64,000 nt of DNA from Psychroflexus salis (lineage in GTDB: Bacteria > Bacteroidota > Bacteroidia > Flavobacteriales > Flavobacteriaceae), in NCBI RefSeq assembly GCF_014640175.1, contig NZ_BMGL01000007.1:1-64000 (forward strand), in the 5' to 3' direction. Numbering within the stretch: position 1 is the stretch's first letter; the number at the start of each line of letters is the position of its first letter. A program made the translations under genes and the position numbers. The notes beneath the pieces are model-generated. The model saw nothing but the letters and a program-made list of their open reading frames with translations, was not told the origin of the DNA and did no database searches. Below, piece after piece: positions 1 to 64,000 of the stretch.

Positions 1-132
1 ATTGGTTGTTTTTCCCATGGCAGAAACTACCATCACTTTATTTTCTGCACCCATGAGTTGCATTACACGAGCAACATTTTGTACTCCTTCTGCATCTTTT
101 ACAGACGCTCCACCAAATTTAAAAACCTGCAT
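1..132 (-). CDS. lysC: Aspartate kinase, N-terminal fragment (gene runs off the window)
   Basis: Only the first 44 codons are present, because the gene continues left of base 1. The translation opens with MQVFKFGGASVKDAEGVQNV, the KFGG nucleotide-binding start of the aspartokinase family, and continues with a VMVVSAMGKTTN stretch (VVSAM.G.TN is typical of the family). The enzyme phosphorylates aspartate, the first step towards lysine, threonine and methionine. The ATG (complement of 130-132) lies 4 nt after the stop codon of the upstream acetyltransferase, so the two are almost certainly co-transcribed. Whether the protein is a lone kinase or fused to homoserine dehydrogenase cannot be seen here. 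Confidence 0.88.
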   Translation of the reverse strand, partial: MQVFKFGGASVKDAEGVQNVARVMQLMGAENKVMVVSAMGKTTN

Positions 133-136
133 TTTT

Positions 137-622
137 TTATGTTTTACTATTTTCTATTGCATTTTGTATTCCTTTTTCGTCCAAATGAACGGTATTCCAT
201 TCCTGCATTACGTTGGCTCCATACGAATTGTAAAATTCTATCGCCGGGGTATTCCAATCCAAAACTACCCATTCTACTCTTTTCAATTTTTGTTGGTGTG
301 CGTAGGATACCACTTTATCCAACAAAGCTCTTCCCACTCCTTTACCACGCATTTTTTGGGTTACAATTAAATCCTCTAAATGAATGCTTTTTCCTTTCCA
401 GGTAGAAAATCGTGGGTAAAACAAAGCCATCCCGATAATTTCGTTTCTAAATTCTGCAACATAACATTTAAAAAAAGCTTCGTCGCTAAACCCATATTGA
501 AGCAATATTTCTTCGGTTACCTCCACCGCGTCAGGTTCCTTTTCATAGACTGCTAATTCTTCAATAAGTTGTAAAATATTGGGAATATCTTTTTCTGTTG
601 CCCATCGAATTTTAAAATCCAT
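137..622 (-). CDS. GNAT family N-acetyltransferase (diamine/thialysine acetyltransferase-like)
   Basis: 161-residue cytosolic acetyltransferase of the Gcn5-related fold. The acetyl-CoA pyrophosphate loop is visible as MRGKGVGRALL (about residues 91-101), preceded by the beta-4 strand HLEDLIVT and followed by the WNTPAIEFYNSYGA segment (about 123-136) that closes the fold. The overall pattern, including YEKEPDAVEVT near residue 26 and the LED strand, resembles spermidine/spermine or thialysine acetyltransferases (SSAT2 type), but the acceptor substrate is inferred only. It is the first gene of a two-gene unit with aspartokinase (4-nt gap), so an amino-acid or diamine substrate linked to lysine metabolism is plausible. 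Confidence 0.85.
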   Translation of the reverse strand: MDFKIRWATEKDIPNILQLIEELAVYEKEPDAVEVTEEILLQYGFSDEAFFKCYVAEFRNEIIGMALFYPRFSTWKGKSIHLEDLIVTQKMRGKGVGRALLDKVVSYAHQQKLKRVEWVVLDWNTPAIEFYNSYGANVMQEWNTVHLDEKGIQNAIENSKT

Positions 623-763
623 AATTCATTTTAAAGCTGTAAAAATAGGCATTAAATTGAATTTGTTGTTTTGAAGCCACTTAAGGATTTGTTATAAATA
701 TTTCCTACCGAAACATGCTGGCCTATACTTATTAATTTTACTTTGGTTTTGCTTTATGAATTT

Positions 764-800
764 CATTAGCATTTTATTCATAAAGAATAAAATGCTAATG
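764..800. terminator. Perfect 16-bp hairpin between the barrel gene and the GNAT gene
   Basis: Arms 764-779 and 785-800 are exact reverse complements around a 5-nt loop, with T6 at 801-806 on the plus strand. It lies just beyond the stop codon of the minus-strand barrel gene (817). Read in that gene's direction the U-tract is weak; read in plus direction it is a textbook terminator, but no plus-strand gene enters it. I call it the 3'-end hairpin of the GLPGLI/barrel operon. Confidence 0.6.
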
Positions 801-816
801 TTTTTTGAAGTTATTT

Positions 817-3522
817 CTATAAATTATAAGTTAATCTAAAGCTTATAAATCTAGGTTGAATAAAAAACTGTGATGCACTTACTGAAAATGCATTTGCATC
901 CGATCGAGCAATAAATTTAGTATCGAGTAGGTTAGTCGCTTTTAGTTCGTACTCAAATTTAGCGTCTTTGTTCTTTCTGTAATTTAAAGATGCGTCCCAA
1001 AATTCGAATGAATTTAAAGTTCTATTTTCGTCTTGTAAATTATTGTAGGCATATTTTGTTCTAAATGTAAACTTTTCCCAAATTAATGCATCAAATTCTA
1101 TAGAAGGTGCGTTGGTATAAAAAGTAGTTTGCCTAGATCCTTGGTTATTTTCTTGAATACTAAAGTCGTAACGAATGGTAAAGTTGGGTGATTTTTTATA
1201 GTTTGTTCTTAGTTCAGCTCCATAATTTTGACTGTAACTTTCGTTTACCGATCGTTGATTTTGAATAAATTGATTGAATTTACTGTAATTAAATCCAGCA
1301 TTTAAACTTGCTCTTAATTTACCAAATCGCCTTTGAAATCTTCCATTTGCAGTAAAGGTTTCGTCTGCAAAAGAAGAGTTGAAGGGTGAACTAGTTCGAA
1401 TAACACTTTCGAAATTGGTTAAGTTCCTAATTTGGTCGATGCTTTTTCTGTAATTTAAAAAAGCAAATACATTGGTGTAATTAAATAAGTTGAAGCTAAA
1501 ATAATTTAAATTTAAATTATGAGATAAGGCATTTTCTAATTCTTCATTTCCTATAAATAAAGAATTAAAATTGTTGAGTACTAAACCACGAGCAAGATTA
1601 GTTACGTCTGTAAATTGATTTTGCATACTGTAATTAAACACAATACGCTCGCTCTTTTTTAATTGTATTCGAGCATCAAAATCGGGCAATAAACGGAAAA
1701 AATTGTCTTTGTATTCTTCCCCAAATTGAATGTTCCTGTTTCCATAAGCATGTGCAGAAAAACCAGGTGTAAGTGTAAATATTCCTGCTTTTAATTGGTA
1801 ATGAATGCCTAAGTAAACATCGCTAAAGTTATACTGCGTATCGTTAGTGTTTAAGCCTTGATTTATGGTTGTAGTGGGAATAAAAGTAGAACCATTGTCT
1901 AATATTTGAAAGATATCAGAATCGAAATCTTGGCGACTTAAAATACTTCCTAAGGTAAAATTGATGTTGCTTTTATTGTTTATAATATACCAATAATCTA
2001 GCTTAGCGTCTAGTTGATTAGACAAAACTCTTCGGTTTTGAGCTACATTATAATTAATTTGACTTGGATCTAAGCCAATAGCATTTGCTGTACTTCCGTA
2101 ACCATCTTTATCTTCTAAAAGAGCATTGTAAAATGGGTCTTCGTCTTGTATTAGGTGCTGAGCTTCAAAAGAAAAGATATTACGCTCATTTAAGGTGTAG
2201 TAGTAATTAAAATTTTGGTTTATACTATAGGGCGTTACTTCTTCTAACTGATTAGTATTTCCTATTACAGAAGAAAGTAAATTTCGGCCTTCTTGTTCTT
2301 TAGAGATTCTTGCCAACACATCATAGTCTAACTGATTTTGTGCATTTTCTTTATAAATCGCACTTAATTTTACAATGCCTTGGTCGCTTTTTTGTTGGGT
2401 AGAGGTTTCTGTAATTTCATCTGGAATTCCTAAGCTTTCGTCGGTATATAAAACTGAATTATTCTGCTGCAAATCTATCCGGCTGCTCGAAAAAATAGCA
2501 AATCCACTCAAGTCTAACTTTTCTGTTGGTGCGTATGTAAAATTAGCCGCAGCCAGTTTAGTTTCAATATTTTCTGCTCTATTATTTTGTAAAGCGCTAA
2601 AGTTTAGGTTGTTGTTCCCTAAATTAAGATTTGTACCACTCGATCTGCTCGGGTTTCTAAATCCGCCCGTAAAATTTCGAATATCTCTATTGGTTAACGC
2701 AAGTTCGCCCAAGTTATTTATATCGCCAATAAAATTAATACTGTACTTTGGGCTGTAATAAAATAGTTTTGGTTGAACTAAGTAAAGTTCTCCATCGGTA
2801 GATGCACCTCCGCCTGCAGTAATATTACCAAACCAAAAATTTTCTTTGCCTTCTTTTAATTTAATGTTCATAGCAATATTGTCTTGGTTGTTTTGAACAC
2901 CACTTAGTTGACCAACTTCTGCATAGTTTTTTAGTACTTGAACTTTATCTACCGCATTAGATGGAATATTTTTTGCTCCTAATTTAGTATCTCCATCAAA
3001 AAAATCTTTTCCATCAATCATTAATTTTTGAACTCGTACGCCTTCAACTTCTATATCGCCATCTTCTGTGACTTCAACTCCTGGTAAATTTTTTAAAATG
3101 TCTTCGAGTTTGCGTTCAGTGCCTACTTTAAACGAATCTGCATTATAAGTAAGCGTGTCACCACTAATGGTAACAGGCATTTCGTAAGTTAATTCGACTG
3201 CATCAAGTAATTCATCTTCATATAAAACAAAATCTTTTATTAGATCTTCATTTTTTGTTTGTAAAGATTCTTCCGCTGTTTTCATTCCCAAATAACTCAC
3301 CTGAATTTTATAGGAAGTCATTTTTTTTAATGAAATAATATATTTGCCTTTATCATTTGTAATAGCGTAACCATCTAAAGCATTCGTTTCTGTGTTAATG
3401 GCAATAATATTAGCTAATTCTAAGGCTGTACCTAAACTATCTTTTACAACACCTTGAACATTGATTTGGGCAAATGTATTTCCTATACATAACAGGAAAA
3501 TACTTAAACATATTTTTCTCAT
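817..3522 (-). CDS. Outer-membrane beta-barrel protein, TonB-dependent-receptor-like, with carboxypeptidase regulatory-like domain
   Basis: 901 residues. A signal peptide (MRKICLSIFLLCIGNTFAQ) is followed by a carboxypeptidase-D regulatory-like beta-sandwich (about 20-105, with INVQGVVKDSLGTALELANI). Next come a plug-like region (about 115-225, with LEDILKNLPGVEVTEDGDIEV) and a long barrel rich in alternating aromatic strands, ending in ISFRLTYNL with the terminal aromatic/leucine typical of outer-membrane barrels. No clear TonB box is visible. It follows a GLPGLI gene at 39 nt on the same strand; this pairing recurs in Flavobacteriia. The substrate is unknown, possibly a peptide, metal or sugar. 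It belongs to the outer membrane beta-barrel family rather than the classical siderophore receptors. Confidence 0.88.
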   Translation of the reverse strand: MRKICLSIFLLCIGNTFAQINVQGVVKDSLGTALELANIIAINTETNALDGYAITNDKGKYIISLKKMTSYKIQVSYLGMKTAEESLQTKNEDLIKDFVLYEDELLDAVELTYEMPVTISGDTLTYNADSFKVGTERKLEDILKNLPGVEVTEDGDIEVEGVRVQKLMIDGKDFFDGDTKLGAKNIPSNAVDKVQVLKNYAEVGQLSGVQNNQDNIAMNIKLKEGKENFWFGNITAGGGASTDGELYLVQPKLFYYSPKYSINFIGDINNLGELALTNRDIRNFTGGFRNPSRSSGTNLNLGNNNLNFSALQNNRAENIETKLAAANFTYAPTEKLDLSGFAIFSSSRIDLQQNNSVLYTDESLGIPDEITETSTQQKSDQGIVKLSAIYKENAQNQLDYDVLARISKEQEGRNLLSSVIGNTNQLEEVTPYSINQNFNYYYTLNERNIFSFEAQHLIQDEDPFYNALLEDKDGYGSTANAIGLDPSQINYNVAQNRRVLSNQLDAKLDYWYIINNKSNINFTLGSILSRQDFDSDIFQILDNGSTFIPTTTINQGLNTNDTQYNFSDVYLGIHYQLKAGIFTLTPGFSAHAYGNRNIQFGEEYKDNFFRLLPDFDARIQLKKSERIVFNYSMQNQFTDVTNLARGLVLNNFNSLFIGNEELENALSHNLNLNYFSFNLFNYTNVFAFLNYRKSIDQIRNLTNFESVIRTSSPFNSSFADETFTANGRFQRRFGKLRASLNAGFNYSKFNQFIQNQRSVNESYSQNYGAELRTNYKKSPNFTIRYDFSIQENNQGSRQTTFYTNAPSIEFDALIWEKFTFRTKYAYNNLQDENRTLNSFEFWDASLNYRKNKDAKFEYELKATNLLDTKFIARSDANAFSVSASQFFIQPRFISFRLTYNL

Positions 3523-3561
3523 TGAATTAATTTGAAGTTGGTTGAAGCAAAAACTAGAAAA

Positions 3562-4434
3562 TTAACGGCCTCTATTTCTACCGCCATACATTTCTCGCAT
3601 TTCTTCCATTTTTTGTTTTATGGTTTTATTGTATTCTTCTTGAGTGATTTCTTGTCCTTTAGAAGGTACAATTATATCTTCTCTCTCCGCTGGGTTTAAA
3701 ACAATTTTAGTGCACAAGATTGTGGTTTTATCTGCATTTACTTCTAAAATTAAGCCAGGTAAACCCCAATACTCACCTGGACCTTGATTAACAGGAATTT
3801 GTGGTGTATACCAAGCTACTATTTCAATAGTTTTAGGAATTTCAATATCTTCAACAACAGTTTTTGTATTAGTAGTATCTACTTCTTTCTCATTTTTCTT
3901 TTGCTCATCTGTATTTCTTCTTCGCATACTTCTCCAATCAAACTCGTCTACTTCTTTTATAGCAATAGCTTTAAAACACATATATTGACCAATTTGTTTG
4001 GTTTCGCTTGTCATTTTCCAGTCTAATTTTTTTAATTCGTCTTTTATTAAAAAACGTTTTCCAAAAAACTCCTGTTCCTGTAATAACTCTTGGTTTTTTA
4101 CATTTTTATACTGTGGACCTCCCGTAAAACTTGAAGCAAATCCGCCCCAGCCTCCACCACTTCCAGGCGCGGCTAGTTTTTCGTCTTCCTTATAAATCGA
4201 TTCGGTTTTATTGAAGTTTAGAATAAAGGTTTTTTCAAGAAAGCTCTTCATTCGCTCCATAATTTGTTTGCGCTGTTGTTCGCTCATCTCTCTTCCTCCC
4301 CAATCGCCTAAATCCATAGTGGTTTTGGTTTGATAAATAGCTTTGCCCTGAAAGTCTTGTGCATGACTTAATTCAAAGAAACTTAAAAACAAGACAACAA
4401 TGCTTAAAAACTTTAATTCGCTACGAAAAATCAT
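3562..4434 (-). CDS. GLPGLI family secreted protein
   Basis: 290 residues with a signal peptide (about 1-25, cleaved after SHA). The family-naming motif GLPGLI is present exactly at about 224-229, within EYWGLPGLILEVNADKT. The interior has a Gly/Trp-rich stretch (about 91-106) and charged, Arg/Glu-rich segments, with an RNRGR C terminus. The GLPGLI family is restricted largely to Bacteroidota and has no established activity; members sit next to TonB-receptor-like barrels, as here (39 nt upstream of the barrel gene). I infer a periplasmic or surface partner of that barrel. Transcription probably starts in the 283-bp divergent region shared with fbp. Confidence 0.92.
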   Translation of the reverse strand: MIFRSELKFLSIVVLFLSFFELSHAQDFQGKAIYQTKTTMDLGDWGGREMSEQQRKQIMERMKSFLEKTFILNFNKTESIYKEDEKLAAPGSGGGWGGFASSFTGGPQYKNVKNQELLQEQEFFGKRFLIKDELKKLDWKMTSETKQIGQYMCFKAIAIKEVDEFDWRSMRRRNTDEQKKNEKEVDTTNTKTVVEDIEIPKTIEIVAWYTPQIPVNQGPGEYWGLPGLILEVNADKTTILCTKIVLNPAEREDIIVPSKGQEITQEEYNKTIKQKMEEMREMYGGRNRGR

Positions 4435-4663
4435 AAGTGATATATTTTATTAATCTAATAGGACTCTATTAAGTATTAGACTCTTTTTTAGAGATAATGT
4501 TACATTCTCATTTTAAAATCTAAACTTAGACCCAAAGTTGCATTTTCTATCTTCAGATTTTTATAGATTAAATAAAAAATTACACATAAACCTATAAGGC
4601 TTCAAACAAAGTAAACAAAATTTTATGTAATCGATAATTTATAGAATTAAAGGATTTAAAAAG

Positions 4664-4693
4664 TTCCATAAACTATTGATTTTTCTATTTTTG
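4664..4693 (+). promoter_or_regulatory. Candidate fbp promoter (near-consensus -33, -7 TATTTTTG)
   Basis: TATTTTTG at 4686-4693 matches the Bacteroidota -7 box TAnnTTTG. Exactly 19 nt upstream lies TTC (4664-4666) in place of the -33 TTG. The ATG of fbp is 24 nt downstream of the -7 box. One mismatch at -33 keeps this tentative. Confidence 0.4.
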
Positions 4694-4717
4694 CGTAAAA
4701 CTAAATCGTTTTCGTAA

Positions 4718-5752
4718 ATGAAAAAAAAGAACCAAACTTTAGGAGAATTTATTATTGAAAATCAAGAATCTTTTCAATATTCATCTGGCGAATTATCACG
4801 ACTAATCAATTCCATACGCTTAGCTGCAAAAGTTGTAAACCATGAAGTAAACAAAGCTGGATTGGTAGATATTACAGGTTCTGCTGGAGAAGAAAACATC
4901 CAAGGAGAACAACAACAAAAATTAGATGTGTATGCCAACGAAACCTTTATCCAAACTTTAATTAATCGTGAAATTGTTTGCGGAATCGCTTCTGAAGAAA
5001 ACGATAATTACATTACTATACAAGGACAAAATGAAAAACACAACAACAAATATGTGGTCTTGATGGATCCGCTCGATGGCAGCTCAAACATCGATGTAAA
5101 TGTTTCGGTAGGAACCATTTTTTCAATTTACAGAAGAGTTACACCTGAAGGAGCTCCTGTTGAGATGGAAGATTTTCTTCAGCCTGGAAACCAGCAAGTG
5201 GCTGCAGGCTACATTATTTATGGAACCTCTACTATGTTGGTTTACACCACAGGTTGCGGTGTAAATGGCTTTACGTTAAATCCAGCAATTGGCACCTATT
5301 ATTTGAGCCACCCGAATATGCAATTCCCAGAAAATGGAAATATTTACTCTATTAATGAAGGAAATTATGTGCATTTTCCGCAAGGCGTAAAAGATTATAT
5401 TAAGTATTGCCAAGCCGAAGAAGGAGAAAGACCTTACACTTCTCGTTACATCGGTTCCTTAGTTTCAGACTTTCATAGAAACATGATTAAAGGCGGAATT
5501 TACATGTATCCCAAAAGTTCGAAAGCTAACAACGGGAAATTACGATTATTATACGAATGTAATCCGATGGCTTTTATAGCCGAGCAAGCAGGAGGTAAAG
5601 CTAGTGATGGTTTTCAACGTATTTTAGACATCCAACCATCTGAATTACACGAGCGTGCTCCATTTTTCTGTGGAAGTAAAAATATGGTAGAGAAAGCAGA
5701 AGAGTTTATGCAAGCTACCGAAGCTAAACTTACTACGAAAGTAGCGAAGTAA
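4718..5752 (+). CDS. fbp: Class I fructose-1,6-bisphosphatase
   Basis: 344 residues, the normal length of class I FBPase. It hydrolyses fructose 1,6-bisphosphate to fructose 6-phosphate in gluconeogenesis. The metal/phosphate site [10 protein letters not shown] is at about 117-126, preceded by the ASEEN acidic segment (about 91-95), and the substrate-binding [10 protein letters not shown] lies near 289-298. The ATG at 4718 follows a TAnnTTTG box. The last 20 bp overlap the 3' end of the convergent PaaK-like gene, so the two genes share a terminator region inside coding sequence. Pgk is also in this window (22.8 kb), but not in an operon with it. Confidence 0.97.
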
Positions 5753-7043
5753 ATTGTTTTAGTTTACCGCTTTTAGAACGTTCTAAAGTTTCTAATTGTA
5801 CAAACTCTATTTGTAAATTAGGTTCTAAATAGGTAGTCATTGCGTTTTCAATAGCCTTTATTTCTTCGTTATGCAATTCTCGATCGGCTGCATATTGCAC
5901 TTCAAAATGAGATTTGGTTTTTTGAAGCACTTTAATCTCTTTAACTACTCCTTTATCTTCAATAACCGATTTGGTTACATAGTAAAAAGTTAAGCCTGGA
6001 ACGCGCTTACCGCTTGGTAAAATGGCAAAATCGTTAGTTCTACCAATGAGTTTTTTTAAAATTGGTTTTTTTGCAGTGCTCGAAAGGTCTAGAATTCCAA
6101 CATCGCCAATTTTGTATCGAATAAAGGGATGTGCCTTGTTATACAAAGCCGTAATTACAATATTTCCTTCTTCGCCATAAGGAACAGGTTTATTATGATC
6201 ATCTAAAATTTCTACCCAAATGGTTTTGCTATTTATTTCCCATTCATCTTGCGGATTTTGAAAAGCGATTAAATCCAGTTCGCTTGCTCCATATTCGTTT
6301 ACAACAGGAACTTGAAAAGCTTCTTCTAAAATCTTCTTGTCTTCTTCAAAAAGCATTTCGCTGGTAACAATACAAAGTTTTAAAGTTGGACAAATTTGTT
6401 TTAGTTGAATTCCTTCATTTAAAACATACTTAGCAAATTGTACAATCGAACTGGTATAACCATTAATGTAATCGAATTTTTTTTGTTTAAATTCATTTAC
6501 AAATTCAGCTAAAACCGCGTCGCTTAAATCGTAAATATTAAAACGAAATCGTCCCGCCATTTTATCTTTTAAGCGTTCTTTTTGATGACCAACAAAGTCT
6601 TTAGGAATACCGTAAAATCGAGCTTCGAAAGATTGATTTGGAATGATATTGTGCAATTTATACCGAGAAAAAATATGCGTCCAAGTTAAAGCATGACAAA
6701 ATTTATCTTTCGCAAAAATGAATGGATTACCACTAGAACCTGAAGTTTTATTTATAAAAATATCTTTTTTAGCTAAACCATTGCTCAATCTATTTTGTAG
6801 AGGTTGCTGTAAATCTTGTTTGGTCATAACTGGAATGTCTTCCCAGTTTTTTGGTAATCTACTTCCAACAAGCTGTTTATAAGCAGGATTGTTTTGAAAA
6901 TGAAATTGTAAAATTTCGTTTTTTTTAGCTTCAATGTAATTTGCGTAGTCTTCATTTGGAATCGACAAAATGTGTTGAAACTCTTTTTTTGCTTCCTTCA
7001 TAGGGAAGCCTTTTACACGAAGCGAAAAATTCAACAAATTCAT
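5733..7043 (-). CDS. PaaK/CapK-like adenylate-forming enzyme (phenylacetate-CoA ligase family)
   Basis: 436-residue member of the ANL adenylate-forming superfamily, PaaK branch. The P-loop-like signature [12 protein letters not shown] (about 97-108) matches the TSGTTG motif, the NEYGASE aryl/adenine motif is present (about 250-256), and [22 protein letters not shown] (A5-like, about 295-316) and SGKLK near the C terminus carry the usual motifs. PaaK makes phenylacetyl-CoA, but in Bacteroidota most such stand-alone proteins have no proven substrate and no paa genes are adjacent. The C terminus overlaps fbp by 20 bp in convergent orientation. A second in-frame ATG at 7001 could be the true start. 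Confidence 0.8.
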
Positions 7044-7120
7044 TTAGATTTTCTTCATAAAATATTCGTTGCCAATTTACAAAGATTTACTTTTGGGGCA
7101 ATCTGAAAAATGCTTTTAAA

Positions 7121-8398
7121 ATGAATATTCTTTTGTTAGGTAGCGGTGGTAGAGAACACGCTTTAGCTACCAAGTTTATTGAAAGTCCCTTATGCAAAAA
7201 GTTGTATGTTGCCCCAGGAAATGCGGGAACACTCGAAATGGCAACTAATGTTTCTTTAAATGTAAACGATTTTGCTGCTGTAAAAAAGCAACTCATCGAT
7301 TTAAAAATCGATATGTTAGTGGTTGGTCCAGAAGATCCGCTGGTAAATGGCATTACTGATTTTGTTAAGAAAGATGAAGCCATACAACATATAAAAGTGA
7401 TTGGTCCATCGCAAGCTGGAGCTGCTTTGGAAGGAAGCAAAGAACGCGCTAAACAATTTATGGAAGCGCACCACATTCCGACCGCTAAATACAAAAGCTT
7501 CAATAAAAGTGAAGTGCAAGAAGCTAAAGATTTTTTAGATGAAATGAATCCGCCTTATGTATTGAAAGCCGATGGATTAGCTGCAGGAAAAGGCGTTTTA
7601 ATTATTGAAAATAAAGCAGAAGCTGAAGCAGAAATTGAAGCCATGTTAACCGGACATAAATTCGGAAAAGCTTCAGAAAAATTAGTGATTGAAGAATTTC
7701 TTTCAGGAATAGAACTTAGTGTTTTTGTACTTACCGACGGAAAAAATTACATTACACTTCCTAATGCAAAAGATTATAAACGCATTGGAGAAGGCGATAC
7801 CGGTTTAAACACTGGTGGAATGGGTGCCATTTCTCCAGTACCATTTGCAGATGAAGACTTTATGAGTCATGTTGACCGAGACATAATTCAACCTACAATA
7901 AACGGATTAGCGCAAGAAAATATAGACTACAAAGGATTTGTTTTTATCGGTTTAATGAAAGTAGAAAATAAAGCTTACGTAATTGAATATAATGTGAGAA
8001 TGGGCGACCCCGAAACTGAGGTTGTTATTCCTAGAATTCAAAATGATTTAATTGAAGTTTTAAGTCTATTAGAAACTCAAGAACTTAACCAAATAAATTT
8101 AAACCTAGACCAACGTACAGCAACTACTTTAATGTTGGTTTCGGGTGGTTATCCAGAAGCTTACGAAAAGGGGAAGAAAATAACGGGATTAGAAAATATT
8201 ACAGAAACAAAGATTTATCACGCAGGTACAACCTACAACAAAAATAAAGACTTAATTACAAACGGAGGGAGAGTTTTAGCCCTTACTAGTTTTGGAAAAG
8301 ACTATAAAGAAGCTTTACAAAAAAGCTACGCCAGTGCAGAAAAGATTAATTTTGAAGGGAAAAATTTCAGAACAGATTTAGGTCAAGATTTAGCCTAA
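7121..8398 (+). CDS. purD: Phosphoribosylamine-glycine ligase (GAR synthetase)
   Basis: 425 residues, full length. It joins glycine to 5-phosphoribosylamine using ATP, the second step of purine synthesis. The N-terminal MNILLLGSGGREHALA is diagnostic, the ATP-grasp segment KADGLAAGKGV is at about 149-159, GEGDTGLNTGGMGA at about 223-236, and the metal-binding YNVRMGDPETEVV at about 290-302. It is divergent from the PaaK-like gene (77 bp between starts). The stop codon lies inside the 3' arm of a strong terminator hairpin (separate entry), so transcription appears monocistronic. Confidence 0.97.
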   Translation: MNILLLGSGGREHALATKFIESPLCKKLYVAPGNAGTLEMATNVSLNVNDFAAVKKQLIDLKIDMLVVGPEDPLVNGITDFVKKDEAIQHIKVIGPSQAGAALEGSKERAKQFMEAHHIPTAKYKSFNKSEVQEAKDFLDEMNPPYVLKADGLAAGKGVLIIENKAEAEAEIEAMLTGHKFGKASEKLVIEEFLSGIELSVFVLTDGKNYITLPNAKDYKRIGEGDTGLNTGGMGAISPVPFADEDFMSHVDRDIIQPTINGLAQENIDYKGFVFIGLMKVENKAYVIEYNVRMGDPETEVVIPRIQNDLIEVLSLLETQELNQINLNLDQRTATTLMLVSGGYPEAYEKGKKITGLENITETKIYHAGTTYNKNKDLITNGGRVLALTSFGKDYKEALQKSYASAEKINFEGKNFRTDLGQDLA

Positions 8399-8417
8399 AT
8401 CTGTTCTGTTTTATTTT
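8368..8417 (+). terminator. purD intrinsic terminator overlapping the stop codon
   Basis: Perfect 15-bp stem, arms 8368-8382 and 8394-8408, loop 8383-8393, followed by TTTTATTTTT-type U-tract. The 5' arm encodes the last residues of PurD (RTDLG) and the TAA stop (8396-8398) sits in the 3' arm, so a terminating ribosome would cover the hairpin. Confidence 0.88.
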
Positions 8418-8430
8418 TAAGTTAGTAATC

Positions 8431-8667
8431 TTATTGTTTCCCTAAATACGAATGTGCTTTAACATCAGTTCGTTCTTCGTTGTTGTTACTGTAAGTTTTT
8501 AATTGCTTCATCCAATATAAAAAAGCAACAAAAGCGATAAGCATAAACAACCAATTTAGGGCATTTGCAGCAGTCCAAGAAGATTCCTGTAATTCTCTAA
8601 GTGCGTCTAAAGGTAAAAAAAGTACATCTTCAAATAAACTTGCTATTCCTTCAAAAAAATCTTTCAT
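8431..8667 (-). CDS. DUF6341-like small membrane protein
   Basis: 78 residues: an amphipathic N terminus (MKDFFEGIASLFEDVLFLPLDALRELQ is the family-like region, given in part), one membrane segment at about 37-52 (NWLFMLIAFVAFLYWM) and a short charged tail. From memory of flavobacterial gene order, a DUF6341 protein sits between purD and the DUF6427 membrane protein, as here. No function is known. It is transcribed towards purD, and its start is divergent from the DUF6427 gene. Confidence 0.7.
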   Translation of the reverse strand: MKDFFEGIASLFEDVLFLPLDALRELQESSWTAANALNWLFMLIAFVAFLYWMKQLKTYSNNNEERTDVKAHSYLGKQ

Positions 8668-8803
8668 AAGTATACTAAGTAATAATTACCTTGCAAAAAT
8701 AATAATTAATACCAATAGAGCTGTAAAAGTAGGCTAAATAGTAAATTAAATTTTACTGATTTAAAAATAAGCTAAAATGTAGCTTGGCTATAATTTTATA
8801 AAA

Positions 8804-9721
8804 ATGATATTAACCCGTTTTTTAAGCAAGTCTAAACCCATTGTGTTTGTTAGCTTAGCGTGCTATTTAAGCATTCATTTTTGGATAGATATTTTGCCTG
8901 TTACTACAGTAAATATATTTGCAATTATTGGAAAATACTTTATTCTTTTATCTCTGTTTTTTGGTATCAATTTTATAGTAAAACGCAATAAAATAAACCA
9001 TACCAATGCTTTTGCTGTATTTACATTTATTGCATTGTGTACTTCGTTGCCGGAGATTTACTTAAACGCAAATGTGTTAATTCCTGCTTTTTTTGTCTTG
9101 TTAGGCTTACGTAGACTAATAAGTTTAAAAACACAAATTGAGCCCAAAAAGAAAATATTCGATGCGTCCTTGTGGTTTTTTGCGGCTAGTTTATTTCAAC
9201 CCTATTTGGTATTGCTTATGTTGGTGGTTTTTTATGCTGTTGTTGAGTATACGCTGTACGATGCAAAAAACTTTTTTATTCCACTAATAGCTTGGATTTG
9301 CGGTGCTTTATTTTTTACTGCTTTTAAACTTATACAAACCGATGAGTGGCAGTTTTTTTATGAAGCTTATACCGATTTTGGATGGAATAACTTTCGTTTA
9401 ATTTGGCAAGAAAATCCCTTATTTATTTGCATTTTCAGCTTGTTTAGTTTGTTTATACTTTTTAGTATTTTTAAAATAATAAGTGGGGTAGCGCTGGCTT
9501 TAAAAACAAGCTTAAACCTCATCTTATTAAGTTTTATTGTTGTTTTGGTGGGTTGGGCTTTTGCAGAAAAAACACAAATTGATGCATTAGGCATTGCCGT
9601 GCTTCCTTTAAGCATGCTAGCTGGAAACGTTTTTCAATTAAAAATAAAGCCGGTTTTAAAAGAAGTTCTGTTTCTACTATTGCTAGTATTAAGCCTGAGT
9701 AGTTTTTTAGGCAGCATTTAA
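8804..9721 (+). CDS. DUF6427-like polytopic membrane protein
   Basis: 305 residues, almost entirely hydrophobic, with about nine to ten predicted membrane segments (for example about 15-32, 40-60, 65-80, 115-145, 155-170, 205-225, 235-250, 285-303). No soluble domain or catalytic motif is evident. It precedes DUF4254 and a GT9 glycosyltransferase on the same strand, so a role in envelope or lipopolysaccharide assembly is a reasonable inference. The assignment to DUF6427 rests on length, topology and gene order, not on a search. Confidence 0.7.
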   Translation: MILTRFLSKSKPIVFVSLACYLSIHFWIDILPVTTVNIFAIIGKYFILLSLFFGINFIVKRNKINHTNAFAVFTFIALCTSLPEIYLNANVLIPAFFVLLGLRRLISLKTQIEPKKKIFDASLWFFAASLFQPYLVLLMLVVFYAVVEYTLYDAKNFFIPLIAWICGALFFTAFKLIQTDEWQFFYEAYTDFGWNNFRLIWQENPLFICIFSLFSLFILFSIFKIISGVALALKTSLNLILLSFIVVLVGWAFAEKTQIDALGIAVLPLSMLAGNVFQLKIKPVLKEVLFLLLLVLSLSSFLGSI

Positions 9722-9867
9722 AACAAAGAACAATTAATTTGCTTTGAATGCTAGCTATAGCTGAAAAAATGAAAAACAGAAAAAAATAGACTATATATCC
9801 AATTAAGAACAAACCGCCTCAATTCATCTGTAAAACCTATCTTTGTAAAAGCTAAAAATTTACATTT

Positions 9868-10476
9868 ATGTTTTCAGAAAAAGCAAATCAAATCTTTATA
9901 GAAGTAATTGAAAAATATCATATTGAAGATCGTGTAGACCAAGAATTTAATAATCCGTATGATACCAAATCGCAAACTATTGAACATTTATTGTATAGAA
10001 AATGTTGGATAGATACCGTACAATGGCATTACGAAGATTTAATTCGCGATCCCAACATTAAGCCTGATGATGCTTTGGTTTTAAAACGAAAAATCGATGC
10101 TTCTAACCAAGACCGAACCGATACAGTTGAATTTGTTGATAGTTACTTTTTAGAAAAATACAAAGATGTTGATGTAAAGCAGAATGCAAAAATCAATACC
10201 GAAAGTCCCGCTTGGGGAATTGATCGTTTGTCGATTTTAGCCTTGAAAATTTACCACATGAACGAAGAAGCCAATCGAACCAATGCCAGCCAAAAACACC
10301 AAATGGCTTGTAAAGCAAAGCTGAATATTTTATTGGAACAACGCGTAGATTTATCTACTGCCATAGACCAATTGTTAGCAGATATTGAAAAAGGCGAAAA
10401 ATATATGAAAGTGTACAAACAAATGAAAATGTACAATGATGACGAAATGAATCCCGTTTTGCGTAACAAAAAATAA
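9868..10476 (+). CDS. DUF4254 domain-containing protein
   Basis: 202-residue soluble, mostly helical, charged protein without signal peptide. Features include CWIDTVQWHYEDLIRDPNI (about 49-67) and a helical C-terminal half. DUF4254 proteins are a Bacteroidota-enriched family of unknown function, usually encoded directly before a heptosyltransferase-like GT9 gene. That arrangement is seen here with only 3 nt between stop and the next ATG, which argues for translational coupling and a shared job in polysaccharide synthesis. Confidence 0.85.
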   Translation: MFSEKANQIFIEVIEKYHIEDRVDQEFNNPYDTKSQTIEHLLYRKCWIDTVQWHYEDLIRDPNIKPDDALVLKRKIDASNQDRTDTVEFVDSYFLEKYKDVDVKQNAKINTESPAWGIDRLSILALKIYHMNEEANRTNASQKHQMACKAKLNILLEQRVDLSTAIDQLLADIEKGEKYMKVYKQMKMYNDDEMNPVLRNKK

Positions 10477-10479
10477 CAC

Positions 10480-11520
10480 ATGAAAAAAGAGCAACACGTT
10501 TTAGTAATTCGGCTTTCGGCCATGGGCGATGTTGCAATGTTAGTTCCTGTAGTTGTTGCTTTACTAGAAAAGTACCCACAACTTCATTTACATATTTTAA
10601 CCAAGGCATTATTTGTGCCTTTTTTTGAAGATTTTTCAAGAGTGGAAACCCATGTAGCAGATACACGCGGAAAACACAAAAGCTTACCTGGTATTTTACG
10701 ATTAGCCGCCGAAATTCCTAATCGAATTAACGTAATTGCCGATGTACATAATGTATTGCGTTCAAAAATTTTAAGGCGTGTACTCAGTATGCGCGGTTTA
10801 AAAAATGAAAAAATAAGCAAAGGCAGGAGAGATAAAAAAGCACTCACTCGAACTGAAAACAAAGTATTTAAGCAACTTAAAACCTCACATCAACGTTATG
10901 CTGATGTGTTCGAAAAGTTGGGTTATCCTGTAGATTTAAAACCAAGTCATGTAAAACCCAGAAAAGCACTTAGCCAACCGCTTGTAAACAAACTTAACCT
11001 TTCTAATCAAAACACATACATTGGTTTTGCGCCTTTTGCTGCGCATCGCTCTAAGCGGCTTCCTTTAAACAAAATAAAAGCCATTTTAAGCCAATTAAAA
11101 CAAAGGCTGCCTCATATAAAAATTATTTTTTTTGGTGGTGGAAAACAAGAAGTTGAAGATTTAAACGAACTAGCAAATGAATTTTCAAACTGCATTACTG
11201 CAGCAGGTAAATTTACATTTAATGAAGAGTTAATTCTAATTTCGAATCTTAAATTGATGCTTTCTATGGATAGTGGTAACGGTCATTTAGCGGCTATGTT
11301 TGGCGTTCCCGTACTTACTTTTTGGGGCGGAACACATCCTTTTGCAGGATTTGCTACATTTTTACAACCCAAGGAAAATCAATTTCTACCCGATTTAAAA
11401 AAATATCCACTGTTGCCCATTTCTGTGTATGGAAATAAAATGATTGATGGATACGAAAATGTAATGGAAAGCATCGATATTGATGCTGCTTTAAAACGAA
11501 TTATTGATTTAATACAATAA
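10480..11520 (+). CDS. Glycosyltransferase family 9 (heptosyltransferase-like)
   Basis: 346-residue GT-B glycosyltransferase of the ADP-heptose:LPS heptosyltransferase type. The N-terminal VLVIRLSAMGDVAML (about 7-21) is the GT9 opening motif, and the C-terminal donor-binding region SMDSGNGHLAAMFGVPVLTF (about 263-282) followed by WGGTHP is typical. It is expected to act at the cytosolic face of the inner membrane, adding a sugar to lipid A-core or another glycolipid. It is the last gene of the DUF6427/DUF4254 cluster. Donor and acceptor are not predictable from sequence. Confidence 0.9.
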   Translation: MKKEQHVLVIRLSAMGDVAMLVPVVVALLEKYPQLHLHILTKALFVPFFEDFSRVETHVADTRGKHKSLPGILRLAAEIPNRINVIADVHNVLRSKILRRVLSMRGLKNEKISKGRRDKKALTRTENKVFKQLKTSHQRYADVFEKLGYPVDLKPSHVKPRKALSQPLVNKLNLSNQNTYIGFAPFAAHRSKRLPLNKIKAILSQLKQRLPHIKIIFFGGGKQEVEDLNELANEFSNCITAAGKFTFNEELILISNLKLMLSMDSGNGHLAAMFGVPVLTFWGGTHPFAGFATFLQPKENQFLPDLKKYPLLPISVYGNKMIDGYENVMESIDIDAALKRIIDLIQ

Positions 11521-11594
11521 TTGTATCGAGAACAATGTCAGTTCGAATAAAACATCATTGATAATAATTTTTCAGTGTTTTCAAAATACCACAT

Positions 11595-11627
11595 AAAAAA
11601 ACTCGAATGCAAAAAATTACATTCGAG
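11595..11627 (-). terminator. ssb intrinsic terminator
   Basis: On the minus strand the arms CTCGAATG (11620-11627 region) and CATTCGAG (11602-11609) form an 8-bp stem with a 10-nt loop followed by seven Ts (complement of 11595-11601). It lies about 25 nt beyond the ssb stop codon and also faces the end of the GT9 gene. Confidence 0.8.
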
Positions 11628-11650
11628 CTCATGTAAAAAGGTAAAAAGGA

Positions 11651-11983
11651 CTATTTGCTACCCAACATAACTACTTCTTCACAAACTATTTCAGTAGTAT
11701 AGCGCTTTTCGCCTTCTTTGGTTTCGTAAGAGCGAGTAGTTATTTTTCCTTTCACAATTATTTCTTTTCCTTTACCTACATATTTTTCAATAATATCGGC
11801 TGTTTTTCCCCAAGCAACTATGTTGTGCCATTCGGTTTCGGTTACACGTTCGCCTTGCTTGTTTTGGTAAGATTCGTTAGTAGCAAGACTAAACTTGGCT
11901 AACTTTTTACCACTGTCTAATTTAATGATTTCTGGATCATTTCCTAAGTTTCCAATTAACTGTACTTGATTACGTAAGCTCAT
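11651..11983 (-). CDS. ssb: Single-stranded DNA-binding protein, short form
   Basis: 110-residue OB-fold protein. MSLRNQVQLIGNLGNDPEI (1-19), SLATNESYQNKQGERVTETEWHNIVAWGKTAD (in part, about 32-63) and VEGKI-like strands match bacterial SSB. The protein stops at VVMLGSK immediately after the OB fold and has no Gln/Gly-rich linker and no acidic DDDIPF-type tip. It therefore lacks the usual docking tail for partner proteins such as RecQ or RecJ, both encoded elsewhere in this window. Short SSB paralogues are common in Bacteroidota; this one may not be the main replication SSB. The 289 bp upstream to the next gene contain no recognisable feature. Confidence 0.92.
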   Translation of the reverse strand: MSLRNQVQLIGNLGNDPEIIKLDSGKKLAKFSLATNESYQNKQGERVTETEWHNIVAWGKTADIIEKYVGKGKEIIVKGKITTRSYETKEGEKRYTTEIVCEEVVMLGSK

Positions 11984-12272
11984 AATATAAAATTTAAAGG
12001 TTAATAAAATTTTTATGTTTTGCCTAATTTAGCAACTCAGCCAAATCGACGATGCAAAGATGAAACAGCACTTATATTGCATTCGGTTAACAACCACTTA
12101 CTTTCTTTTATTTTCGTTTGTAAGCGTTTGTAAATGGATATTAGGCTATTTAAATCACACTTAAAAACATATTTATTAAGGGTTTACGTATTCAATTAAT
12201 CAAATGTATGCTTTTTTATAAAAAGATGCAAAAAGTGAAAATTAAATCCCTTAGTTCAGTAAAAAAGCCTAT

Positions 12273-12959
12273 TTATTCGCCTTTTGAGTTTAAACAGGTC
12301 CGATTGTAATACTCTACTACTTCTAATATTTCATCTTTTGAAAATTCTTTGTTTTCAACTTTTTCAATTAATGATGAACAGTTTTTAAAGTGTTTTTTTA
12401 TAGATTTTTTGAAGCTTTTTGAAAAGGGTAAACCTTTTGTGTATAAATGTTCTACTTGGTTGCTTTCACCTGCACCAACATAATAGCTATATCGTGGAAA
12501 GTTTATTTCAATATAAATATTTCGAATTGGAACCACATCTACTTTTTGGCCATTTTCCAATTCAACTAGCGTAGGTTGATATTCATTTATTGATCTTGGA
12601 TAATTTAATAATGAATTGGATAAAGCAGCTTCTTCATATACTCTAATGTATAAACTTACACTATCTATGGATACTATTTCCATTATATCTGGAAATTTAC
12701 CGCCATCTATATATTTATATCTAAATTGTCTATAATAGTTATTCTCAAGTATATCAATTCCAATGATTTCTTTTGATTTATAAGTTCTGTATTTAAGTGT
12801 ATCATTTTTAAACTTCACAGAAACTATAGATTGTATTCCGCTTATTTCTCCAAAACCATTAATTTGAGTACCATCTTTTAAAATAAGAATAGATTTTCCT
12901 TTTTGTGCAAAAGTTAGATTGATAAATAAAATTAAGCATATAATAAATGTTTTTCTCAT
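12273..12959 (-). CDS. Secreted protein of unknown function
   Basis: 228 residues with a clear signal peptide (MRKTFIICLILFINLTFAQ). The mature part begins with a beta-rich region of the type seen in flavobacterial exported proteins (KGKSILILKDGTQINGFGEI, about 20-39) and ends in a Lys/Glu-rich helix. No family is recognised. The 126 bp to the next upstream gene argue against tight coupling, although both are minus-strand secreted unknowns and may be lineage-specific. Confidence 0.65.
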   Translation of the reverse strand: MRKTFIICLILFINLTFAQKGKSILILKDGTQINGFGEISGIQSIVSVKFKNDTLKYRTYKSKEIIGIDILENNYYRQFRYKYIDGGKFPDIMEIVSIDSVSLYIRVYEEAALSNSLLNYPRSINEYQPTLVELENGQKVDVVPIRNIYIEINFPRYSYYVGAGESNQVEHLYTKGLPFSKSFKKSIKKHFKNCSSLIEKVENKEFSKDEILEVVEYYNRTCLNSKGE

Positions 12960-13085
12960 AATTTAAAATTTCACATGCTTTGCAGCTCCAGCTTAACAAA
13001 GCTAAGCTATTAGAATGGGCAAATTTTTAGAACTGGTTTCGTTTGGTAGGCAAGTTTTTGTCTGCAGCCAGTTAACTTTAGTATC

Positions 13086-13658
13086 TTAGTCAATTATTGG
13101 GTTTTTAATCTCATTTTTGTAGTAATTCTCTAAATCTGAAATTAGTGTGTATATTTTAGAATGAGATTTTTTTGTTGGGGCTCTCACAAAGATTATTTCA
13201 TGATTTTGATGATTTTGTGCTAAGGATAGTTTTACGGTATATCCGTCAATAATTATTCTCTTATCAGGATTCATATCCAAATCTTTTTTTATTTTATTCC
13301 AATTTCTTACAAATGTGTCTACTTTGTTTATGATTAAATCATCTTGTTTTAATACTAAAGTGTCAGATTTATATTCTTTATAATCTTCCAATATTTTAAC
13401 TAATTCTTTTTTTGAATCAGAAGTTTTTGCCTGTAATAATCGAATTAATTTCACACTATCTACTTTGCTGAATTTTCTTATAGAAGTTTGTTTTTTTACA
13501 ATTAGGAGTATTTTTTCGTGGTTTTTTAGGTAATCAATTTTATGATTTTTCGCCATTCCTAAGAAAGAAATCTGTAAATCATAAGATTCATTTTCTTGTG
13601 AATATGCACTAATAAAAGTCAATATTATTAAAAAAAGTAGACAAGTGTTTTTATGCAT
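13086..13658 (-). CDS. Secreted protein of unknown function
   Basis: 190 residues with a signal peptide (MHKNTCLLFLIILTFISAYSQ). The mature part is Lys-rich and mixed alpha/beta, with a central segment KRIIIDGYTVKLSLAQNHQN (about 133-152). I recognise no domain. The region 12.2-14.0 kb (three small unknown minus-strand genes, loose spacing, lower GC) looks like a small variable patch between ssb and the conserved DUF4175-ybeY-mnmG block. Confidence 0.6.
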   Translation of the reverse strand: MHKNTCLLFLIILTFISAYSQENESYDLQISFLGMAKNHKIDYLKNHEKILLIVKKQTSIRKFSKVDSVKLIRLLQAKTSDSKKELVKILEDYKEYKSDTLVLKQDDLIINKVDTFVRNWNKIKKDLDMNPDKRIIIDGYTVKLSLAQNHQNHEIIFVRAPTKKSHSKIYTLISDLENYYKNEIKNPIID

Positions 13659-13782
13659 TTTTAAGTTTTTAGGAATGTTACAGATTACATATAAAATAAG
13701 ATGTACGCATTCTATTTTTATTTTTTATACAATTAAAGCCTTTGTTTGTATTGATCACCCATAAAAATAAACCATATAATTA

Positions 13783-14034
13783 CTATTGCTTATCTTCTAA
13801 TATCGTGCTTAAAATAATTACATCTTTTTTCTTTTTCTCGGGAAGTAATAAAACATAGCACGTTTGTTTATGGCTTAACACCCAGCACTTTTTTTTACTT
13901 ATATAAAATAGAGTAGCATTCCATGCACCAAAATGTTCTTCGACATCAAATTGAGGAACAGACATAAACTCACCAATTGTTTTTTCTAACTTTCTCTTGG
14001 TGTAAATAGGGGTTATATGTTTCATGCTATTCAT
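13783..14034 (-). CDS. DUF6933-like short protein
   Basis: 83 residues. The segment FGAWNATLFYISKKKCWVLS (about 35-54) follows the W-x-A-x-LF-x-I-x-K/R-KC pattern that I associate with DUF6933 proteins, which are normally about twice this length. After the stop the reading frame shows no continuation of the family, so this is either a short natural form or a truncated remnant. A second ATG at 14025 (MKHITP) is an equally good start. Function unknown. Confidence 0.5.
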   Translation of the reverse strand: MNSMKHITPIYTKRKLEKTIGEFMSVPQFDVEEHFGAWNATLFYISKKKCWVLSHKQTCYVLLLPEKKKKDVIILSTILEDKQ

Positions 14035-14171
14035 TTAAAATGAAGCCTAAGTTAGTAAATTTAAAAATAAGTAATAACGTTTTTGCTAAAAAAACACAAG
14101 TCTAACTTTTGCATTTATTAGCAATTAGTTAGGGCTTTAATTGGTAATTTTACGCAGATTGAAATAAATGC

Positions 14172-17100
14172 ATGAATAACTACAAAAAAGTAACACAAAA
14201 ACTCGAAAAGTTTATTGGTAAATTTTACATCAATGAACTTATAAAAGGTGGTATTCTCTTTTTTGCCTTGGGTTTTTTATATTTCATAATTATTGTTGGA
14301 CTAGAATATTTTTTCTGGCTCACACCAACAGGTAGAAGCTTTTTGTTTTGGATTTTTATTGCAGTTGAAGCTGCATTATTTTTTCAGTTTATTGTAAAAC
14401 CTTTACTCAAACTCTTCAAACTAGCAAAAGGATTAGATTTTGAAACCGCTTCGAGTATGATTGGGGCACATTTTCCGCAAGTAAGCGACAAACTTACCAA
14501 TGTTTTACAGCTCAAAAAAAATGGAGCTGATTCTGATTTGTTAATTGCTAGTATTGAGCAAAAAGCAAAAGAAATTCAACCAGTTCCTTTTCAATTGGCC
14601 ATTAATTTTAAATCTAATTTAAAATACACAAAATATATTGCTATTCCTTTATTCATTATTATTTTAGTTTGGTTTACCGGAAAATTAAATGTTTTTACAG
14701 AAAGTTATCAGCGTGTAATCGATTATAAAACAGCTTACGAGCCACCGGCACCATTTCGCTTTGTTGTGCTCAACTCTAATTTAGAAGCCGAACAAGGCAA
14801 AGATTTTAAATTAAATATTTTTACTGAAGGCGATGTAATTCCAGAAGAAGCACAAATTGTATACAATAATCAATCGTATTATTTAAGAAAAAATAAGGAT
14901 GGACAATTTGAATATGAGTTTGAAAACATTAAAAAACCGATAGCGTTTCAATTGAAGGCGAATGAAGTTAGTTCAACTTTATATACAATTAATTTAATCG
15001 AAGTTCCAAAAATTATCGATTTAAGCCTGAATTTGGATTTTCCAACATATACCCAATTTAAAGCAAAAGAAATAAAAGGAACCGGCAATGCTCAAATTCC
15101 TGAAGGAACAAAAGTAGAGTGGAAGTTAAACACGGCAAATACCAAAAGTGTAAGGCTTCAAATAAAAGATACTACTTTACAACTTACTAAATCGGGCAAT
15201 AATTTTATGCTTCAGAAAAGCTTTAAGAATTCTGTAAATTATCAGCTTTCAACTTCCAATAAAGCTCGACAAAATTACGAGTCACTAAACTTTCAATTAG
15301 AAGTAATTAAAGATGAATTTCCTAATTTAAATGTTATTTCAAAAAAAGATAGTATTGAACAAAAAACAAGATACTTTCAGGGCAAAGCAAGCGACGATTA
15401 TGGGTTAACAAAACTTCAATTGGTTTATTATCCTTCACAAAATCCAAATCAAAAACAAATTGAACCGATTTCGATTAGCAAAGGGAATTATGCTGAATTT
15501 TTATATGTTTTTCCTAACCAAAAAATCGAATTAACCGAAGGCGAAACCTACACATATTATTTTGAAGTGTATGATAATGATGGGGTAAACGGAAGCAAAA
15601 AAACCAAATCTACATATTTCAATTTCAGAAAATCAACTCAACAAGAAGCTAATAAAGAAAAGCTTAACCAACAAAATGAAAACATTAAAGGCATGCAAAA
15701 GGCTTTAGAAAAACAAAAGCAGAATGCAAAAGATTTAGAAGAAATTGAACAGCTACAAAAAGAAAAAAACAAGCTATCGTTTTCTGATAAAAAGAAAATT
15801 GAAAACTATTTAAAACGCCAACAGCAACAGCGGGAAATGATGAAAAACTATAGCGAAGAACTCAAAGAAAGTTTAAAAGAGTTTGAGCCTGAAAATAAAG
15901 ATGCTAAAAAAGAAGAGCTGATTGAACGTTTACAAGAAAATGAAGAGCGTTTACAAGAAAACGAAGAACTCATGGAAGAATTAGAAAAATACCGTGAGAA
16001 AATGGAAGACGAACAACTTAACGAACAATTAAAAAAAGCAGCAAACGAAACCAAAAAACAAGAACGCACATTAGAACAATTATTAGAGTTAACTAAGCGC
16101 TATTATGTGGAAAGAAAAACACAACAATTAGCAGAAGAATTAGAAGAGTTAGCTAAAAAACAAGAAGACTTAAGCGAAAAAGAAAACACAACTGCCGAAG
16201 AACAAAATCAATTAAATAACGATTTTGATAAGCTGAAAGAAGAGTTGGAAAAATTAGAAGAAGAAAATAATAATTTAAAGAAACCAATGGATTTGTTTCG
16301 GGATGAATTTACCGAAGATGAAATTAAAAAAGACATGCAGGATGCTAGCGAAATGCTAGATAAAAATAAAGAAGGAGAACAAGAAGAAAAGGAAGAAGCT
16401 AAGCAAGACAGCAAAAGTGACAAGGAGAGCGAAAGCCAAGAAAATTCAGAAAACAAAAAAGAAGAAAATTCAGAACAAAAAGAAGAGAAAAACAAAAATT
16501 CCAACAGCAGTTCCAGTCCGCAACAAAAACAAAAAAGTGCAGCAGACAAAATGAAAGAGTTGAGTAAAAAAATGGGCATGTCCTTAATGAGTGGTGCGCA
16601 GTCTCAACAAACTGAAGATGCAGAAACCTTAAGAAGAATCCTTCAAAATTTAATTCGTTTTTCTTTTGAACAGGAAGACTTAATGCAGAATTTTGACGAT
16701 TTAAATGGCGAAACCAATGCAAGGTTTGCTAAAAATTTAAAGAAACAAGCAAATTTACGCGAAAACTTTAAACACATTGATGATAGCTTGTTTTCTTTAG
16801 CGCTTAGAAATGAGATGATTAGCGAAGAAATTACAAGAAAAATAACTGATATTCAGTACAATACAGAACTAAGTTTGGAGCGTTTAGCCGATAATAAAAT
16901 TCGTTTAGCGCAAAGCAACCAACAATATGTGATGACCAATGCTAACGATTTAGCCAATATGTTAGATGCATCTTTAGACCAAATGCAACAACAAATGAGC
17001 GGCGGTAGCGGCAGTGGAAGTAGTGGGCAAGGGCAAAGTGGAGAAAGTCCTGGCGAACAACTTTCAGACATTATTAAATCGCACGAAGAACTGCAAAAAG

Positions 17101-17723
17101 AAATGCAAAACGCCATGGGAAAAAGCCCCGGTGAAGGTGAACAAGGCGAAGCAGAAGGAAATAGTGAAGGAAAACAAGGTGAAAATGGAGGTAGCTCTGG
17201 AGAAGGTGAAGGACAAAATGGCGAAAACGGAAAATCAGGAGAAAATGGAAATAAAAGTAAAGAAGGAGAAAATGGAAAACAATCTGGTGAAGGTGAAAAC
17301 TTTAATGAACAAATGAGTGGTGAATTGTACGAAATTTACAAAAAACAACAAGCTTTAAAACAACAATTAGAAAATCAAATAAAAAAGTTAGGTATCGAAG
17401 CTGACGCTATTAATTTACAAAAGAGTTTAGAACAACTCGAAGAAGAATTGCTTATGAAGGGTTTTAGTAGTGATGTACTAAAACAAATGAAAAACATTAA
17501 TCACCAACTTTTAAAACTAAAAGAAGCTGCTCAAAAACAAGGTCAAGAAGAAAAAAGAGAAGCAACAACGAACACCAAAGACTTTGAAAATAAAGAAGTA
17601 AACGAGCTAGAAAGAGCTAAAGAATATTTCAATACCATTGAAATATTAAACCGACAACAATTACCTTTGCAGCCCAAATACAAAAACTTGATTAAACAAT
17701 ATTTTAATGAACAGAACAATTGA
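14172..17723 (+). CDS. DUF4175 family giant membrane-anchored coiled-coil protein
   Basis: 1183 residues. Two N-terminal membrane segments (about 25-45 and 55-75) and a third near 153-170 anchor a periplasmic region with beta-sandwich-like domains (about 190-490). Then comes a very long coiled coil (about 495-760) rich in Glu/Lys/Gln, a Gln/Met-rich helical section, and a Gly/Glu/Asn/Ser low-complexity tract (about 935-1050) built from GEG/NGE/SGE repeats, followed by a final coiled coil. DUF4175 proteins of Bacteroidota sit just upstream of ybeY; here the stop overlaps the ybeY start by 17 bp. Function is unknown. The architecture suggests an envelope-spanning scaffold. Confidence 0.85.
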   Translation: MNNYKKVTQKLEKFIGKFYINELIKGGILFFALGFLYFIIIVGLEYFFWLTPTGRSFLFWIFIAVEAALFFQFIVKPLLKLFKLAKGLDFETASSMIGAHFPQVSDKLTNVLQLKKNGADSDLLIASIEQKAKEIQPVPFQLAINFKSNLKYTKYIAIPLFIIILVWFTGKLNVFTESYQRVIDYKTAYEPPAPFRFVVLNSNLEAEQGKDFKLNIFTEGDVIPEEAQIVYNNQSYYLRKNKDGQFEYEFENIKKPIAFQLKANEVSSTLYTINLIEVPKIIDLSLNLDFPTYTQFKAKEIKGTGNAQIPEGTKVEWKLNTANTKSVRLQIKDTTLQLTKSGNNFMLQKSFKNSVNYQLSTSNKARQNYESLNFQLEVIKDEFPNLNVISKKDSIEQKTRYFQGKASDDYGLTKLQLVYYPSQNPNQKQIEPISISKGNYAEFLYVFPNQKIELTEGETYTYYFEVYDNDGVNGSKKTKSTYFNFRKSTQQEANKEKLNQQNENIKGMQKALEKQKQNAKDLEEIEQLQKEKNKLSFSDKKKIENYLKRQQQQREMMKNYSEELKESLKEFEPENKDAKKEELIERLQENEERLQENEELMEELEKYREKMEDEQLNEQLKKAANETKKQERTLEQLLELTKRYYVERKTQQLAEELEELAKKQEDLSEKENTTAEEQNQLNNDFDKLKEELEKLEEENNNLKKPMDLFRDEFTEDEIKKDMQDASEMLDKNKEGEQEEKEEAKQDSKSDKESESQENSENKKEENSEQKEEKNKNSNSSSSPQQKQKSAADKMKELSKKMGMSLMSGAQSQQTEDAETLRRILQNLIRFSFEQEDLMQNFDDLNGETNARFAKNLKKQANLRENFKHIDDSLFSLALRNEMISEEITRKITDIQYNTELSLERLADNKIRLAQSNQQYVMTNANDLANMLDASLDQMQQQMSGGSGSGSSGQGQSGESPGEQLSDIIKSHEELQKEMQNAMGKSPGEGEQGEAEGNSEGKQGENGGSSGEGEGQNGENGKSGENGNKSKEGENGKQSGEGENFNEQMSGELYEIYKKQQALKQQLENQIKKLGIEADAINLQKSLEQLEEELLMKGFSSDVLKQMKNINHQLLKLKEAAQKQGQEEKREATTNTKDFENKEVNELERAKEYFNTIEILNRQQLPLQPKYKNLIKQYFNEQNN

Positions 17724-18144
17724 TTTTGAATCCAATTTTGATTTCCACATAATTGAAAAATCCAATTACATTCAATGGATTGAAAATGTTATTCATCATT
17801 TAGGCTATAATTATACTGAAATTAATTATCACTTTTGTTCTGATGAAGAATTGCTTAAAATCAATCAAGAATATTTAGCTCACGATACTTTTACAGATAT
17901 CATTACCTTCGACCATAGCTTTGGAAAAACTATTCAAACAGATATTTATATTAGTATTGACCGAGTAACAGAAAACGCAGCTAATTTGAAGCTTCTTTTT
18001 GAAGATGAATTGAAGCGAGTGATGATTCATGGAATTTTACATTGTTGTGGTTTTTCAGATAAAACTGCAGCAGAAAAACAAATCATGAGAAAGAAAGAAG
18101 ATGAATGTATGAAAATGTTCCACGTGGAACAAAAAGAAAAATAA
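17707..18144 (+). CDS. ybeY: Endoribonuclease YbeY (rRNA maturation factor)
   Basis: 145 residues, normal length. YbeY is a zinc endoribonuclease for 16S rRNA 3'-end maturation and ribosome quality control. The metal-binding segment is [14 protein letters not shown] (about 101-114). The first two ligands are the histidines of HGILH; the third, histidine in E. coli (HGxLHxxGYDH), is aspartate here. From memory this substitution is usual in Bacteroidota. The C terminus MFHVEQKEK is encoded by a perfect parS site (18116-18131), so the last residues are dictated by a DNA site. It overlaps the DUF4175 gene by 17 bp and ends 2 nt before mnmG. Confidence 0.93.
18116..18131. other. parS site 1 (ParB binding site) inside ybeY
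   Basis: TGTTCCACGTGGAACA, a perfect 16-bp palindrome identical to the well-known pseudomonad-type chromosomal parS consensus. It overlaps the 3' end of ybeY and lies 15 bp before the mnmG ATG. An identical copy is at 20025-20040. Chromosomal parS sites nucleate ParB/SMC loading and normally cluster near the replication origin. Confidence 0.9.
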
Positions 18145-18146
18145 CC

Positions 18147-20018
18147 ATGTTTACAGACAAATACGATGTTATTGTAGTAGGAGCAGGACATGCTGGAAGC
18201 GAAGCAGCAGCTGCTAGTGCCAATATGGGACAAAAAACTCTACTGATTACTATGAACTTACAAAACATTGCTCAAATGTCTTGTAATCCAGCTATGGGTG
18301 GAATAGCCAAGGGACAAATATTAAGAGAAATAGATGCATTGGGCGGTTACAGCGGTATGGTATCCGACACCTCAGCTATACAGTTTAAAATGTTGAATAA
18401 GTCGAAGGGTCCAGCCATGTGGAGTCCACGTGTTCAAAGCGATAGAATGCTGTTTTCAGAGCATTGGCGAGACCGATTGGAACAGACTGAAAACTTAGAT
18501 TTTTATCAAGAAATGGTTAGTGGAATATTAGTTGAAAATCATAAAATTATAGGCGTAAAAACATCTTTAGGACTTAAGATTTATGCTAAATCGGTTGTAT
18601 TAACCAACGGTACATTCTTAAACGGATTAATTCATATTGGCGATAAAAATTTCGGTGGTGGTAGAGCAGGAGAACGAGCTTCAACAGGAATTACAGCTGA
18701 ATTAATCGATTTAGGTTTTGAAGCAGGTAGAATGAAAACTGGAACTCCGCCAAGAGTAGATGGTAGAAGTTTAGATTTTAGTAAAATGACAGAACAACCA
18801 GGAGATGAGCAACCTGGAAAATTTTCGTATTTAGACAGCACCCAAAAGTTAAGCAAACAGCGTTCCTGCTGGATGACGTACACATCGCCAAAGGTACATG
18901 ATTTATTACGAGAAGGATTTGATCGTTCGCCTATGTTTAATGGAAGAATACAAAGTATTGGCCCTAGATATTGCCCAAGTATTGAAGACAAAATAGATCG
19001 GTTTGCCGATAAAGATCGACACCAAATGTTTATTGAACCTGAAGGATGGAAAACGGTAGAATTCTATGTAAATGGATTTTCTACATCCTTACCAGAAGAT
19101 GTGCAATTTAAAGCTTTAAAAAGTGTAGCTGGATTTGAAAATGTAAAATTTTTTAGACCTGGTTATGCTATAGAATATGATTATTTTCCACCAACACAGT
19201 TAAAGCATACCTTAGAAACCAAATTAGTTAAAGGTCTTTATTTTGCTGGTCAAATTAATGGTACAACAGGTTATGAAGAAGCAGCTTCTCAAGGACTAAT
19301 GGCCGGAATTAATGCAGCGCTAAAAAACCAAGAAAAAGAAGAGTTTATCTTATCGCGAAGTGAAGCTTATATCGGTGTGTTAATCGATGATTTAATAACC
19401 AAAGGCACAGAAGAACCTTACCGAATGTTTACTTCTCGAGCAGAATACAGAACTTTACTAAGACAAGACAATGCTGATATTCGTTTAACTGAAAAATCAC
19501 ATGATTTAGGTTTAGCAACAGACGAGAGAATGCAACGTTTGGAAGAAAAACAGTCGAAGACAAAAGCATTTGTAGAATTTTTTAAAAACACATCGGTTAC
19601 CACCACAGAAATAAACCCTGTTTTGGAAGCTAAAAGTTCAGCGAAAGTTAATCAACAAGGTAAACTGTTTAAAATTTTTGCTCGTCCAAATATGGACATG
19701 GGAGACATGCTTCAATTACAAAGTGTAAAAGAGTTTGTAAAAGAACATAAAGTAGACGAAGAAGTGCTGGAACAAGTTGAAGTGCAGATAAAATACGCAG
19801 GTTATATTGAAAAAGAAAAGCAAAATGCTGATAAATTACATCGTTTAGAGAATGTAAAAATTCCGATGAATTTTGATTATTCACAGCTCAAATCAATGTC
19901 CTTTGAAGCACGAGAGAAACTGGGTAAAATACAACCAAGAACCGTTTCTCAAGCGTCCCGGGTAAGCGGAGTAAACCCAAGCGATATTTCAGTTTTGTTA
20001 GTTCATATGGGAAGATAG
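18147..20018 (+). CDS. mnmG: tRNA uridine-5-carboxymethylaminomethyl modification enzyme MnmG (GidA)
   Basis: 623 residues from the ATG at 18147. A longer open frame begins at 18105, but it would put 14 extra residues inside ybeY/parS, and [20 protein letters not shown] is the classical start. With MnmE it installs cmnm5U34 in tRNA. The FAD-binding [18 protein letters not shown] is at about 12-29, [11 protein letters not shown] at about 47-57, [10 protein letters not shown] near 170-179, and the C-terminal helical domain carries the conserved [18 protein letters not shown]. Both ends are flanked by perfect parS sites, an arrangement that fits the frequent oriC-proximal location of gidA. Confidence 0.97.
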
Positions 20019-20024
20019 TGTAAA

Positions 20025-20040
20025 TGTTCCACGTGGAACA
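20025..20040. other. parS site 2 (ParB binding site) downstream of mnmG
   Basis: Second exact TGTTCCACGTGGAACA palindrome, 6 nt after the mnmG stop and 15 nt before the TTG start of the methyltransferase. With site 1 it brackets mnmG at a spacing of 1,909 bp. Confidence 0.9.
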
Positions 20041-20055
20041 ATTAAAACATTTCAA

Positions 20056-20889
20056 TTGAAAAAAGATTCGTTAAGCCTAAAAGATTACTTTAAAACACAA
20101 GAAGTTTTTCAGCTGAAATGGAAAGAATCGTGGCAGTGTTACGAGACTTTTCCAAAACCAGATGTAAAGGAAATTAGTAAATACTATGATAGTAAAAATT
20201 ATATTTCACATCAAAAAGAAGCTAAAATATTTAAAGACAAAGTTTACAATTGGGTAAGAAACCACATGTTAAATACCAAAACAAAGTGGATTAAAAATGA
20301 AGTTGGGACAAGTGTAAATCTACTGGATTTTGGATGTGGAGTAGGAGAGTTTGTTAAAAGAGCAAACCAGAATGGTTTGATTGCTGAAGGAATTGAACCC
20401 AACTACGAAGCGAGACAAATAGGTTTAAAAAATAAGCAAAATATCTATGCTGATTTAAGCGATATAGATAATAAAAGATTTGACGTCGTTACACTTTGGC
20501 ATGTGCTCGAACACCTGCATGAACCAGACCTGTTTCTAAAAGAAATTAGAAATTACCTAAACAAAAAAGGAAAACTTATCATTGCAGTTCCTAATTTCGA
20601 ATCCTATGATGCAAAATATTACAATCAATATTGGGCAGCTTACGATGTGCCTAGGCATCTATATCATTTTAGCAAAAAATCAATTTCTATTTTGGCAGAA
20701 CAAAATGGATTTAAAATCAATAAAACCTATCCGTTAAAATTCGATAGTTATTATGTTTCTATGTTGTCTGAAAAATATAAAACAGGGAAAATCAGATTTC
20801 AATGGATTTGGAATGGATTTTTGTCCAATTGTAAAGCTAGAAAAAATAAGGAGTGGTCGAGCTTGGTTTTTGTCTTAGACCTAGTCTAA
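20056..20889 (+). CDS. Class I SAM-dependent methyltransferase
   Basis: 277 residues counted from a TTG start at 20056 (KKDSLSLKDYF); no in-frame ATG exists upstream without a stop. The ATG at 20024 within parS is out of frame and would give only an 11-residue peptide. The SAM-binding motif I is LLDFGCGVGEFVKRA (about 94-108), motif II/III is DVVTLWHVLEHLHEPDLFLK (about 149-168), and the PRHLYHFSKKS signature (about 209-219) is typical of Bacteroidota methyltransferases found after mnmG. The substrate is unknown; ubiquinone/menaquinone-like or glycan methylation have both been suggested for relatives, none proven. Confidence 0.88.
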   Translation: MKKDSLSLKDYFKTQEVFQLKWKESWQCYETFPKPDVKEISKYYDSKNYISHQKEAKIFKDKVYNWVRNHMLNTKTKWIKNEVGTSVNLLDFGCGVGEFVKRANQNGLIAEGIEPNYEARQIGLKNKQNIYADLSDIDNKRFDVVTLWHVLEHLHEPDLFLKEIRNYLNKKGKLIIAVPNFESYDAKYYNQYWAAYDVPRHLYHFSKKSISILAEQNGFKINKTYPLKFDSYYVSMLSEKYKTGKIRFQWIWNGFLSNCKARKNKEWSSLVFVLDLV

Positions 20890-21005
20890 AAATCAAAATA
20901 AGAGCTTTTACGGGCTTGATTTTGTAAAAGTGAAGTGATTAGTGTAAAAAAAAATAAAGTCGCTAAGAAGGTTTTAAAACAAAACAATTTAAATAAGATA
21001 AATCT

Positions 21006-21527
21006 ATGGATAATTATTTTTCAATAAAATTTAAAAATATTATAGTGATAGTGCTCACAAGTTTACTTTTTATAGCTTGTACACAAGAGAAAACAGCTTA
21101 TGTTAATAATACAGAGCTCATTCAATCTTATGAGAAAATGAAGAATGCAAAAAAAGAGTTTGAGCGTAGAAATGAAAAATTAAGTAAGCGTCTAGATTCT
21201 GTTGCAAATAACTTTCAGCAACAAGTGGTAAAATACCAACAAGGTTTTGAAGGGATGAAACAAAATGAAAGAGAAAAAGAAGAAGAGCGATTAATAAACT
21301 TACGGCAAAAAATTGAAGAGCAACAACAGCAAGAAAGTTCTGCTTTAGAAATAGAGAGCAAAGAAAAAGCAAACCAACTTATAGAAGAAGTTAGAAAGAA
21401 AGTAGAAAAATACGGCGAAGAAAATAACTACACTTACATTTTCGGTTCTAATGAGTCTGCTAATATCTTATATGCCAAACGGGGAAAAGACATCACCTTA
21501 GAGGTAATAGAATATGTAAATCAATAA
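21006..21527 (+). CDS. OmpH/Skp-family periplasmic chaperone, lipoprotein form
   Basis: 173 residues. The N terminus has a hydrophobic segment and a lipobox LLFIAC (Cys about residue 26), so this is a lipoprotein rather than a free periplasmic Skp. The following AYVNNTELIQSYEKMKNAKK opening and long coiled-coil tentacle (about 45-130, Glu/Lys/Gln-rich) match OmpH/Skp, which holds unfolded outer-membrane proteins. The C-terminal YTYIFGSNESANILYAKRGK strand completes the family fold. It is convergent with holB (1 bp between stops). Confidence 0.85.
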   Translation: MDNYFSIKFKNIIVIVLTSLLFIACTQEKTAYVNNTELIQSYEKMKNAKKEFERRNEKLSKRLDSVANNFQQQVVKYQQGFEGMKQNEREKEEERLINLRQKIEEQQQQESSALEIESKEKANQLIEEVRKKVEKYGEENNYTYIFGSNESANILYAKRGKDITLEVIEYVNQ

Positions 21528-21528
21528 T

Positions 21529-22668
21529 TTACTGGTGAATAAAACGGGTAAGCTGTAATGATAAATCAGAAAAGACAAGTTTAGCATTAGCATTGCGATC
21601 AATATGGTAACTTGCTTCCTGTAAAGACTGATTAATCTTGTCTAAATTGTTACCGTTAATGAACTTAGCAAAACTAGAAAACTTAAAATCCTGGTCGTAA
21701 GGCATAAAATAAACTAAACTATCGGCTTTGTAATTGGCTAACATGGCTTGACGAAAAAAGTGTAAACAATAATCGATAAATCGAATTTGAGTTTCTCTAT
21801 TTTCTTTATCCAACTGCATGGCCCAATGCATTAAATCTTTAACTGCAGATTTTTGCTTTTTCGCTCTAAATGCTGATCGTACCCAGGCAATAAAATAAGC
21901 TTCAAATTTTTCATCATCCGTTTTATGCGAAAGTCGTTTAATCGCTTTTCCTAAATCGCCATCAGATTGAACAGCAATAGGAAATGCTTCATTCGATTCT
22001 AAATTAAAATGCTGCATTAAGTAATTTGCTATGGCTTCTTCACTAAAGGGAGAAAATTCAAGCTGCTGGCATCGAGAACGAATCGTAAGTAAAATATCAT
22101 CAGGCTTTTCAGTAATTAAAATTAAATAGGTGTTTTCGGGAGGTTCCTCAATTAATTTTAAAAGTTTGTTGGCTGCAGACAAATGCATTTTTTCAGCACA
22201 CCAAATCAACATTACTTTTGCATTACCTCCAAACGACTTTAGCGAGAGTTGTTTACTAATCTCTTCTGCTTCATGAACACTTATAATACCTTGTTTTTTT
22301 TCTATTCCTACTTTTTTGTACCAATCGTGAACATCTTCAAATATTTGATCATTAATAAATGAACGCCAATAAGTAGAAAAATCTTTAGATAAAGGCTTGT
22401 TATTTTCAAGTAGTTCAGAAGAGTTAACAGGGTAAACAAAATGTAAATCTGGATGCGTATATTGGCTACACAAATGTTGTGCTTTACGAAGTTGATCGCC
22501 TTCTAAGCTATTGGTAATCAACATCTGTGCAAAAGCAGTTGCTGTTGCTAGTGTTCCATAACCAGGTTTACCAATAAACAACTGTGCATGAGCAGTTCTT
22601 CCATTTTGTAAAGTAGTTTGCAAATGCTTTTTTATATGGTCTAAAGCTGGTATTTGATCAAAATTCAT
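21529..22668 (-). CDS. holB: DNA polymerase III delta' subunit
   Basis: 379 residues from MNFDQIPALDHIKKHL; a start at 22683 adds only five residues (MYFCS). It is part of the clamp loader. The AAA+ fold is recognisable from HAQLFIGKPGYGTLATATAF (P-loop region lacking the GKT lysine/threonine), AEEISKQLSLKSFGGNAKVM, and the sensor region KLIEEPPENTYLILIT with SRCQ. The degenerate Walker A agrees with delta' subunits being ATPase-inactive. It is convergent with the OmpH-like gene and divergent from pgk. Confidence 0.92.
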   Translation of the reverse strand: MNFDQIPALDHIKKHLQTTLQNGRTAHAQLFIGKPGYGTLATATAFAQMLITNSLEGDQLRKAQHLCSQYTHPDLHFVYPVNSSELLENNKPLSKDFSTYWRSFINDQIFEDVHDWYKKVGIEKKQGIISVHEAEEISKQLSLKSFGGNAKVMLIWCAEKMHLSAANKLLKLIEEPPENTYLILITEKPDDILLTIRSRCQQLEFSPFSEEAIANYLMQHFNLESNEAFPIAVQSDGDLGKAIKRLSHKTDDEKFEAYFIAWVRSAFRAKKQKSAVKDLMHWAMQLDKENRETQIRFIDYCLHFFRQAMLANYKADSLVYFMPYDQDFKFSSFAKFINGNNLDKINQSLQEASYHIDRNANAKLVFSDLSLQLTRFIHQ

Positions 22669-22790
22669 ACTACAAAAATACATTATCGCGAACAGAAAAA
22701 AATACTTTCAACTAAAAAAGCATAAGTTTAATTAAACATGAGTAATTCTGAATATTTACTTATTTTTGAACTCATTTTTAAACCAATACC

Positions 22791-23975
22791 ATGAATAGCA
22801 TAGACGGAATTAATTTCGAAAACAAACAAGCTGTAATTCGAGTAGACTTCAATGTACCATTGAATGCTGAACAAAACGTAACTGATACAAGTAGAATTGA
22901 AGCAGCTAAACCCAGTATTGTAAAAGTACTAGAAGATGGCGGCTCTGCTGTGCTCATGTCTCACTTAGGAAGACCCGAAGGTAAAGAAGAAAAATATTCA
23001 CTAAAACATATTGTAAACGCAGTAAGCGATGCTATTGGAGTAAGAGTAAAATTTGCAACTGATTGTGTAGGGCATGAAGTTGAAGAAATGGCGAAAAGCC
23101 TTAAAACAGGTGAAGTCTTATTGCTTGAAAATTTGCGCTTTCACAAAGAAGAAAAAGCTGGCGATGAAGCCTTTGCAAAAGCTTTAGCCAATTTAGGCGA
23201 TGTGTATGTTAATGACGCATTTGGTACTGCTCATCGTGCGCATGCATCAACAACAGTGGCTGCAAAATTTGCTAAAGAAAAATGCATGGGTTATTTGTTG
23301 AAAAAAGAAGTAGATAGCCTAGATAAAGTGTTAAATTCAAAAGAAAAACCTGTAACTGCAGTAATTGGCGGAGCAAAAGTTTCTTCAAAAATTACAGTTA
23401 TTGAAAACATTTTACCAAAAATTGATCATTTAATCATCGGTGGTGGAATGGCTTTTACTTTTATAAAAGCAAAAGGCGGAAAGATTGGAACATCTTTAGT
23501 TGAAGAAGACAAACAGGATTTAGCCTTAAGTATTCTTGAAAAAGCTAAAGCACAGAATGTAGAAGTACATTTACCGGTTGATACAATAATTACAAAAGAA
23601 TTTAGTAATGATGGCGAGCGGAAAGTTCAAGACATTTACAACATTCCTGAAGATTGGATGGGCTTGGACGCTGGAGAACAATCACGTAAAAATTTTGCTG
23701 AAGTAATTAAAGCTTCTAAAATTATTTTATGGAATGGTCCTTTAGGTGTTTTTGAAATGGAAAACTTCGCCAATGGTACTATTGCATTAGGTAAAGCTAT
23801 TGTTGAAGCTACTAAAAACGGAGCGTTTTCTTTAGTAGGTGGTGGCGATAGTGTTTCTGCAGCGAAACAGTTTGGTTTTGATAAAGAAGTAAGCTACGTT
23901 TCGACAGGTGGCGGCGCTATGTTAGAAATGCTAGAAGGAAAAACCTTACCAGGCATTAAAGCTTTAGAAGAATAA
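22791..23975 (+). CDS. pgk: Phosphoglycerate kinase
   Basis: 394 residues, standard length. It catalyses 1,3-bisphosphoglycerate + ADP to 3-phosphoglycerate + ATP. VIRVDFNVPL (about 15-24) and SHLGRPEG (about 58-65) form the 3-PG site, ENLRFHKEEKAGDE the hinge side, and GGGDSVSAAKQFG near the C terminus the nucleotide-binding loop. TATTTTTG at 22761-22768 is a candidate -7 box 22 nt before the ATG. A bidirectional terminator follows. Confidence 0.98.
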   Translation: MNSIDGINFENKQAVIRVDFNVPLNAEQNVTDTSRIEAAKPSIVKVLEDGGSAVLMSHLGRPEGKEEKYSLKHIVNAVSDAIGVRVKFATDCVGHEVEEMAKSLKTGEVLLLENLRFHKEEKAGDEAFAKALANLGDVYVNDAFGTAHRAHASTTVAAKFAKEKCMGYLLKKEVDSLDKVLNSKEKPVTAVIGGAKVSSKITVIENILPKIDHLIIGGGMAFTFIKAKGGKIGTSLVEEDKQDLALSILEKAKAQNVEVHLPVDTIITKEFSNDGERKVQDIYNIPEDWMGLDAGEQSRKNFAEVIKASKIILWNGPLGVFEMENFANGTIALGKAIVEATKNGAFSLVGGGDSVSAAKQFGFDKEVSYVSTGGGAMLEMLEGKTLPGIKALEE

Positions 23976-23991
23976 AAAAAGTTTATAAAAG

Positions 23992-24027
23992 AAAAAAAGG
24001 CTTCCTATTTTGGAAGCCTTTTTTTTC
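23992..24027. terminator. Bidirectional terminator between pgk and the T9SS cargo gene
   Basis: Arms GGCTTCC and GGAAGCC, extended by A7 on the left and T8 on the right, around a TATTTT loop. Because both sides carry homopolymer tracts, it can end pgk (plus) and the convergent sorting-domain gene (minus, stop at 24038). Confidence 0.92.
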
Positions 24028-24037
24028 TTAATTATAC

Positions 24038-26458
24038 TTATTGCTTAATAAACTTCTTGGTTAAGTTCATTTCTTTATTTTGAATTTTCAATAAATAAAC
24101 GCCCGAAGTTAAATCTTGAACAGAAAAATTAAGTTGATTAGCTGATGCATCATGTGTAAATTCAACAACTTTTTTACCTATTAAGTTAAAGATAGAGATA
24201 TCTACTGCCTCAGTTAAGTTTTCAGTAAAGTTGATGTGCAAAACATCATCCGTTGGATTGGGAAAAATACTGAAATCGGTTTTTGTAAAATCAAGATTTA
24301 ATAAGGATACTTCTTCAAAACTAATGTTAAATCGAAATGGATCTACAGTTTCTGAAATACTAGCATCAACCGTAAAGTTGTAGTTTAATTCAGCTATAAT
24401 TTCGGTTTGTGTAGCTAAATAAGTATCATTTAAGTAAACCTTCAAATTTTCTGGTTTATGGTCTAAATCGAAAGTTAAGCTATATTCATTATCTTCATAG
24501 TTTACCAAACCAAGTTCTATTACATGACCGTTTGTTGGTATGTTTTGAAAATCTATGGCTTTTAGTCCATTATTAATAATTATATAATTCTCTCCTGGAT
24601 TCCCAAGTTTTCCTGCATCTTCATCGCTTCCTAGAGTAGTATAATTTTCATTAAAACGCAATCCAATTGCATCGCTCTCTGTCTCGTTGTTGTTTAAGGC
24701 TGAAGTTTTATATAAACGCGAATTGATATAAAACTCGTTGTTTACGCTAAATGGTGTTTGCTGAGTTTGCGCTGTTTCTTTATCTGCTTCTTCAAAGGTG
24801 ATGCTTCCGTTACCTGAAGCAGTATTTTGAACAAAGAAAGCTTGGCCTGGAGCAACATATTGAGTAGCATCAGAACTAAACGGATTTGGAGTTGCGCTTC
24901 CCGGTATTGGAACGGTAACAAAGCCTCCATTACCATTATCTCCAGCTATAGACGCATCCCAAACATAGATAAAATCGGTGAGATTAGTACGCGTAGTTGC
25001 ATTGATATCTACTACAGCTTGGTAAGGATTCCCCACAAAACTATAATTATTGGCTGCTGTTGCTAAGCTTGGCGAAAAACTTCCCGTATGCATATCTCCT
25101 GCTGCACTTAAAGTTGTAACAGTTGCGGGAGATGTATTGCTGTTTAAAGCTACTGAGCGATCACCTCGTACAAATAAGCGATAAGGCGTTCCTGCTACGA
25201 TATTTGTACTAGTTGTAGATGTAACGGCTTGCCATCCAGCTCCTCCAGTTTGTGGATCAACACTATTATCAAATGTAAACAAAGATGGTGTATTTAAGTT
25301 AGTAGTATCAAATCCGTTGGTTGCACCATCTGTTCCTGTTATGTGTGTATCTTGCTGCCATGCATTTGCAAAACTTTGTCCTCCAACTGCCGAACTTAAT
25401 ACTCTAAAAGCACGCTTGGCAGGAATAAAACGCTCAACGGTAACATCGCCAGTAATTGTGCCTGATGAATTTCCGTATTGTGCTGTGCTTGTTGCTGTGC
25501 TTTTGAATACTAAATCGCCATCGATAGTTATGCTTCCGTTGTTAGTGAGAACTACATTGTCATTAACCGATAGGGTATTTCCTGTATTTATACTTAATTC
25601 TCCGTTTAAGCTCAAATTTGTATCTAAATTGATATCGTGAGCAAGAGTAATATTACCATTGCCAACTGGAACTATACCATCATTCCAGATAGTTGAATCC
25701 GAAAAATTTCCATCTGCTATGGTGGTAAAAGTTGGACGTTCTATTTTAAAATTATTGAAATAAGGTTCAAAATTAGATTTGTTAGTGTCTGTTGGTCCAT
25801 CAGTATATAGAAGCGTAAATGATTTTGGTGGCGAACTAACACTCAATAGTTCTGATCCTACTTCTTGATTGTTTGATACCTTAAAAGCCTTAACTAGTAA
25901 ATTATCTGTAACTCCTCCATTCCAAGTCATTTCAATCCGCCAAGCTTGATTGAATTCATTAGGAGTTAGGTCTACGCGTGTAGAACCTGCAGATGAAGGA
26001 AAAATTGTAAGGCGATCGTTTCCTTGGTGTTCTATATTCAGAAGAAAGTCAGTATAATTATCATTAGCCCAGACATCAATCCCTCTTCTACCTCCTGACC
26101 AACTGAAGGAAACTTCGAAAATAAATTTTTCTCCAATTTTGAGTTCGTTATCGTCATTATGGTCAAATGCTCTTCTTGCGAAAGCATTCCCACCATCGGT
26201 AAACATTGCAAAAGCTTGACCAGAACCAGTATTAATGCTTTGTCTGCTGTTTTGTGTTGAGTTGCCAATAAAAAAACCTGCCGTTCCTTCAGCAGTTAAA
26301 AAGTCCCAATTTGCAAATCCAACTCCTTCATTACTTCCATTTGTCCAACCACCACCATAATTACTCGCATTATCTTGCGCAATAGTTGTAAAGGTTTGCC
26401 CATACCCAAAGAACATAAAGGCAAACAAAAAACTTATACTTAGTAAAGATTTTTTCAT
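24038..26458 (-). CDS. T9SS type A sorting domain-containing secreted protein
   Basis: 806 residues with a signal peptide (MKKSLLSISFLFAFMFFGYGQ). The C-terminal about 75 residues form a type IX secretion sorting domain: the FSIFPNPTDDVLHI motif, GVYLLKI and a KKFIKQ end. The N-terminal half looks like a laminin-G/jelly-roll or carbohydrate-binding beta-sandwich (about 20-240). The middle has a stretch of parallel-beta-like repeats (NITLAHDINLDTNLSLNGEL). The protein is expected to reach the cell surface or medium and be attached by the PorU sortase. The substrate is unknown, and no T9SS machinery gene is in the window. A bidirectional terminator closes it. Confidence 0.9.
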   Translation of the reverse strand: MKKSLLSISFLFAFMFFGYGQTFTTIAQDNASNYGGGWTNGSNEGVGFANWDFLTAEGTAGFFIGNSTQNSRQSINTGSGQAFAMFTDGGNAFARRAFDHNDDNELKIGEKFIFEVSFSWSGGRRGIDVWANDNYTDFLLNIEHQGNDRLTIFPSSAGSTRVDLTPNEFNQAWRIEMTWNGGVTDNLLVKAFKVSNNQEVGSELLSVSSPPKSFTLLYTDGPTDTNKSNFEPYFNNFKIERPTFTTIADGNFSDSTIWNDGIVPVGNGNITLAHDINLDTNLSLNGELSINTGNTLSVNDNVVLTNNGSITIDGDLVFKSTATSTAQYGNSSGTITGDVTVERFIPAKRAFRVLSSAVGGQSFANAWQQDTHITGTDGATNGFDTTNLNTPSLFTFDNSVDPQTGGAGWQAVTSTTSTNIVAGTPYRLFVRGDRSVALNSNTSPATVTTLSAAGDMHTGSFSPSLATAANNYSFVGNPYQAVVDINATTRTNLTDFIYVWDASIAGDNGNGGFVTVPIPGSATPNPFSSDATQYVAPGQAFFVQNTASGNGSITFEEADKETAQTQQTPFSVNNEFYINSRLYKTSALNNNETESDAIGLRFNENYTTLGSDEDAGKLGNPGENYIIINNGLKAIDFQNIPTNGHVIELGLVNYEDNEYSLTFDLDHKPENLKVYLNDTYLATQTEIIAELNYNFTVDASISETVDPFRFNISFEEVSLLNLDFTKTDFSIFPNPTDDVLHINFTENLTEAVDISIFNLIGKKVVEFTHDASANQLNFSVQDLTSGVYLLKIQNKEMNLTKKFIKQ

Positions 26459-26767
26459 ACGACCAATATTTTATAATTTATCAAATCTATAAAAAAAATC
26501 TACTTAATCGTTTAAGTTTTAAACTACTACAACGTTGTCGTTTTAAAATTTAACAGTTTTTATGTCATTATTTTTTAAAAGCTAATGCAAAAAGCTAGAT
26601 TTAAGTACAATAAAATTAGCTAATTACATTTCTATTTATAGTGTCCCTATTTAAGACTCATATGTTTAATACCAACATGATCACCTGTTGCGGATGGTGT
26701 TTTAGAGATTGCGTAACTACGGGTAACATTTAAAATAACATTCGGTATTATTCTGTATTTTCGCGAC
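26459..26767. other. Gene-free divergent region between the T9SS cargo gene and rnpA
   Basis: 309 bp, AT-rich, no ORF with family support on either strand, no repeat or hairpin with a U-tract. TATTTTCG at 26755-26762, just before the rnpA ATG, differs from the TAnnTTTG box at one position and may be its promoter element. Confidence 0.5.
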
Positions 26768-27160
26768 ATGGTAGAAAAGCAAAAGCTAAATTTTACGTTT
26801 TCAAAAAACCAACGGCTTACGCACAAAAAGCGAATAACCGAACTGTTCGAAAAAGGCATTTCGGCTAAAGCATATCCATTTCGTATAAAGTTTTTATCCA
26901 ATACACTAGCTTTTCATCGGGTATTAATCGCTGTGCCCAAACGCAATGTTACTTTAGCTAGTAATCGCAATCATATTAAACGCTTAATGCGAGAAGCTTT
27001 TCGGCAACATCAACACAAACTTAACAGTTTGCCACAGCACATCGATTTACTGTATATTTTTACTGGAAAAGAAAAACCCAACTACCAAGAAGTAGAAACC
27101 AAACTTTTAAAACTTTTCCATACCATTCAAACAGAATTAAAATCTACTGAAAATAGCTAA
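26768..27160 (+). CDS. rnpA: Ribonuclease P protein component
   Basis: 130 residues. The protein subunit of RNase P, which matures tRNA 5' ends. The central loop F-x-x-x-RLT, FEKGISAKAYPFRIKF and the RNR-type motif NRNHIKRLMREAFRQHQHKL (about 76-95) are diagnostic. In many bacteria rnpA lies with rpmH near oriC, but rpmH is not adjacent here; instead an S41 protease follows after 97 bp. Confidence 0.95.
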   Translation: MVEKQKLNFTFSKNQRLTHKKRITELFEKGISAKAYPFRIKFLSNTLAFHRVLIAVPKRNVTLASNRNHIKRLMREAFRQHQHKLNSLPQHIDLLYIFTGKEKPNYQEVETKLLKLFHTIQTELKSTENS

Positions 27161-27257
27161 TCGCCAAGCTTGCAAATCCCAAAATTTGCTAAGAGTTTAC
27201 TTCGATTCATTTAAAAATCTTAAACTTGTACATCAAGTTTAAACGAGTTTCCATACC

Positions 27258-28877
27258 ATGAAAAAGAAAATATACATCGCTTTACTGAGCTTCGGAATTT
27301 TAATTTCTGCAGGTTTTACCACCCTAAAAACTGATTTTTTTGAAATTGCCAAACAAATTGAAATATTCACTACACTATTTAAAGAAGTGAACATGAATTA
27401 TGTGGATGAAATTAATACCGCAGAACTCATGAACACGGCCATTACGGCTATGATGAAGGATTTGGATCCGTATACACAATTTTACAACGAACAAGATGTG
27501 CAGGATGCGCGAATTCAACAATCAGCTAATTTTTCAAGTATAGGTGCCAGCATTCAAATGAAGAACGAAGAAGTGGTTATTACCCAAATCACGCAAAATG
27601 GCCCCGCTGATAAGGCTGGTTTAAAAATTGGCGATGTACTGCAAAAAGTAGAAGGCATTGTGCTTTCTGGAAATCAAGAAGAAGCCGAAAATTTACTTAA
27701 AGGTTCGCCTGGCAGCAAGTTAAGCATAGATTTTCTAAGAAACGGTAAACCACAAAGTAGCGAACTTACCCGAGTTAACGAAGCAGAAAAAGCAGTTCCG
27801 TTTTATACTTTATTACAAGATCAAACCGCTTACATTGTGCTTTCTAAATTTACCAAAACTGCTTCCCCAGAAGTTGAAGCTGCACTAAAAGAATTAAAAC
27901 AAGAAGGTGCTAAACAAGTAATTTTAGATTTACGCAATAATCCTGGTGGATTGCTGGGTGAAGCTGTAAATGTCACGAATATATTTGTTCCAAAGGACGT
28001 ACAAATTACCTTTACCAAATCGGCAATCGAAAAATACAACGCCAATTACATAACGAAAAATCGTCCCGTAGATACCGAAATTCCATTAGCTATTTTAATT
28101 AATGGTCGGAGTGCATCGGCTTCCGAAATTGTTTCAGGAAGCATTCAAGATTTAGATCGTGGTGTAATTATCGGCAACCGAAGCTACGGAAAAGGTTTGG
28201 TACAACGACCTAAAAATTTAAGTTACGGCACTTCTGCTAAAATTACCATTTCGCGTTATTACACACCTAGCGGAAGATGCATTCAAGCACTAGAATATCG
28301 CGACGGTAAAGCCATTAGGAATACCGAAGATGCCTACAACGAATTCACCACTAAAAATGGCAGAAAAGTATTCGATGGCGGCGGAATTATGCCCGATGTT
28401 GAAATTGAAAATACTAAAATTGAAGGCATAACCAAAGCGCTTGTAAAGGAGTTTATCATTTTCGACTTCGCCACGCAATATGTTTTTAAAAATGAATTTA
28501 TAAATATTGAAGATTTTAAATTAACCGATAAAGATTTTAAAGAATTTATGGCTTTTGCGAAAGAGAATAAATTCGAATTTGAAAATGAGACAGAAAAACA
28601 CTTTCAGAAAATGTTGATTTCAGCTGAAGATGAAGCTTTAAAAAACATGCTTAATAAAGAAATGGAAGCTTTAGAAAATAAATTAGCAAACGCAGAAAAA
28701 GATGCTTTACTTCAACAAAAAGAACAAATCTTAAAACTCTTAAGTCGTGAAATTATTGAACGTTATTTATATGAAGAAGGTGTGTTTAACTATGACATTC
28801 AACAAGGTGAAGAAGTAAAAACAGCCCAGGAAATCTTAACCAACTTAAGTGAGTACAACAACATTTTACAGCCTTAA
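27258..28877 (+). CDS. S41 family C-terminal processing protease with PDZ domain
   Basis: 539 residues. An N-terminal signal anchor (about 1-20) exports it. A PDZ domain spans about 90-170 (GASIQMKNEEVVITQITQNG onwards). The protease domain has VILDLRNNPGGLLGEAV (about 216-232), the catalytic serine in NGRSASASEI (about residue 285) and the general-base lysine in YGKGLVQ (about 310), together a complete Ser-Lys dyad. A Glu/Lys-rich helical C terminus of about 130 residues follows, a common extension in Bacteroidota. Expected to trim periplasmic or envelope proteins. It follows rnpA on the same strand. Confidence 0.93.
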   Translation: MKKKIYIALLSFGILISAGFTTLKTDFFEIAKQIEIFTTLFKEVNMNYVDEINTAELMNTAITAMMKDLDPYTQFYNEQDVQDARIQQSANFSSIGASIQMKNEEVVITQITQNGPADKAGLKIGDVLQKVEGIVLSGNQEEAENLLKGSPGSKLSIDFLRNGKPQSSELTRVNEAEKAVPFYTLLQDQTAYIVLSKFTKTASPEVEAALKELKQEGAKQVILDLRNNPGGLLGEAVNVTNIFVPKDVQITFTKSAIEKYNANYITKNRPVDTEIPLAILINGRSASASEIVSGSIQDLDRGVIIGNRSYGKGLVQRPKNLSYGTSAKITISRYYTPSGRCIQALEYRDGKAIRNTEDAYNEFTTKNGRKVFDGGGIMPDVEIENTKIEGITKALVKEFIIFDFATQYVFKNEFINIEDFKLTDKDFKEFMAFAKENKFEFENETEKHFQKMLISAEDEALKNMLNKEMEALENKLANAEKDALLQQKEQILKLLSREIIERYLYEEGVFNYDIQQGEEVKTAQEILTNLSEYNNILQP

Positions 28878-29311
28878 TTAATGTGTTAGTTTGAAAATAT
28901 GTTGATTTGAAGTTGAAAAAGAGATGAGAGATGACTTCTTTCCTTGTTTAGCATCGAGCGAAGTCGAGATGTATGTTGTGAGATGTTATTTTTTCTCTGT
29001 GTACTTTGCGAAAAACTTTACGGGCTCTGCGTGAAAATCAATGTATTAATTTGGAAATGAAAAACAGAAAAGAGAGATGAGAAATCTGAAGCCAGATTTA
29101 ATCGCTTCAAGTTGTAATACGTTATATTTTTACAAATTAACACCCATCTCTAGTCTTCCCTCTAGGGAAGAAGATAAATTCATTTTTTTCCTTGAAGCGA
29201 TGCACTGAGTATAATCGAAATAGAAATGCCGTAGAAAAAGGCTGTAAAAGATGACCGTTTGAAAATAAATAATGGTTAAATTTATGGCTTTCAATTTTTT
29301 TATAAATTCAA
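28878..29311. repeat. Gene-free region holding fragments of dispersed intergenic repeats
   Basis: 434 bp without a supported gene. It contains one half of the dispersed hairpin element (28954-28969, TCGAGCGAAGTCGAGA, preceded by CCTTGTTTAGCA as in the tandem array at 31.5 kb). It also has a CTGTGTACTTTGCG segment echoed near 32.1 kb, TTAATTTGGAAATGAAAAAC-like phrases, and a 7-bp hairpin at 29154-29171. These look like eroded, lineage-typical intergenic repeats rather than regulatory DNA for recQ. Confidence 0.65.
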
Positions 29312-31426
29312 ATGACTTCATCAATTAACAAAACTAATTACTTAAAAAAATACTTCGGATACGACCAGTTTAGACCCAATCAAGAAGCCATTATCGACGA
29401 TTTACTTGCTGGAAAAGATGTGGTTGCTATCATGCCAACTGGCGGTGGGAAATCACTTTGTTTTCAGTTACCCGCATTAATTTTACAAGGAACGGCCATC
29501 GTTGTTTCGCCGTTAATTGCACTAATGAAAGACCAAGTTGATGCCTTACATGCCAATGGTATTGCGGCAGACTATTACAATAGCTCTCAATCTTCCGCAA
29601 TTCAAAATCAAGTTTTACAGAATTTACATCAACAAAAAACGAAATTACTATACGTTGCACCCGAAAGCTTAGGGCATTTACTACCGAATCTTCAAGAAGA
29701 AAACATCAGCCTTTTTGCTATAGATGAAGCACATTGTATTTCGGCTTGGGGTCACGATTTTAGACCGGCATACACACAATTAGGAAAACTCAAAGTACAA
29801 TTCCCAAGTATTCCTGTCGCTGCATTTACAGCCACTGCAGATGTAGCCACACAAGACGATATTGTACAACAATTACAAATTCCTTCAGGAAAAAAACACT
29901 TGGCTTCCTTCGATCGGAAAAATCTGTTTTTAGAAGTTCGACCAGGAACCCAACGTTTACCACAAATTTTAAAATTCCTAAAAAACAAAAAAGAAGAAAG
30001 CGGAATTATTTACTGCTTGAGCCGAAAAAACACAAAAAATATTGCACAAAAGCTGAATGAAAAAGGACTGGAAGCTCAAGCTTATCACGCTGGATTATCT
30101 CCAGAAAAACGCAGCCAAATTCAGGATGATTTTGTAAACGATCGTACTCCAATTATCGTAGCCACCATAGCATTTGGAATGGGCATCGACAAGAGTAATG
30201 TTCGCTGGGTAATTCATTATAACATGCCTAAAAACATCGAAGGCTATTACCAAGAAGTAGGGCGAAGTGGTCGGGATGGTTTACCGGCTGAAACCTTATT
30301 GTTTTATAGTTATGCCGATGTAATTCAACTTCGGCAGTTTATGGAAGATGCGCCCAATGCAGAATTTCAATTGGCCAAATTAGAACGCATGCAACAATTT
30401 GCAGAAGCTTTAAGTTGCAGGAGAATTGCCCTACTTAATTATTTTGGTGAACATGTGTCTAAAAACTGTGGCAACTGCGATAATTGCCAAACACCACCTG
30501 AATTTTTCGATGGAACAATTTTAGCACAAAAAATCTGCTCAGCAGTACATCGACTAAAACAACAAGAACCCATCGGTATGTTGGTCGATGTTTTACGTGG
30601 TTCGAAAAATGCTCAAATTTACGATAAGGGCTACCAGCACATTAAAACTTACGGCGTAGCTAAAAATGTAGCTTGGTTGGATTTACAACAATATGTTATT
30701 CAATTGGTAAATCAAGGAATTTTGGAAATTCGCTTTCATCAAAATGGTCGATTATTACTCACTCCGTTGGCTAAAAAAGTACTTTTTGAAGGTGAAAAAG
30801 TACAATTAGCAAGCCTACAAATCAAGAAAAAATCAGTTGCCAAAGAAGCTTTAGATGTTCCAGATAGTTCGCGATTATTTGAAGCACTTCGAACGCTAAG
30901 AAAAGAAATTGCTATAGACGAAAAAGTTCCTGCTTACGTGGTTTTTAGTGATGCTGCTCTAAAGGATATGGAAAAGTTACTTCCTAAAACTGAAGAAGAA
31001 TTTTTAGAAGTAAGCGGTGTTGGTGAAGCTAAAAATGAAAAATACGGCAAACGCTTTTTAAAAGCCATAGCCAATTTTTTAGAAGCAAAAAAGAAAGTAA
31101 AAAAAACAACTAAAAAATCGAAAACACCAACGCATAAAATCAGTTACCAGCTTTTTAAAGACGGAAAAAGTATTGCTGAAATTGCCAAAGAAAGAAGCTT
31201 GACAGAGAATACTATTTATGGACATTTAATGAAGATGCACGAAAGTGAAGGAAACATTGATTTACATAGCTTTATATCTCAATACGAAATTAAAACCATT
31301 GTAAAAGCAAAAAATGAAGCTGAACAAGAAAATGAAGAAATCGGTTTAAAAACCATTTTTGAAGAACTCAACGAAGAAGTTCCTTACTGGAAAATTAAAA
31401 TGGCTTTGTATTTAGATGAAGTTTAA
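29312..31426 (+). CDS. recQ: RecQ family ATP-dependent DNA helicase
   Basis: 704 residues. Walker A MPTGGGKSLCFQLPA (41-55), a DEAH box in AIDEAHCISAWGHDFRP (about 136-152) with the RecQ aromatic-rich loop, motif VI region YYQEVGRSGRDGLP (about 311-324), and the zinc-binding CGNCDNC (about 388-394) with an upstream Cys. These are followed by an RQC winged helix, an HRDC domain (about 528-592) and an extra C-terminal helix-turn-helix (SIAEIAKERSLTENTIYGHL, about 622-641) common in Bacteroidota RecQ. It unwinds 3'-tailed duplexes in recombination repair. It is flanked on both sides by the same dispersed repeat family. Confidence 0.96.
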   Translation: MTSSINKTNYLKKYFGYDQFRPNQEAIIDDLLAGKDVVAIMPTGGGKSLCFQLPALILQGTAIVVSPLIALMKDQVDALHANGIAADYYNSSQSSAIQNQVLQNLHQQKTKLLYVAPESLGHLLPNLQEENISLFAIDEAHCISAWGHDFRPAYTQLGKLKVQFPSIPVAAFTATADVATQDDIVQQLQIPSGKKHLASFDRKNLFLEVRPGTQRLPQILKFLKNKKEESGIIYCLSRKNTKNIAQKLNEKGLEAQAYHAGLSPEKRSQIQDDFVNDRTPIIVATIAFGMGIDKSNVRWVIHYNMPKNIEGYYQEVGRSGRDGLPAETLLFYSYADVIQLRQFMEDAPNAEFQLAKLERMQQFAEALSCRRIALLNYFGEHVSKNCGNCDNCQTPPEFFDGTILAQKICSAVHRLKQQEPIGMLVDVLRGSKNAQIYDKGYQHIKTYGVAKNVAWLDLQQYVIQLVNQGILEIRFHQNGRLLLTPLAKKVLFEGEKVQLASLQIKKKSVAKEALDVPDSSRLFEALRTLRKEIAIDEKVPAYVVFSDAALKDMEKLLPKTEEEFLEVSGVGEAKNEKYGKRFLKAIANFLEAKKKVKKTTKKSKTPTHKISYQLFKDGKSIAEIAKERSLTENTIYGHLMKMHESEGNIDLHSFISQYEIKTIVKAKNEAEQENEEIGLKTIFEELNEEVPYWKIKMALYLDEV

Positions 31427-32281
31427 TATGTTAATGTGTGAATTGAGATGGAAGTGATTCTCGACTCAGCTCGAACTTGAAACAGAATGTGGAAATTTAC
31501 TAATTTGAAAAAAAGAGAAATGCCTTTTTTCCTTGTTTAGCATCGAGCGAAGTCGAGATGTAACTAGTTCTCGATTCTGCTCGAACATCAAACATTAAAC
31601 AATCTATCGGTTTTAACTAATTGATTTAAGATAGCTCGGATTTCAAATCCTAGTAAACAATAGTATCCTGTTTATCCAAGTCTTTGGTCAAAATGCTCGA
31701 ACTTGAAACAGAATGTGGAAATTTACTAATTTGAAAAAAAGAGAAATGCCTTTTTTCCTTGTTTAGCATCGAGCGAAGTCGAGATGTAACTAGTTCTCGA
31801 TTCTGCTCGAACATCAAACAATAAACAATCTATCGGTTTTAACCAATTGATTTAAGATAGCTCGGATTTCAAATCCTAGTAAACAATAGTATCCTGTTTA
31901 TCCAAGTCTTTGGTCAAAATGCTCGAACTTGAAACAGAATGTGGAAATTTACTAATTTGAAAAAAGAGAAATGCCTTTTTTCCTTGTTTAGCATCGAGCG
32001 AAGTCGAGATGTAACTAGTTCTCGACTTCTCTCGAACATCAAACATTAACAATCTATCGGTTTTAACTAATTGATTATTCAAAACTAAACAGGCTTTTCT
32101 TTGTGTACTATGCGTGAAAATTAATCTACTAATATGGAAATGTCTTAATTTGAAAGTATGCCTATTTGTAAATTTGATGATGTTCCAATTTAAAAATTAA
32201 AAAAATGTAAGAATTTAATTCATCTAAAATTGAAATTGAACTTTACATCTTTGCGGCTTATCTTAAAAACTAGCTTTCAAA
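31427..32281. repeat. Tandem array of a 226-bp unit (about 2.7 copies) in an 855-bp gene-free region
   Basis: Near-identical units start at 31471, 31697 and 31923 (exact 226-bp spacing), beginning TCGAACTTGAAACAG; the third copy breaks off at about 32076. Each unit contains an imperfect hairpin of the TCGAGCGNAGTCGAGA family (in copy 1 arms 31543-31558 and 31569-31584). Copies differ by a few substitutions and single-base indels, compensated so the period stays 226. Beyond the array (32077-32281) only AT-rich fragments of TTTGTGTACTATGCGTG and TAATTTGAAA type are seen. No ORF has coding character. Confidence 0.9.
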
Positions 32282-33184
32282 TCAGAAAAAGATGTGCTGC
32301 GCTAAACGAAATGTATTGGCATGCGCATCGATAATTACTTTAATGTCTTTAGAGTAACCTCCACCCATGCTGCATTCTACGGGAATTTCGTTTTCGAAGC
32401 AGGTTTGCAAAACAAAACGGTCACGTTCTTTACAACCAGCTACTGTACAAGCCAATTTACCAAGTTTATCGGAAGCTAAAATATCCACACCACATAGGTA
32501 AAAAATAAAATCAGGTTGAACTTCTTCCAACAATTGAGGAAGTGTGTTTTTTAATTCTTTTAAAAAAACTTCATCCTTGCAATTGTTAGGAAGTGCAATA
32601 TCCAAATCAGATGTTTCTTTTTTAAATGGATAATTCGATTTTCCATGCATGGAAAAAGTAAAAACACGGTCGTCATTTTGAAAAATCTCTGCTGTTCCGT
32701 TGCCTTGGTGCACATCTAAATCTACAATTAATATTTTGTTGATATGGGGTTTGCTGAGTAAATAATGTGCACCAATAGCTTGATCGTTCAGCATACAAAA
32801 GGCTTCTCCACGATTGGAATAGGCGTGATGCGTTCCGCCTGCAATGTTCATAGCAACACCATTTTGCAAAGCATAATCGCAAGCTTTTATGGTGCCGTCG
32901 GTGATAATTCGTTCTCGTTTTACTAATTCTTCAGATAAAGGAAAACCAATTTTCCGTGCTGCACGTGGTTCAATTTGTAAATTGTATAAATCATGTACAT
33001 AAGTAGAGTCGTGTGCTTTCAGGATAAATTCATCAGAAGGAATTTCGGGTTCAAAGAAGTTTTCTTCCGTACAAGTTCCTTCATGTAATAATTGCCTAGG
33101 CAACAAATCGTATTTTTCCATTGGGAAACGATGTCCTTCGGGTAAAGGATGTTTATAGATGGGATGAAAAGCAATTTTGAGCAT
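32282..33184 (-). CDS. Histone deacetylase family hydrolase
   Basis: 300-residue class I/II HDAC-like zinc amidohydrolase. The paired histidines are in AGGTHHAYSNRGEAFCMLND (about 115-134), the zinc ligands in DLDVHQGNGT (about 156-165) and the second zinc Asp in CGVDILASDKLG (about 231-242), with the GGGYS loop at about 277-281. Bacterial relatives act on acetylpolyamines, acetoin-type or other N-acetyl substrates rather than histones; the substrate is not predictable here. It stands alone, with the repeat array downstream of its stop. Confidence 0.92.
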   Translation of the reverse strand: MLKIAFHPIYKHPLPEGHRFPMEKYDLLPRQLLHEGTCTEENFFEPEIPSDEFILKAHDSTYVHDLYNLQIEPRAARKIGFPLSEELVKRERIITDGTIKACDYALQNGVAMNIAGGTHHAYSNRGEAFCMLNDQAIGAHYLLSKPHINKILIVDLDVHQGNGTAEIFQNDDRVFTFSMHGKSNYPFKKETSDLDIALPNNCKDEVFLKELKNTLPQLLEEVQPDFIFYLCGVDILASDKLGKLACTVAGCKERDRFVLQTCFENEIPVECSMGGGYSKDIKVIIDAHANTFRLAQHIFF

Positions 33185-33404
33185 ATGTAAAATTCTGCTT
33201 CAAATTAAGATGAAATGCTTCAACTGAAAGCCCTAGGCTATGGTAAAATTTTGATAAAATGAAATTGATTGTATATGCCACGAATGCACGAATGAAAACC
33301 AAAAAAACAATTAGAAATTAAGGCTTAATTTAAAGTTGAAAATTGCTAAAAATCTGGCTTCACTACACTAAAATTACGCGTTCATGGTAAAATATTTATT
33401 GAAT
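33185..33404. repeat. Intergenic region with a half copy of the CACGAAT repeat
   Basis: Positions 33279-33293 read CACGAATGCACGAAT, the left half of a dispersed repeat whose other copy at 57118-57160 still has both arms. No gene or terminator recognised in the rest. Confidence 0.5.
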
Positions 33405-35519
33405 CTATTCTTTAATGCTTGCCTTCGGATGCAAATCCAATTCTGTTGCTTCATCTAAAATTAATTCAGCTTTATTTTTAAGGATAATTTTAGCACCTTT
33501 TTTCATAACTAACTTGCTGTTGGCTTCAAATGAAACTTGGCTTTCTTCATCAATAACAAAAACGGCATTTTCTTCTAAAACTAATTCACCTTCAACTTTT
33601 AGATAGGAATTGGCAATAAAACTAGCATTTTCTTCTTTCACCCGATTAATGGTTTTGCTTTTGTTTAGCAGTAGTTCTTTTCCTTTGGTAAGCTGAATTA
33701 CTTCACCAGCAGGTAAAATAATCGGTCCTGCCATTCTAAAATTTTCTTCAATTTTTCCGTCTTGGTAATTGATTTTCAATTGAAGGTTTCCGTTGGGTAA
33801 TTTTTGTTGTTCTACACTTAAACTATGTAGAATTACTGGTGCTAACTCGTTTGTTTTCCAATCCATTTTTTGAAAATTAGTAATGGCAGGGTTACTAAAA
33901 GCGCTAATTTTCTTCAACTGAATTGGCGTATTAAACATATAAAATGGAAATCCTTTTTTGCCATCTATTTCAAAAATTGCTTGAGTATCGGTATATAAAC
34001 CGCCAGCTCCGTTGGAATTGGTTTTACGTTCAATTGTTCCATTTTGGTTAAAATCGTAACGAAAAAGCATGGCTTCATGGTGACCAGCATACGCATTTGC
34101 TTCTTCATTTTTAACTTGCAAAACTTCATTATCCCAAGCGTAATAACGTTTTTCAAATCCTTGGAAAGTGTAATCGTAATTGCCTTTTCCGTACAAAACT
34201 TTCATTCCGTTGGTGCCTTGTACGTTGGTTCCAAAAGTAGTTGCTCTAGAAGGCGCCATCTTTTCGAGAAAAGCATACAAACCTGGTTGATGCTTGGGAT
34301 GAGCATTGCCATATCGATCTTTTCGACGTAACGGACGTTGGTAATAAATAGCAGTAGTATCTTTTCTATGTTCTAACCATAAATATTGATCTTTTACTTG
34401 GGGCAATTGTATGCGAATGCTGTGGTCTTTAGAAAGATAATCATCTAATTCTACTGTTATTTTTTTATCGCTTGGTTTTATGTCGTGGGTAATTTCTGTC
34501 CAACCCGCATACCAACGTTCCCAAGCATTAGCGGTTCCAAATTGATTGGAATAGGTGTCCATCATTCCCCAACCGTAATTGTAAAATAAGTAATCTCCTT
34601 CGGCACGATTAGCGGTGTTAATGTGTGGCATACTGATCATTCCGTGAGCAATTTCATGAATAAGCAATTCGTGGTTTTGAAACAAATTGCGTTGGGTAAG
34701 AAAAATGCGAACACCATTATTGCCAGCGTAAATGGGTTGATTATTTTGGTAAGCTATTATTTCGTTTCCAGCGCCAGTTCCCATAATGGCTTTTCGCCAA
34801 CCAACACCAGTTTTGCTTCCATTGGGATGTGGCTTCCATGAGTTCCAATTTCTGAATAACAAAATAACAAAATCGAGTTGATGATCTTCGTACGAATTTG
34901 TATTGCCTTCAACGGAAGCATCTTTTTGATAGTTGGGGCTATTTTGAATGTTATCGAAGCGCGACCAATCGTAATCTTCTGGATAAATTTCCCGTATTTT
35001 TTGAAAAACGCGTTTGTTTAGTTCTCCTCTGCCTGCGGCGGAAGACGGAATTTCTTCAGGACTAATTTTAATAGATATAGCTTTTTTAGATTCAGGATGT
35101 TTTAGAGTTTCAAAATACAGTCTAAATTTCCCTGAAGACATGGTATAGTAATAAGCAGAAAGGTTTTCGAAAGTTGAAAAATCAGTGAGATCTATAGTTT
35201 CAAATTCTTCTTTTTCCTGAAAACCCCAACTTAGATTTTGGTTATTATCGATAACTGATTTTCCATAATGAACGGGAAATTCTTCTTCAATAGGCCAGTG
35301 AAGCAAGTCATCATGAACTGCTTTATCTAGATATTCATCTTCATAATTTACATAAATTACCAATGCGCGTAAGTCGCCTTGGGGCGTAAAGTATTTTCCA
35401 AAAGTAGAATTAGGAGCTTCTTTTTTTGGAGTTGAAGTGGTACTAACATCTTGAAATGAAGCTTTTGGACTGGCGCAAGCCATAAAAATAGGGAGAATAG
35501 CACTGTATATCAATTTCAT
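33405..35519 (-). CDS. M6-like secreted zinc metalloprotease, lipoprotein
   Basis: 704 residues. A lipoprotein signal (lipobox around FMACAS, Cys 15) precedes a Ser/Thr/Pro-rich linker. The metalloprotease centre is LLIHEIAHGM (HExxH at about 285-289), followed by YNYGWGMMDTYSNQFGTANA and WERWYAGW. The order HExxH, G-W-x-MM-D, AW..GW is that of M6 (immune-inhibitor-A-type) peptidases. The C-terminal 200 residues are beta-rich and end in a repeating region of alternating NK/LVMKKGAKIILKNKAELIL strands, resembling a short parallel beta-solenoid. It probably sits on the outer membrane and degrades environmental proteins. Exact family assignment is by motif only. Confidence 0.78.
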   Translation of the reverse strand: MKLIYSAILPIFMACASPKASFQDVSTTSTPKKEAPNSTFGKYFTPQGDLRALVIYVNYEDEYLDKAVHDDLLHWPIEEEFPVHYGKSVIDNNQNLSWGFQEKEEFETIDLTDFSTFENLSAYYYTMSSGKFRLYFETLKHPESKKAISIKISPEEIPSSAAGRGELNKRVFQKIREIYPEDYDWSRFDNIQNSPNYQKDASVEGNTNSYEDHQLDFVILLFRNWNSWKPHPNGSKTGVGWRKAIMGTGAGNEIIAYQNNQPIYAGNNGVRIFLTQRNLFQNHELLIHEIAHGMISMPHINTANRAEGDYLFYNYGWGMMDTYSNQFGTANAWERWYAGWTEITHDIKPSDKKITVELDDYLSKDHSIRIQLPQVKDQYLWLEHRKDTTAIYYQRPLRRKDRYGNAHPKHQPGLYAFLEKMAPSRATTFGTNVQGTNGMKVLYGKGNYDYTFQGFEKRYYAWDNEVLQVKNEEANAYAGHHEAMLFRYDFNQNGTIERKTNSNGAGGLYTDTQAIFEIDGKKGFPFYMFNTPIQLKKISAFSNPAITNFQKMDWKTNELAPVILHSLSVEQQKLPNGNLQLKINYQDGKIEENFRMAGPIILPAGEVIQLTKGKELLLNKSKTINRVKEENASFIANSYLKVEGELVLEENAVFVIDEESQVSFEANSKLVMKKGAKIILKNKAELILDEATELDLHPKASIKE

Positions 35520-35591
35520 AAAGGGAAGGTACGCTTTTTATTAAAAACACGTACAAATGAAAATTACCCTTACTTTGTTACAAATTATATC

Positions 35592-36956
35592 ATGAAATAT
35601 ATTGATAGACACAAAATTGAAGCTTTAAAAAAATGGAAATCAAGCAATAGCAGAAAACCTTTAATTTTAAGAGGTGCGAGACAAGTAGGAAAAACTACTT
35701 TGATTAAAAATTTTGCTAAAAACTATGTCCAATTCATTTATTTAAATTTAGAAAAAAAACAGGATTTACAGCTTTTTAAAGCCTACACAGAGATTAATGA
35801 GTTTGTAGATGCTATTTTTCTTTCAAAAAATAAGGATATAAAAAAAATAGATAAAACCCTATTATTTATTGATGAAATACAAGAATCTACTGAAGCTATA
35901 TCTATGCTCAGGTATTTTTACGAAGATGTTTCAACTTTACATGTCATTGCTGCTGGTTCACTACTGGAACACAGTTTGGGTAAGATTAAAAGTTTTCCGG
36001 TAGGTAGGGTTCAATTCCTATATTTATTTCCTTTAAATTTTCAAGAGTTTTTATTGGCTAATCAACAAGATGCCTTAATAAATAGATTAAACTCTGTTCC
36101 AGTAGATCAAGTAACCCATCAAATTGCTTTAAACTGGTTTCATAAGTATGCTATTATTGGTGGAATGCCAGAAATAGTAAAAATGTATATAGCAGAACAA
36201 CGCATTTCTATATTGAAAAGTACATACGAAAGTGTTTGGGCTACCTACAAAAATGATGTGGAAAAATATGCAAAAAATGCTAGTGAAAGCAAGATTATTA
36301 AACACATTATGAACGTAGCTACTTCGTATTTAGATGAACGCGTTACTTTTCAAAATTTTGGAAAATCGAATTATAAATCTAGAAAAGTTTCAGAAGCTTT
36401 TAGAAATTTAGACGAAGCAAAGGTGATACAATTAATTTATCCTACTACAAATGTAACTCCGCCGATTCAAAGCGATTTTGCTAAAAAACCAAGACTTCAA
36501 TTTTTAGATACAGGAATTGTAAATTACAGCATGCAAATACAAGCTCAACTCTTAAAATTAGAAGATTTAAGCGATGCCTGTCGCGGCGCTCTAATTCCAC
36601 ATTTAATTACACAAGAATTAATTTCTAAAGAAGATATTAGTTATGCTAAACCTAATTTTTGGGTAAGAGAAAAAAGACAATCCAGTGCAGAAGTAGATGT
36701 AGTACGCGTGTTTGAAGAGTTTTTAATTCCTGTTAAAATAAAATCGGGTGCAAAAGGAACATTAAGGTCGTTGCATCAATTTATCGATCAGGCAAATCAC
36801 CCTTATGCAGTTCGCATGTATGGCGGAAAATTTTCTATTGAAAATTCAGTTACTCGAAATGGTAAAAACTTTTATTTAATGAATCTTCCTTATTATTTAG
36901 GAACTTACTTAGATCGTTATATTGCCTATTTTATTAATGAAGTAAATACTCCTTAA
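35592..36956 (+). CDS. AAA family ATPase with DUF4143 domain
   Basis: 454 residues. Walker A RGARQVGKTTLIKNF (27-41), Walker B LLFIDEIQES (about 89-98) and the sensor region VIAAGSLLEHSL (about 117-128) form the AAA_14 domain. The C-terminal half is DUF4143, including YAKPNFWVREKRQSSAEVDV and PVKIKSGAKGTLRSLHQF, which has the restriction-endonuclease-like fold with E-x-D...K-x-K residues. These proteins are widespread, stand alone, and have no proven role; a stress or toxin-like function is often proposed. It is divergent from the metalloprotease. Confidence 0.9.
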   Translation: MKYIDRHKIEALKKWKSSNSRKPLILRGARQVGKTTLIKNFAKNYVQFIYLNLEKKQDLQLFKAYTEINEFVDAIFLSKNKDIKKIDKTLLFIDEIQESTEAISMLRYFYEDVSTLHVIAAGSLLEHSLGKIKSFPVGRVQFLYLFPLNFQEFLLANQQDALINRLNSVPVDQVTHQIALNWFHKYAIIGGMPEIVKMYIAEQRISILKSTYESVWATYKNDVEKYAKNASESKIIKHIMNVATSYLDERVTFQNFGKSNYKSRKVSEAFRNLDEAKVIQLIYPTTNVTPPIQSDFAKKPRLQFLDTGIVNYSMQIQAQLLKLEDLSDACRGALIPHLITQELISKEDISYAKPNFWVREKRQSSAEVDVVRVFEEFLIPVKIKSGAKGTLRSLHQFIDQANHPYAVRMYGGKFSIENSVTRNGKNFYLMNLPYYLGTYLDRYIAYFINEVNTP

Positions 36957-37000
36957 AAAGCTTCAACTTTAAAAACATACTTAATTAATTATCCTATTCT

Positions 37001-37390
37001 ATGAAGTTTTTTAAAAAATCATTTACTTATTTGCTTTCAATAGTATTTCTATTCACATTTATCATTTCCTGCCAAAACCAAAAAAAACTACCCGATCCGC
37101 TTGAAGCCGGCTGGGAAGGCAGAAAAGTCTGTGAAGTACTAATTGATAATAAAAATGTACGAACTTTAAAATGTACTTTTCCGCCAGGCGTAGGACATGA
37201 AAAACATTTTCATGCCATGCATTTTGGATATACGCTCGCTGGTGGAAAATTTAGAATTACCGATGCTTCAGGAATTCGAGAAGTGGAGATTCCAACAGGT
37301 TACGACTTCTACAACGAAAAAGTAGAATGGCATGAAGTTATAAACATTGGTGACAGTACAGCGGTGTTTTTAATTATGGAGCCTAAATAG
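37001..37390 (+). CDS. Cupin-domain lipoprotein
   Basis: 129 residues. A lipoprotein signal (TFIISC, Cys about 24) precedes a single cupin barrel. The first metal motif is PPGVGHEKHFHAMHFGYTLAGG (in part, about 61-81), with closely spaced histidines, and the second is the VEWHEVINIGDSTAVFLIME region (about 106-125). No partner enzyme is adjacent. The function of such exported small cupins is unknown; a sugar- or metal-binding role is guesswork. Confidence 0.82.
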   Translation: MKFFKKSFTYLLSIVFLFTFIISCQNQKKLPDPLEAGWEGRKVCEVLIDNKNVRTLKCTFPPGVGHEKHFHAMHFGYTLAGGKFRITDASGIREVEIPTGYDFYNEKVEWHEVINIGDSTAVFLIMEPK

Positions 37391-37547
37391 GAAAAATACC
37401 AATCTTTATTTAAATGTTTAGTTTTATAATTACCAATAATTCAGTTATTTAAAACCATTACTGCTCATTTTAGGAATACTTAAAAAAGATGAGTATCTAT
37501 TTACATTGATCGGCTCTTTCAAGTTGAATTACCACTACCTTTGCCGC

Positions 37548-38744
37548 GTGAAAAATAAATCAAAATCTTCTCAATTTGAATTCGTTGCTCTAATGGCAGC
37601 ATTAATGTCTGTAGTAGCCTTGGCTATCGATGCTGTATTACCTGCCTTAGACATCATTGGAGTTGCTATAGGAACAGAAAATGTAGTAGATAACCAACTG
37701 CTAATTACCATGATGTTTTTGGGTATTGGTATTGGACCGTTGATTTTTGGTCCAATTTCTGACACTACTGGTCGAAAACCGGTAGTTTATGCTGGATTTG
37801 GACTTTTTTTAGCAGCGAGTGTACTCTGTGTTTCTGCTGAAAGTCTCACCATGATGATTATCGGTCGAGTATTGCAAGGTATTGGACTTTCGGCACCTAG
37901 AACCATTGCTATCGCTATTATTAGAGATTTATTTAGTGGAGATTATATGGCACGCATCATGTCTTTTGTAACTGTGGTTTTTATTTTAGTGCCGGTTATT
38001 GCTCCAGCTTTAGGACAATTAATTTTGGATAACTACAACTGGCAAGGCATATTTTATGTACAAGTCATCATCAGTATTGTGGTAATGATCTGGTTTTGGA
38101 AACGCCAACCCGAAACTTTATTAGTAGACAAACGTGTACGCTTTTCAATTCGAGTTTTTAAAACGGGTTTTACTGAAGTAATTCGCTATAAAACCACCAT
38201 GGGTTATACTCTAATTTCTGGTTTGGTAGTCGGTTCTTTTTTTGTGTATTTAAGTGCTTCTCAACAAATTTTTCAATTGCAATATGCTTTGGAAGATGCA
38301 TTTCCTATCATTTTTGCAGGTTTGTCTATCGCTATTGGATCTGCCATATTTTTAAACGGAACCTTAGTTTTAAAATACGGTATGGAGAAAATAATCACTC
38401 TTTCTCTTCTTGGTTTTTTTGGAATTTCAATTCTATATGTTGTGCTTTTTAATAGTGGTACAAATCCACCGCTTATTGTATTGTTGATTTTCTTTGCACT
38501 TCAATTTTTTGCTATTGGTTTTCTCTTTGGAAATTTACGGGCTTTGGCTATGCAACCGGTTGGTCATATCGCAGGGATTGCGGCTGCCATTACTGGATTT
38601 ATTTCTACTTTATTAGCTGTTGTTTTAAGTGTTTTTATCGGTCGTTTTGTTTCTAATTCAGTTTTACCCGTTTTTATTGGATTCTTAGCTTGTTCAACTG
38701 CTTCAATAGCAATATTAATTTATGTAAAACGCAGCAATAAGTAG
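37548..38744 (+). CDS. Bcr/CflA-type multidrug efflux MFS transporter
   Basis: 398 residues from GTG at 37548 (VKNKSKSSQFEF). An upstream TTG at 37506 gives a hydrophilic 14-residue extension and is unlikely; TACCTTTG (37536-37543), a TAnnTTTG box, sits just 4 nt before the GTG and would make the message leaderless. Twelve membrane segments are visible. Motif A-like GPISDTTGRKPV (about 69-80) and the DHA1 motif LQGIGLSAPRTIAIAIIRDL (about 109-128) match Bcr/CflA drug:H+ antiporters. Substrate unknown. The stop codon is part of a terminator stem. Confidence 0.88.
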   Translation: MKNKSKSSQFEFVALMAALMSVVALAIDAVLPALDIIGVAIGTENVVDNQLLITMMFLGIGIGPLIFGPISDTTGRKPVVYAGFGLFLAASVLCVSAESLTMMIIGRVLQGIGLSAPRTIAIAIIRDLFSGDYMARIMSFVTVVFILVPVIAPALGQLILDNYNWQGIFYVQVIISIVVMIWFWKRQPETLLVDKRVRFSIRVFKTGFTEVIRYKTTMGYTLISGLVVGSFFVYLSASQQIFQLQYALEDAFPIIFAGLSIAIGSAIFLNGTLVLKYGMEKIITLSLLGFFGISILYVVLFNSGTNPPLIVLLIFFALQFFAIGFLFGNLRALAMQPVGHIAGIAAAITGFISTLLAVVLSVFIGRFVSNSVLPVFIGFLACSTASIAILIYVKRSNK

Positions 38745-38786
38745 TTTTGTTTAGCATTAGTTTAAAACGAAGCAAAACTATTTTTT
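38742..38786. terminator. Terminator shared by the MFS gene and the sigma-factor operon
   Basis: Arms TAGTTTTG (38742-38749, including the MFS stop codon TAG) and CAAAACTA (38773-38780) followed by T6 at 38781-38786. The T-run overlaps the last bases of the convergent minus-strand gene. Confidence 0.7.
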
Positions 38787-39357
38787 AACTCCTCAAAACT
38801 TCGTTTAAAAATTGAAGTTCTTGTAATTCTTTTTTAATATGATAGGCTATAAACAAAGCGAGTGCAACAAAAACAACAATTCCACTGATTTGAATGTAAA
38901 GAAAAAAGCCTGTTGAAAGTGTTTCTTTAAATACAGGAAGCATGCTCACAAAGCCACCAACGTAAAAAAGGTAGATAAAAGGTGAAAATACAAAATGAAT
39001 CCATTTTCTATTTCGAAAGTAACGCTTGTGTTTGCTAACAAAATCCTTAAAATTTAGAGTGCTATCCATTTTATGAAGTTGAATTTTACTTCTAATTTCT
39101 AAGGCAATTCTTGTAAACAACATGAAAATCATGAGTACAAGTCCAAGGCTTTTTGAAATATTTTGATGAGCTCCAATACTAAAATAAAATACAACTAATA
39201 TTAAAAATGTAAGGCTTAAAACACTAATACTGATAAGTTGTTCTTTTTTGAAATTACTCATTTTCTGTTTTGCAGTGGCAACAACAGCTTCTGTTTTAGG
39301 TAAAGAAGTTAAATTATGTTGATTTTGCCATGTTTGACTTAGGTTTTCGAAATTCAT
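38785..39357 (-). CDS. Four-helix membrane protein downstream of an ECF sigma factor (possible anti-sigma)
   Basis: 190 residues from the ATG at 39357, which overlaps the sigma-factor stop as ATGA; a start four codons earlier is also open. The N-terminal about 40 residues are soluble (MNFENLSQTWQNQHNLTSLP), followed by four membrane segments (about 42-62, 67-88, 118-140, 148-172). The position and translational coupling are those of an anti-sigma factor, and the soluble N terminus could bind the sigma factor, but no zinc-finger or known anti-sigma domain is visible. The function is inferred from context alone. Confidence 0.65.
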   Translation of the reverse strand: MNFENLSQTWQNQHNLTSLPKTEAVVATAKQKMSNFKKEQLISISVLSLTFLILVVFYFSIGAHQNISKSLGLVLMIFMLFTRIALEIRSKIQLHKMDSTLNFKDFVSKHKRYFRNRKWIHFVFSPFIYLFYVGGFVSMLPVFKETLSTGFFLYIQISGIVVFVALALFIAYHIKKELQELQFLNEVLRS

Positions 39358-39833
39358 GATGTTACGCATTTAGAAAGTTTGTCTTTAATTCTATGGATTC
39401 TTACTCTTAAATTATTTTCAGAAATTCCCATTATTAATGAGATTTCTTCATAGGGTTTTTGCTCTAAAACCAAGAGAATCACACTTCGATCTTTAGGTCT
39501 TAATTGAGCAATACAATTGTACATAGCTTGTAATTGATCTTCAGTATTTAAAGTTTCTTCTTCTGCTAAAAAATCTTCTTTTAATGAAAGTGTTTTGTGG
39601 GTAATTTTAGATTTTCGCAATACATTTATACAGGTATTTACAGCAATTCTATATATCCAAGTGCTCACTTTAGCATCTCCTTTAAATCGATCTAAATATT
39701 GCCAAACTTTAATAAATACTTCTTGACATGTATCTTTAGCTAAATCACTATTACCTGCAAAATAACCAAGGCATAACCTGTAAATTTGATCTTGATAAGT
39801 TTGGTAAATGTGCTCAAAATTTAGCTTATTCAT
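39354..39833 (-). CDS. ECF-type RNA polymerase sigma factor
   Basis: 159 residues. Region 2 (about 10-75) contains DLAKDTCQEVFIKVWQYLDR and WIYRIAVNTCINVLRK, and region 4 (about 105-155) contains LRPKDRSVILLVLEQKPYEE and the recognition helix SENNLRVRIHRIKDKL. No region 3, so it is a minimal sigma-70 of the ECF group. It overlaps the upstream hydrolase by 8 bp and the downstream membrane gene by 4 bp, a tightly coupled three-gene unit. Likely an envelope-stress or lipid-signal regulator, inferred. Confidence 0.92.
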   Translation of the reverse strand: MNKLNFEHIYQTYQDQIYRLCLGYFAGNSDLAKDTCQEVFIKVWQYLDRFKGDAKVSTWIYRIAVNTCINVLRKSKITHKTLSLKEDFLAEEETLNTEDQLQAMYNCIAQLRPKDRSVILLVLEQKPYEEISLIMGISENNLRVRIHRIKDKLSKCVTS

Positions 39834-40665
39834 CAGCTAAAATTTGGTTGACTTCAGTATAAAACCAATCGGGTTGATCAAACATAATGTAATGAGCAGC
39901 ACCTTCTGCAAATAAGAGTGTATACGATTTGAGATTTTTATATTGGGATTCATAAACCCGTTCACTCTGTGCTTTGCCAAAATTGGTAGCAGAAAGAATA
40001 GTGACTTCACAAGCAATTTTTTCTAGGTAGGGAGTTGCATCAAAATTAAGATAATCAATATAACCAAAAACATAGGTTTTTCTGTAGGTATTCACCATCC
40101 AATCTTTAATAAGTGAATGTTTCTTTTTGTTTTTACACATCATATTGAGCTGCTGCGAAATGAGTTGTTCAAAACCTTCTGATGACATTTCTAGTTGAGA
40201 TTTTGCATACGGATTATCGTAACTAAACGAGCCAGTTTGTTGATTAGGAAACATTAATTTTGCAGTATTTGGTAAGGCATCAACAATAATAATTTGCTTG
40301 ATGTAATCATCTAATTCTGCAGCTAAATATAAAGCTAAAGTACCGCCTAAACTGTGCCCAATAATAGTAATATTTTTTAAGTCATTGGATTTAACGTAAT
40401 TAATCAAGGACTTTTTTACATTTTCAAGCCAAGGCGAAGCCAAGGGTGTAATTCCGTTTACGCCAGCATAATCTGTTAAGTGAAATTCGTAATTGCCATT
40501 TAAATTGGGTAGAGTTTCATCCCATACATGAGATGAATTGGCAAATCCTGGTAAAAATAAAATAGGTTGGCCGTTACCTTGTGTTTTAACTTGAATGGCT
40601 TGTTGTGAAAAGCTAATACTTGAAATTAAACAGAATAAAATCATGTAAATTGAGAGGGTTTTCAT
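39826..40665 (-). CDS. Exported alpha/beta hydrolase
   Basis: 279 residues with a signal peptide (about 1-20, SISFSQ). The nucleophile elbow is IIGHSLGGTLALYLA (about 100-114, Ser in GHSLGG), and the acid/His end is carried by the AEGAAHYIMFDQPDWF region (about 254-269). The oxyanion loop FLPGFANSSHVWDETLPN is present. It is encoded first in the sigma-factor operon and overlaps the sigma gene by 8 bp. An exported esterase co-expressed with a sigma factor could generate or remove the signal sensed by the system; this is inference. Confidence 0.85.
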   Translation of the reverse strand: MKTLSIYMILFCLISSISFSQQAIQVKTQGNGQPILFLPGFANSSHVWDETLPNLNGNYEFHLTDYAGVNGITPLASPWLENVKKSLINYVKSNDLKNITIIGHSLGGTLALYLAAELDDYIKQIIIVDALPNTAKLMFPNQQTGSFSYDNPYAKSQLEMSSEGFEQLISQQLNMMCKNKKKHSLIKDWMVNTYRKTYVFGYIDYLNFDATPYLEKIACEVTILSATNFGKAQSERVYESQYKNLKSYTLLFAEGAAHYIMFDQPDWFYTEVNQILADE

Positions 40666-40734
40666 CGTATTATTTTTAATGTTCGTCCTTTTGACACAAA
40701 TTATTTTATTTATTACAGTTTTTAAAAAACTTTT

Positions 40735-41886
40735 TTAATACATAGTTAGTTTTAATACTTCTCCTAGAGTGTTTTCAAGCCTAAGCGTGTCTTGATTAAA
40801 TAATAAATCCAATTCTAAAAAATAATCACAGTGCGTTTTAAATAAATCTTTAGGTTGGTAGGAATTAATAGAAGTAAGGGTATCTCCAATTTCAATTGAA
40901 AGTTCAGGACTAGTCCTATTCACAATCCAAAGTGAATCATTCAAAACACCAGGAATAAATTTTTTGTTTTGATCTACTTCTACAGTAGAAATTGGCTGGA
41001 GTATGATTTTCTGATCTTCAGGATTCAGATAAATAGTAAAATGTTCTAAGATATCGTTTCCTAATAAAGATTTATTTAAAGATGAAAACTCAACTGGAAT
41101 ATTCATTTTATAATTATTCATCTTCACATTTAGCTCTTTTACGAGCAAAGTATCTCGATTGCTTCCAAAAATGCCTGTTGTAGATTGGTCTATAAATAGT
41201 TCTGTTTTATTGTTCTGAAATTGATTAGCGTACTGTTTAGGTACAACTAAACTTCCATTATAGCCTAAATCGAAAATAACATCTTCAATGGTTTCTCCTT
41301 CAATTTCAAGATTAATTAAAGGAACACCAGACATAAATGAAGTGGTGTAGTCAATATAAATTAAATTTTCTTCAGTTGGTAAAAATGCTGTTTTCGAAAT
41401 GTAGATATGCTTTTTTTGATAATCGAATTTCCAATGAGCGAGTTTTATTAAGTTAGAACCAATTATACCATCTTGAGCTACACAAGGACTGTAAGATTGT
41501 TTATCGTATTTTAATTTGCCAGCTGCAATATTGCCAAAAATGGATTTAGCAAATTGTACAGAATCTACCTTGGTAATTTCTATTTCTCTTTCAATTTCTT
41601 GAGCAGTACCATTATCTCGTTTAGAGAAGGTTTCTAAACCTATTTCTTCTGCTAAACTATATTCTATTTTACTTTGAAAGGCACCTGTATCAAAGATAAA
41701 TTGATTCGCTTGATTTGAATTGTTTAGAAAAGCTTCAACAACAATTAATTTTTTGGAATATTGAAACGGAAAACTATCTTGCTGTATGTTAGTAAAGGTC
41801 TTTGATTGTAAATTAATTTCATTGACCACTTCGCAGCTTACTAATAAAATTAGGATACTTAAAATACTAATTAATCTTGTTTTCAT
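40735..41886 (-). CDS. Retropepsin-like aspartyl protease lipoprotein
   Basis: 383 residues. A lipobox ILLVSC (Cys 18) anchors it. The catalytic FIFDTGAFQSKI is at about 63-74 and the family's flap-side GIIGSNLIKLAHWKF follows (about 140-154). The second half carries VIFDLGYNGSLVV (about 202-214), where DLG replaces the canonical DTG. The C-terminal about 90 residues resemble a PDZ-like domain (ELSIEIGDTLTSINSYQP). Bacterial retropepsin-like proteins of this length contain two such halves. With DLG in the second half, activity is uncertain. It is convergent in time with none but runs ahead of the sigma operon by 69 bp. Confidence 0.78.
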   Translation of the reverse strand: MKTRLISILSILILLVSCEVVNEINLQSKTFTNIQQDSFPFQYSKKLIVVEAFLNNSNQANQFIFDTGAFQSKIEYSLAEEIGLETFSKRDNGTAQEIEREIEITKVDSVQFAKSIFGNIAAGKLKYDKQSYSPCVAQDGIIGSNLIKLAHWKFDYQKKHIYISKTAFLPTEENLIYIDYTTSFMSGVPLINLEIEGETIEDVIFDLGYNGSLVVPKQYANQFQNNKTELFIDQSTTGIFGSNRDTLLVKELNVKMNNYKMNIPVEFSSLNKSLLGNDILEHFTIYLNPEDQKIILQPISTVEVDQNKKFIPGVLNDSLWIVNRTSPELSIEIGDTLTSINSYQPKDLFKTHCDYFLELDLLFNQDTLRLENTLGEVLKLTMY

Positions 41887-41893
41887 TTTGATT

Positions 41894-42565
41894 TTATTTT
41901 GAAGTAAGTTGTTTTTCAGTTTGTTTCTGCCAATACATTAGAAATGGAATACCAATTAATGAAGGTAATGTAAAAGCTAGAAAAGGATTAATCAATTCAA
42001 ACCGAGTAACCAAAGTAGATAAAAAAGCGGTGAAAGTTGCAATATAACCACCCATCATGTTTCCAATATGGGATAAATACCAATGATATGCTTTTTTCGG
42101 TTTTATAATAAATGGTTTTAAGTTGGTATAAGAAATTAGTAAGCCGCCAATTCCAAAACCAATCGACAAAATTGTTCCAGCTGAAGTAAAACCCTTTGAA
42201 AATCCATAATATAATCCTAAACCTATAAAAATAATATTAGCGATTGCGTTTACTATGCCAGCTACCCAATCCAAGAGTATTGGTTTTTGTTGTTTATGAA
42301 GGTTTTTTAATTTTAAAATTCGGATACCTGCAAAAACAGAATAATAGCTTAAAAAAGCTATGAGCAACAAAAATTTATTGAAGCGATAACTAGCAACAAC
42401 AATTCCAGTTATAAATACCATGCTCATTGCATAAAAATATAGGCTTCCAGCTTTTTTATGAATAGATTTTCCTTTTGCACTTAAAATAGCAATAAAGCCT
42501 GTTACCAATGCAAAACTACCCGCTAAAATATGAAGATATAAAACGTAAAGAATGCTATTTTCCAT
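41894..42565 (-). CDS. DUF2306-like multipass membrane protein
   Basis: 223 residues with about six to seven membrane helices and little else. The opening YLHILAGSFALVTGFIAILS and the KKAGSLYFYAMSMVFITGIV region (about 37-56) match DUF2306 proteins. No function is known. It ends 7 nt before the retropepsin-like gene start, so co-transcription is likely. Confidence 0.7.
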   Translation of the reverse strand: MENSILYVLYLHILAGSFALVTGFIAILSAKGKSIHKKAGSLYFYAMSMVFITGIVVASYRFNKFLLLIAFLSYYSVFAGIRILKLKNLHKQQKPILLDWVAGIVNAIANIIFIGLGLYYGFSKGFTSAGTILSIGFGIGGLLISYTNLKPFIIKPKKAYHWYLSHIGNMMGGYIATFTAFLSTLVTRFELINPFLAFTLPSLIGIPFLMYWQKQTEKQLTSK

Positions 42566-42669
42566 TGTCGTAATTTTAATGCAAAACTCATTCTATTCGC
42601 TTCGTTTAAAGAATTTTATCTTTTAAGTGTGATGCTTGGGATGGATTCGTGATAATTTGGCGACGTGTA

Positions 42670-43548
42670 TTACGATAGATTTTCTAAAAATTCTGTAATC
42701 GTGTTTACTTTCGATCTAGAGACTGGAATTTTATTTGGAGTTTCCTTTAAGTAAAGATTTAAATTTCTAGCATTACCTTCTACTTTTTGAATAAAGTTTC
42801 CGTTTATAACAAAACGGTTATGACAACGAATAAAAATTTGACTTGGTAAAATACGCTCTATATTTTTAAGTGTATTTCTAATGAGTTTTTTCTGAATTTG
42901 TCCTTGGTTAAAATAATAAATTTCTACATAATTTCCATCAGATTGAACATAAGCTAAATCTAAAGAACTCAATTGTAATTCAATTTTTCCTTTATCAGAT
43001 TTTAAGAGCAAAGATGTATTTGAAGAATCTAAATCTTGATTTATATCCTTTTTGAGTTGTAATGAAACATTTAATGCTGCAGCTTTTTTAAATTGTTTTT
43101 TTTGGTGTTGGTATTGCTCGAATAAAACTAAAATAAGAACAGGAAAAATTCCAATACCTAGCGTTATAAGCATTGTTTCAAAAATTAAATTACTAAAATT
43201 ATAATTTTCACTTCCTGATGAATATAACATGATGCTTATTAAAAAGCTTATTATGCATAAAACAAACAGTATAAGTGAAAATTCTTTTCCAATTGTCCAA
43301 TTGTCTTCCAACATAATTTTTGGAAATACTTTTTTTAAAAATTGTACGGAAATAAAAATGGCTAAAGCAACTGTAATTGCTGTAAGCAAACCTATAAAAC
43401 TACGCTTAGTTAAATCAAATTCTTGGAAATGAAAAGGAGCTAGAATAACAATAATAAAAAAGCTTATTATACTAGGAATTAATACACTATAAGTATTAAA
43501 TATAAAAGGATGAGATTTTTTAAACAAATCAATAGTTATTTCAAACAA
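42670..43548 (-). CDS. Membrane-anchored LytTR-family transcriptional regulator
   Basis: 292 residues. Four membrane segments (about 20-40, 50-70, 85-108, 120-142) are followed by a LytTR DNA-binding domain (about 195-290) with LAYVQSDGNYVEIYYFN, IRCHNRFVINGNFIQKVEG and IPVSRSK. There is no response-regulator receiver domain, so the signal is presumably sensed by the membrane part. It is divergent from the membrane protein/HTH operon, and the region between them carries twin palindromic operators. Confidence 0.88.
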   Translation of the reverse strand: MFEITIDLFKKSHPFIFNTYSVLIPSIISFFIIVILAPFHFQEFDLTKRSFIGLLTAITVALAIFISVQFLKKVFPKIMLEDNWTIGKEFSLILFVLCIISFLISIMLYSSGSENYNFSNLIFETMLITLGIGIFPVLILVLFEQYQHQKKQFKKAAALNVSLQLKKDINQDLDSSNTSLLLKSDKGKIELQLSSLDLAYVQSDGNYVEIYYFNQGQIQKKLIRNTLKNIERILPSQIFIRCHNRFVINGNFIQKVEGNARNLNLYLKETPNKIPVSRSKVNTITEFLENLS

Positions 43549-43560
43549 AAATAAAATATT

Positions 43561-43620
43561 TAATGTAAAGTATTGTTTACATTAAAACTTATTCTATATT
43601 TGTAAAGTTTTATTTACAAA
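43561..43620 (+). promoter_or_regulatory. Promoter with -33 TTG, -7 TATATTTG and two palindromic operators
   Basis: TTG at 43573-43575 and TATATTTG at 43595-43602 are separated by exactly 19 nt, the Bacteroidota sigma-A spacing. Operator 1 (43561-43584) has perfect 9-bp arms TAATGTAAA and TTTACATTA around a 6-nt spacer and covers the -33 element. Operator 2 (43599-43620) has 8-bp arms TTTGTAAA and TTTACAAA and overlaps the -7 box. Both share TGTAAA-N6-TTTACA with 37 bp between equivalent positions. The likeliest binder is the HTH protein of this operon (44031-44231). Confidence 0.82.
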
Positions 43621-43644
43621 ATGTATAACTTTAATTACTTTATC

Positions 43645-44034
43645 ATGAAAAATAAAAAACATTACACTGTAAAACTTGCACTTTGGACTTGGTCTTGGGT
43701 AGCTACATTAGCAATTGCTACATTTGGTCCTAAGTTTATTTGGGACGACCACGTTTTTTTAACCGTGTTTGCAATTCTAGTTAATTTAGGAAATGGCATT
43801 CTTATGATTTTAGCTAACAAAAATTTATTTAATTGCTTAGATGAATTACAACGTAAAATTCAACTTGAAGCTTTAGGTATTACTTTAGGTCTAGCTGTTA
43901 TTGCAGGCTTAAGTTTTTCGTTATTAGATCAAACTAATTTAATTACATTTGACGCAGAAATAGGCTTTTTAGTAGGTTTTATAGGTATTACTTATATGAT
44001 AGCTTTATTAATCAACAGAAAGCGTTACTTATGA
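43645..44034 (+). CDS. Small membrane protein upstream of an HTH regulator
   Basis: 129 residues from ATG 43645 (MKNKKHYTVKLALWTW); an in-frame ATG at 43621 would add eight residues. Four membrane segments are evident (about 10-28, 36-55, 73-92, 102-122), with the cytosolic-looking link ELQRKIQLEAL. Pairs of a small four-helix protein and a Cro/CI-type regulator recur in Bacteroidota and Firmicutes. The stop overlaps the regulator's start (ATGA), so they are translated together. Function unknown. Confidence 0.75.
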   Translation: MKNKKHYTVKLALWTWSWVATLAIATFGPKFIWDDHVFLTVFAILVNLGNGILMILANKNLFNCLDELQRKIQLEALGITLGLAVIAGLSFSLLDQTNLITFDAEIGFLVGFIGITYMIALLINRKRYL

Positions 44035-44231
44035 AAAATAAATTAAAAGTATTGCGAGCAGAACATAATTTTACACAACAAGATTTAGCTGAAGCTGTTG
44101 AGGTTTCAAGGCAAACTATCAATGCAATTGAAAAAGAGAAATTCGATCCCAGTTTAGTATTGGCTATCAAATTTGCCAGGCTATTTAAAAAAGAAATTGA
44201 AGATATTTTTATTTATGAAAAAGAAGCTTAG
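44031..44231 (+). CDS. Small Cro/CI-type HTH transcriptional regulator
   Basis: 66 residues, essentially one helix-turn-helix: MKNKLKVLRAEHNFTQQDLA, then EAVEVSRQTINAIEKEKFDP, and a KKEIEDIF tail. These stand-alone XRE proteins typically repress their own promoter. ATGA overlap with the membrane-protein gene and the two TGTAAA-N6-TTTACA palindromes over that promoter make autoregulation likely. The partner membrane protein may sequester or signal to it. Confidence 0.93.
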   Translation: MKNKLKVLRAEHNFTQQDLAEAVEVSRQTINAIEKEKFDPSLVLAIKFARLFKKEIEDIFIYEKEA

Positions 44232-44240
44232 AGAGTTTTA

Positions 44241-46439
44241 TTATTCTACTACTTCATCTACTCCACCTATTAAAGTAAAATCTAAATTTCGTTTTACTAA
44301 ATCTGCTTTTTTAACTTCAACCCAAACTTCATCTCCTAATTGATATGATTTTTGGGTTCTTTTTCCAACAATAGCATAATTTTCTTGATCAAAGTAAAAA
44401 TGGTCTCCACTCATATCGCGAACTCTAACCATACCTTCGCATTTATTCTCTATAATTTCAACAAACATCCCAAAGTCGGTTACGCCAGAAATCACGCCTA
44501 AGAAACTCTTATTTTCATATTGTTGCATGTATTTAACTTGCATATACTTAATAGAATCTCGTTCGGCATTGGTAGCTAAACTTTCCATGTTAGAAGAATG
44601 TTTACATCGTTCTTCAAATTCTTCAGCATTAGCAGAAGAATTACCGTCTAAATAATGTTGTAGTAATCGATGTACCATAACATCTGGATATCTTCTAATT
44701 GGTGAAGTAAAGTGAGAATAATGTGTAAAAGCCAAACCATAATGACCAATATTATTAGTAGAATAATAAGCTTTAGCCATGGTACGAATGGTTAATGTAT
44801 CTACTAAATTTTGTTCTCCTTTTCCTTCTACATCGCTTAATAATTTATTTAAAGAAGAAACAATACTTTTACGATCTTTAAAATCGGTTGTATAACCAAA
44901 TTTACTAACCACTGTACTTAAGGCTGCTAATTTTTCTGGATCAGGTTCATCATGACAACGATATATAAAAGTTTTCTTTGGTTTTTGCTTTCCAATAAAT
45001 TCTGCTACCTTTTTATTAGCCAACAGCATAAATTCTTCAATTAACTTATTAGCATCTTTAGCCGTTTTAAAGAAAACTCCTTCTGGATTATTGTCTTCAT
45101 CTAAATTGAATTTTACTTCTTGTTTATCGAAAGAAATAGCGCCATCTTTCATGCGTTTAGTTCGCATAATTTTAGCTAGACGATCCATTTCTAAAATGGC
45201 ATCTTTAATTTCATTTTTAACCGTGTAAGTTTTTCCGCTTAACGAAACACTTTCATCAATTAAACTATCTTCTGTTTCAATGATATATTGAGCTTCTTCG
45301 TATGCAAAACGAGCGTCTGAGTAGGTAACCGTTCTTCCAAACCATTGGTTTACTACTTTAGCTTGTTTGGTAACTTCAAAAACAGCAGAAAAGGTATATT
45401 TTTCTTCGTTTGGTCGTAGTGAACAAGCTTCATTAGAAAGTACTTCAGGTAACATAGGAACCACGCGATCTACTAAATAAATAGATGTCGCTCTGTTGTA
45501 AGCTTCTTCATCTAAAATACTTCCAGCTTGTACATAATGCGAAACATCGGCAATGTGAATACCAATTTCATAATTTCCATTGTCTAAAACTTGAAAACTT
45601 AAGGCATCATCAAAATCTTTTGCATCTGCTGGATCAATAGTAAATGTAAGTACATCGCGCATATCGCGGCGATTCTTAATTTCTTCTTTTTGTATAGAAG
45701 TATCAATTTGGTTGGCAAAGGCTTCAATTTCTTTTGGAAATTTTTCTGGTAAGCCATATTGTGCTAATATGGCATGCATTTCGGTTTGATGTTCGCCTGG
45801 TTTGCCTAAAACTTCAATTATTTTTCCACGTGGCGAATCGTCTTTTTTGTACCAATCATCTAACGAAACTACAACCATGTCGCCATCGTTCGCATCGTTA
45901 AAATTTTCACCTTTAATAAAAATATCGGTGTACATTTTAGGATCTTGAACTACCACAAATCCAAAGGTTTTTTGTTTTTGTAAAATACCTACAAATCTGT
46001 TTTTGTGTCGTTCTACTATTTTGGTTATTTCACCTTCAGAGTTACTATTCTTTCGTTCTTTAAAAACATAAACTTGTACGCGATCTTTATGAAAAGCTGT
46101 GTGTAAATTTTTATTTCTAACTAAGATATCTTGTTCTAAACCTTCAACAACAATATAAGCATCTCCACGACTGGTCATATCAACCGTACCTTCGTAATAG
46201 TCTGTAGTTCCATCTATTTGGTATCTGCTTTTGTCTACTTTTTGTAACTTACCTTTTGCGGTTTGTTGTGTTAAGGTTCTTATTACACGGTTTCGCGTTT
46301 TGGTATCGGTAATTTGTAAGCGTTGAGTTAAATCTTTGTAACTAAAGGACTTTTCTTCATTAGCTCTAAAAATAGCAAGTATGTCTTGGGTAAGATTTTC
46401 GTAATTTACTGCATTTTTAGGTTTCTTTTTTTTACTCAT
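44241..46439 (-). CDS. rnr: Ribonuclease R
   Basis: 732 residues. An N-terminal winged helix (about 10-65), cold-shock OB domains (about 70-230), the RNB exonuclease domain with DFDDALSFQVLDNGNYEIGI (about 274-293) and IADVSHYV, and a C-terminal S1 domain (about 640-720, with GVISGVTDFGMFVEIIENKC). The conserved aspartates of the RNB active site are present. It degrades structured RNA 3'-5' and helps in rRNA quality control. TACCTTTG on the minus strand at 46460-46467 is a -7-like box 21 nt before the ATG. Confidence 0.96.
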   Translation of the reverse strand: MSKKKKPKNAVNYENLTQDILAIFRANEEKSFSYKDLTQRLQITDTKTRNRVIRTLTQQTAKGKLQKVDKSRYQIDGTTDYYEGTVDMTSRGDAYIVVEGLEQDILVRNKNLHTAFHKDRVQVYVFKERKNSNSEGEITKIVERHKNRFVGILQKQKTFGFVVVQDPKMYTDIFIKGENFNDANDGDMVVVSLDDWYKKDDSPRGKIIEVLGKPGEHQTEMHAILAQYGLPEKFPKEIEAFANQIDTSIQKEEIKNRRDMRDVLTFTIDPADAKDFDDALSFQVLDNGNYEIGIHIADVSHYVQAGSILDEEAYNRATSIYLVDRVVPMLPEVLSNEACSLRPNEEKYTFSAVFEVTKQAKVVNQWFGRTVTYSDARFAYEEAQYIIETEDSLIDESVSLSGKTYTVKNEIKDAILEMDRLAKIMRTKRMKDGAISFDKQEVKFNLDEDNNPEGVFFKTAKDANKLIEEFMLLANKKVAEFIGKQKPKKTFIYRCHDEPDPEKLAALSTVVSKFGYTTDFKDRKSIVSSLNKLLSDVEGKGEQNLVDTLTIRTMAKAYYSTNNIGHYGLAFTHYSHFTSPIRRYPDVMVHRLLQHYLDGNSSANAEEFEERCKHSSNMESLATNAERDSIKYMQVKYMQQYENKSFLGVISGVTDFGMFVEIIENKCEGMVRVRDMSGDHFYFDQENYAIVGKRTQKSYQLGDEVWVEVKKADLVKRNLDFTLIGGVDEVVE

Positions 46440-46571
46440 ATTCTAATTATAATTCACACCAAAGGTAGTGTTTATATAATGAATAGTTTTTTTTCAAAAA
46501 TAAATCTTTGTTAAGTGAATATTAAGTGTGTTTAGCTTTCTCGATTTTTGAAGCAAATAAGAAATAAAGAA

Positions 46572-46811
46572 ATGCAATCTTTTATTAAAATAGCGGTTTT
46601 TAATTTTCAATATGAATATGCTGTACTTCAGCTCTTGTTAGAACAGGAAGGTATTCGTTTCTTTTTTCAAAATGAAACAGCGCTGGGAGTTATGCCGTTT
46701 TACACCAATGCAATTGGAGGTATTATTTTAAAAGTTCATCCAGAAGATGTAGATGATGCCAACCAAATTTTAGATAATTTTGAAACGCGTAAAAATTTAC
46801 ACTGTGTATAG
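46572..46811 (+). CDS. DUF2007 domain-containing protein
   Basis: 79 residues from ATG 46572; a TTG at 46548 would add eight residues without family support. The FNFQYEYAVLQLLLEQEGIR (about 7-26) and GIILKVHPEDVDDANQIL regions match DUF2007 (putative signal-transducing protein), a small ferredoxin-like fold of unknown function. Its last codons are immediately followed by an exact DnaA box. Confidence 0.82.
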   Translation: MQSFIKIAVFNFQYEYAVLQLLLEQEGIRFFFQNETALGVMPFYTNAIGGIILKVHPEDVDDANQILDNFETRKNLHCV

Positions 46812-47472
46812 TTATCCACATTTATTAATTTATACTTTTTCTTTTTATAAAAATTTAAAATTTAAAAGACTTATTATTAGGTTGTGAATAGTGTATATAA
46901 AAACTTGATATAAAATTTGTTTTTTTAGTTATTAGTCACTTATCAACATTCTATTTAATTTTAAGTGCTTGTAAATGATTTTGGAAGTAATTTTATTCAC
47001 ATTTAATTTACAATTGCTTATTTAAAATAAGTTAATTTTTAATCGATAAAATACTTGTTAATAAGTACGGATTTAATGCTGAAAACTTCTTTTCAAAATA
47101 AAATAAATAAAAACTGTTTTTTGAATTATTTTTATATCAGGAAATAAATTTCATTCTTCAAAATTTTTTATTCCTTTTTAAAAAACAATTTATTCACATA
47201 TTTGTTAATAGTTATCTAATTGTAAATCAAATATATAAAAACAATTATTAACATTCGCTTTATATTAAATTAAAGTTTTGGTAATCATCTAATTATAAAA
47301 TAAACTACAGCAAATAAATTTATTTTTAAAAATATGAGCTTAATTATAATATATTCTTTTAAACTCTTATTTGTGTAAAAAAAATATACTATTCTTATCT
47401 TAACCCAGTATTAACAGAAAAAAAAACAATATTTAGTAAATTTGGGGTAGTATAATAATAAAAATTTATAAA
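46812..47472. other. Gene-free, extremely AT-rich region with clustered DnaA boxes: candidate replication origin
   Basis: 661 bp with no ORF. Exact matches to TTATNCACA occur at 46812-46820 (TTATCCACA, the canonical box), 46993-47001 and 47190-47198. One-mismatch boxes include 46883-46891 (reverse), 46940-46948 (TTATCAACA), 47056-47064 (reverse) and 47245-47253. Long A/T runs between them could serve as an unwinding element. TAAATTTG at 47437-47444 may be the promoter of the YtxH gene. dnaA is not adjacent. Taken with two parS sites about 27 kb to the left, this is a reasonable oriC candidate, not a proven one. Confidence 0.6.
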
Positions 47473-47823
47473 ATGTCTAATAATACTGGAAATACGTTAA
47501 TCGCTTTAATAACTGGTGCTGCAGTTGGTGCAGGCTTAGGTCTATTGTATGCACCACAAAGTGGCGAAAAAACACGAAAACAACTTAAAAAAGAAGCAAA
47601 AAATGCAAAGAGATCTTTAGAAGGCAAGTACGAAGAAGCTTATTCTCAACTTGGCGAATTTGCTGAATCAGCTAAATCTAAGTTTGAAAATCAATTAAAT
47701 TCAACTTTTTCGAAAGCAAAAACTAAATCTGAAGATTTAATTAATTCTATGGAAAATGAATTAGCAGAATTAAAAAAGAAAAATGAAGATTTATTGAAAG
47801 AATTAAAATCGGCTAAAAAATAA
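47473..47823 (+). CDS. YtxH domain-containing protein
   Basis: 116 residues. A Gly/Ala-rich N-terminal membrane segment (TLIALITGAAVGAGLGLLYA, about 8-27) followed by APQSGEKTRKQLKKEAKNAK is the YtxH signature, and the rest is a charged coiled coil. YtxH proteins are general-stress or envelope proteins of unclear activity. First gene of a three-gene unit with a holin-like protein and a DUF6327-like protein (4 and 1 nt gaps). Confidence 0.9.
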   Translation: MSNNTGNTLIALITGAAVGAGLGLLYAPQSGEKTRKQLKKEAKNAKRSLEGKYEEAYSQLGEFAESAKSKFENQLNSTFSKAKTKSEDLINSMENELAELKKKNEDLLKELKSAKK

Positions 47824-47827
47824 ATAC

Positions 47828-48187
47828 ATGCCAAAAAAGTTTAACCAGCATGTTGATGATCTAACTAAGGATACGCAAGATTATATTGAAAGTGTAATTG
47901 CTTATTATAAATTAGATGCTTACAAAAAATCAGCAAAAGCAATTTCAGCTTTAATACGCTTTATTGCTTTTGTTGCTATTTTTGTTTTGTTTTTTGCATT
48001 CTTATTAATCGGTGTTTCTTTGTATCTAGGAGATTTACTGCATAATATGTACCTAGGTTTCTTTTGTGTTGCTTTATTCAATTTATTAATTATGTTATTT
48101 ATTTTAACCAAAGGCAGAAAGTTAATCGATAAAGTTGTACTTGCCTTTTTTAGCGAAATATTTAGCGATATAAAAAAAGAAGATTAA
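47828..48187 (+). CDS. Phage-holin-like (Holin-X superfamily) membrane protein
   Basis: 119 residues with two membrane hairpins (about 41-66 and 77-97) and a short amphipathic N terminus. It resembles the putative Actinobacterial Holin-X family, which is chromosomal and not a lysis protein in this setting: no endolysin or phage gene is nearby, and the YtxH/holin/DUF6327 trio is a conserved non-phage unit in Flavobacteriia. Confidence 0.75.
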   Translation: MPKKFNQHVDDLTKDTQDYIESVIAYYKLDAYKKSAKAISALIRFIAFVAIFVLFFAFLLIGVSLYLGDLLHNMYLGFFCVALFNLLIMLFILTKGRKLIDKVVLAFFSEIFSDIKKED

Positions 48188-48188
48188 C

Positions 48189-48410
48189 ATGAAAAAATAT
48201 ACTTCTTTTAAAGAAATTGATGATGATTTAAAATTACTTAAACTAAAAAGTGATATTGCCAAGCAAAAAGCTTCTATCGATGTGGCTTACTTAAAATCAG
48301 ATTTAACCTTAACAAATTTATTATCAGATTTACTTTCAACACTAGGAAAGCGCTATTTTTATAAGCAAGTACTAGAAAAGTTAGTTAAGAAATTAGGTTC
48401 GAATCGCTAA
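48189..48410 (+). CDS. DUF6327-like small protein
   Basis: 73 residues, helical, Lys-rich (MKKYTSFKEIDDDLKLLKLK opening). It ends in a basic tail and has no membrane segment, though it is predicted to associate with its membrane partners. I assign DUF6327 from the opening pattern and gene order. Its 3' end overlaps the convergent alkB gene by 26 bp. Function unknown. Confidence 0.65.
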   Translation: MKKYTSFKEIDDDLKLLKLKSDIAKQKASIDVAYLKSDLTLTNLLSDLLSTLGKRYFYKQVLEKLVKKLGSNR

Positions 48411-49482
48411 GGTTCTTTTTAAAATAACTAGTATATAATTCCTTCATTTCTGAAGGAATTTTTTTATTCATAACCTTAAACCAAAGCTTTGGGAACATTG
48501 CCAATACAATAGAAGTTGGATAGCCAAAAGGTAATTCTGGACTTGTTTCGTAATAATTTAAAATTTGATATTTTTTTGAAGCCCTAAAATGGTGGTCGCT
48601 ATGTCGAGTTAACTCATACAACAAAATTCTCCCTAATACATGGTTAGAATTCCACGAGTGTATTTCTTTTACTGGTACAAAACGTCCGCTTTTTCTTTGT
48701 TTTCTTAATAAGCCATAGTGTTCAATATAATTAATACTCTCTAACAATAAAAAACCAATTACACCCATAAGTACAAAAAGTAAAGTAATTTTTAAACCAA
48801 ATATAAAATACAAACTTAGTAGGTATCCAATTTGTAATAAACTGTTTACTAAGATTTCATTTGTAAATGAAAAGAAGTTATTTTGATTATACTTATTAAG
48901 TTGCATTTGTATTTTCCAAGCATTTTTATATTGCTGAATAACAGAACGAATCCAAAAAGCATACAGCGTTTCTTTATATCTTGCTGTTGCAGGATCTTTA
49001 GGAGTAGATACGTTTACATGGTGTCCATAATTATGTTCGATTGTAAAATGGGTATAAAATGAAGGTAGCAAAAGTAATTTAGCAGTGTATTTAGCTATTT
49101 TGTTGTTTCGGTGTCCGAGTTCGTGAGCCACATTTATACCATTACTTCCTAGCACAATACCTACGCTAAACACTAAACCTAAACTTTCAAATATCTGTAA
49201 ATTTTTTTGTTGAAAAGTTATTAAACTAAAACATAAAAGAGCATAAACAATAGGTAGATTTAAATACAATAAAACATCGAAAAAGTATTTTTTACTTTTA
49301 CTGAAACTTTCTTTTTTAGATAAATTAGTTTTATGTTCTGGTGTAAAAAACTCAATAATAGGAATACAAACAAAAGTTAGCACAGGGGTTAAAAAACTAA
49401 ATACGCCTAAATTGTAAATTCCAATAAAGGCAGAAACAGGAAGTAGGTAAGCCGCTATATATTTTAATTCTGATAATTTCAT
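48385..49482 (-). CDS. alkB: Alkane 1-monooxygenase (AlkB-like integral-membrane di-iron hydroxylase)
   Basis: 365 residues with about six membrane helices. The histidine boxes are HELGHR (120-125), EHNYGHHV (149-156) and RHSDHH (about 312-317), and the AlkB-specific NYIEHYGLLR is at about 263-272. This set separates alkane hydroxylases from fatty acyl desaturases. No rubredoxin or rubredoxin reductase gene is adjacent; the FAD/2Fe-2S reductase at 62.7 kb is a possible electron donor, but this is speculative. TAAGTTTG (minus, 49491-49498) is a -7-like box. A terminator for the YtxH operon lies within its 3' coding region. Confidence 0.88.
   Translation of the reverse strand: MKLSELKYIAAYLLPVSAFIGIYNLGVFSFLTPVLTFVCIPIIEFFTPEHKTNLSKKESFSKSKKYFFDVLLYLNLPIVYALLCFSLITFQQKNLQIFESLGLVFSVGIVLGSNGINVAHELGHRNNKIAKYTAKLLLLPSFYTHFTIEHNYGHHVNVSTPKDPATARYKETLYAFWIRSVIQQYKNAWKIQMQLNKYNQNNFFSFTNEILVNSLLQIGYLLSLYFIFGLKITLLFVLMGVIGFLLLESINYIEHYGLLRKQRKSGRFVPVKEIHSWNSNHVLGRILLYELTRHSDHHFRASKKYQILNYYETSPELPFGYPTSIVLAMFPKLWFKVMNKKIPSEMKELYTSYFKKNLSDSNLIS
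48437..48465 (+). terminator. Terminator of the YtxH operon, located inside alkB coding sequence
   Basis: Arms AATTCCTTCA (48437-48446) and TGAAGGAATT (48451-48460), 4-nt loop, T-run 48461-48465. It stops plus-strand transcripts from the YtxH unit about 25 nt past DUF6327, while the same bases encode part of the AlkB C terminus on the other strand. Confidence 0.85.
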
Positions 49483-49581
49483 ATGTGTAACAAACTTAAA
49501 TTATAAATTATTAGTGTCCGATAAAAAAGATGAAATTGTTTATACATAAGCAAAGTAAATTTTTAATATCTTCAATTTTAG

Positions 49582-49605
49582 TACCTATTTTTAAGTAAAT
49601 AGGTA
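49582..49605. promoter_or_regulatory. Palindromic operator candidate between alkB and kbl
   Basis: Perfect 9-bp arms TACCTATTT and AAATAGGTA around TTAAGT, about 30 bp before a TAAATTTG box (49637-49644) that precedes kbl. It lies between two divergent promoters and could serve either. No T-run, so not a terminator. Confidence 0.45.
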
Positions 49606-49660
49606 ATTATGAAGCATTTTATACTATATTACTTTGTAAATTTGCACTAAAATAGCATAT

Positions 49661-50854
49661 ATGTATTCAGAAAAATTAAAAAATCAGCTTCAAAATGAGC
49701 TGAATGAAATAGAAGAACAAGGATTATTTAAAAAAGAACGCATAATTACCAGTGCACAGGGACCAGAAATTACGGTTAACAATACATCAGTTTTAAATTT
49801 TTGTGCCAATAATTACTTAGGCTTGTCTTCTCACCCAGAAGTAATTCAAGCAGCAAAAGATACATTAGATTCTCATGGATTCGGAATGTCTAGCGTTCGC
49901 TTTATTTGTGGTACGCAAGATATTCACAAAGAATTAGAAGCAAAGATTGCAGATTTTTATCAAACCGAAGACACTATTTTATATGCAGCTTGTTTCGATG
50001 CTAATGCTGGAGTTTTTGAACCTTTACTTAGTAAAGAAGATGCAATTATTTCAGATTCATTAAATCATGCTTCCATTATCGATGGTGTGCGTTTATGTAA
50101 AGCTGCTCGTTATCGTTATCAAAATGGCGATATGCAGGATTTAGAAAAACAGTTACAAGCTGCTAATGCCAACGGAGCTCGAACAAAATTAATAGTTACC
50201 GATGGAGTTTTTTCTATGGATGGTTTAGTCGCACCTTTAGATCAAATTTGCGATTTGGCCGATCAATATGATGCTTTGGTAATGATAGATGAATGCCACG
50301 CTACTGGATTTATTGGTAAAACAGGAATAGGAACGCCCGAAGAAAAAGGTGTTTTAGGAAGAGTAGACATTATTACTGGAACTCTTGGTAAAGCTTTAGG
50401 AGGCGCCATGGGTGGTTACACCACTGGTAAAAAAGAAATTATAGAATTATTACGCCAACGTTCTCGGCCTTATTTATTTTCTAATTCTTTAGCTCCATCC
50501 ATAGTAGGTGCATCTATAAAAGTATTTGATTTATTAAAAAACGATACTAGTTTACGAGACAAATTACAAGAAAACACTACTTATTTTAAGAAAGGAATGA
50601 AAGATGCCGGATTTGACATAATCGATGGCGAATCTGCAATTGTTCCAGTTATGTTATATGATGCTAAACTTTCTCAAGATATGGCTACTGCGCTATTAGA
50701 AGAAGGAATTTACGTAATTGGTTTCTTTTATCCAGTTGTACCAAAAGAAAAAGCAAGAATTAGAGTTCAACTTTCTGCTGCACATACAAAAGCGCATTTA
50801 GACCAAGCAATTGCAGCCTTTATAAAAATAGGCAAAAAAATGAAGGTTATTTAA
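49661..50854 (+). CDS. kbl: Glycine C-acetyltransferase (2-amino-3-ketobutyrate CoA ligase)
   Basis: 397-residue alpha-oxoamine synthase. It splits 2-amino-3-ketobutyrate with CoA to glycine and acetyl-CoA in threonine degradation. [15 protein letters not shown] (about 45-59), [13 protein letters not shown] (about 186-198), the IDECHATGF aspartate of PLP, and the PLP lysine in [14 protein letters not shown] (about 240-253) are all present. A threonine dehydrogenase gene is not adjacent. OmpA follows 76 bp downstream. Confidence 0.92.
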
Positions 50855-50930
50855 CTAAAATCTTATTTTTTGTACTAAAAATTATTAAAGTATTGAAAAA
50901 AAATTAAATTTGTAAATTAAATTATTCAAC

Positions 50931-52316
50931 ATGAAACAATTAAACAAACTAGCAGTTGCATTAATAATGCTTTTTGCTTTTACTTTTTCAACCCAAGCTC
51001 AGAATGAAGACAATAGATGGTCTATTTTTTTAGGGGTTAATGCAGTCGATTTTTATCCAACAGGAAACGGAATGGCACCAGATTATTTAATGTCTAGTGA
51101 AAATTTCTTAGAAGACTTTTTTAATGTTGGAGATCACTGGAATGCAGTGGCTTCCATGACTAGTTTAAATGTAGGTTATTATGTAGGTCAAGATTTAAGC
51201 GTTCGAGGTGGATTTAATGTAAATCGAATTTCAAAAATAGGTAAAACCAAACCCGAATCTAAATTAACCTATGTTGCTTTAGATGGTGATTTATTATACA
51301 GTTTTAATCGCTTATTAAACTCAGGTAGATTCGATCCTTATTTAGGAGCTGGTGTTGGTTATTATTGGTTAGATAGCGAGGGTGCCGCAACTTTTAATTC
51401 TAGCTTAGGCTTAAATATTCAATTAACAGAAAAATTATTTTTTACCTTAGAAACTTCATATAAGCAAGCTTTCGATGGTGGCCGTTTAGATTTATTTCAA
51501 CATACAGCAGGTATTAAATTTGCCTTTGGTGGAAAAGATACTGATGGAGACGGAGTTTTTGATGATAAGGATAAATGTCCTGAAGTTCCAGGTTTAGAAG
51601 AGTTTGAAGGTTGTCCAGATAGCGATGGAGACGGTATGCCAGATGCAGAAGATTCTTGTCCAGAAGTAGCAGGTTTACCAGAATTTAATGGCTGCCCAGA
51701 TACCGACGGAGATGGTGTAACCGATGCTGAAGATAAATGTCCAAAAATAGCTGGATTAGCTAAATATGATGGTTGTCCAGATACTGATGGAGACGGAGTT
51801 CCAGATAATTTAGACGAATGTAAAGACCAAGCCGGACCTAAAGAAAATAAGGGTTGTCCTTGGCCAGATAGCGATGGCGATGGCGTTCCAGACAAAGACG
51901 ATTTATGTCCAGAAGTTGCTGGAACTTCTGCAGATAAAGGTTGCCCAGAAGTAACTAAAGAAGTACAAGACGAATTAAACGAATTTGCTAAAGTAATTAA
52001 CTTCCAAAGTGGAAAAACTTACATTACAGACTATTCGAAAAATATTTTAGATACCAAGGTTATTCCAATTTTAAACAAATATCCTAATGCTAATTTCGTA
52101 ATTGAAGGCCATACGGATAGCACTGGAAGTAAAAAAACTAACCAACGCATATCTGATGAAAGAGCTGCAGCTGTTAAAGAATATCTTCAAACAAACGGTG
52201 TAGCAAAAGAAAGATTAACATCTAAAGGATATGGTCCAGACAAACCTATTGCTTCAAATAAAACAGAAAACGGAAGAAAAGAAAATAGACGTGTCGAAAT
52301 TAATCTAGTAAAGTAA
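50931..52316 (+). CDS. OmpA-family outer-membrane protein with thrombospondin type 3 repeats
   Basis: 461 residues. A signal peptide (about 1-23) and an eight-stranded-barrel-like N domain (about 25-195) are followed by about five DxDGDGVxDxxDxCP calcium-binding TSP3 repeats (about 202-335). Then comes an OmpA C-terminal peptidoglycan-binding domain (about 345-461) with [20 protein letters not shown] and [11 protein letters not shown]. The repeats form a rigid Ca2+-loaded stalk. It tethers the outer membrane to the wall and is typically abundant. A terminator follows at 52348. Confidence 0.95.
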
Positions 52317-52347
52317 ATTTGTTTTTTTAATATCTAGAATTATAAAC

Positions 52348-52377
52348 AAAAATGTCCCTTTTATAAGGGACATTTTT
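52348..52377 (+). terminator. Terminator after ompA
   Basis: Arms AAATGTCCCTT (52350-52360) and AAGGGACATTT (52365-52375) with a TTAT loop, A-run before and T-run after. Confidence 0.92.
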
Positions 52378-52416
52378 TATTTTTAACCATATTAATTCTT
52401 TCAATTTATACATTTT

Positions 52417-55155
52417 ATGAAAAGCTTTTTAGAAGAATATGTTTCCCGTTGCTTAGCAGCAAAATTAGATTTTAAGCAACACGTATTTATCCTTCCGAGT
52501 AGAAGAGCTGTAAATTTTTTTAAACAAGAATTGGTACATCAAAATTCAGCGCATTTTTTTATTCCAGAACTCTATAGCATTGAAGATTTTATTGAAGAAG
52601 TAGCAGATATACAGCTTATCGATACACTAACCGCTATAACTGAATTTTATAAAGTATATACCGAAGTTTATCCAAAAGATAAACAAGAAACATTCGATGT
52701 GGTTTATAATTGGTCTCAAACTTTACTACAAGATTTTAATGAGATTGATCGGCATTTAATTCCAGCTAAAGATTTTTTTGGCAATCTAGCTAATGTAAAA
52801 GAAATTGACCATTGGAGTAAAACACAAAATCCGACAGCCATTGTAAAAAACTATCTAGAATTTTGGAAATGTATTCCTAAACTCTATACTTTATTAATCC
52901 ATAACTTACAGCAAAAAAAACAAGCTTACCAAGGTTTAGCATATAAGTTAGCAGTACAAAATTTCGATAACTATTTAACAAATACTAACAAACAACTTCA
53001 TTTTGTAGGTTTTAATGCTTTAAACGCAAGCGAACAAATTATTTTTCAAAAAACACTGCAAAGCCAAAAAGGGAAAGTTATTTGGGATTTAGATGCTACA
53101 TTGCTTAAAGATTCTTACCATCCATCTTCTTATTTTTTAAGGAAGTACCAACAGGAATGGAAGTATTATCAACAAAAAGAAAACGAAATTACAGCAAGTA
53201 CAAACTTATTTACGTCACTTAAAACTATAAAAACTTATGCTGTACCCAAAAAAATAGGCCAAGCTAAAAGTGTAGGTCAAATTTTAGCTCAACTTCCAAA
53301 AGAAGAATATACTAAAACAGCAATTGTTTTAGCCGACGAAACTTTGTTACAACCCGTTTTAAATGCCATTCCAGAGCAAATTTTGCAAGTAAATATTACC
53401 ATGGGTTTGGCATTAAAATACGCTCCTATAGCTAGTTTTTTCGATCAAGTTTTTCAAATACATAAGCACGAACACTCAGATTTGTTTTATAAAAATGTAC
53501 TTCAAATATGTGGTCATCCTAGCTTTAAAATGGCTTTTCCGACAGAAAGCAAAATGCTAAAAAACTATTTTGTTAACCACCATATACTAAGCATTTCTAG
53601 GCAAGATTTTTTTGAAGCTTTTAAAAGTTACAGTAAAGCTTTTCAACAAACTTTGCAACTTATTTTTTCTAGCCTAGAAAATAAGCCTAAGCAGCTAATA
53701 AACAATTGTTTAGAATTGTGTTTACTATTTAAAGAATTTAACCAAGAAAATGCATTGCAGCTGCAATATGTTTATTCCTTTCATAAATTGTTTGTGCAAT
53801 TACAAAACTTAATGGCTCTTACAGATTATATTGAAACTATTAAAGCCTTGTATGCTGTATATAAAGATGTTTTAGCGCACCAAAGTTTAGACTTTAAAGG
53901 TTCACCCTTTCAGGGTATTCAGTTAATGGGAATGCTAGAAACACGAGTTTTAGACTTCGAAAATGTAATTCTAGTCTCTGCAAACGAAGGTATTTTGCCA
54001 TCTGGAAAATCGGAAAACAGCTATATTCCATTCGATTTAAAAGTAGCGTTTAACTTACCCACTTATAAAGATAAAGATGCCATTTATGCCTATCATTTTT
54101 TTAGGTTATTACAGCGCGCTAAAACAGTTCATTTACTCTATAATAACGATGCATCTGGAATGGAAAATGCAGAACCAAGCCGTTTTTTACGATATTTGCA
54201 AATATTCCCGCAAGCTAAGCATCATCTTCAGCATTATGTAGTTAGCGCTACGACCAAAGCAAATTTGAGCAAAATGCAGCAAATCCCGAAAACACCAGCT
54301 GTAATTTCAAAATTAAAAGCTTTGTTTAATCACGGAATTTCACCTTCTGCATTAACTACTTATATTCGAAATCCTTTGGATTTTTATAAAAAGTATGTCT
54401 TGCGAATAAATGAAGTAGAAGAAATTGAAGAAGAAGTAAGCTATCGAGTTTATGGAAGCATATTACACGACACACTACAGCATCTTTACGAAGGTTTTAA
54501 AGGAAAAGAAATTAAAAAGCAACATATACAAGACTTTTTAAATCGTTACGAAACAGAGTTGCTTAAACAGTTTGATAAACACTACAACGCAGAGGCTATT
54601 AAAAAGGGAAAAAATTTAATTGCTTTTGAAATTGCTAAACAACAGTGCAATCGTTTTTTAAATCAAGAATTAAAATTAATTGAACAACACGAATTACAAA
54701 TCGTAGCTATTGAAGAAAATAGAAAAATTCCTTTTCAAATAACTCAACTAGATTTTCCAATTTTTTTAAAAGGAAAAGCAGATCGGGTAGATGTATTGGA
54801 CGGCATTTTTCGAATTATCGATTATAAAACTGGAAAAGTTGAACATAAAGACTTAATTGTAGCTGAAGATTGGGATAATTTTACTGAAGATTACCAATAC
54901 AGTAAATCTTTTCAGGTTTTATTTTATGCTTTATTGTTTCAAAATGAAGCTAAAAACAAACCGATGCAAAGCGGAATTATTTCATTTAAAAACTTAAACA
55001 ATGGGTTTCTTAAATTTGGGAAGAAAACAGGAAAAGCAAATGAAAAAACGCATAAGGTTTCAACTGAAATTCTTCAAGATTTTGAAGGGCATTTAAGTGA
55101 ATTAATTCAAGAAATATGTAATCCCGACATTCCATTTACCGAAAAAGAAGTTTAA
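52417..55155 (+). CDS. PD-(D/E)XK nuclease family protein, AddB-like
   Basis: 912 residues. A helicase-like but inactive N-terminal part (FILPSRRAVNFFKQEL, about 24-39, in the position of a Walker A without its GKT) and a C-terminal RecB-family nuclease domain: ILHDTLQHLYEGF (about 688-700), GKADRVDVLDG and RIIDYKTGKVE (about 787-810) with the D...D-x-K active site. I see no cysteines for a 4Fe-4S cluster. This is the AddB half of AddAB-type end-resection enzymes. Unusually, the UvrD-like AddA partner, often next door in Flavobacteriia, is absent and recJ follows instead. Confidence 0.85.
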   Translation: MKSFLEEYVSRCLAAKLDFKQHVFILPSRRAVNFFKQELVHQNSAHFFIPELYSIEDFIEEVADIQLIDTLTAITEFYKVYTEVYPKDKQETFDVVYNWSQTLLQDFNEIDRHLIPAKDFFGNLANVKEIDHWSKTQNPTAIVKNYLEFWKCIPKLYTLLIHNLQQKKQAYQGLAYKLAVQNFDNYLTNTNKQLHFVGFNALNASEQIIFQKTLQSQKGKVIWDLDATLLKDSYHPSSYFLRKYQQEWKYYQQKENEITASTNLFTSLKTIKTYAVPKKIGQAKSVGQILAQLPKEEYTKTAIVLADETLLQPVLNAIPEQILQVNITMGLALKYAPIASFFDQVFQIHKHEHSDLFYKNVLQICGHPSFKMAFPTESKMLKNYFVNHHILSISRQDFFEAFKSYSKAFQQTLQLIFSSLENKPKQLINNCLELCLLFKEFNQENALQLQYVYSFHKLFVQLQNLMALTDYIETIKALYAVYKDVLAHQSLDFKGSPFQGIQLMGMLETRVLDFENVILVSANEGILPSGKSENSYIPFDLKVAFNLPTYKDKDAIYAYHFFRLLQRAKTVHLLYNNDASGMENAEPSRFLRYLQIFPQAKHHLQHYVVSATTKANLSKMQQIPKTPAVISKLKALFNHGISPSALTTYIRNPLDFYKKYVLRINEVEEIEEEVSYRVYGSILHDTLQHLYEGFKGKEIKKQHIQDFLNRYETELLKQFDKHYNAEAIKKGKNLIAFEIAKQQCNRFLNQELKLIEQHELQIVAIEENRKIPFQITQLDFPIFLKGKADRVDVLDGIFRIIDYKTGKVEHKDLIVAEDWDNFTEDYQYSKSFQVLFYALLFQNEAKNKPMQSGIISFKNLNNGFLKFGKKTGKANEKTHKVSTEILQDFEGHLSELIQEICNPDIPFTEKEV

Positions 55156-55318
55156 AATAATTCTAAAATTATTTACTTTTAAAAGCTCTCTGTTTATGCA
55201 GAAGAAAAAAGAGGAATGCATAAATTTCATTAAAAAAAAAACAAACAACAGAAGTAAAATACACCTAGTTTAAGACACAGCTTTCAAAAATTAAATAACC
55301 AGTTAAATGCAATAAATT

Positions 55319-57022
55319 ATGAAATGGACCGCTAAGCCTTCACCTAAAAAAGAAACTATTGCACAGCTTCAAGAAGCACTTCAAGTAGATTACAATATAG
55401 CTTGTTTACTAGCACAACGCAATATTTCAACTTTTCAAGAAGCAAAAGATTTTTTCCGACCCAATCTTAACCAATTGTATTCTCCTTGGTTAATGAAAGG
55501 AATGCAAGTTGCGGTAGAGCGTATTCAAAAAGCAATTATAAGCCAAGAACGTATTTTAATTTATGGAGATTACGATGTAGATGGGACTACGAGCGTGGCG
55601 CTTTTGTATGCTTATTTTAGTAAAATTTATCCGCACATTACACCCTATATTCCCGATCGCTATCAAGAAGGTTATGGTGTTTCTTATCAGGGAATTGATT
55701 TTGCTCATGATAACGAAATTAGCTTAATAATTGCTTTAGATTGCGGCATAAAAGCTATCGAAAAAGTAGCCTATGCTAAAGAAAAAGGTATCGATTTTAT
55801 AATTTGCGACCATCACCGACCTGGAGCTGAAATTCCAGCTGCTGTTGCAGTTTTAGATCCCAAACAAAAAGATTGTAGTTATCCATATAAAGAACTTTGT
55901 GGCTGTGGAGTTGGTTTTAAATTACTGCAAGCTTTTCATGAAAAAGAAAATAAAGAATTTAACGAATTAATTCCATATTTAGATTTGGTTGCCACGGCAA
56001 TAGGTTCAGATATTGTACCGATAACTGGAGAAAATCGCATTCTTGCTTTTCATGGATTAAAACAAATTAATCAAAAACCTAGACCAGGATTTCAAGCTAT
56101 AATTCAGCTTACCAACAAAAAAGAATTAACTATTACCGATGTGGTTTTTATTATTGGTCCGAGAATTAATGCAGCTGGCAGAATGAAACACGGTTTACAT
56201 GCTGTAGAATTACTTATTGAAGAAGACCTACAACAAGCCGAAGAATTTGCTGCTGCTATCGAAAAATACAATGCAGACCGAAGAGAAACCGACCAAAATA
56301 TAACTGCAGAAGCTTTAGCTTTAATTGAAGCAAAACAAGAACAAAAGCAATTTACATCGGTTGTGTATCAGGAACATTGGCATAAGGGTGTAATTGGTAT
56401 TGTGGCTAGCAGGTTAACCGAAACCTATTATCGACCAACCTTGGTGTTTACCAAAAGTGGTGATAAATTAGCTGCTTCAGCACGTTCGGTTAAAGGATTT
56501 GATATTTACAATGCATTAGAAGCAAGCGCTGAGTTTATTGAGCAATTTGGCGGACACAAATACGCTGCAGGTTTAACTTTAGAAGAAAAAAATTATTCAA
56601 AATTTAAAGCTAAGTTCGAAGAAGTAGTAAAAAACAGCATTCAACCTGAGCAGCTTCAACCCAAATTAAATTACGACTTAGAGCTAAATTTAGCAGATAT
56701 TACACCTAAATTTTACCGAATCCTGAAGCAGTTTGCGCCCTTTGGTCCTGGTAATATGAGTCCGTTATTTTACAGTAAAAATTTAAAAGATACAGGCTAC
56801 GCCAAAGGCGTTGGAAAAAATGAAGAACATTTAAAATGCGCAGTTTACCAACACTCAAAGCAAGAAAAATTATCTGCAATTGGTTTTAATTTAGGAAAAC
56901 ATACAGATAAAATTAACCATAAACTTCCGTTTGAAGCCATTTACAGTATCGAAGAAAATGAATGGAATAATAAAATAAACTTGCAGTTGCGTTTGCGTGA
57001 TGTGCGTTTAAAAAACACTTAA
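55319..57022 (+). CDS. recJ: Single-stranded-DNA-specific exonuclease RecJ
   Basis: 567 residues, full length. The DHH phosphoesterase core is seen in IYGDYDVDGTTSVALLY (about 81-97), ALDCGIKAIEKVAYAKEKGI (about 140-159), CDHHRPGAEIPAAVAVLDPK and GPRINAAGRMKHG; the DHHA1 region has GGHKYAAGLTLEE (about 414-426), followed by an OB-fold. It is a 5'-3' ssDNA exonuclease for mismatch repair and RecF-pathway recombination. It is 163 bp after the AddB-like gene. Two ssDNA-processing genes adjacent suggest a repair locus. Confidence 0.96.
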   Translation: MKWTAKPSPKKETIAQLQEALQVDYNIACLLAQRNISTFQEAKDFFRPNLNQLYSPWLMKGMQVAVERIQKAIISQERILIYGDYDVDGTTSVALLYAYFSKIYPHITPYIPDRYQEGYGVSYQGIDFAHDNEISLIIALDCGIKAIEKVAYAKEKGIDFIICDHHRPGAEIPAAVAVLDPKQKDCSYPYKELCGCGVGFKLLQAFHEKENKEFNELIPYLDLVATAIGSDIVPITGENRILAFHGLKQINQKPRPGFQAIIQLTNKKELTITDVVFIIGPRINAAGRMKHGLHAVELLIEEDLQQAEEFAAAIEKYNADRRETDQNITAEALALIEAKQEQKQFTSVVYQEHWHKGVIGIVASRLTETYYRPTLVFTKSGDKLAASARSVKGFDIYNALEASAEFIEQFGGHKYAAGLTLEEKNYSKFKAKFEEVVKNSIQPEQLQPKLNYDLELNLADITPKFYRILKQFAPFGPGNMSPLFYSKNLKDTGYAKGVGKNEEHLKCAVYQHSKQEKLSAIGFNLGKHTDKINHKLPFEAIYSIEENEWNNKINLQLRLRDVRLKNT

Positions 57023-57117
57023 TCACGATTAACAAATAAATTAAAATTAGTATATTAGTGGTATATTTTCAAGTAACTATAAACAAAATTCAGTGGTTTA
57101 GAATAAAAATAATTAGT

Positions 57118-57160
57118 CACGAATACACGAATATGTTTTGTATAAAATTCGTGCATTAGG
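57118..57160. repeat. Dispersed CACGAAT inverted repeat
   Basis: CACGAATACACGAAT (57118-57132) and ATTCGTGCATTAGG (57147-57160) form an imperfect hairpin; a left-half copy is at 33279-33293. It lies in the 155-bp gap after recJ and may act as its 3' hairpin. No U-tract on the plus strand. Confidence 0.6.
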
Positions 57161-57177
57161 GGCACTTTTAAACTGAA

Positions 57178-57399
57178 CTAATCTCTTTCAATAGGTTGAT
57201 CTTCGTACCAATCTTCAAAGGTTTTATCGGTGTTATAGTTATCAATTAAAACCCTGTAAACAGTATAAATTAACAATATCTGACCGATTAAGGTTAGAAA
57301 AAACACCCATGAAAAACTTAAATCCATAGCTGCCATTATACTTACAGTTATCAAAATAAGTGTTGTAATAATTACAAAAGAAATTGCCGAAAGTTTCAT
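57178..57399 (-). CDS. Small membrane protein, unknown function
   Basis: 73 residues with two membrane segments (about 5-25 and 31-50) and an acidic C-terminal tail NTDKTFEDWYEDQPIERD. The opening MKLSAISFVIITTLILITVS and short polar tail are shared by small Bacteroidota envelope proteins, but I recognise no named family. It runs towards recJ, 83 bp downstream of the alkaline phosphatase stop on the same strand. Confidence 0.65.
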   Translation of the reverse strand: MKLSAISFVIITTLILITVSIMAAMDLSFSWVFFLTLIGQILLIYTVYRVLIDNYNTDKTFEDWYEDQPIERD

Positions 57400-57482
57400 A
57401 GCTTTTTTATTTAAAAATAAAACGAAAAGCTTGGAGTAATCTTAAAATAAAATCAATAAACTAAAATTTAACGTATTAAGCA

Positions 57483-58901
57483 TTAGTAAGTTGCAAAATC
57501 TTCAACTTCAGCTGCTTTCAACATAAAATTATGCAAATCTGTATTGCGCACAAACGTATTTAATTGGTCGCTATACGGTCCATACATGGCCAATTCAACA
57601 AAATCACCCGAATGATTTGTGCTAATCCAACCCACCGAATGGTAAGCTTGTTGTATTTCTGATAAGAGCTTAAAAGGTAGCTTTTTATAATTATAAAGTC
57701 CTTGCTCTGGCTTTTCTAAACCTTTGTAATAATCTAAAATAGACTGTGCTTGAGCTTTACTAATTCCGAAGTTATTGGCGTATTCAACTCGTTCACGAAC
57801 TTGTTCTACCGTATCATTTTTTGTAATTTCTTGTAAAATCCAATCATTAGAATGTTTGAAGCTTTGCAAGCGGTCAAAATTTGTATTTACATCTTTTCCG
57901 TACATTATACCAGGGTTCGAGTTTCCATGGTCAGTAGTAATAATTACCAAAGTTTCTTCGTCTTTTTCGGCAAAATTTATAGCTACTTCAACCGCATCAT
58001 CAAAAGCCATTTGGTCGTAAATTAAAGCACCAGCGTCGTTGGCATGCGCTGCCCAATCTACCTTTCCACCTTCAACTTGTAAAACAAAACCTTCTTCTGA
58101 AGACTTCATTACATCGATAGCTTTTTGGGTCATTTCTGCTAAAGTTGGGGTTTGTTTTTCAATAGCTTTATCATTATTTCGATCTAAGCTGTAAGCCAAA
58201 CCACTTGAATCGAAAACACCTAAAAGCTTTGTATTAGCCGAATTAAGCATATCAATTCGGTTGTTTACTACGGTATAATTTTTATCGCTGAAAGCTTGGT
58301 ATAAGTTCTTTCCATCTTTTCGAGAGCTCGTATCAAAATAATCTTGGCCACCGCCTAACATTACACTTAAACCTAAGTTGAGGTATTTTTCGGCTATGCC
58401 TTCTTGGTCGTTTCTACTTGTGCTATTTATACAAAATCCTGCTGGTGTAGCGTGTGTAATTGGAACAGTGGTAACAATTCCTGCTTTTTTCCCAGCCTGT
58501 AAAAATTTTTGCCAAATGGGTTTGTGCTCAACACCACCACGACCTACATTAATTCCACCATTGGGAATGCGATGACCACCACCCCAAGATGAAGCAGCAG
58601 CAGCAGAATCGGTAACCAAAGAACTTTCGGAAGCCATATCCATTAAAGCACGCTGTACTTTGTTATTTCTATACAAATCTAGCCAAACCGAAGCTTTTCC
58701 ATACATGCGTTGTTTTAATGTATCAGCCATAGTTAGTGTTCCTTGGCTCATGCCATCGCTAACTAAAAAGATAATGTTTTTTGCTTTTTTATTGCTAGTT
58801 TGCTCAAGCCTAGTAATTTGCTCTGTTTGATTACACGCACCTAGCAAGCCAACTCCAGCAGTGGCAAGTGCACCATTTTTAAAAAACTTTCTTCGGTTCA
58901 T
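57483..58901 (-). CDS. Alkaline phosphatase (PhoA-type), Tat-exported lipoprotein
   Basis: 472 residues from the ATG at 58901; seven extra residues are open from 58922. MNRRKFFKNGALATAGVGLL followed by GAC combines a twin-arginine signal and a lipobox, so it is probably folded before export and lipid-anchored. The nucleophile serine is in TDSAAAASSWGGG (about 98-110), with LVSDGMSQGTL (metal site 1), VEGGKVDWAAHANDAG (about 278-293) and TTDHGNSNPG (about 322-331) supplying the zinc ligands. It releases phosphate from organic esters. No Pho-box was identified. The 203 bp before its start hold nothing recognisable. Confidence 0.93.
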   Translation of the reverse strand: MNRRKFFKNGALATAGVGLLGACNQTEQITRLEQTSNKKAKNIIFLVSDGMSQGTLTMADTLKQRMYGKASVWLDLYRNNKVQRALMDMASESSLVTDSAAAASSWGGGHRIPNGGINVGRGGVEHKPIWQKFLQAGKKAGIVTTVPITHATPAGFCINSTSRNDQEGIAEKYLNLGLSVMLGGGQDYFDTSSRKDGKNLYQAFSDKNYTVVNNRIDMLNSANTKLLGVFDSSGLAYSLDRNNDKAIEKQTPTLAEMTQKAIDVMKSSEEGFVLQVEGGKVDWAAHANDAGALIYDQMAFDDAVEVAINFAEKDEETLVIITTDHGNSNPGIMYGKDVNTNFDRLQSFKHSNDWILQEITKNDTVEQVRERVEYANNFGISKAQAQSILDYYKGLEKPEQGLYNYKKLPFKLLSEIQQAYHSVGWISTNHSGDFVELAMYGPYSDQLNTFVRNTDLHNFMLKAAEVEDFATY

Positions 58902-59125
58902 TTTATATAGAAATTTATTCAAAATTAATGGAAAATGAATTCATCAAAGTTAAGTTAAGCTTATATATTCCTTATTTTTTTAGAAAATGATAGTTCATTC
59001 TGAATTTTAGCTTATTAAACTTTCAAATTTTAATTACCCAAAAAACACGCATATTTATCTTTTTTTATAACATCAATCAATTGCTCTACATGAGTTGAAA
59101 CCCTAAACTACAACATCTTACCTTT

Positions 59126-59836
59126 TTAAACTTGCGTCTCTACTTTAGTTTGCATACAATTCAATAATTCATTAAAATTCGAAATCACAAAATAATCTTC
59201 TTGCATAATGTCGGTTCGAAATACTTTCTGAAAAACTTCAGCTTCATTAAAAACTAAAAAATTGGCCTTGCCCTCATCAATTTGGTTGGTTTCTCCATAA
59301 GAAGATAAAATTCCAGCACCGTAGGATTTAATTTTTCCTTTTTCTTGAATTACACCAAATTCTATAGTAAACCAATACAACCGCTGTAATTCTAAAAGTT
59401 TCTCTTTATCGTGAATATGAGCTAAACCTAACTTTCCAAATTTGTGAACAAAATTTGAAAAAACCGGTTGACTCAAAAGCGGGATATGTCCAAAAATATC
59501 ATGAAACATATCGGGCTCTTCTAAATAATCTAAGCTGTTTTTATCGCGCAACCAAGTCGAAGAACAAAACTTTTTTTCGGCTAACAACCTAAAAAAATCT
59601 TCCACTTCAATCAATCCAGGAACGACTTCAATTTGCCAGCCAGTAGTATTTTCAAAAAAGGCATTCAATTTGTTGAAATCAGGAATTTCGTCTGCATTCA
59701 AAACCGGTTCCATTTCATTTAAAGCTTTTAAATATAAGCTTGAAGCTTTATTCGGAATGTTTTTTACTTGGCGCTCAAAGAGTGTTTTCCAAACCCATAA
59801 ATCTTCTGTGGTGTAGTTGTTCATTTCTTGTTGCAT
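59126..59836 (-). CDS. phhA: Phenylalanine 4-monooxygenase
   Basis: 236 residues, catalytic domain only, as in bacterial monomeric enzymes. It hydroxylates phenylalanine to tyrosine with tetrahydropterin and O2. The iron facial triad is visible: His in EPDMFHDIFGHIPLLSQP (about 102-119, both histidines) and Glu in RLYWFTIEFGVI (about 149-160). GAGILSSYGE (about 170-179) is the conserved pterin-side loop. An in-frame ATG five codons in (59824) is an alternative start. The preceding 130 bp on this strand form a tyrosine leader-peptide attenuator (separate entries), which implies the enzyme is used to make tyrosine and is switched on when Tyr-tRNA is scarce. Confidence 0.95.
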   Translation of the reverse strand: MQQEMNNYTTEDLWVWKTLFERQVKNIPNKASSLYLKALNEMEPVLNADEIPDFNKLNAFFENTTGWQIEVVPGLIEVEDFFRLLAEKKFCSSTWLRDKNSLDYLEEPDMFHDIFGHIPLLSQPVFSNFVHKFGKLGLAHIHDKEKLLELQRLYWFTIEFGVIQEKGKIKSYGAGILSSYGETNQIDEGKANFLVFNEAEVFQKVFRTDIMQEDYFVISNFNELLNCMQTKVETQV

Positions 59837-59853
59837 AAGGCTTTAAAATAAAA

Positions 59854-59881
59854 AATCCCGACTCTAAGTAGAATCGGGATT
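59854..59881 (-). terminator. Intrinsic terminator of the phhA attenuator
   Basis: 12-bp stem (one G-U pair), loop ACTT (59866-59869), then TTTTATTTT on the minus strand to 59845. It ends 9 nt before the phhA ATG, so it would stop transcription before the structural gene. Confidence 0.9.
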
Positions 59882-59902
59882 AAGTTTATAATTTACATAC
59901 AA

Positions 59903-59965
59903 CTATTCCATTCTACTTATTTCGGCAGATTGATAATAGTAATATGTTTTGTTATTTTTTTTCAT
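59903..59965 (-). CDS. phhA leader peptide with four consecutive tyrosines
   Basis: 20 codons plus TAG: MKKNNKTYYYYQSAEISRME. The Tyr codons are TAT TAC TAT TAT. The start ATG follows the -7 box by 7 nt, so the transcript is probably leaderless or nearly so, which is common in Bacteroidota. The A-rich first codons fit their initiation style. Segment 2 of the antiterminator occupies codons 16-19. Too short to be reported by most gene finders. Confidence 0.85.
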   Translation of the reverse strand: MKKNNKTYYYYQSAEISRME

Positions 59966-59980
59966 TTCGGTTCAAAAGTA

Positions 59981-60324
59981 TATTTTATTTCAACTCACTA
60001 AAATAAATTGTTGAATTGATTTTAATTTTTAACAAATGTCGATGCTTAATTCGTGGCGCATGTTCTTCAAAAACCGACTAATTTTAGTTTTTGGAGTTTC
60101 ACTTATAAGGGAGGGATATTTTTATTTTGTTTCAAGTTCGAGCGGAGTCGAGATGTGGATGGTTCTCGACTCCGCTCGATACTAAAACAAAAAAGACAAT
60201 TGATTAAATAGCATCGGCGGTGCACTTCTACAAGAAATGGTTATCGAGAACTGCGTTTTTGTGTTCCGTATTTCTTGATAATGCTCCAAGGCTTGACTTA
60301 CAAAGAATTAGCAACATATTTGCT
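59981..60324. repeat. Gene-free region with a perfect 16-bp dispersed hairpin
   Basis: The arms TCGAGCGGAGTCGAGA (60138-60153) and its exact complement (60164-60179) around a 10-nt loop form the best-preserved copy of the hairpin family found near recQ. From 60200 to 60290 the plus strand has an open stretch whose conceptual translation has no start codon in a sensible place and no family I recognise. A TTATCGAGAA / TTCTTGATAA near-palindrome is also here. Nothing else is supported. Confidence 0.75.
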
Positions 60325-60795
60325 TTACGGCAATAAAACTTTATCTATTACATGAATTACACCATTGCACTGATTTACATCTGCAATAGTCACAGTCGCT
60401 ACATTACCCGCTGCATCTTTAATTTTTACGGCATTACCGTCTAACATCAAAGTTAAAGTTCCGCCTTGTACGGTTTTGATTTGAGCTTTTCCATTTCCTT
60501 TTTTTATAGCAGCTACAACATCTTTAGTTTTATAATCGCCAGCAATGATATGGTAAGTTAATACCACTTGAAGTTTAGCTTTGTTTTTTGGTTTTGGTAA
60601 ACTTTCTAAAGTTCCTTTAGGTAAAGCATCAAAAGCTTTATTTATGGGTGCAAAAACAGTAAAAGGACCATCACTAGATAAAGTTTCAACTAAATCTGCC
60701 GCCTTTACCGCTGCAACTAAGGTAGTGTGATCTTTTGAGTTTACTGCGTTTTCAACAATTTTTTTAGTAGGATACATTTCAGCTACACCAATCAT
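60325..60795 (-). CDS. Fasciclin-domain protein that has lost its signal peptide
   Basis: 156 residues from the first usable ATG (60795). One fasciclin (FAS1) domain is complete: TVFAPINKAFDALPKGTLES (about 44-63), VVLTYHIIAGDYKTKDVVAA (about 72-91) and the terminal NGVIHVIDKVLLP (about 144-156). FAS1 proteins are secreted adhesion domains, but this frame begins without an export signal. The missing signal peptide is present just upstream in the same frame, broken by one TAA (next entry). As it stands the product would be cytosolic and probably non-functional, or the base is a sequencing error. Confidence 0.85.
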   Translation of the reverse strand: MIGVAEMYPTKKIVENAVNSKDHTTLVAAVKAADLVETLSSDGPFTVFAPINKAFDALPKGTLESLPKPKNKAKLQVVLTYHIIAGDYKTKDVVAAIKKGNGKAQIKTVQGGTLTLMLDGNAVKIKDAAGNVATVTIADVNQCNGVIHVIDKVLLP

Positions 60796-60870
60796 ATTAG
60801 TTTGTCCAAAGCTTAGTTATGTTACCACTAAACTTAAAATCATTACAAAATTAAATCTTGCATTTTTCAT
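60796..60870 (-). pseudogene. Interrupted signal peptide of the fasciclin gene (in-frame TAA)
   Basis: From the ATG at 60870 the frame reads MKNARFNFVMILSLVVT, stop, LSFGQTN and then joins MIGVAEM of the fasciclin ORF. This is a textbook signal peptide with an AxA-like/FGQ cleavage site, cut by TAA at 60817-60819 in the hydrophobic core. Changing one base (for example TTA or CAA) would restore a full secreted protein. No frameshift is needed. Confidence 0.82.
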
Positions 60871-61002
60871 AGTTATTATTTTTTATGTTCAATTTACTTA
60901 CGTAAGATTTAAACAGGAGGTTCATAAATTTCAAATGAGCTCACTCTAAGTAAATAACATTAGATTTTACAGTTAAAAAAAGGATTTAATTTTAGCAAAA
61001 AC

Positions 61003-62541
61003 CTAAATCTTCAACTCCATCCCAGGCTGTAAACGAATACTTTTGAGTTGATTTTTTTCTTTGATTTCCTTGATGCTTACTTCTGGAAATTTGCGAGCAA
61101 TTTTCCACAAAGAATCGCCTTGTTGAACGATGTAGGTTTGAAAATTTTCATCTGCAGAAGTTTCTTTTTCAGCTGAAATATTTTTTTCTTCTTTGGAAGT
61201 ATGTTGCGTTTCAGTTGAAGCTACAGCTGTTAAATTTTTAGGATGAATACGCAACCGCTGGCCAATACGCAACCGATCGGAACGCAAATTATTCCATCGC
61301 TTAATATTGCTTACCCGAACTCCGTATCGGTTGGCAATGCTTCCTAAAAAATCGCCTGACCGTACACGATACGTAATTTGGTCAGAAGTTTTTACATAAG
61401 CAGGAAGTTGTTTTTTTTCGGCAGATAGTTGAAATTCTTGATAGCCATAAATTTCATCTTCATTGCTTACAAAAACACCGGTTTCTAGTAAAGGCAAACG
61501 CAAATAGTAATTTCGTTCAGCATCATCGGGAACTATGCCCAATTTATAACTCGGATTTAAAAACTGAAGCCAAGTTTCGTCTATGTTTAAATATTGGGCT
61601 ACTTTTTCTAATTCTAATAATCCTTTGGTTTGAATGGTATCTGTAGTGAAGTAACTTTCAGGTGGAATTGCTTTTGAAAACCCATGTGCTTCAGCATATT
61701 CAAACAAATACATTACAGCTTGAAATGAAGGAACATAACCCGCTGTTTCTCTTGGTAAATAGCGTCTTATTTCCCAATAATTCGTTTTTCCACCACTTCT
61801 TCTTATGGCCTTATTTACATTTCCTGGGCCGGAATTGTAAGCGGCTAAAGCCAAATCCCAATCGCCAAAAATACCATAGAGTTGCTTCAAATATTTCGCA
61901 GCAGCTTCAGTTGATTTTATAGGATCCATGCGTTCGTCGACATAACTGCTCACTTCTAAATCCATCATTCTGCCAGTAGGATACATAAACTGCCAAATAC
62001 CGGTGGCACCAACTGGCGATTTCGCCTTAGGGTTTAAAGCCGATTCTACTACCGCTAAATATTTCATTTCAAGTGGAATGTTGTATCGATCAAAAACTTC
62101 TTCAAATAAAGGAAAGTAAAAATGACTTAGCTCAATTAAATCTTGTGTGGTTTTGGCATCTCTTCCTAAATAGAAACCAATTACACTTGCCAAACTTGAT
62201 GTATATTCAATATCAAATGGAGTTCTTTTGTTTAATTCGTTTATTCTTTCTTTTAGGACTTGATCTTCAACTTCTAATAAAAAAGTATCTTGTATAGCTA
62301 ACTTTCTTGCCTTTTCAACTTCATTAAAAAGTAAATTATTGTTTAGTTTATTTTTCCAAACCGAATCTAACACAATGCTTTTTCGATAATCTTGAAGCAC
62401 CATTTTAAACTGATTCTCATAAATTTCATTATAAATAATATAATCGTCTACTCGGTTTGCTTTAGAAAGTTTAGTTTTATTTTGAGCTTGTAGAGCTGTT
62501 AAACTCAATAAAGTTATACAGCTTATAAAAAGAATACGCAT
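61003..62541 (-). CDS. MltD-like lytic transglycosylase with two LysM domains
   Basis: 512 residues. A signal peptide (about 1-19, SLTALQAQ) precedes a lytic transglycosylase domain (about 110-260) with the catalytic glutamate in VVESALNPKAKSPVGATGIW (about 163-182), then MYPTGR and AAYNSGPGNV (about 234-243). Two LysM modules follow: YRVRSGDFLGSIANRYGVRV (about 390-432) and YIVQQGDSLWKIARKFPEVS (about 468-512), separated by a Thr/Glu-rich linker. It cleaves peptidoglycan to 1,6-anhydro products in the periplasm. Transcribed towards the fasciclin gene with a 132-bp gap to its signal-peptide start. Confidence 0.95.
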   Translation of the reverse strand: MRILFISCITLLSLTALQAQNKTKLSKANRVDDYIIYNEIYENQFKMVLQDYRKSIVLDSVWKNKLNNNLLFNEVEKARKLAIQDTFLLEVEDQVLKERINELNKRTPFDIEYTSSLASVIGFYLGRDAKTTQDLIELSHFYFPLFEEVFDRYNIPLEMKYLAVVESALNPKAKSPVGATGIWQFMYPTGRMMDLEVSSYVDERMDPIKSTEAAAKYLKQLYGIFGDWDLALAAYNSGPGNVNKAIRRSGGKTNYWEIRRYLPRETAGYVPSFQAVMYLFEYAEAHGFSKAIPPESYFTTDTIQTKGLLELEKVAQYLNIDETWLQFLNPSYKLGIVPDDAERNYYLRLPLLETGVFVSNEDEIYGYQEFQLSAEKKQLPAYVKTSDQITYRVRSGDFLGSIANRYGVRVSNIKRWNNLRSDRLRIGQRLRIHPKNLTAVASTETQHTSKEEKNISAEKETSADENFQTYIVQQGDSLWKIARKFPEVSIKEIKEKNQLKSIRLQPGMELKI

Positions 62542-62709
62542 GGGGAATTTTTGTCAATTTAAGTTTACAATAATATTACATTCAACTATAAATTCAATAG
62601 ATTTAGTTTATTATTCACGTTTATAATCTGCACCTTAAATAAGCCCTATTTTTTTAATAAAAAGGAATGTAGACATCTAAAAGCTATTATTTTTGTAAAA
62701 AAATAGAAA

Positions 62710-63747
62710 ATGAGCAAGTCGTATTCTTTAAAGATAAAAGATATAATAAGAGAAACTGAAAAAGCGGTGCAATTGGTTTTTGAAGTACCCCAAGCGCTTA
62801 AGGAAGAATTTAAGTTTAAATCGGGTCAATATGTAAATTTAGAAACGAAAATAAAAGGCGAAACCGTTAGAAGATCATACTCTATTTGTGCTTCACCTAA
62901 TGAAGACTTAGCTGTAGCCATTAAAGAATTAGAAGGTGGAATCTTTTCTTCTTATGCCAATCAAGATTTAAAAGTTGGAGAACCAGTAGATGTTTTTTCT
63001 CCAGAAGGAAACTTTTTACTTGAAGCTTCAGAGAAAGAAACTACTTACATTGCTTTTGCAGCGGGTAGCGGAATTACACCGATTCTTTCTATGATTAAAA
63101 CAATTCTTAAAGAAGGCAAACACAAATTTGTATTGGTATATGGAAATCGTTCTCCTAAAGAAACCATGTTTTTGGAAGAATTATTGAGTTTACAACAACA
63201 GCATCCTGAACGTTTTTTTGTGGAATATATATATAGCAGAAAACAAGCTGAAAATTACACATTTGGAAGAATAGAAAGGTCTACCATTAATTATGTATTA
63301 AAAAATAAATATGCGAATGTAACTTTTAAGCAATATTTGCTTTGTGGTCCTGAAGAAATGATTTACAACACCCAAGAAGTTTTACAAGAAAACGGAGTAG
63401 AAAAAGATGCCATTGCTTTTGAATTATTTCATTCAACCGAAGAAGGCGAAGATGTTGCTAAAGAAGGTTTTTCTGAAATTGAAGTTCGTGTAGACGATGA
63501 GACTTATACATTTAGTATGAATCAGCAAGATGTTATTTTAGATGCGGCATTACATGAAGACATCGACGCGCCCTACTCTTGCCAAGGTGGGATTTGTAGT
63601 AGTTGCGTAGCTAAAGTAGTAGAAGGCCAAGCTAAAATGCGAAAAAATCAAATTTTAACCGATGAAGAAGTTGAAGATGGGCTAATTTTAACTTGCCAAG
63701 CGCATCCAACTTCAGCCAAAATAATTATCGATTTTGATGATGTATAG
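62710..63747 (+). CDS. FAD/NAD(P)H reductase with C-terminal 2Fe-2S ferredoxin domain
   Basis: 345 residues. An FAD-binding beta-barrel (about 1-100) with RRSYSICASPNE (about 57-68), an NAD(P) domain (about 105-230) with AFAAGSGITPILSMIK (about 117-132), and a plant-type ferredoxin domain (about 260-345) with PYSCQGGICSSCVAKV (about 294-309) and a final LTCQAHP cysteine: four Cys ligands for a 2Fe-2S cluster. This domain order is that of PaaE/hydroxylase reductases and stand-alone ferredoxin-NADP reductases in Bacteroidota. Its electron acceptor is unknown; AlkB in this window is one candidate by analogy only. The start ATG at 62710 follows a short AT-rich leader. Confidence 0.9.
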   Translation: MSKSYSLKIKDIIRETEKAVQLVFEVPQALKEEFKFKSGQYVNLETKIKGETVRRSYSICASPNEDLAVAIKELEGGIFSSYANQDLKVGEPVDVFSPEGNFLLEASEKETTYIAFAAGSGITPILSMIKTILKEGKHKFVLVYGNRSPKETMFLEELLSLQQQHPERFFVEYIYSRKQAENYTFGRIERSTINYVLKNKYANVTFKQYLLCGPEEMIYNTQEVLQENGVEKDAIAFELFHSTEEGEDVAKEGFSEIEVRVDDETYTFSMNQQDVILDAALHEDIDAPYSCQGGICSSCVAKVVEGQAKMRKNQILTDEEVEDGLILTCQAHPTSAKIIIDFDDV

Positions 63748-63772
63748 CTAGATTTAATACTCAACAAAGCAT

Positions 63773-64000
63773 ATGAACACTACAGATAAGACAAAACATT
63801 GGAACCATATATACGAAACCAAAGAGTTGAAAGATGTGAGTTGGTACCAACTCAAACCAAATACTTCTTTAGCGTTTTTTGATGCTTTAAAACTTCCTAA
63901 AACAGCAAAAATTATCGATATTGGTGGTGGCGATAGTTTTTTGGTAGATTATTTACTTAAAGCTGGCTTTAAAAATATTAGTGTCTTAGATATTTCAGAA
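63773..64000 (+). CDS. Class I SAM-dependent methyltransferase, N-terminal fragment
   Basis: 76 codons before the window ends. KHWNHIYETKELKDVSWYQL (about 8-27) is a common start of Bacteroidota methyltransferases, and the SAM-binding motif I is seen as KIIDIGGGDSFLVDYLL (about 49-65). It begins 26 bp after the reductase stop, likely co-transcribed. Substrate cannot be judged from the fragment. Confidence 0.82.
   Translation, partial: MNTTDKTKHWNHIYETKELKDVSWYQLKPNTSLAFFDALKLPKTAKIIDIGGGDSFLVDYLLKAGFKNISVLDISE

Follow-up and report, generated by a model that had tools for sequence, protein, structure and literature searches.

In E. coli-type attenuators the antiterminator and the terminator share an arm, as they are predicted to do in the leader described here, and a comparative survey of attenuators from 2004 reportedly covered His, Trp, branched-chain amino acids, Thr and Phe. 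The phhA gene of Pseudomonas, which belongs to the same enzyme family as the gene analysed here, depends on the activator protein PhhR and is put to catabolic use. The E. coli-type systems (trpL, pheL, pheST) resemble the present locus in a short leader ORF, in codons for the product amino acid and in the control by charged tRNA that is proposed here, as the relevant sections of PMC11802643 describe, but they sense Phe or Trp, whereas the phhA leader points to tyrosine and its target is a hydroxylase making Tyr from Phe. The aroR leader of Corynebacterium glutamicum (Phe-Tyr-Phe, before the aroF operon) likewise combines an aromatic peptide containing a Tyr codon with read-through upon stalling; however, Phe limitation is its trigger, tyrosine availability is without effect, the phylum is another and the target is DAHP synthase (PMC11802643, sections on aroR). 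Similarly, the uORFC-13-1 motif before Acholeplasma aroF has been proposed as an aromatic-codon leader ORF followed by a terminator and an aromatic gene, but it carries Phe codons, precedes DAHP synthase and, in the account given of that motif, is confined to Acholeplasma and environmental sequences (PMC8632094). In the same family as the present organism, leader-peptide attenuation, the same proposed mechanism class, has been inferred before amino acid biosynthesis operons of Flavobacterium psychrophilum (PMC9723704, main text, in which a term search finds neither 'tyrosine' nor 'hydroxylase'). Within Psychroflexus itself, the leader of the PDT-tyrA operon (MLNKVYFWNYFYFAFSSETGEF in the own genome) has the same architecture, but it mixes Phe and Tyr codons and its operon serves both amino acids. 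The initial annotation of this locus knew of no account of a tyrosine attenuator on phhA, and none was found among the matches listed in full-text literature (open-licence papers). The mechanism class is classical, while the tyrosine specificity and the phhA target would appear to be new relative to the literature searched.

The locus lies on contig C7 of the 2.87 Mb genome of Psychroflexus salis, in a stretch of 64,000 nt analysed as a whole (the window). Its features, in the order of transcription, are as follows.

59973–59980, minus strand: -7 box TACTTTTG of a predicted sigma-A promoter (consensus TAnnTTTG; from the sequence and relatives)
~59968, minus strand: predicted +1, giving a 5' UTR of ~3 nt ahead of the leader ATG
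59903–59965, minus strand: leader peptide ORF of 20 codons, MKKNNKTYYYYQSAEISRME followed by a stop (from the sequence; the same layout recurs at distinct phhA loci, counted below)
59933–59944, minus strand: Tyr control codons TAT TAC TAT TAT, consecutive (from the sequence; synonymous TAT/TAC variation among loci)
59910–59919, minus strand: putative antiterminator segment TAAGTAGAAT within the leader ORF (from the sequence, pairing with the terminator arm and spacing)
59870–59881, minus strand: terminator 5' arm AATCCCGATTCT, common to the antiterminator (from the sequence and pairing in relatives)
59866–59869, minus strand: terminator loop ACTT, in the antiterminator pairing too (from the sequence)
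59854–59865, minus strand: terminator 3' arm AGAGTCGGGATT (hairpin of -16.5 kcal/mol)
59845–59853, minus strand: U-tract TTTTATTTT (TTTT-A-TTTT; from the sequence)
59126–59836, minus strand: phhA, encoding a phenylalanine 4-hydroxylase-type biopterin-dependent hydroxylase of 236 aa (PF00351, 152.3 bits)

The observation is confirmed at its coordinates. The 20-codon ORF with four consecutive Tyr codons lies where the initial annotation had placed it, and the exact complementarity claimed between the ORF and the terminator (arm plus loop) is present, TAAGTAGAAT (59919–59910) being the perfect complement of ATTCTACTTA (59874–59865) and starting at the 14th nt past the last Tyr codon. The 12-bp hairpin (one of its pairs is G-U) and its U-tract also stand as described, but the distance from the end of the U-tract (59845) to the phhA ATG (59836) is 8 nt and not the 9 nt given. 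As a side observation, a strong inverted repeat (TCGAGCGGAGTCGAG ... CTCGACTCCGCTCGA) occupies 60138–60180 of the window, between the leader and a gene at 60325–60795; it is possibly the terminator of that gene or a repeat element.

With a probability of roughly 0.87, phhA would be controlled here by ribosome-mediated transcription attenuation in response to charged tRNA-Tyr, a reading supported by anatomy, conservation, covarying complementarity, spacing and predicted energetics. We infer a course of events in which transcription would begin adjoining the leader AUG, and a ribosome would load nearly at the 5' end and trail RNA polymerase through the leader. When Tyr-tRNA is ample, the ribosome would run on to the stop codon and mask the 3'-terminal segment of the ORF; the terminator would then form and the transcript end before phhA. 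When it is scarce, the ribosome would stall in the Tyr run, ~14 nt upstream of the segment, and the freed segment could capture the emerging 5' arm of the terminator; RNA polymerase would then read through, and PhhA would convert Phe to Tyr. Left untranslated, this leader would fold on itself and the terminator would form.

The distribution of the layout was assessed at phhA loci from the genomes of 60 relatives together with the best 80 of at least 564 loci confirmed on contigs of named genomes. Removal of 11 loci identical to another across the last 160 nt reduced 100 strong-match loci to 89 distinct ones; L059 was without upstream sequence, leaving 88 assessable (L055 with just 173 nt upstream). 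A leader was called, by a rule set after the first listings had been inspected, where a terminator scoring at least 20 separated phhA from a short ORF that had at least two Tyr in five residues and whose stop lay no more than 170 nt from the gene. By this rule, a Tyr ORF and a terminator precede phhA at 66 of the 89 distinct loci, 61 of these 66 having at least three Tyr in five residues; the layout is missing from the other 23 (22 lacking a qualifying ORF, terminator or distance, and L059). Near-identical loci (L048/L053) were kept among the 66, the resulting redundancy being addressed by repeating the pairing test on 29 loci that each have a different arm. In the genus, this PhhA is present in 17 of 27 genomes (own included) and the leader in 16 of those 17; the exception is a Psychroflexus MAG (L036), in which the hairpin is weak and the neighbourhood of phhA lacks a Tyr ORF. 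Conservation of the Tyr codons and of the complementarity in relatives was the comparison which the initial annotation had proposed, and both recur in several families despite nucleotide change, with 23/89 loci lacking the layout; on this comparison the proposal was not refuted.

Among the named loci, 59 of the best 80 of at least 564 carry the leader as defined above. It precedes phhA in 8/9 loci from Psychroflexus, 10/10 from Crocinitomicaceae and Crocinitomix, 4/5 from Fluviicola, 19/28 from records labelled only Flavobacteriales, 1/3 from Flavobacterium, 2/3 from Saprospiraceae and in the single loci from Chitinophagales (1/1) and Lewinella (1/1), and it was found neither in the one locus from Cryomorphaceae (0/1) nor in those from Balneolaceae (0/5). 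Many of the named phhA records are MAGs, and the labels Actinomyces, Glaciecola and Halobacteriovoraceae fit poorly to the PhhA of their records. A record named Glaciecola amylolytica (L077) and a Fluviicola record have almost the same Tyr leader before phhA (MHISTYYYAFLNPGTE vs MHISTYYYQFLNPGTE), through either mislabelling or a transfer.

Further afield, ten longer hydroxylases (L021–L030; open frames of 568–623 aa, save L023, which is interrupted by a stop) show no ORF with at least four Tyr/Phe in six residues in the 300 nt that precede their first ATG. A sample of the phylum contained PhhA at E <= 1e-30 in 68 of 392 genomes, and a Tyr leader in 6 of these 68: three already known (L001, L006, L012) and three whose Tyr ORF was newly seen among the other 65 loci (L140, L148, L153). 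The Tyr ORF test was negative at 59 of those 65, and three more (L196, L197, L201) could not be placed; the gene start is uncertain for many distant loci of this sample because the query spans the core only. Two of the 59, from genomes of the same class (L150, L152), have by eye ORFs in which Tyr and His are both abundant (MNPTPRTYVHHSYHFLQ, MNQTYHSYSHYHTSFWG), with terminator-like hairpins after them. Upstream of phhA-like genes at L158 and L162, two leader ORFs that resemble each other but have no run of Tyr (...KCFCLNIRP..., ...KCFDLTINRP...) are followed by a terminator, to an arm of which the segment GGAGTYGGGCTG is complementary.

Tyrosine makes up 22.3% of the post-start residues in the 66 leaders. 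Their Tyr codons comprise 203 TAT and 50 TAC in 33 patterns; therefore, it is the amino acid that is kept and not the nucleotides. Tyr runs are concentrated at phhA: at the 80 named loci (250 nt each), 53 ATG-started short ORFs with a Tyr run occur in 19,673 nt upstream of the gene (2.69 per kb), compared with 16 in 962,467 nt elsewhere at the same loci on both strands (0.017 per kb). A scan of the own genome for runs of four Tyr codons (TAY4) gave 24 placements, three of which overlap at one place, hence 22 sites; the phhA leader is the only placement inside an ATG-started short ORF of 10–40 codons, with one other lying within an 81-codon ATG ORF and one within a 7-codon ORF. A translated ORF and a real terminator would also be expected if the peptide were a nascent-chain arrest peptide, or sensed something other than Tyr-tRNA, and the dense and variable Tyr run (YYHYY, YYCYY, FYYYQ) could be accommodated by such a reading. 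Arrest peptides, however, usually require defined residues, and on visual comparison the rest of the peptide differs widely between families while the Tyr run itself tolerates interruptions; moreover, the product of the phhA enzyme, Tyr, matches the run. An arrest peptide or another signal is therefore considered very unlikely.

The pairing between the ORF end and the terminator was evaluated by duplex folding, against the terminator 5' arm and loop, of the region that begins at the last Tyr codon and extends 12 nt beyond the stop. Across the 66 loci, whose terminator hairpins have a median of -16.6 kcal/mol, own pairs averaged -11.49 kcal/mol vs -8.72 kcal/mol for cross pairs, and the own-pair mean was reached in 0 of 20,000 permutations; when each distinct arm was represented by a single locus (n = 29), the means were -11.30 (own) and -8.37 (cross), with 0 of 100,000 permutations. 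What this statistic captures is a displaced average: in only 7 of the 29 distinct-arm loci was the own terminator the best partner, and in 11 it was among the top three, the low count of best partners arising because many arms have a CCCGRTTC-like consensus. When single loci were compared with 100 letter shuffles each, no more than 5 shuffles matched the pairing at 48 of the 66, and 18 were not distinct at that level; in the P. salis leader the pairing amounts to -11.7 kcal/mol and was reached by 1 of 100. Both pairing partners have changed together at, for example, L041, L043, L047, L095 and L109, and L069 is unpaired by score, with a 7-nt match seen by eye that lies partly outside the allowed window of the test. 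The distance from the last Tyr codon to the first paired base is 11–17 nt at 56 of the 66 loci (7 and 8 nt at two, 19–21 nt at eight), a spacing which fits approximately with where the front edge of a Tyr-stalled ribosome would leave the segment free.

The two ribosome states were modelled by folding nascent RNA with a ribosome footprint that extended 11 nt past the A-site codon. Averaged over the 66 loci, the terminator arm was predicted to be held upstream with a probability of 0.70 when the ribosome is stalled at Tyr and of 0.15 when it is at the stop codon, the difference exceeding 0.2 at 62 of the 66; at 7 of the 66, the arm was still held with a probability above 0.3 at the stop codon. 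The corresponding predictions for the P. salis leader were 0.67 (stalled) and 0.01 (stop codon). Without a ribosome, the predicted value was 0.07 for this leader, because it folds on itself in the manner of a protector hairpin that would bring about termination in untranslated RNA, but 0.32 on average over the 66 loci. The states expected from the initial annotation, in which a stalled ribosome frees the segment to block the terminator and one at the stop covers it, are thus those returned by the folding, and prediction and comparison agree on an antiterminator that excludes the terminator, is covered by the terminating ribosome and is free when the ribosome stalls.

Once the whole hairpin has been made, the terminator is favoured on average in every ribosome state (predicted means 0.92–0.95, and 0.92–0.94 for stalled ribosomes); in the P. 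salis leader with a stalled ribosome, its probability is 0.58 (stall at the first Tyr codon) and 0.94. The antitermination decision must therefore be kinetic. The same prediction for the completed RNA would suit a hairpin that is a plain terminator or stability element, with the Tyr ORF providing constant coupling and no tyrosine regulation. Nevertheless, conserved Tyr codons, complementarity and spacing are all needless for a simple terminator, and such an element accordingly appears quite improbable.

The predicted promoter bears on how the leader would be read. A TAnnTTTG box, placed at -12 to -5 in the promoter description of PMC9723704, has its end no more than 25 nt ahead of the leader start at 49 of the 66 loci; among 132 control windows of comparable length taken farther upstream, one contained such a box. 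Relative to the predicted start, the first ATG is at -1 to 7 nt in 44 of the 49 boxed loci, coinciding exactly with it in 14, and the others comprise four with the first ATG at 11–17 nt and one without an ATG; since the choice of the first ATG biases to short distances, the near-leaderless start is a prediction. The leader ORF is probably nearly leaderless, and in this predicted start distance, as in its Bacteroidota-type promoter, the phhA leader is unlike the E. coli-type attenuators. According to the passages of PMC9723704 on transcript and translation starts, leaderless mRNAs account for 5.5% in F. psychrophilum and translation starts in this phylum use signals other than Shine-Dalgarno. 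The latter point, together with a U-tract immediately after the stem, speaks against the hairpin governing the translation start of phhA instead of its transcription, which would otherwise draw on the stem ending within about 11–42 nt of the phhA start at most of the 66 loci; control of this kind is held to be extremely unlikely. A T-box or metabolite riboswitch can be dismissed as a negligible prospect, given that Rfam 15 (T-box included) yielded no match at gathering score in the window and 14 relatives' loci and that the leader measures ~120 nt from its predicted start to the U-tract, half of it ORF.

The physiological setting was examined through the encoded enzymes. The best NCBIfam match of PhhA is TIGR01267 (phenylalanine 4-monooxygenase) with 249.7 bits, slightly below the cut-off of 264.75, and by such matches PhhA is a biopterin-dependent aromatic hydroxylase closest to phenylalanine 4-monooxygenase. 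The own genome also encodes a pterin dehydratase, TyrA, PDT and the Tyr-degrading HPPD; two Tyr routes and one Tyr breakdown step are therefore encoded, and the presence of HPPD means that PhhA may serve catabolism too. In the same genome (L139:1914-2031, contig C16), the mixed aromatic leader introduced above and a terminator precede a PDT-aminotransferase-tyrA-DAHP synthase/chorismate mutase operon, and Phe/Tyr/Trp-dense ORFs (e.g. MTTRFYFYFNFYFADPAKRG) lie upstream of the PDT-tyrA operon at 18/18 loci of the genus and 4/6 from the rest of the order.

Seven of the 20 genomes carrying this PhhA (E < 1e-50, own included) gave no match to the PDH_N profile (G003, G016, G019, G020, G022, G049, G059). 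Five of them (G003, G016, G019, G020, G022) belong to the same genus, are 99–100% complete, have chorismate synthase and the Tyr leader, and gave no PDT match either. G049 is without the leader; G059 has both the leader and PDT, is 83% complete, and chorismate synthase was not found in it. In a further genome of the genus (G018), no match for PDT, TyrA or this PhhA was obtained. Elsewhere, phhA follows trpB-trpA-DAHP synthase in L093 (confirmed by profiles) and, judged on length and N-terminus, in L084 and L107, and a DAHP synthase-like gene stands ahead of it in L079 on the same grounds; none of these four has a Tyr leader before phhA. The genus genomes without PDT and PDH_N and the position of phhA beside trp and DAHP synthase genes fit a biosynthetic PhhA, a role we infer from gene content. 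On the basis of mutant fitness in Dyella and in the Bacteroidota member Echinicola vietnamensis, GapMind (PMC7311316) has proposed that this enzyme acts in biosynthesis; Legionella is cited there as well.

On a broader scale, we lean, at somewhat better than even odds, towards a widespread Bacteroidota attenuator class which would sense tyrosine via a leaderless leader peptide and mark a biosynthetic PhhA clade; in the Psychroflexus lineage without recognisable prephenate dehydratase or dehydrogenase, it would govern the only Tyr source found, which like the animal route would start from phenylalanine, here imported. If phhA is indeed switched on at low tyrosine, the leader would predict from sequence which PhhA proteins are biosynthetic. 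Ribosome-mediated attenuation would furthermore gain tyrosine as one of its amino acids, sensed through a leader peptide whose 5' UTR is all but absent, in bacteria not reliant on Shine-Dalgarno sites.
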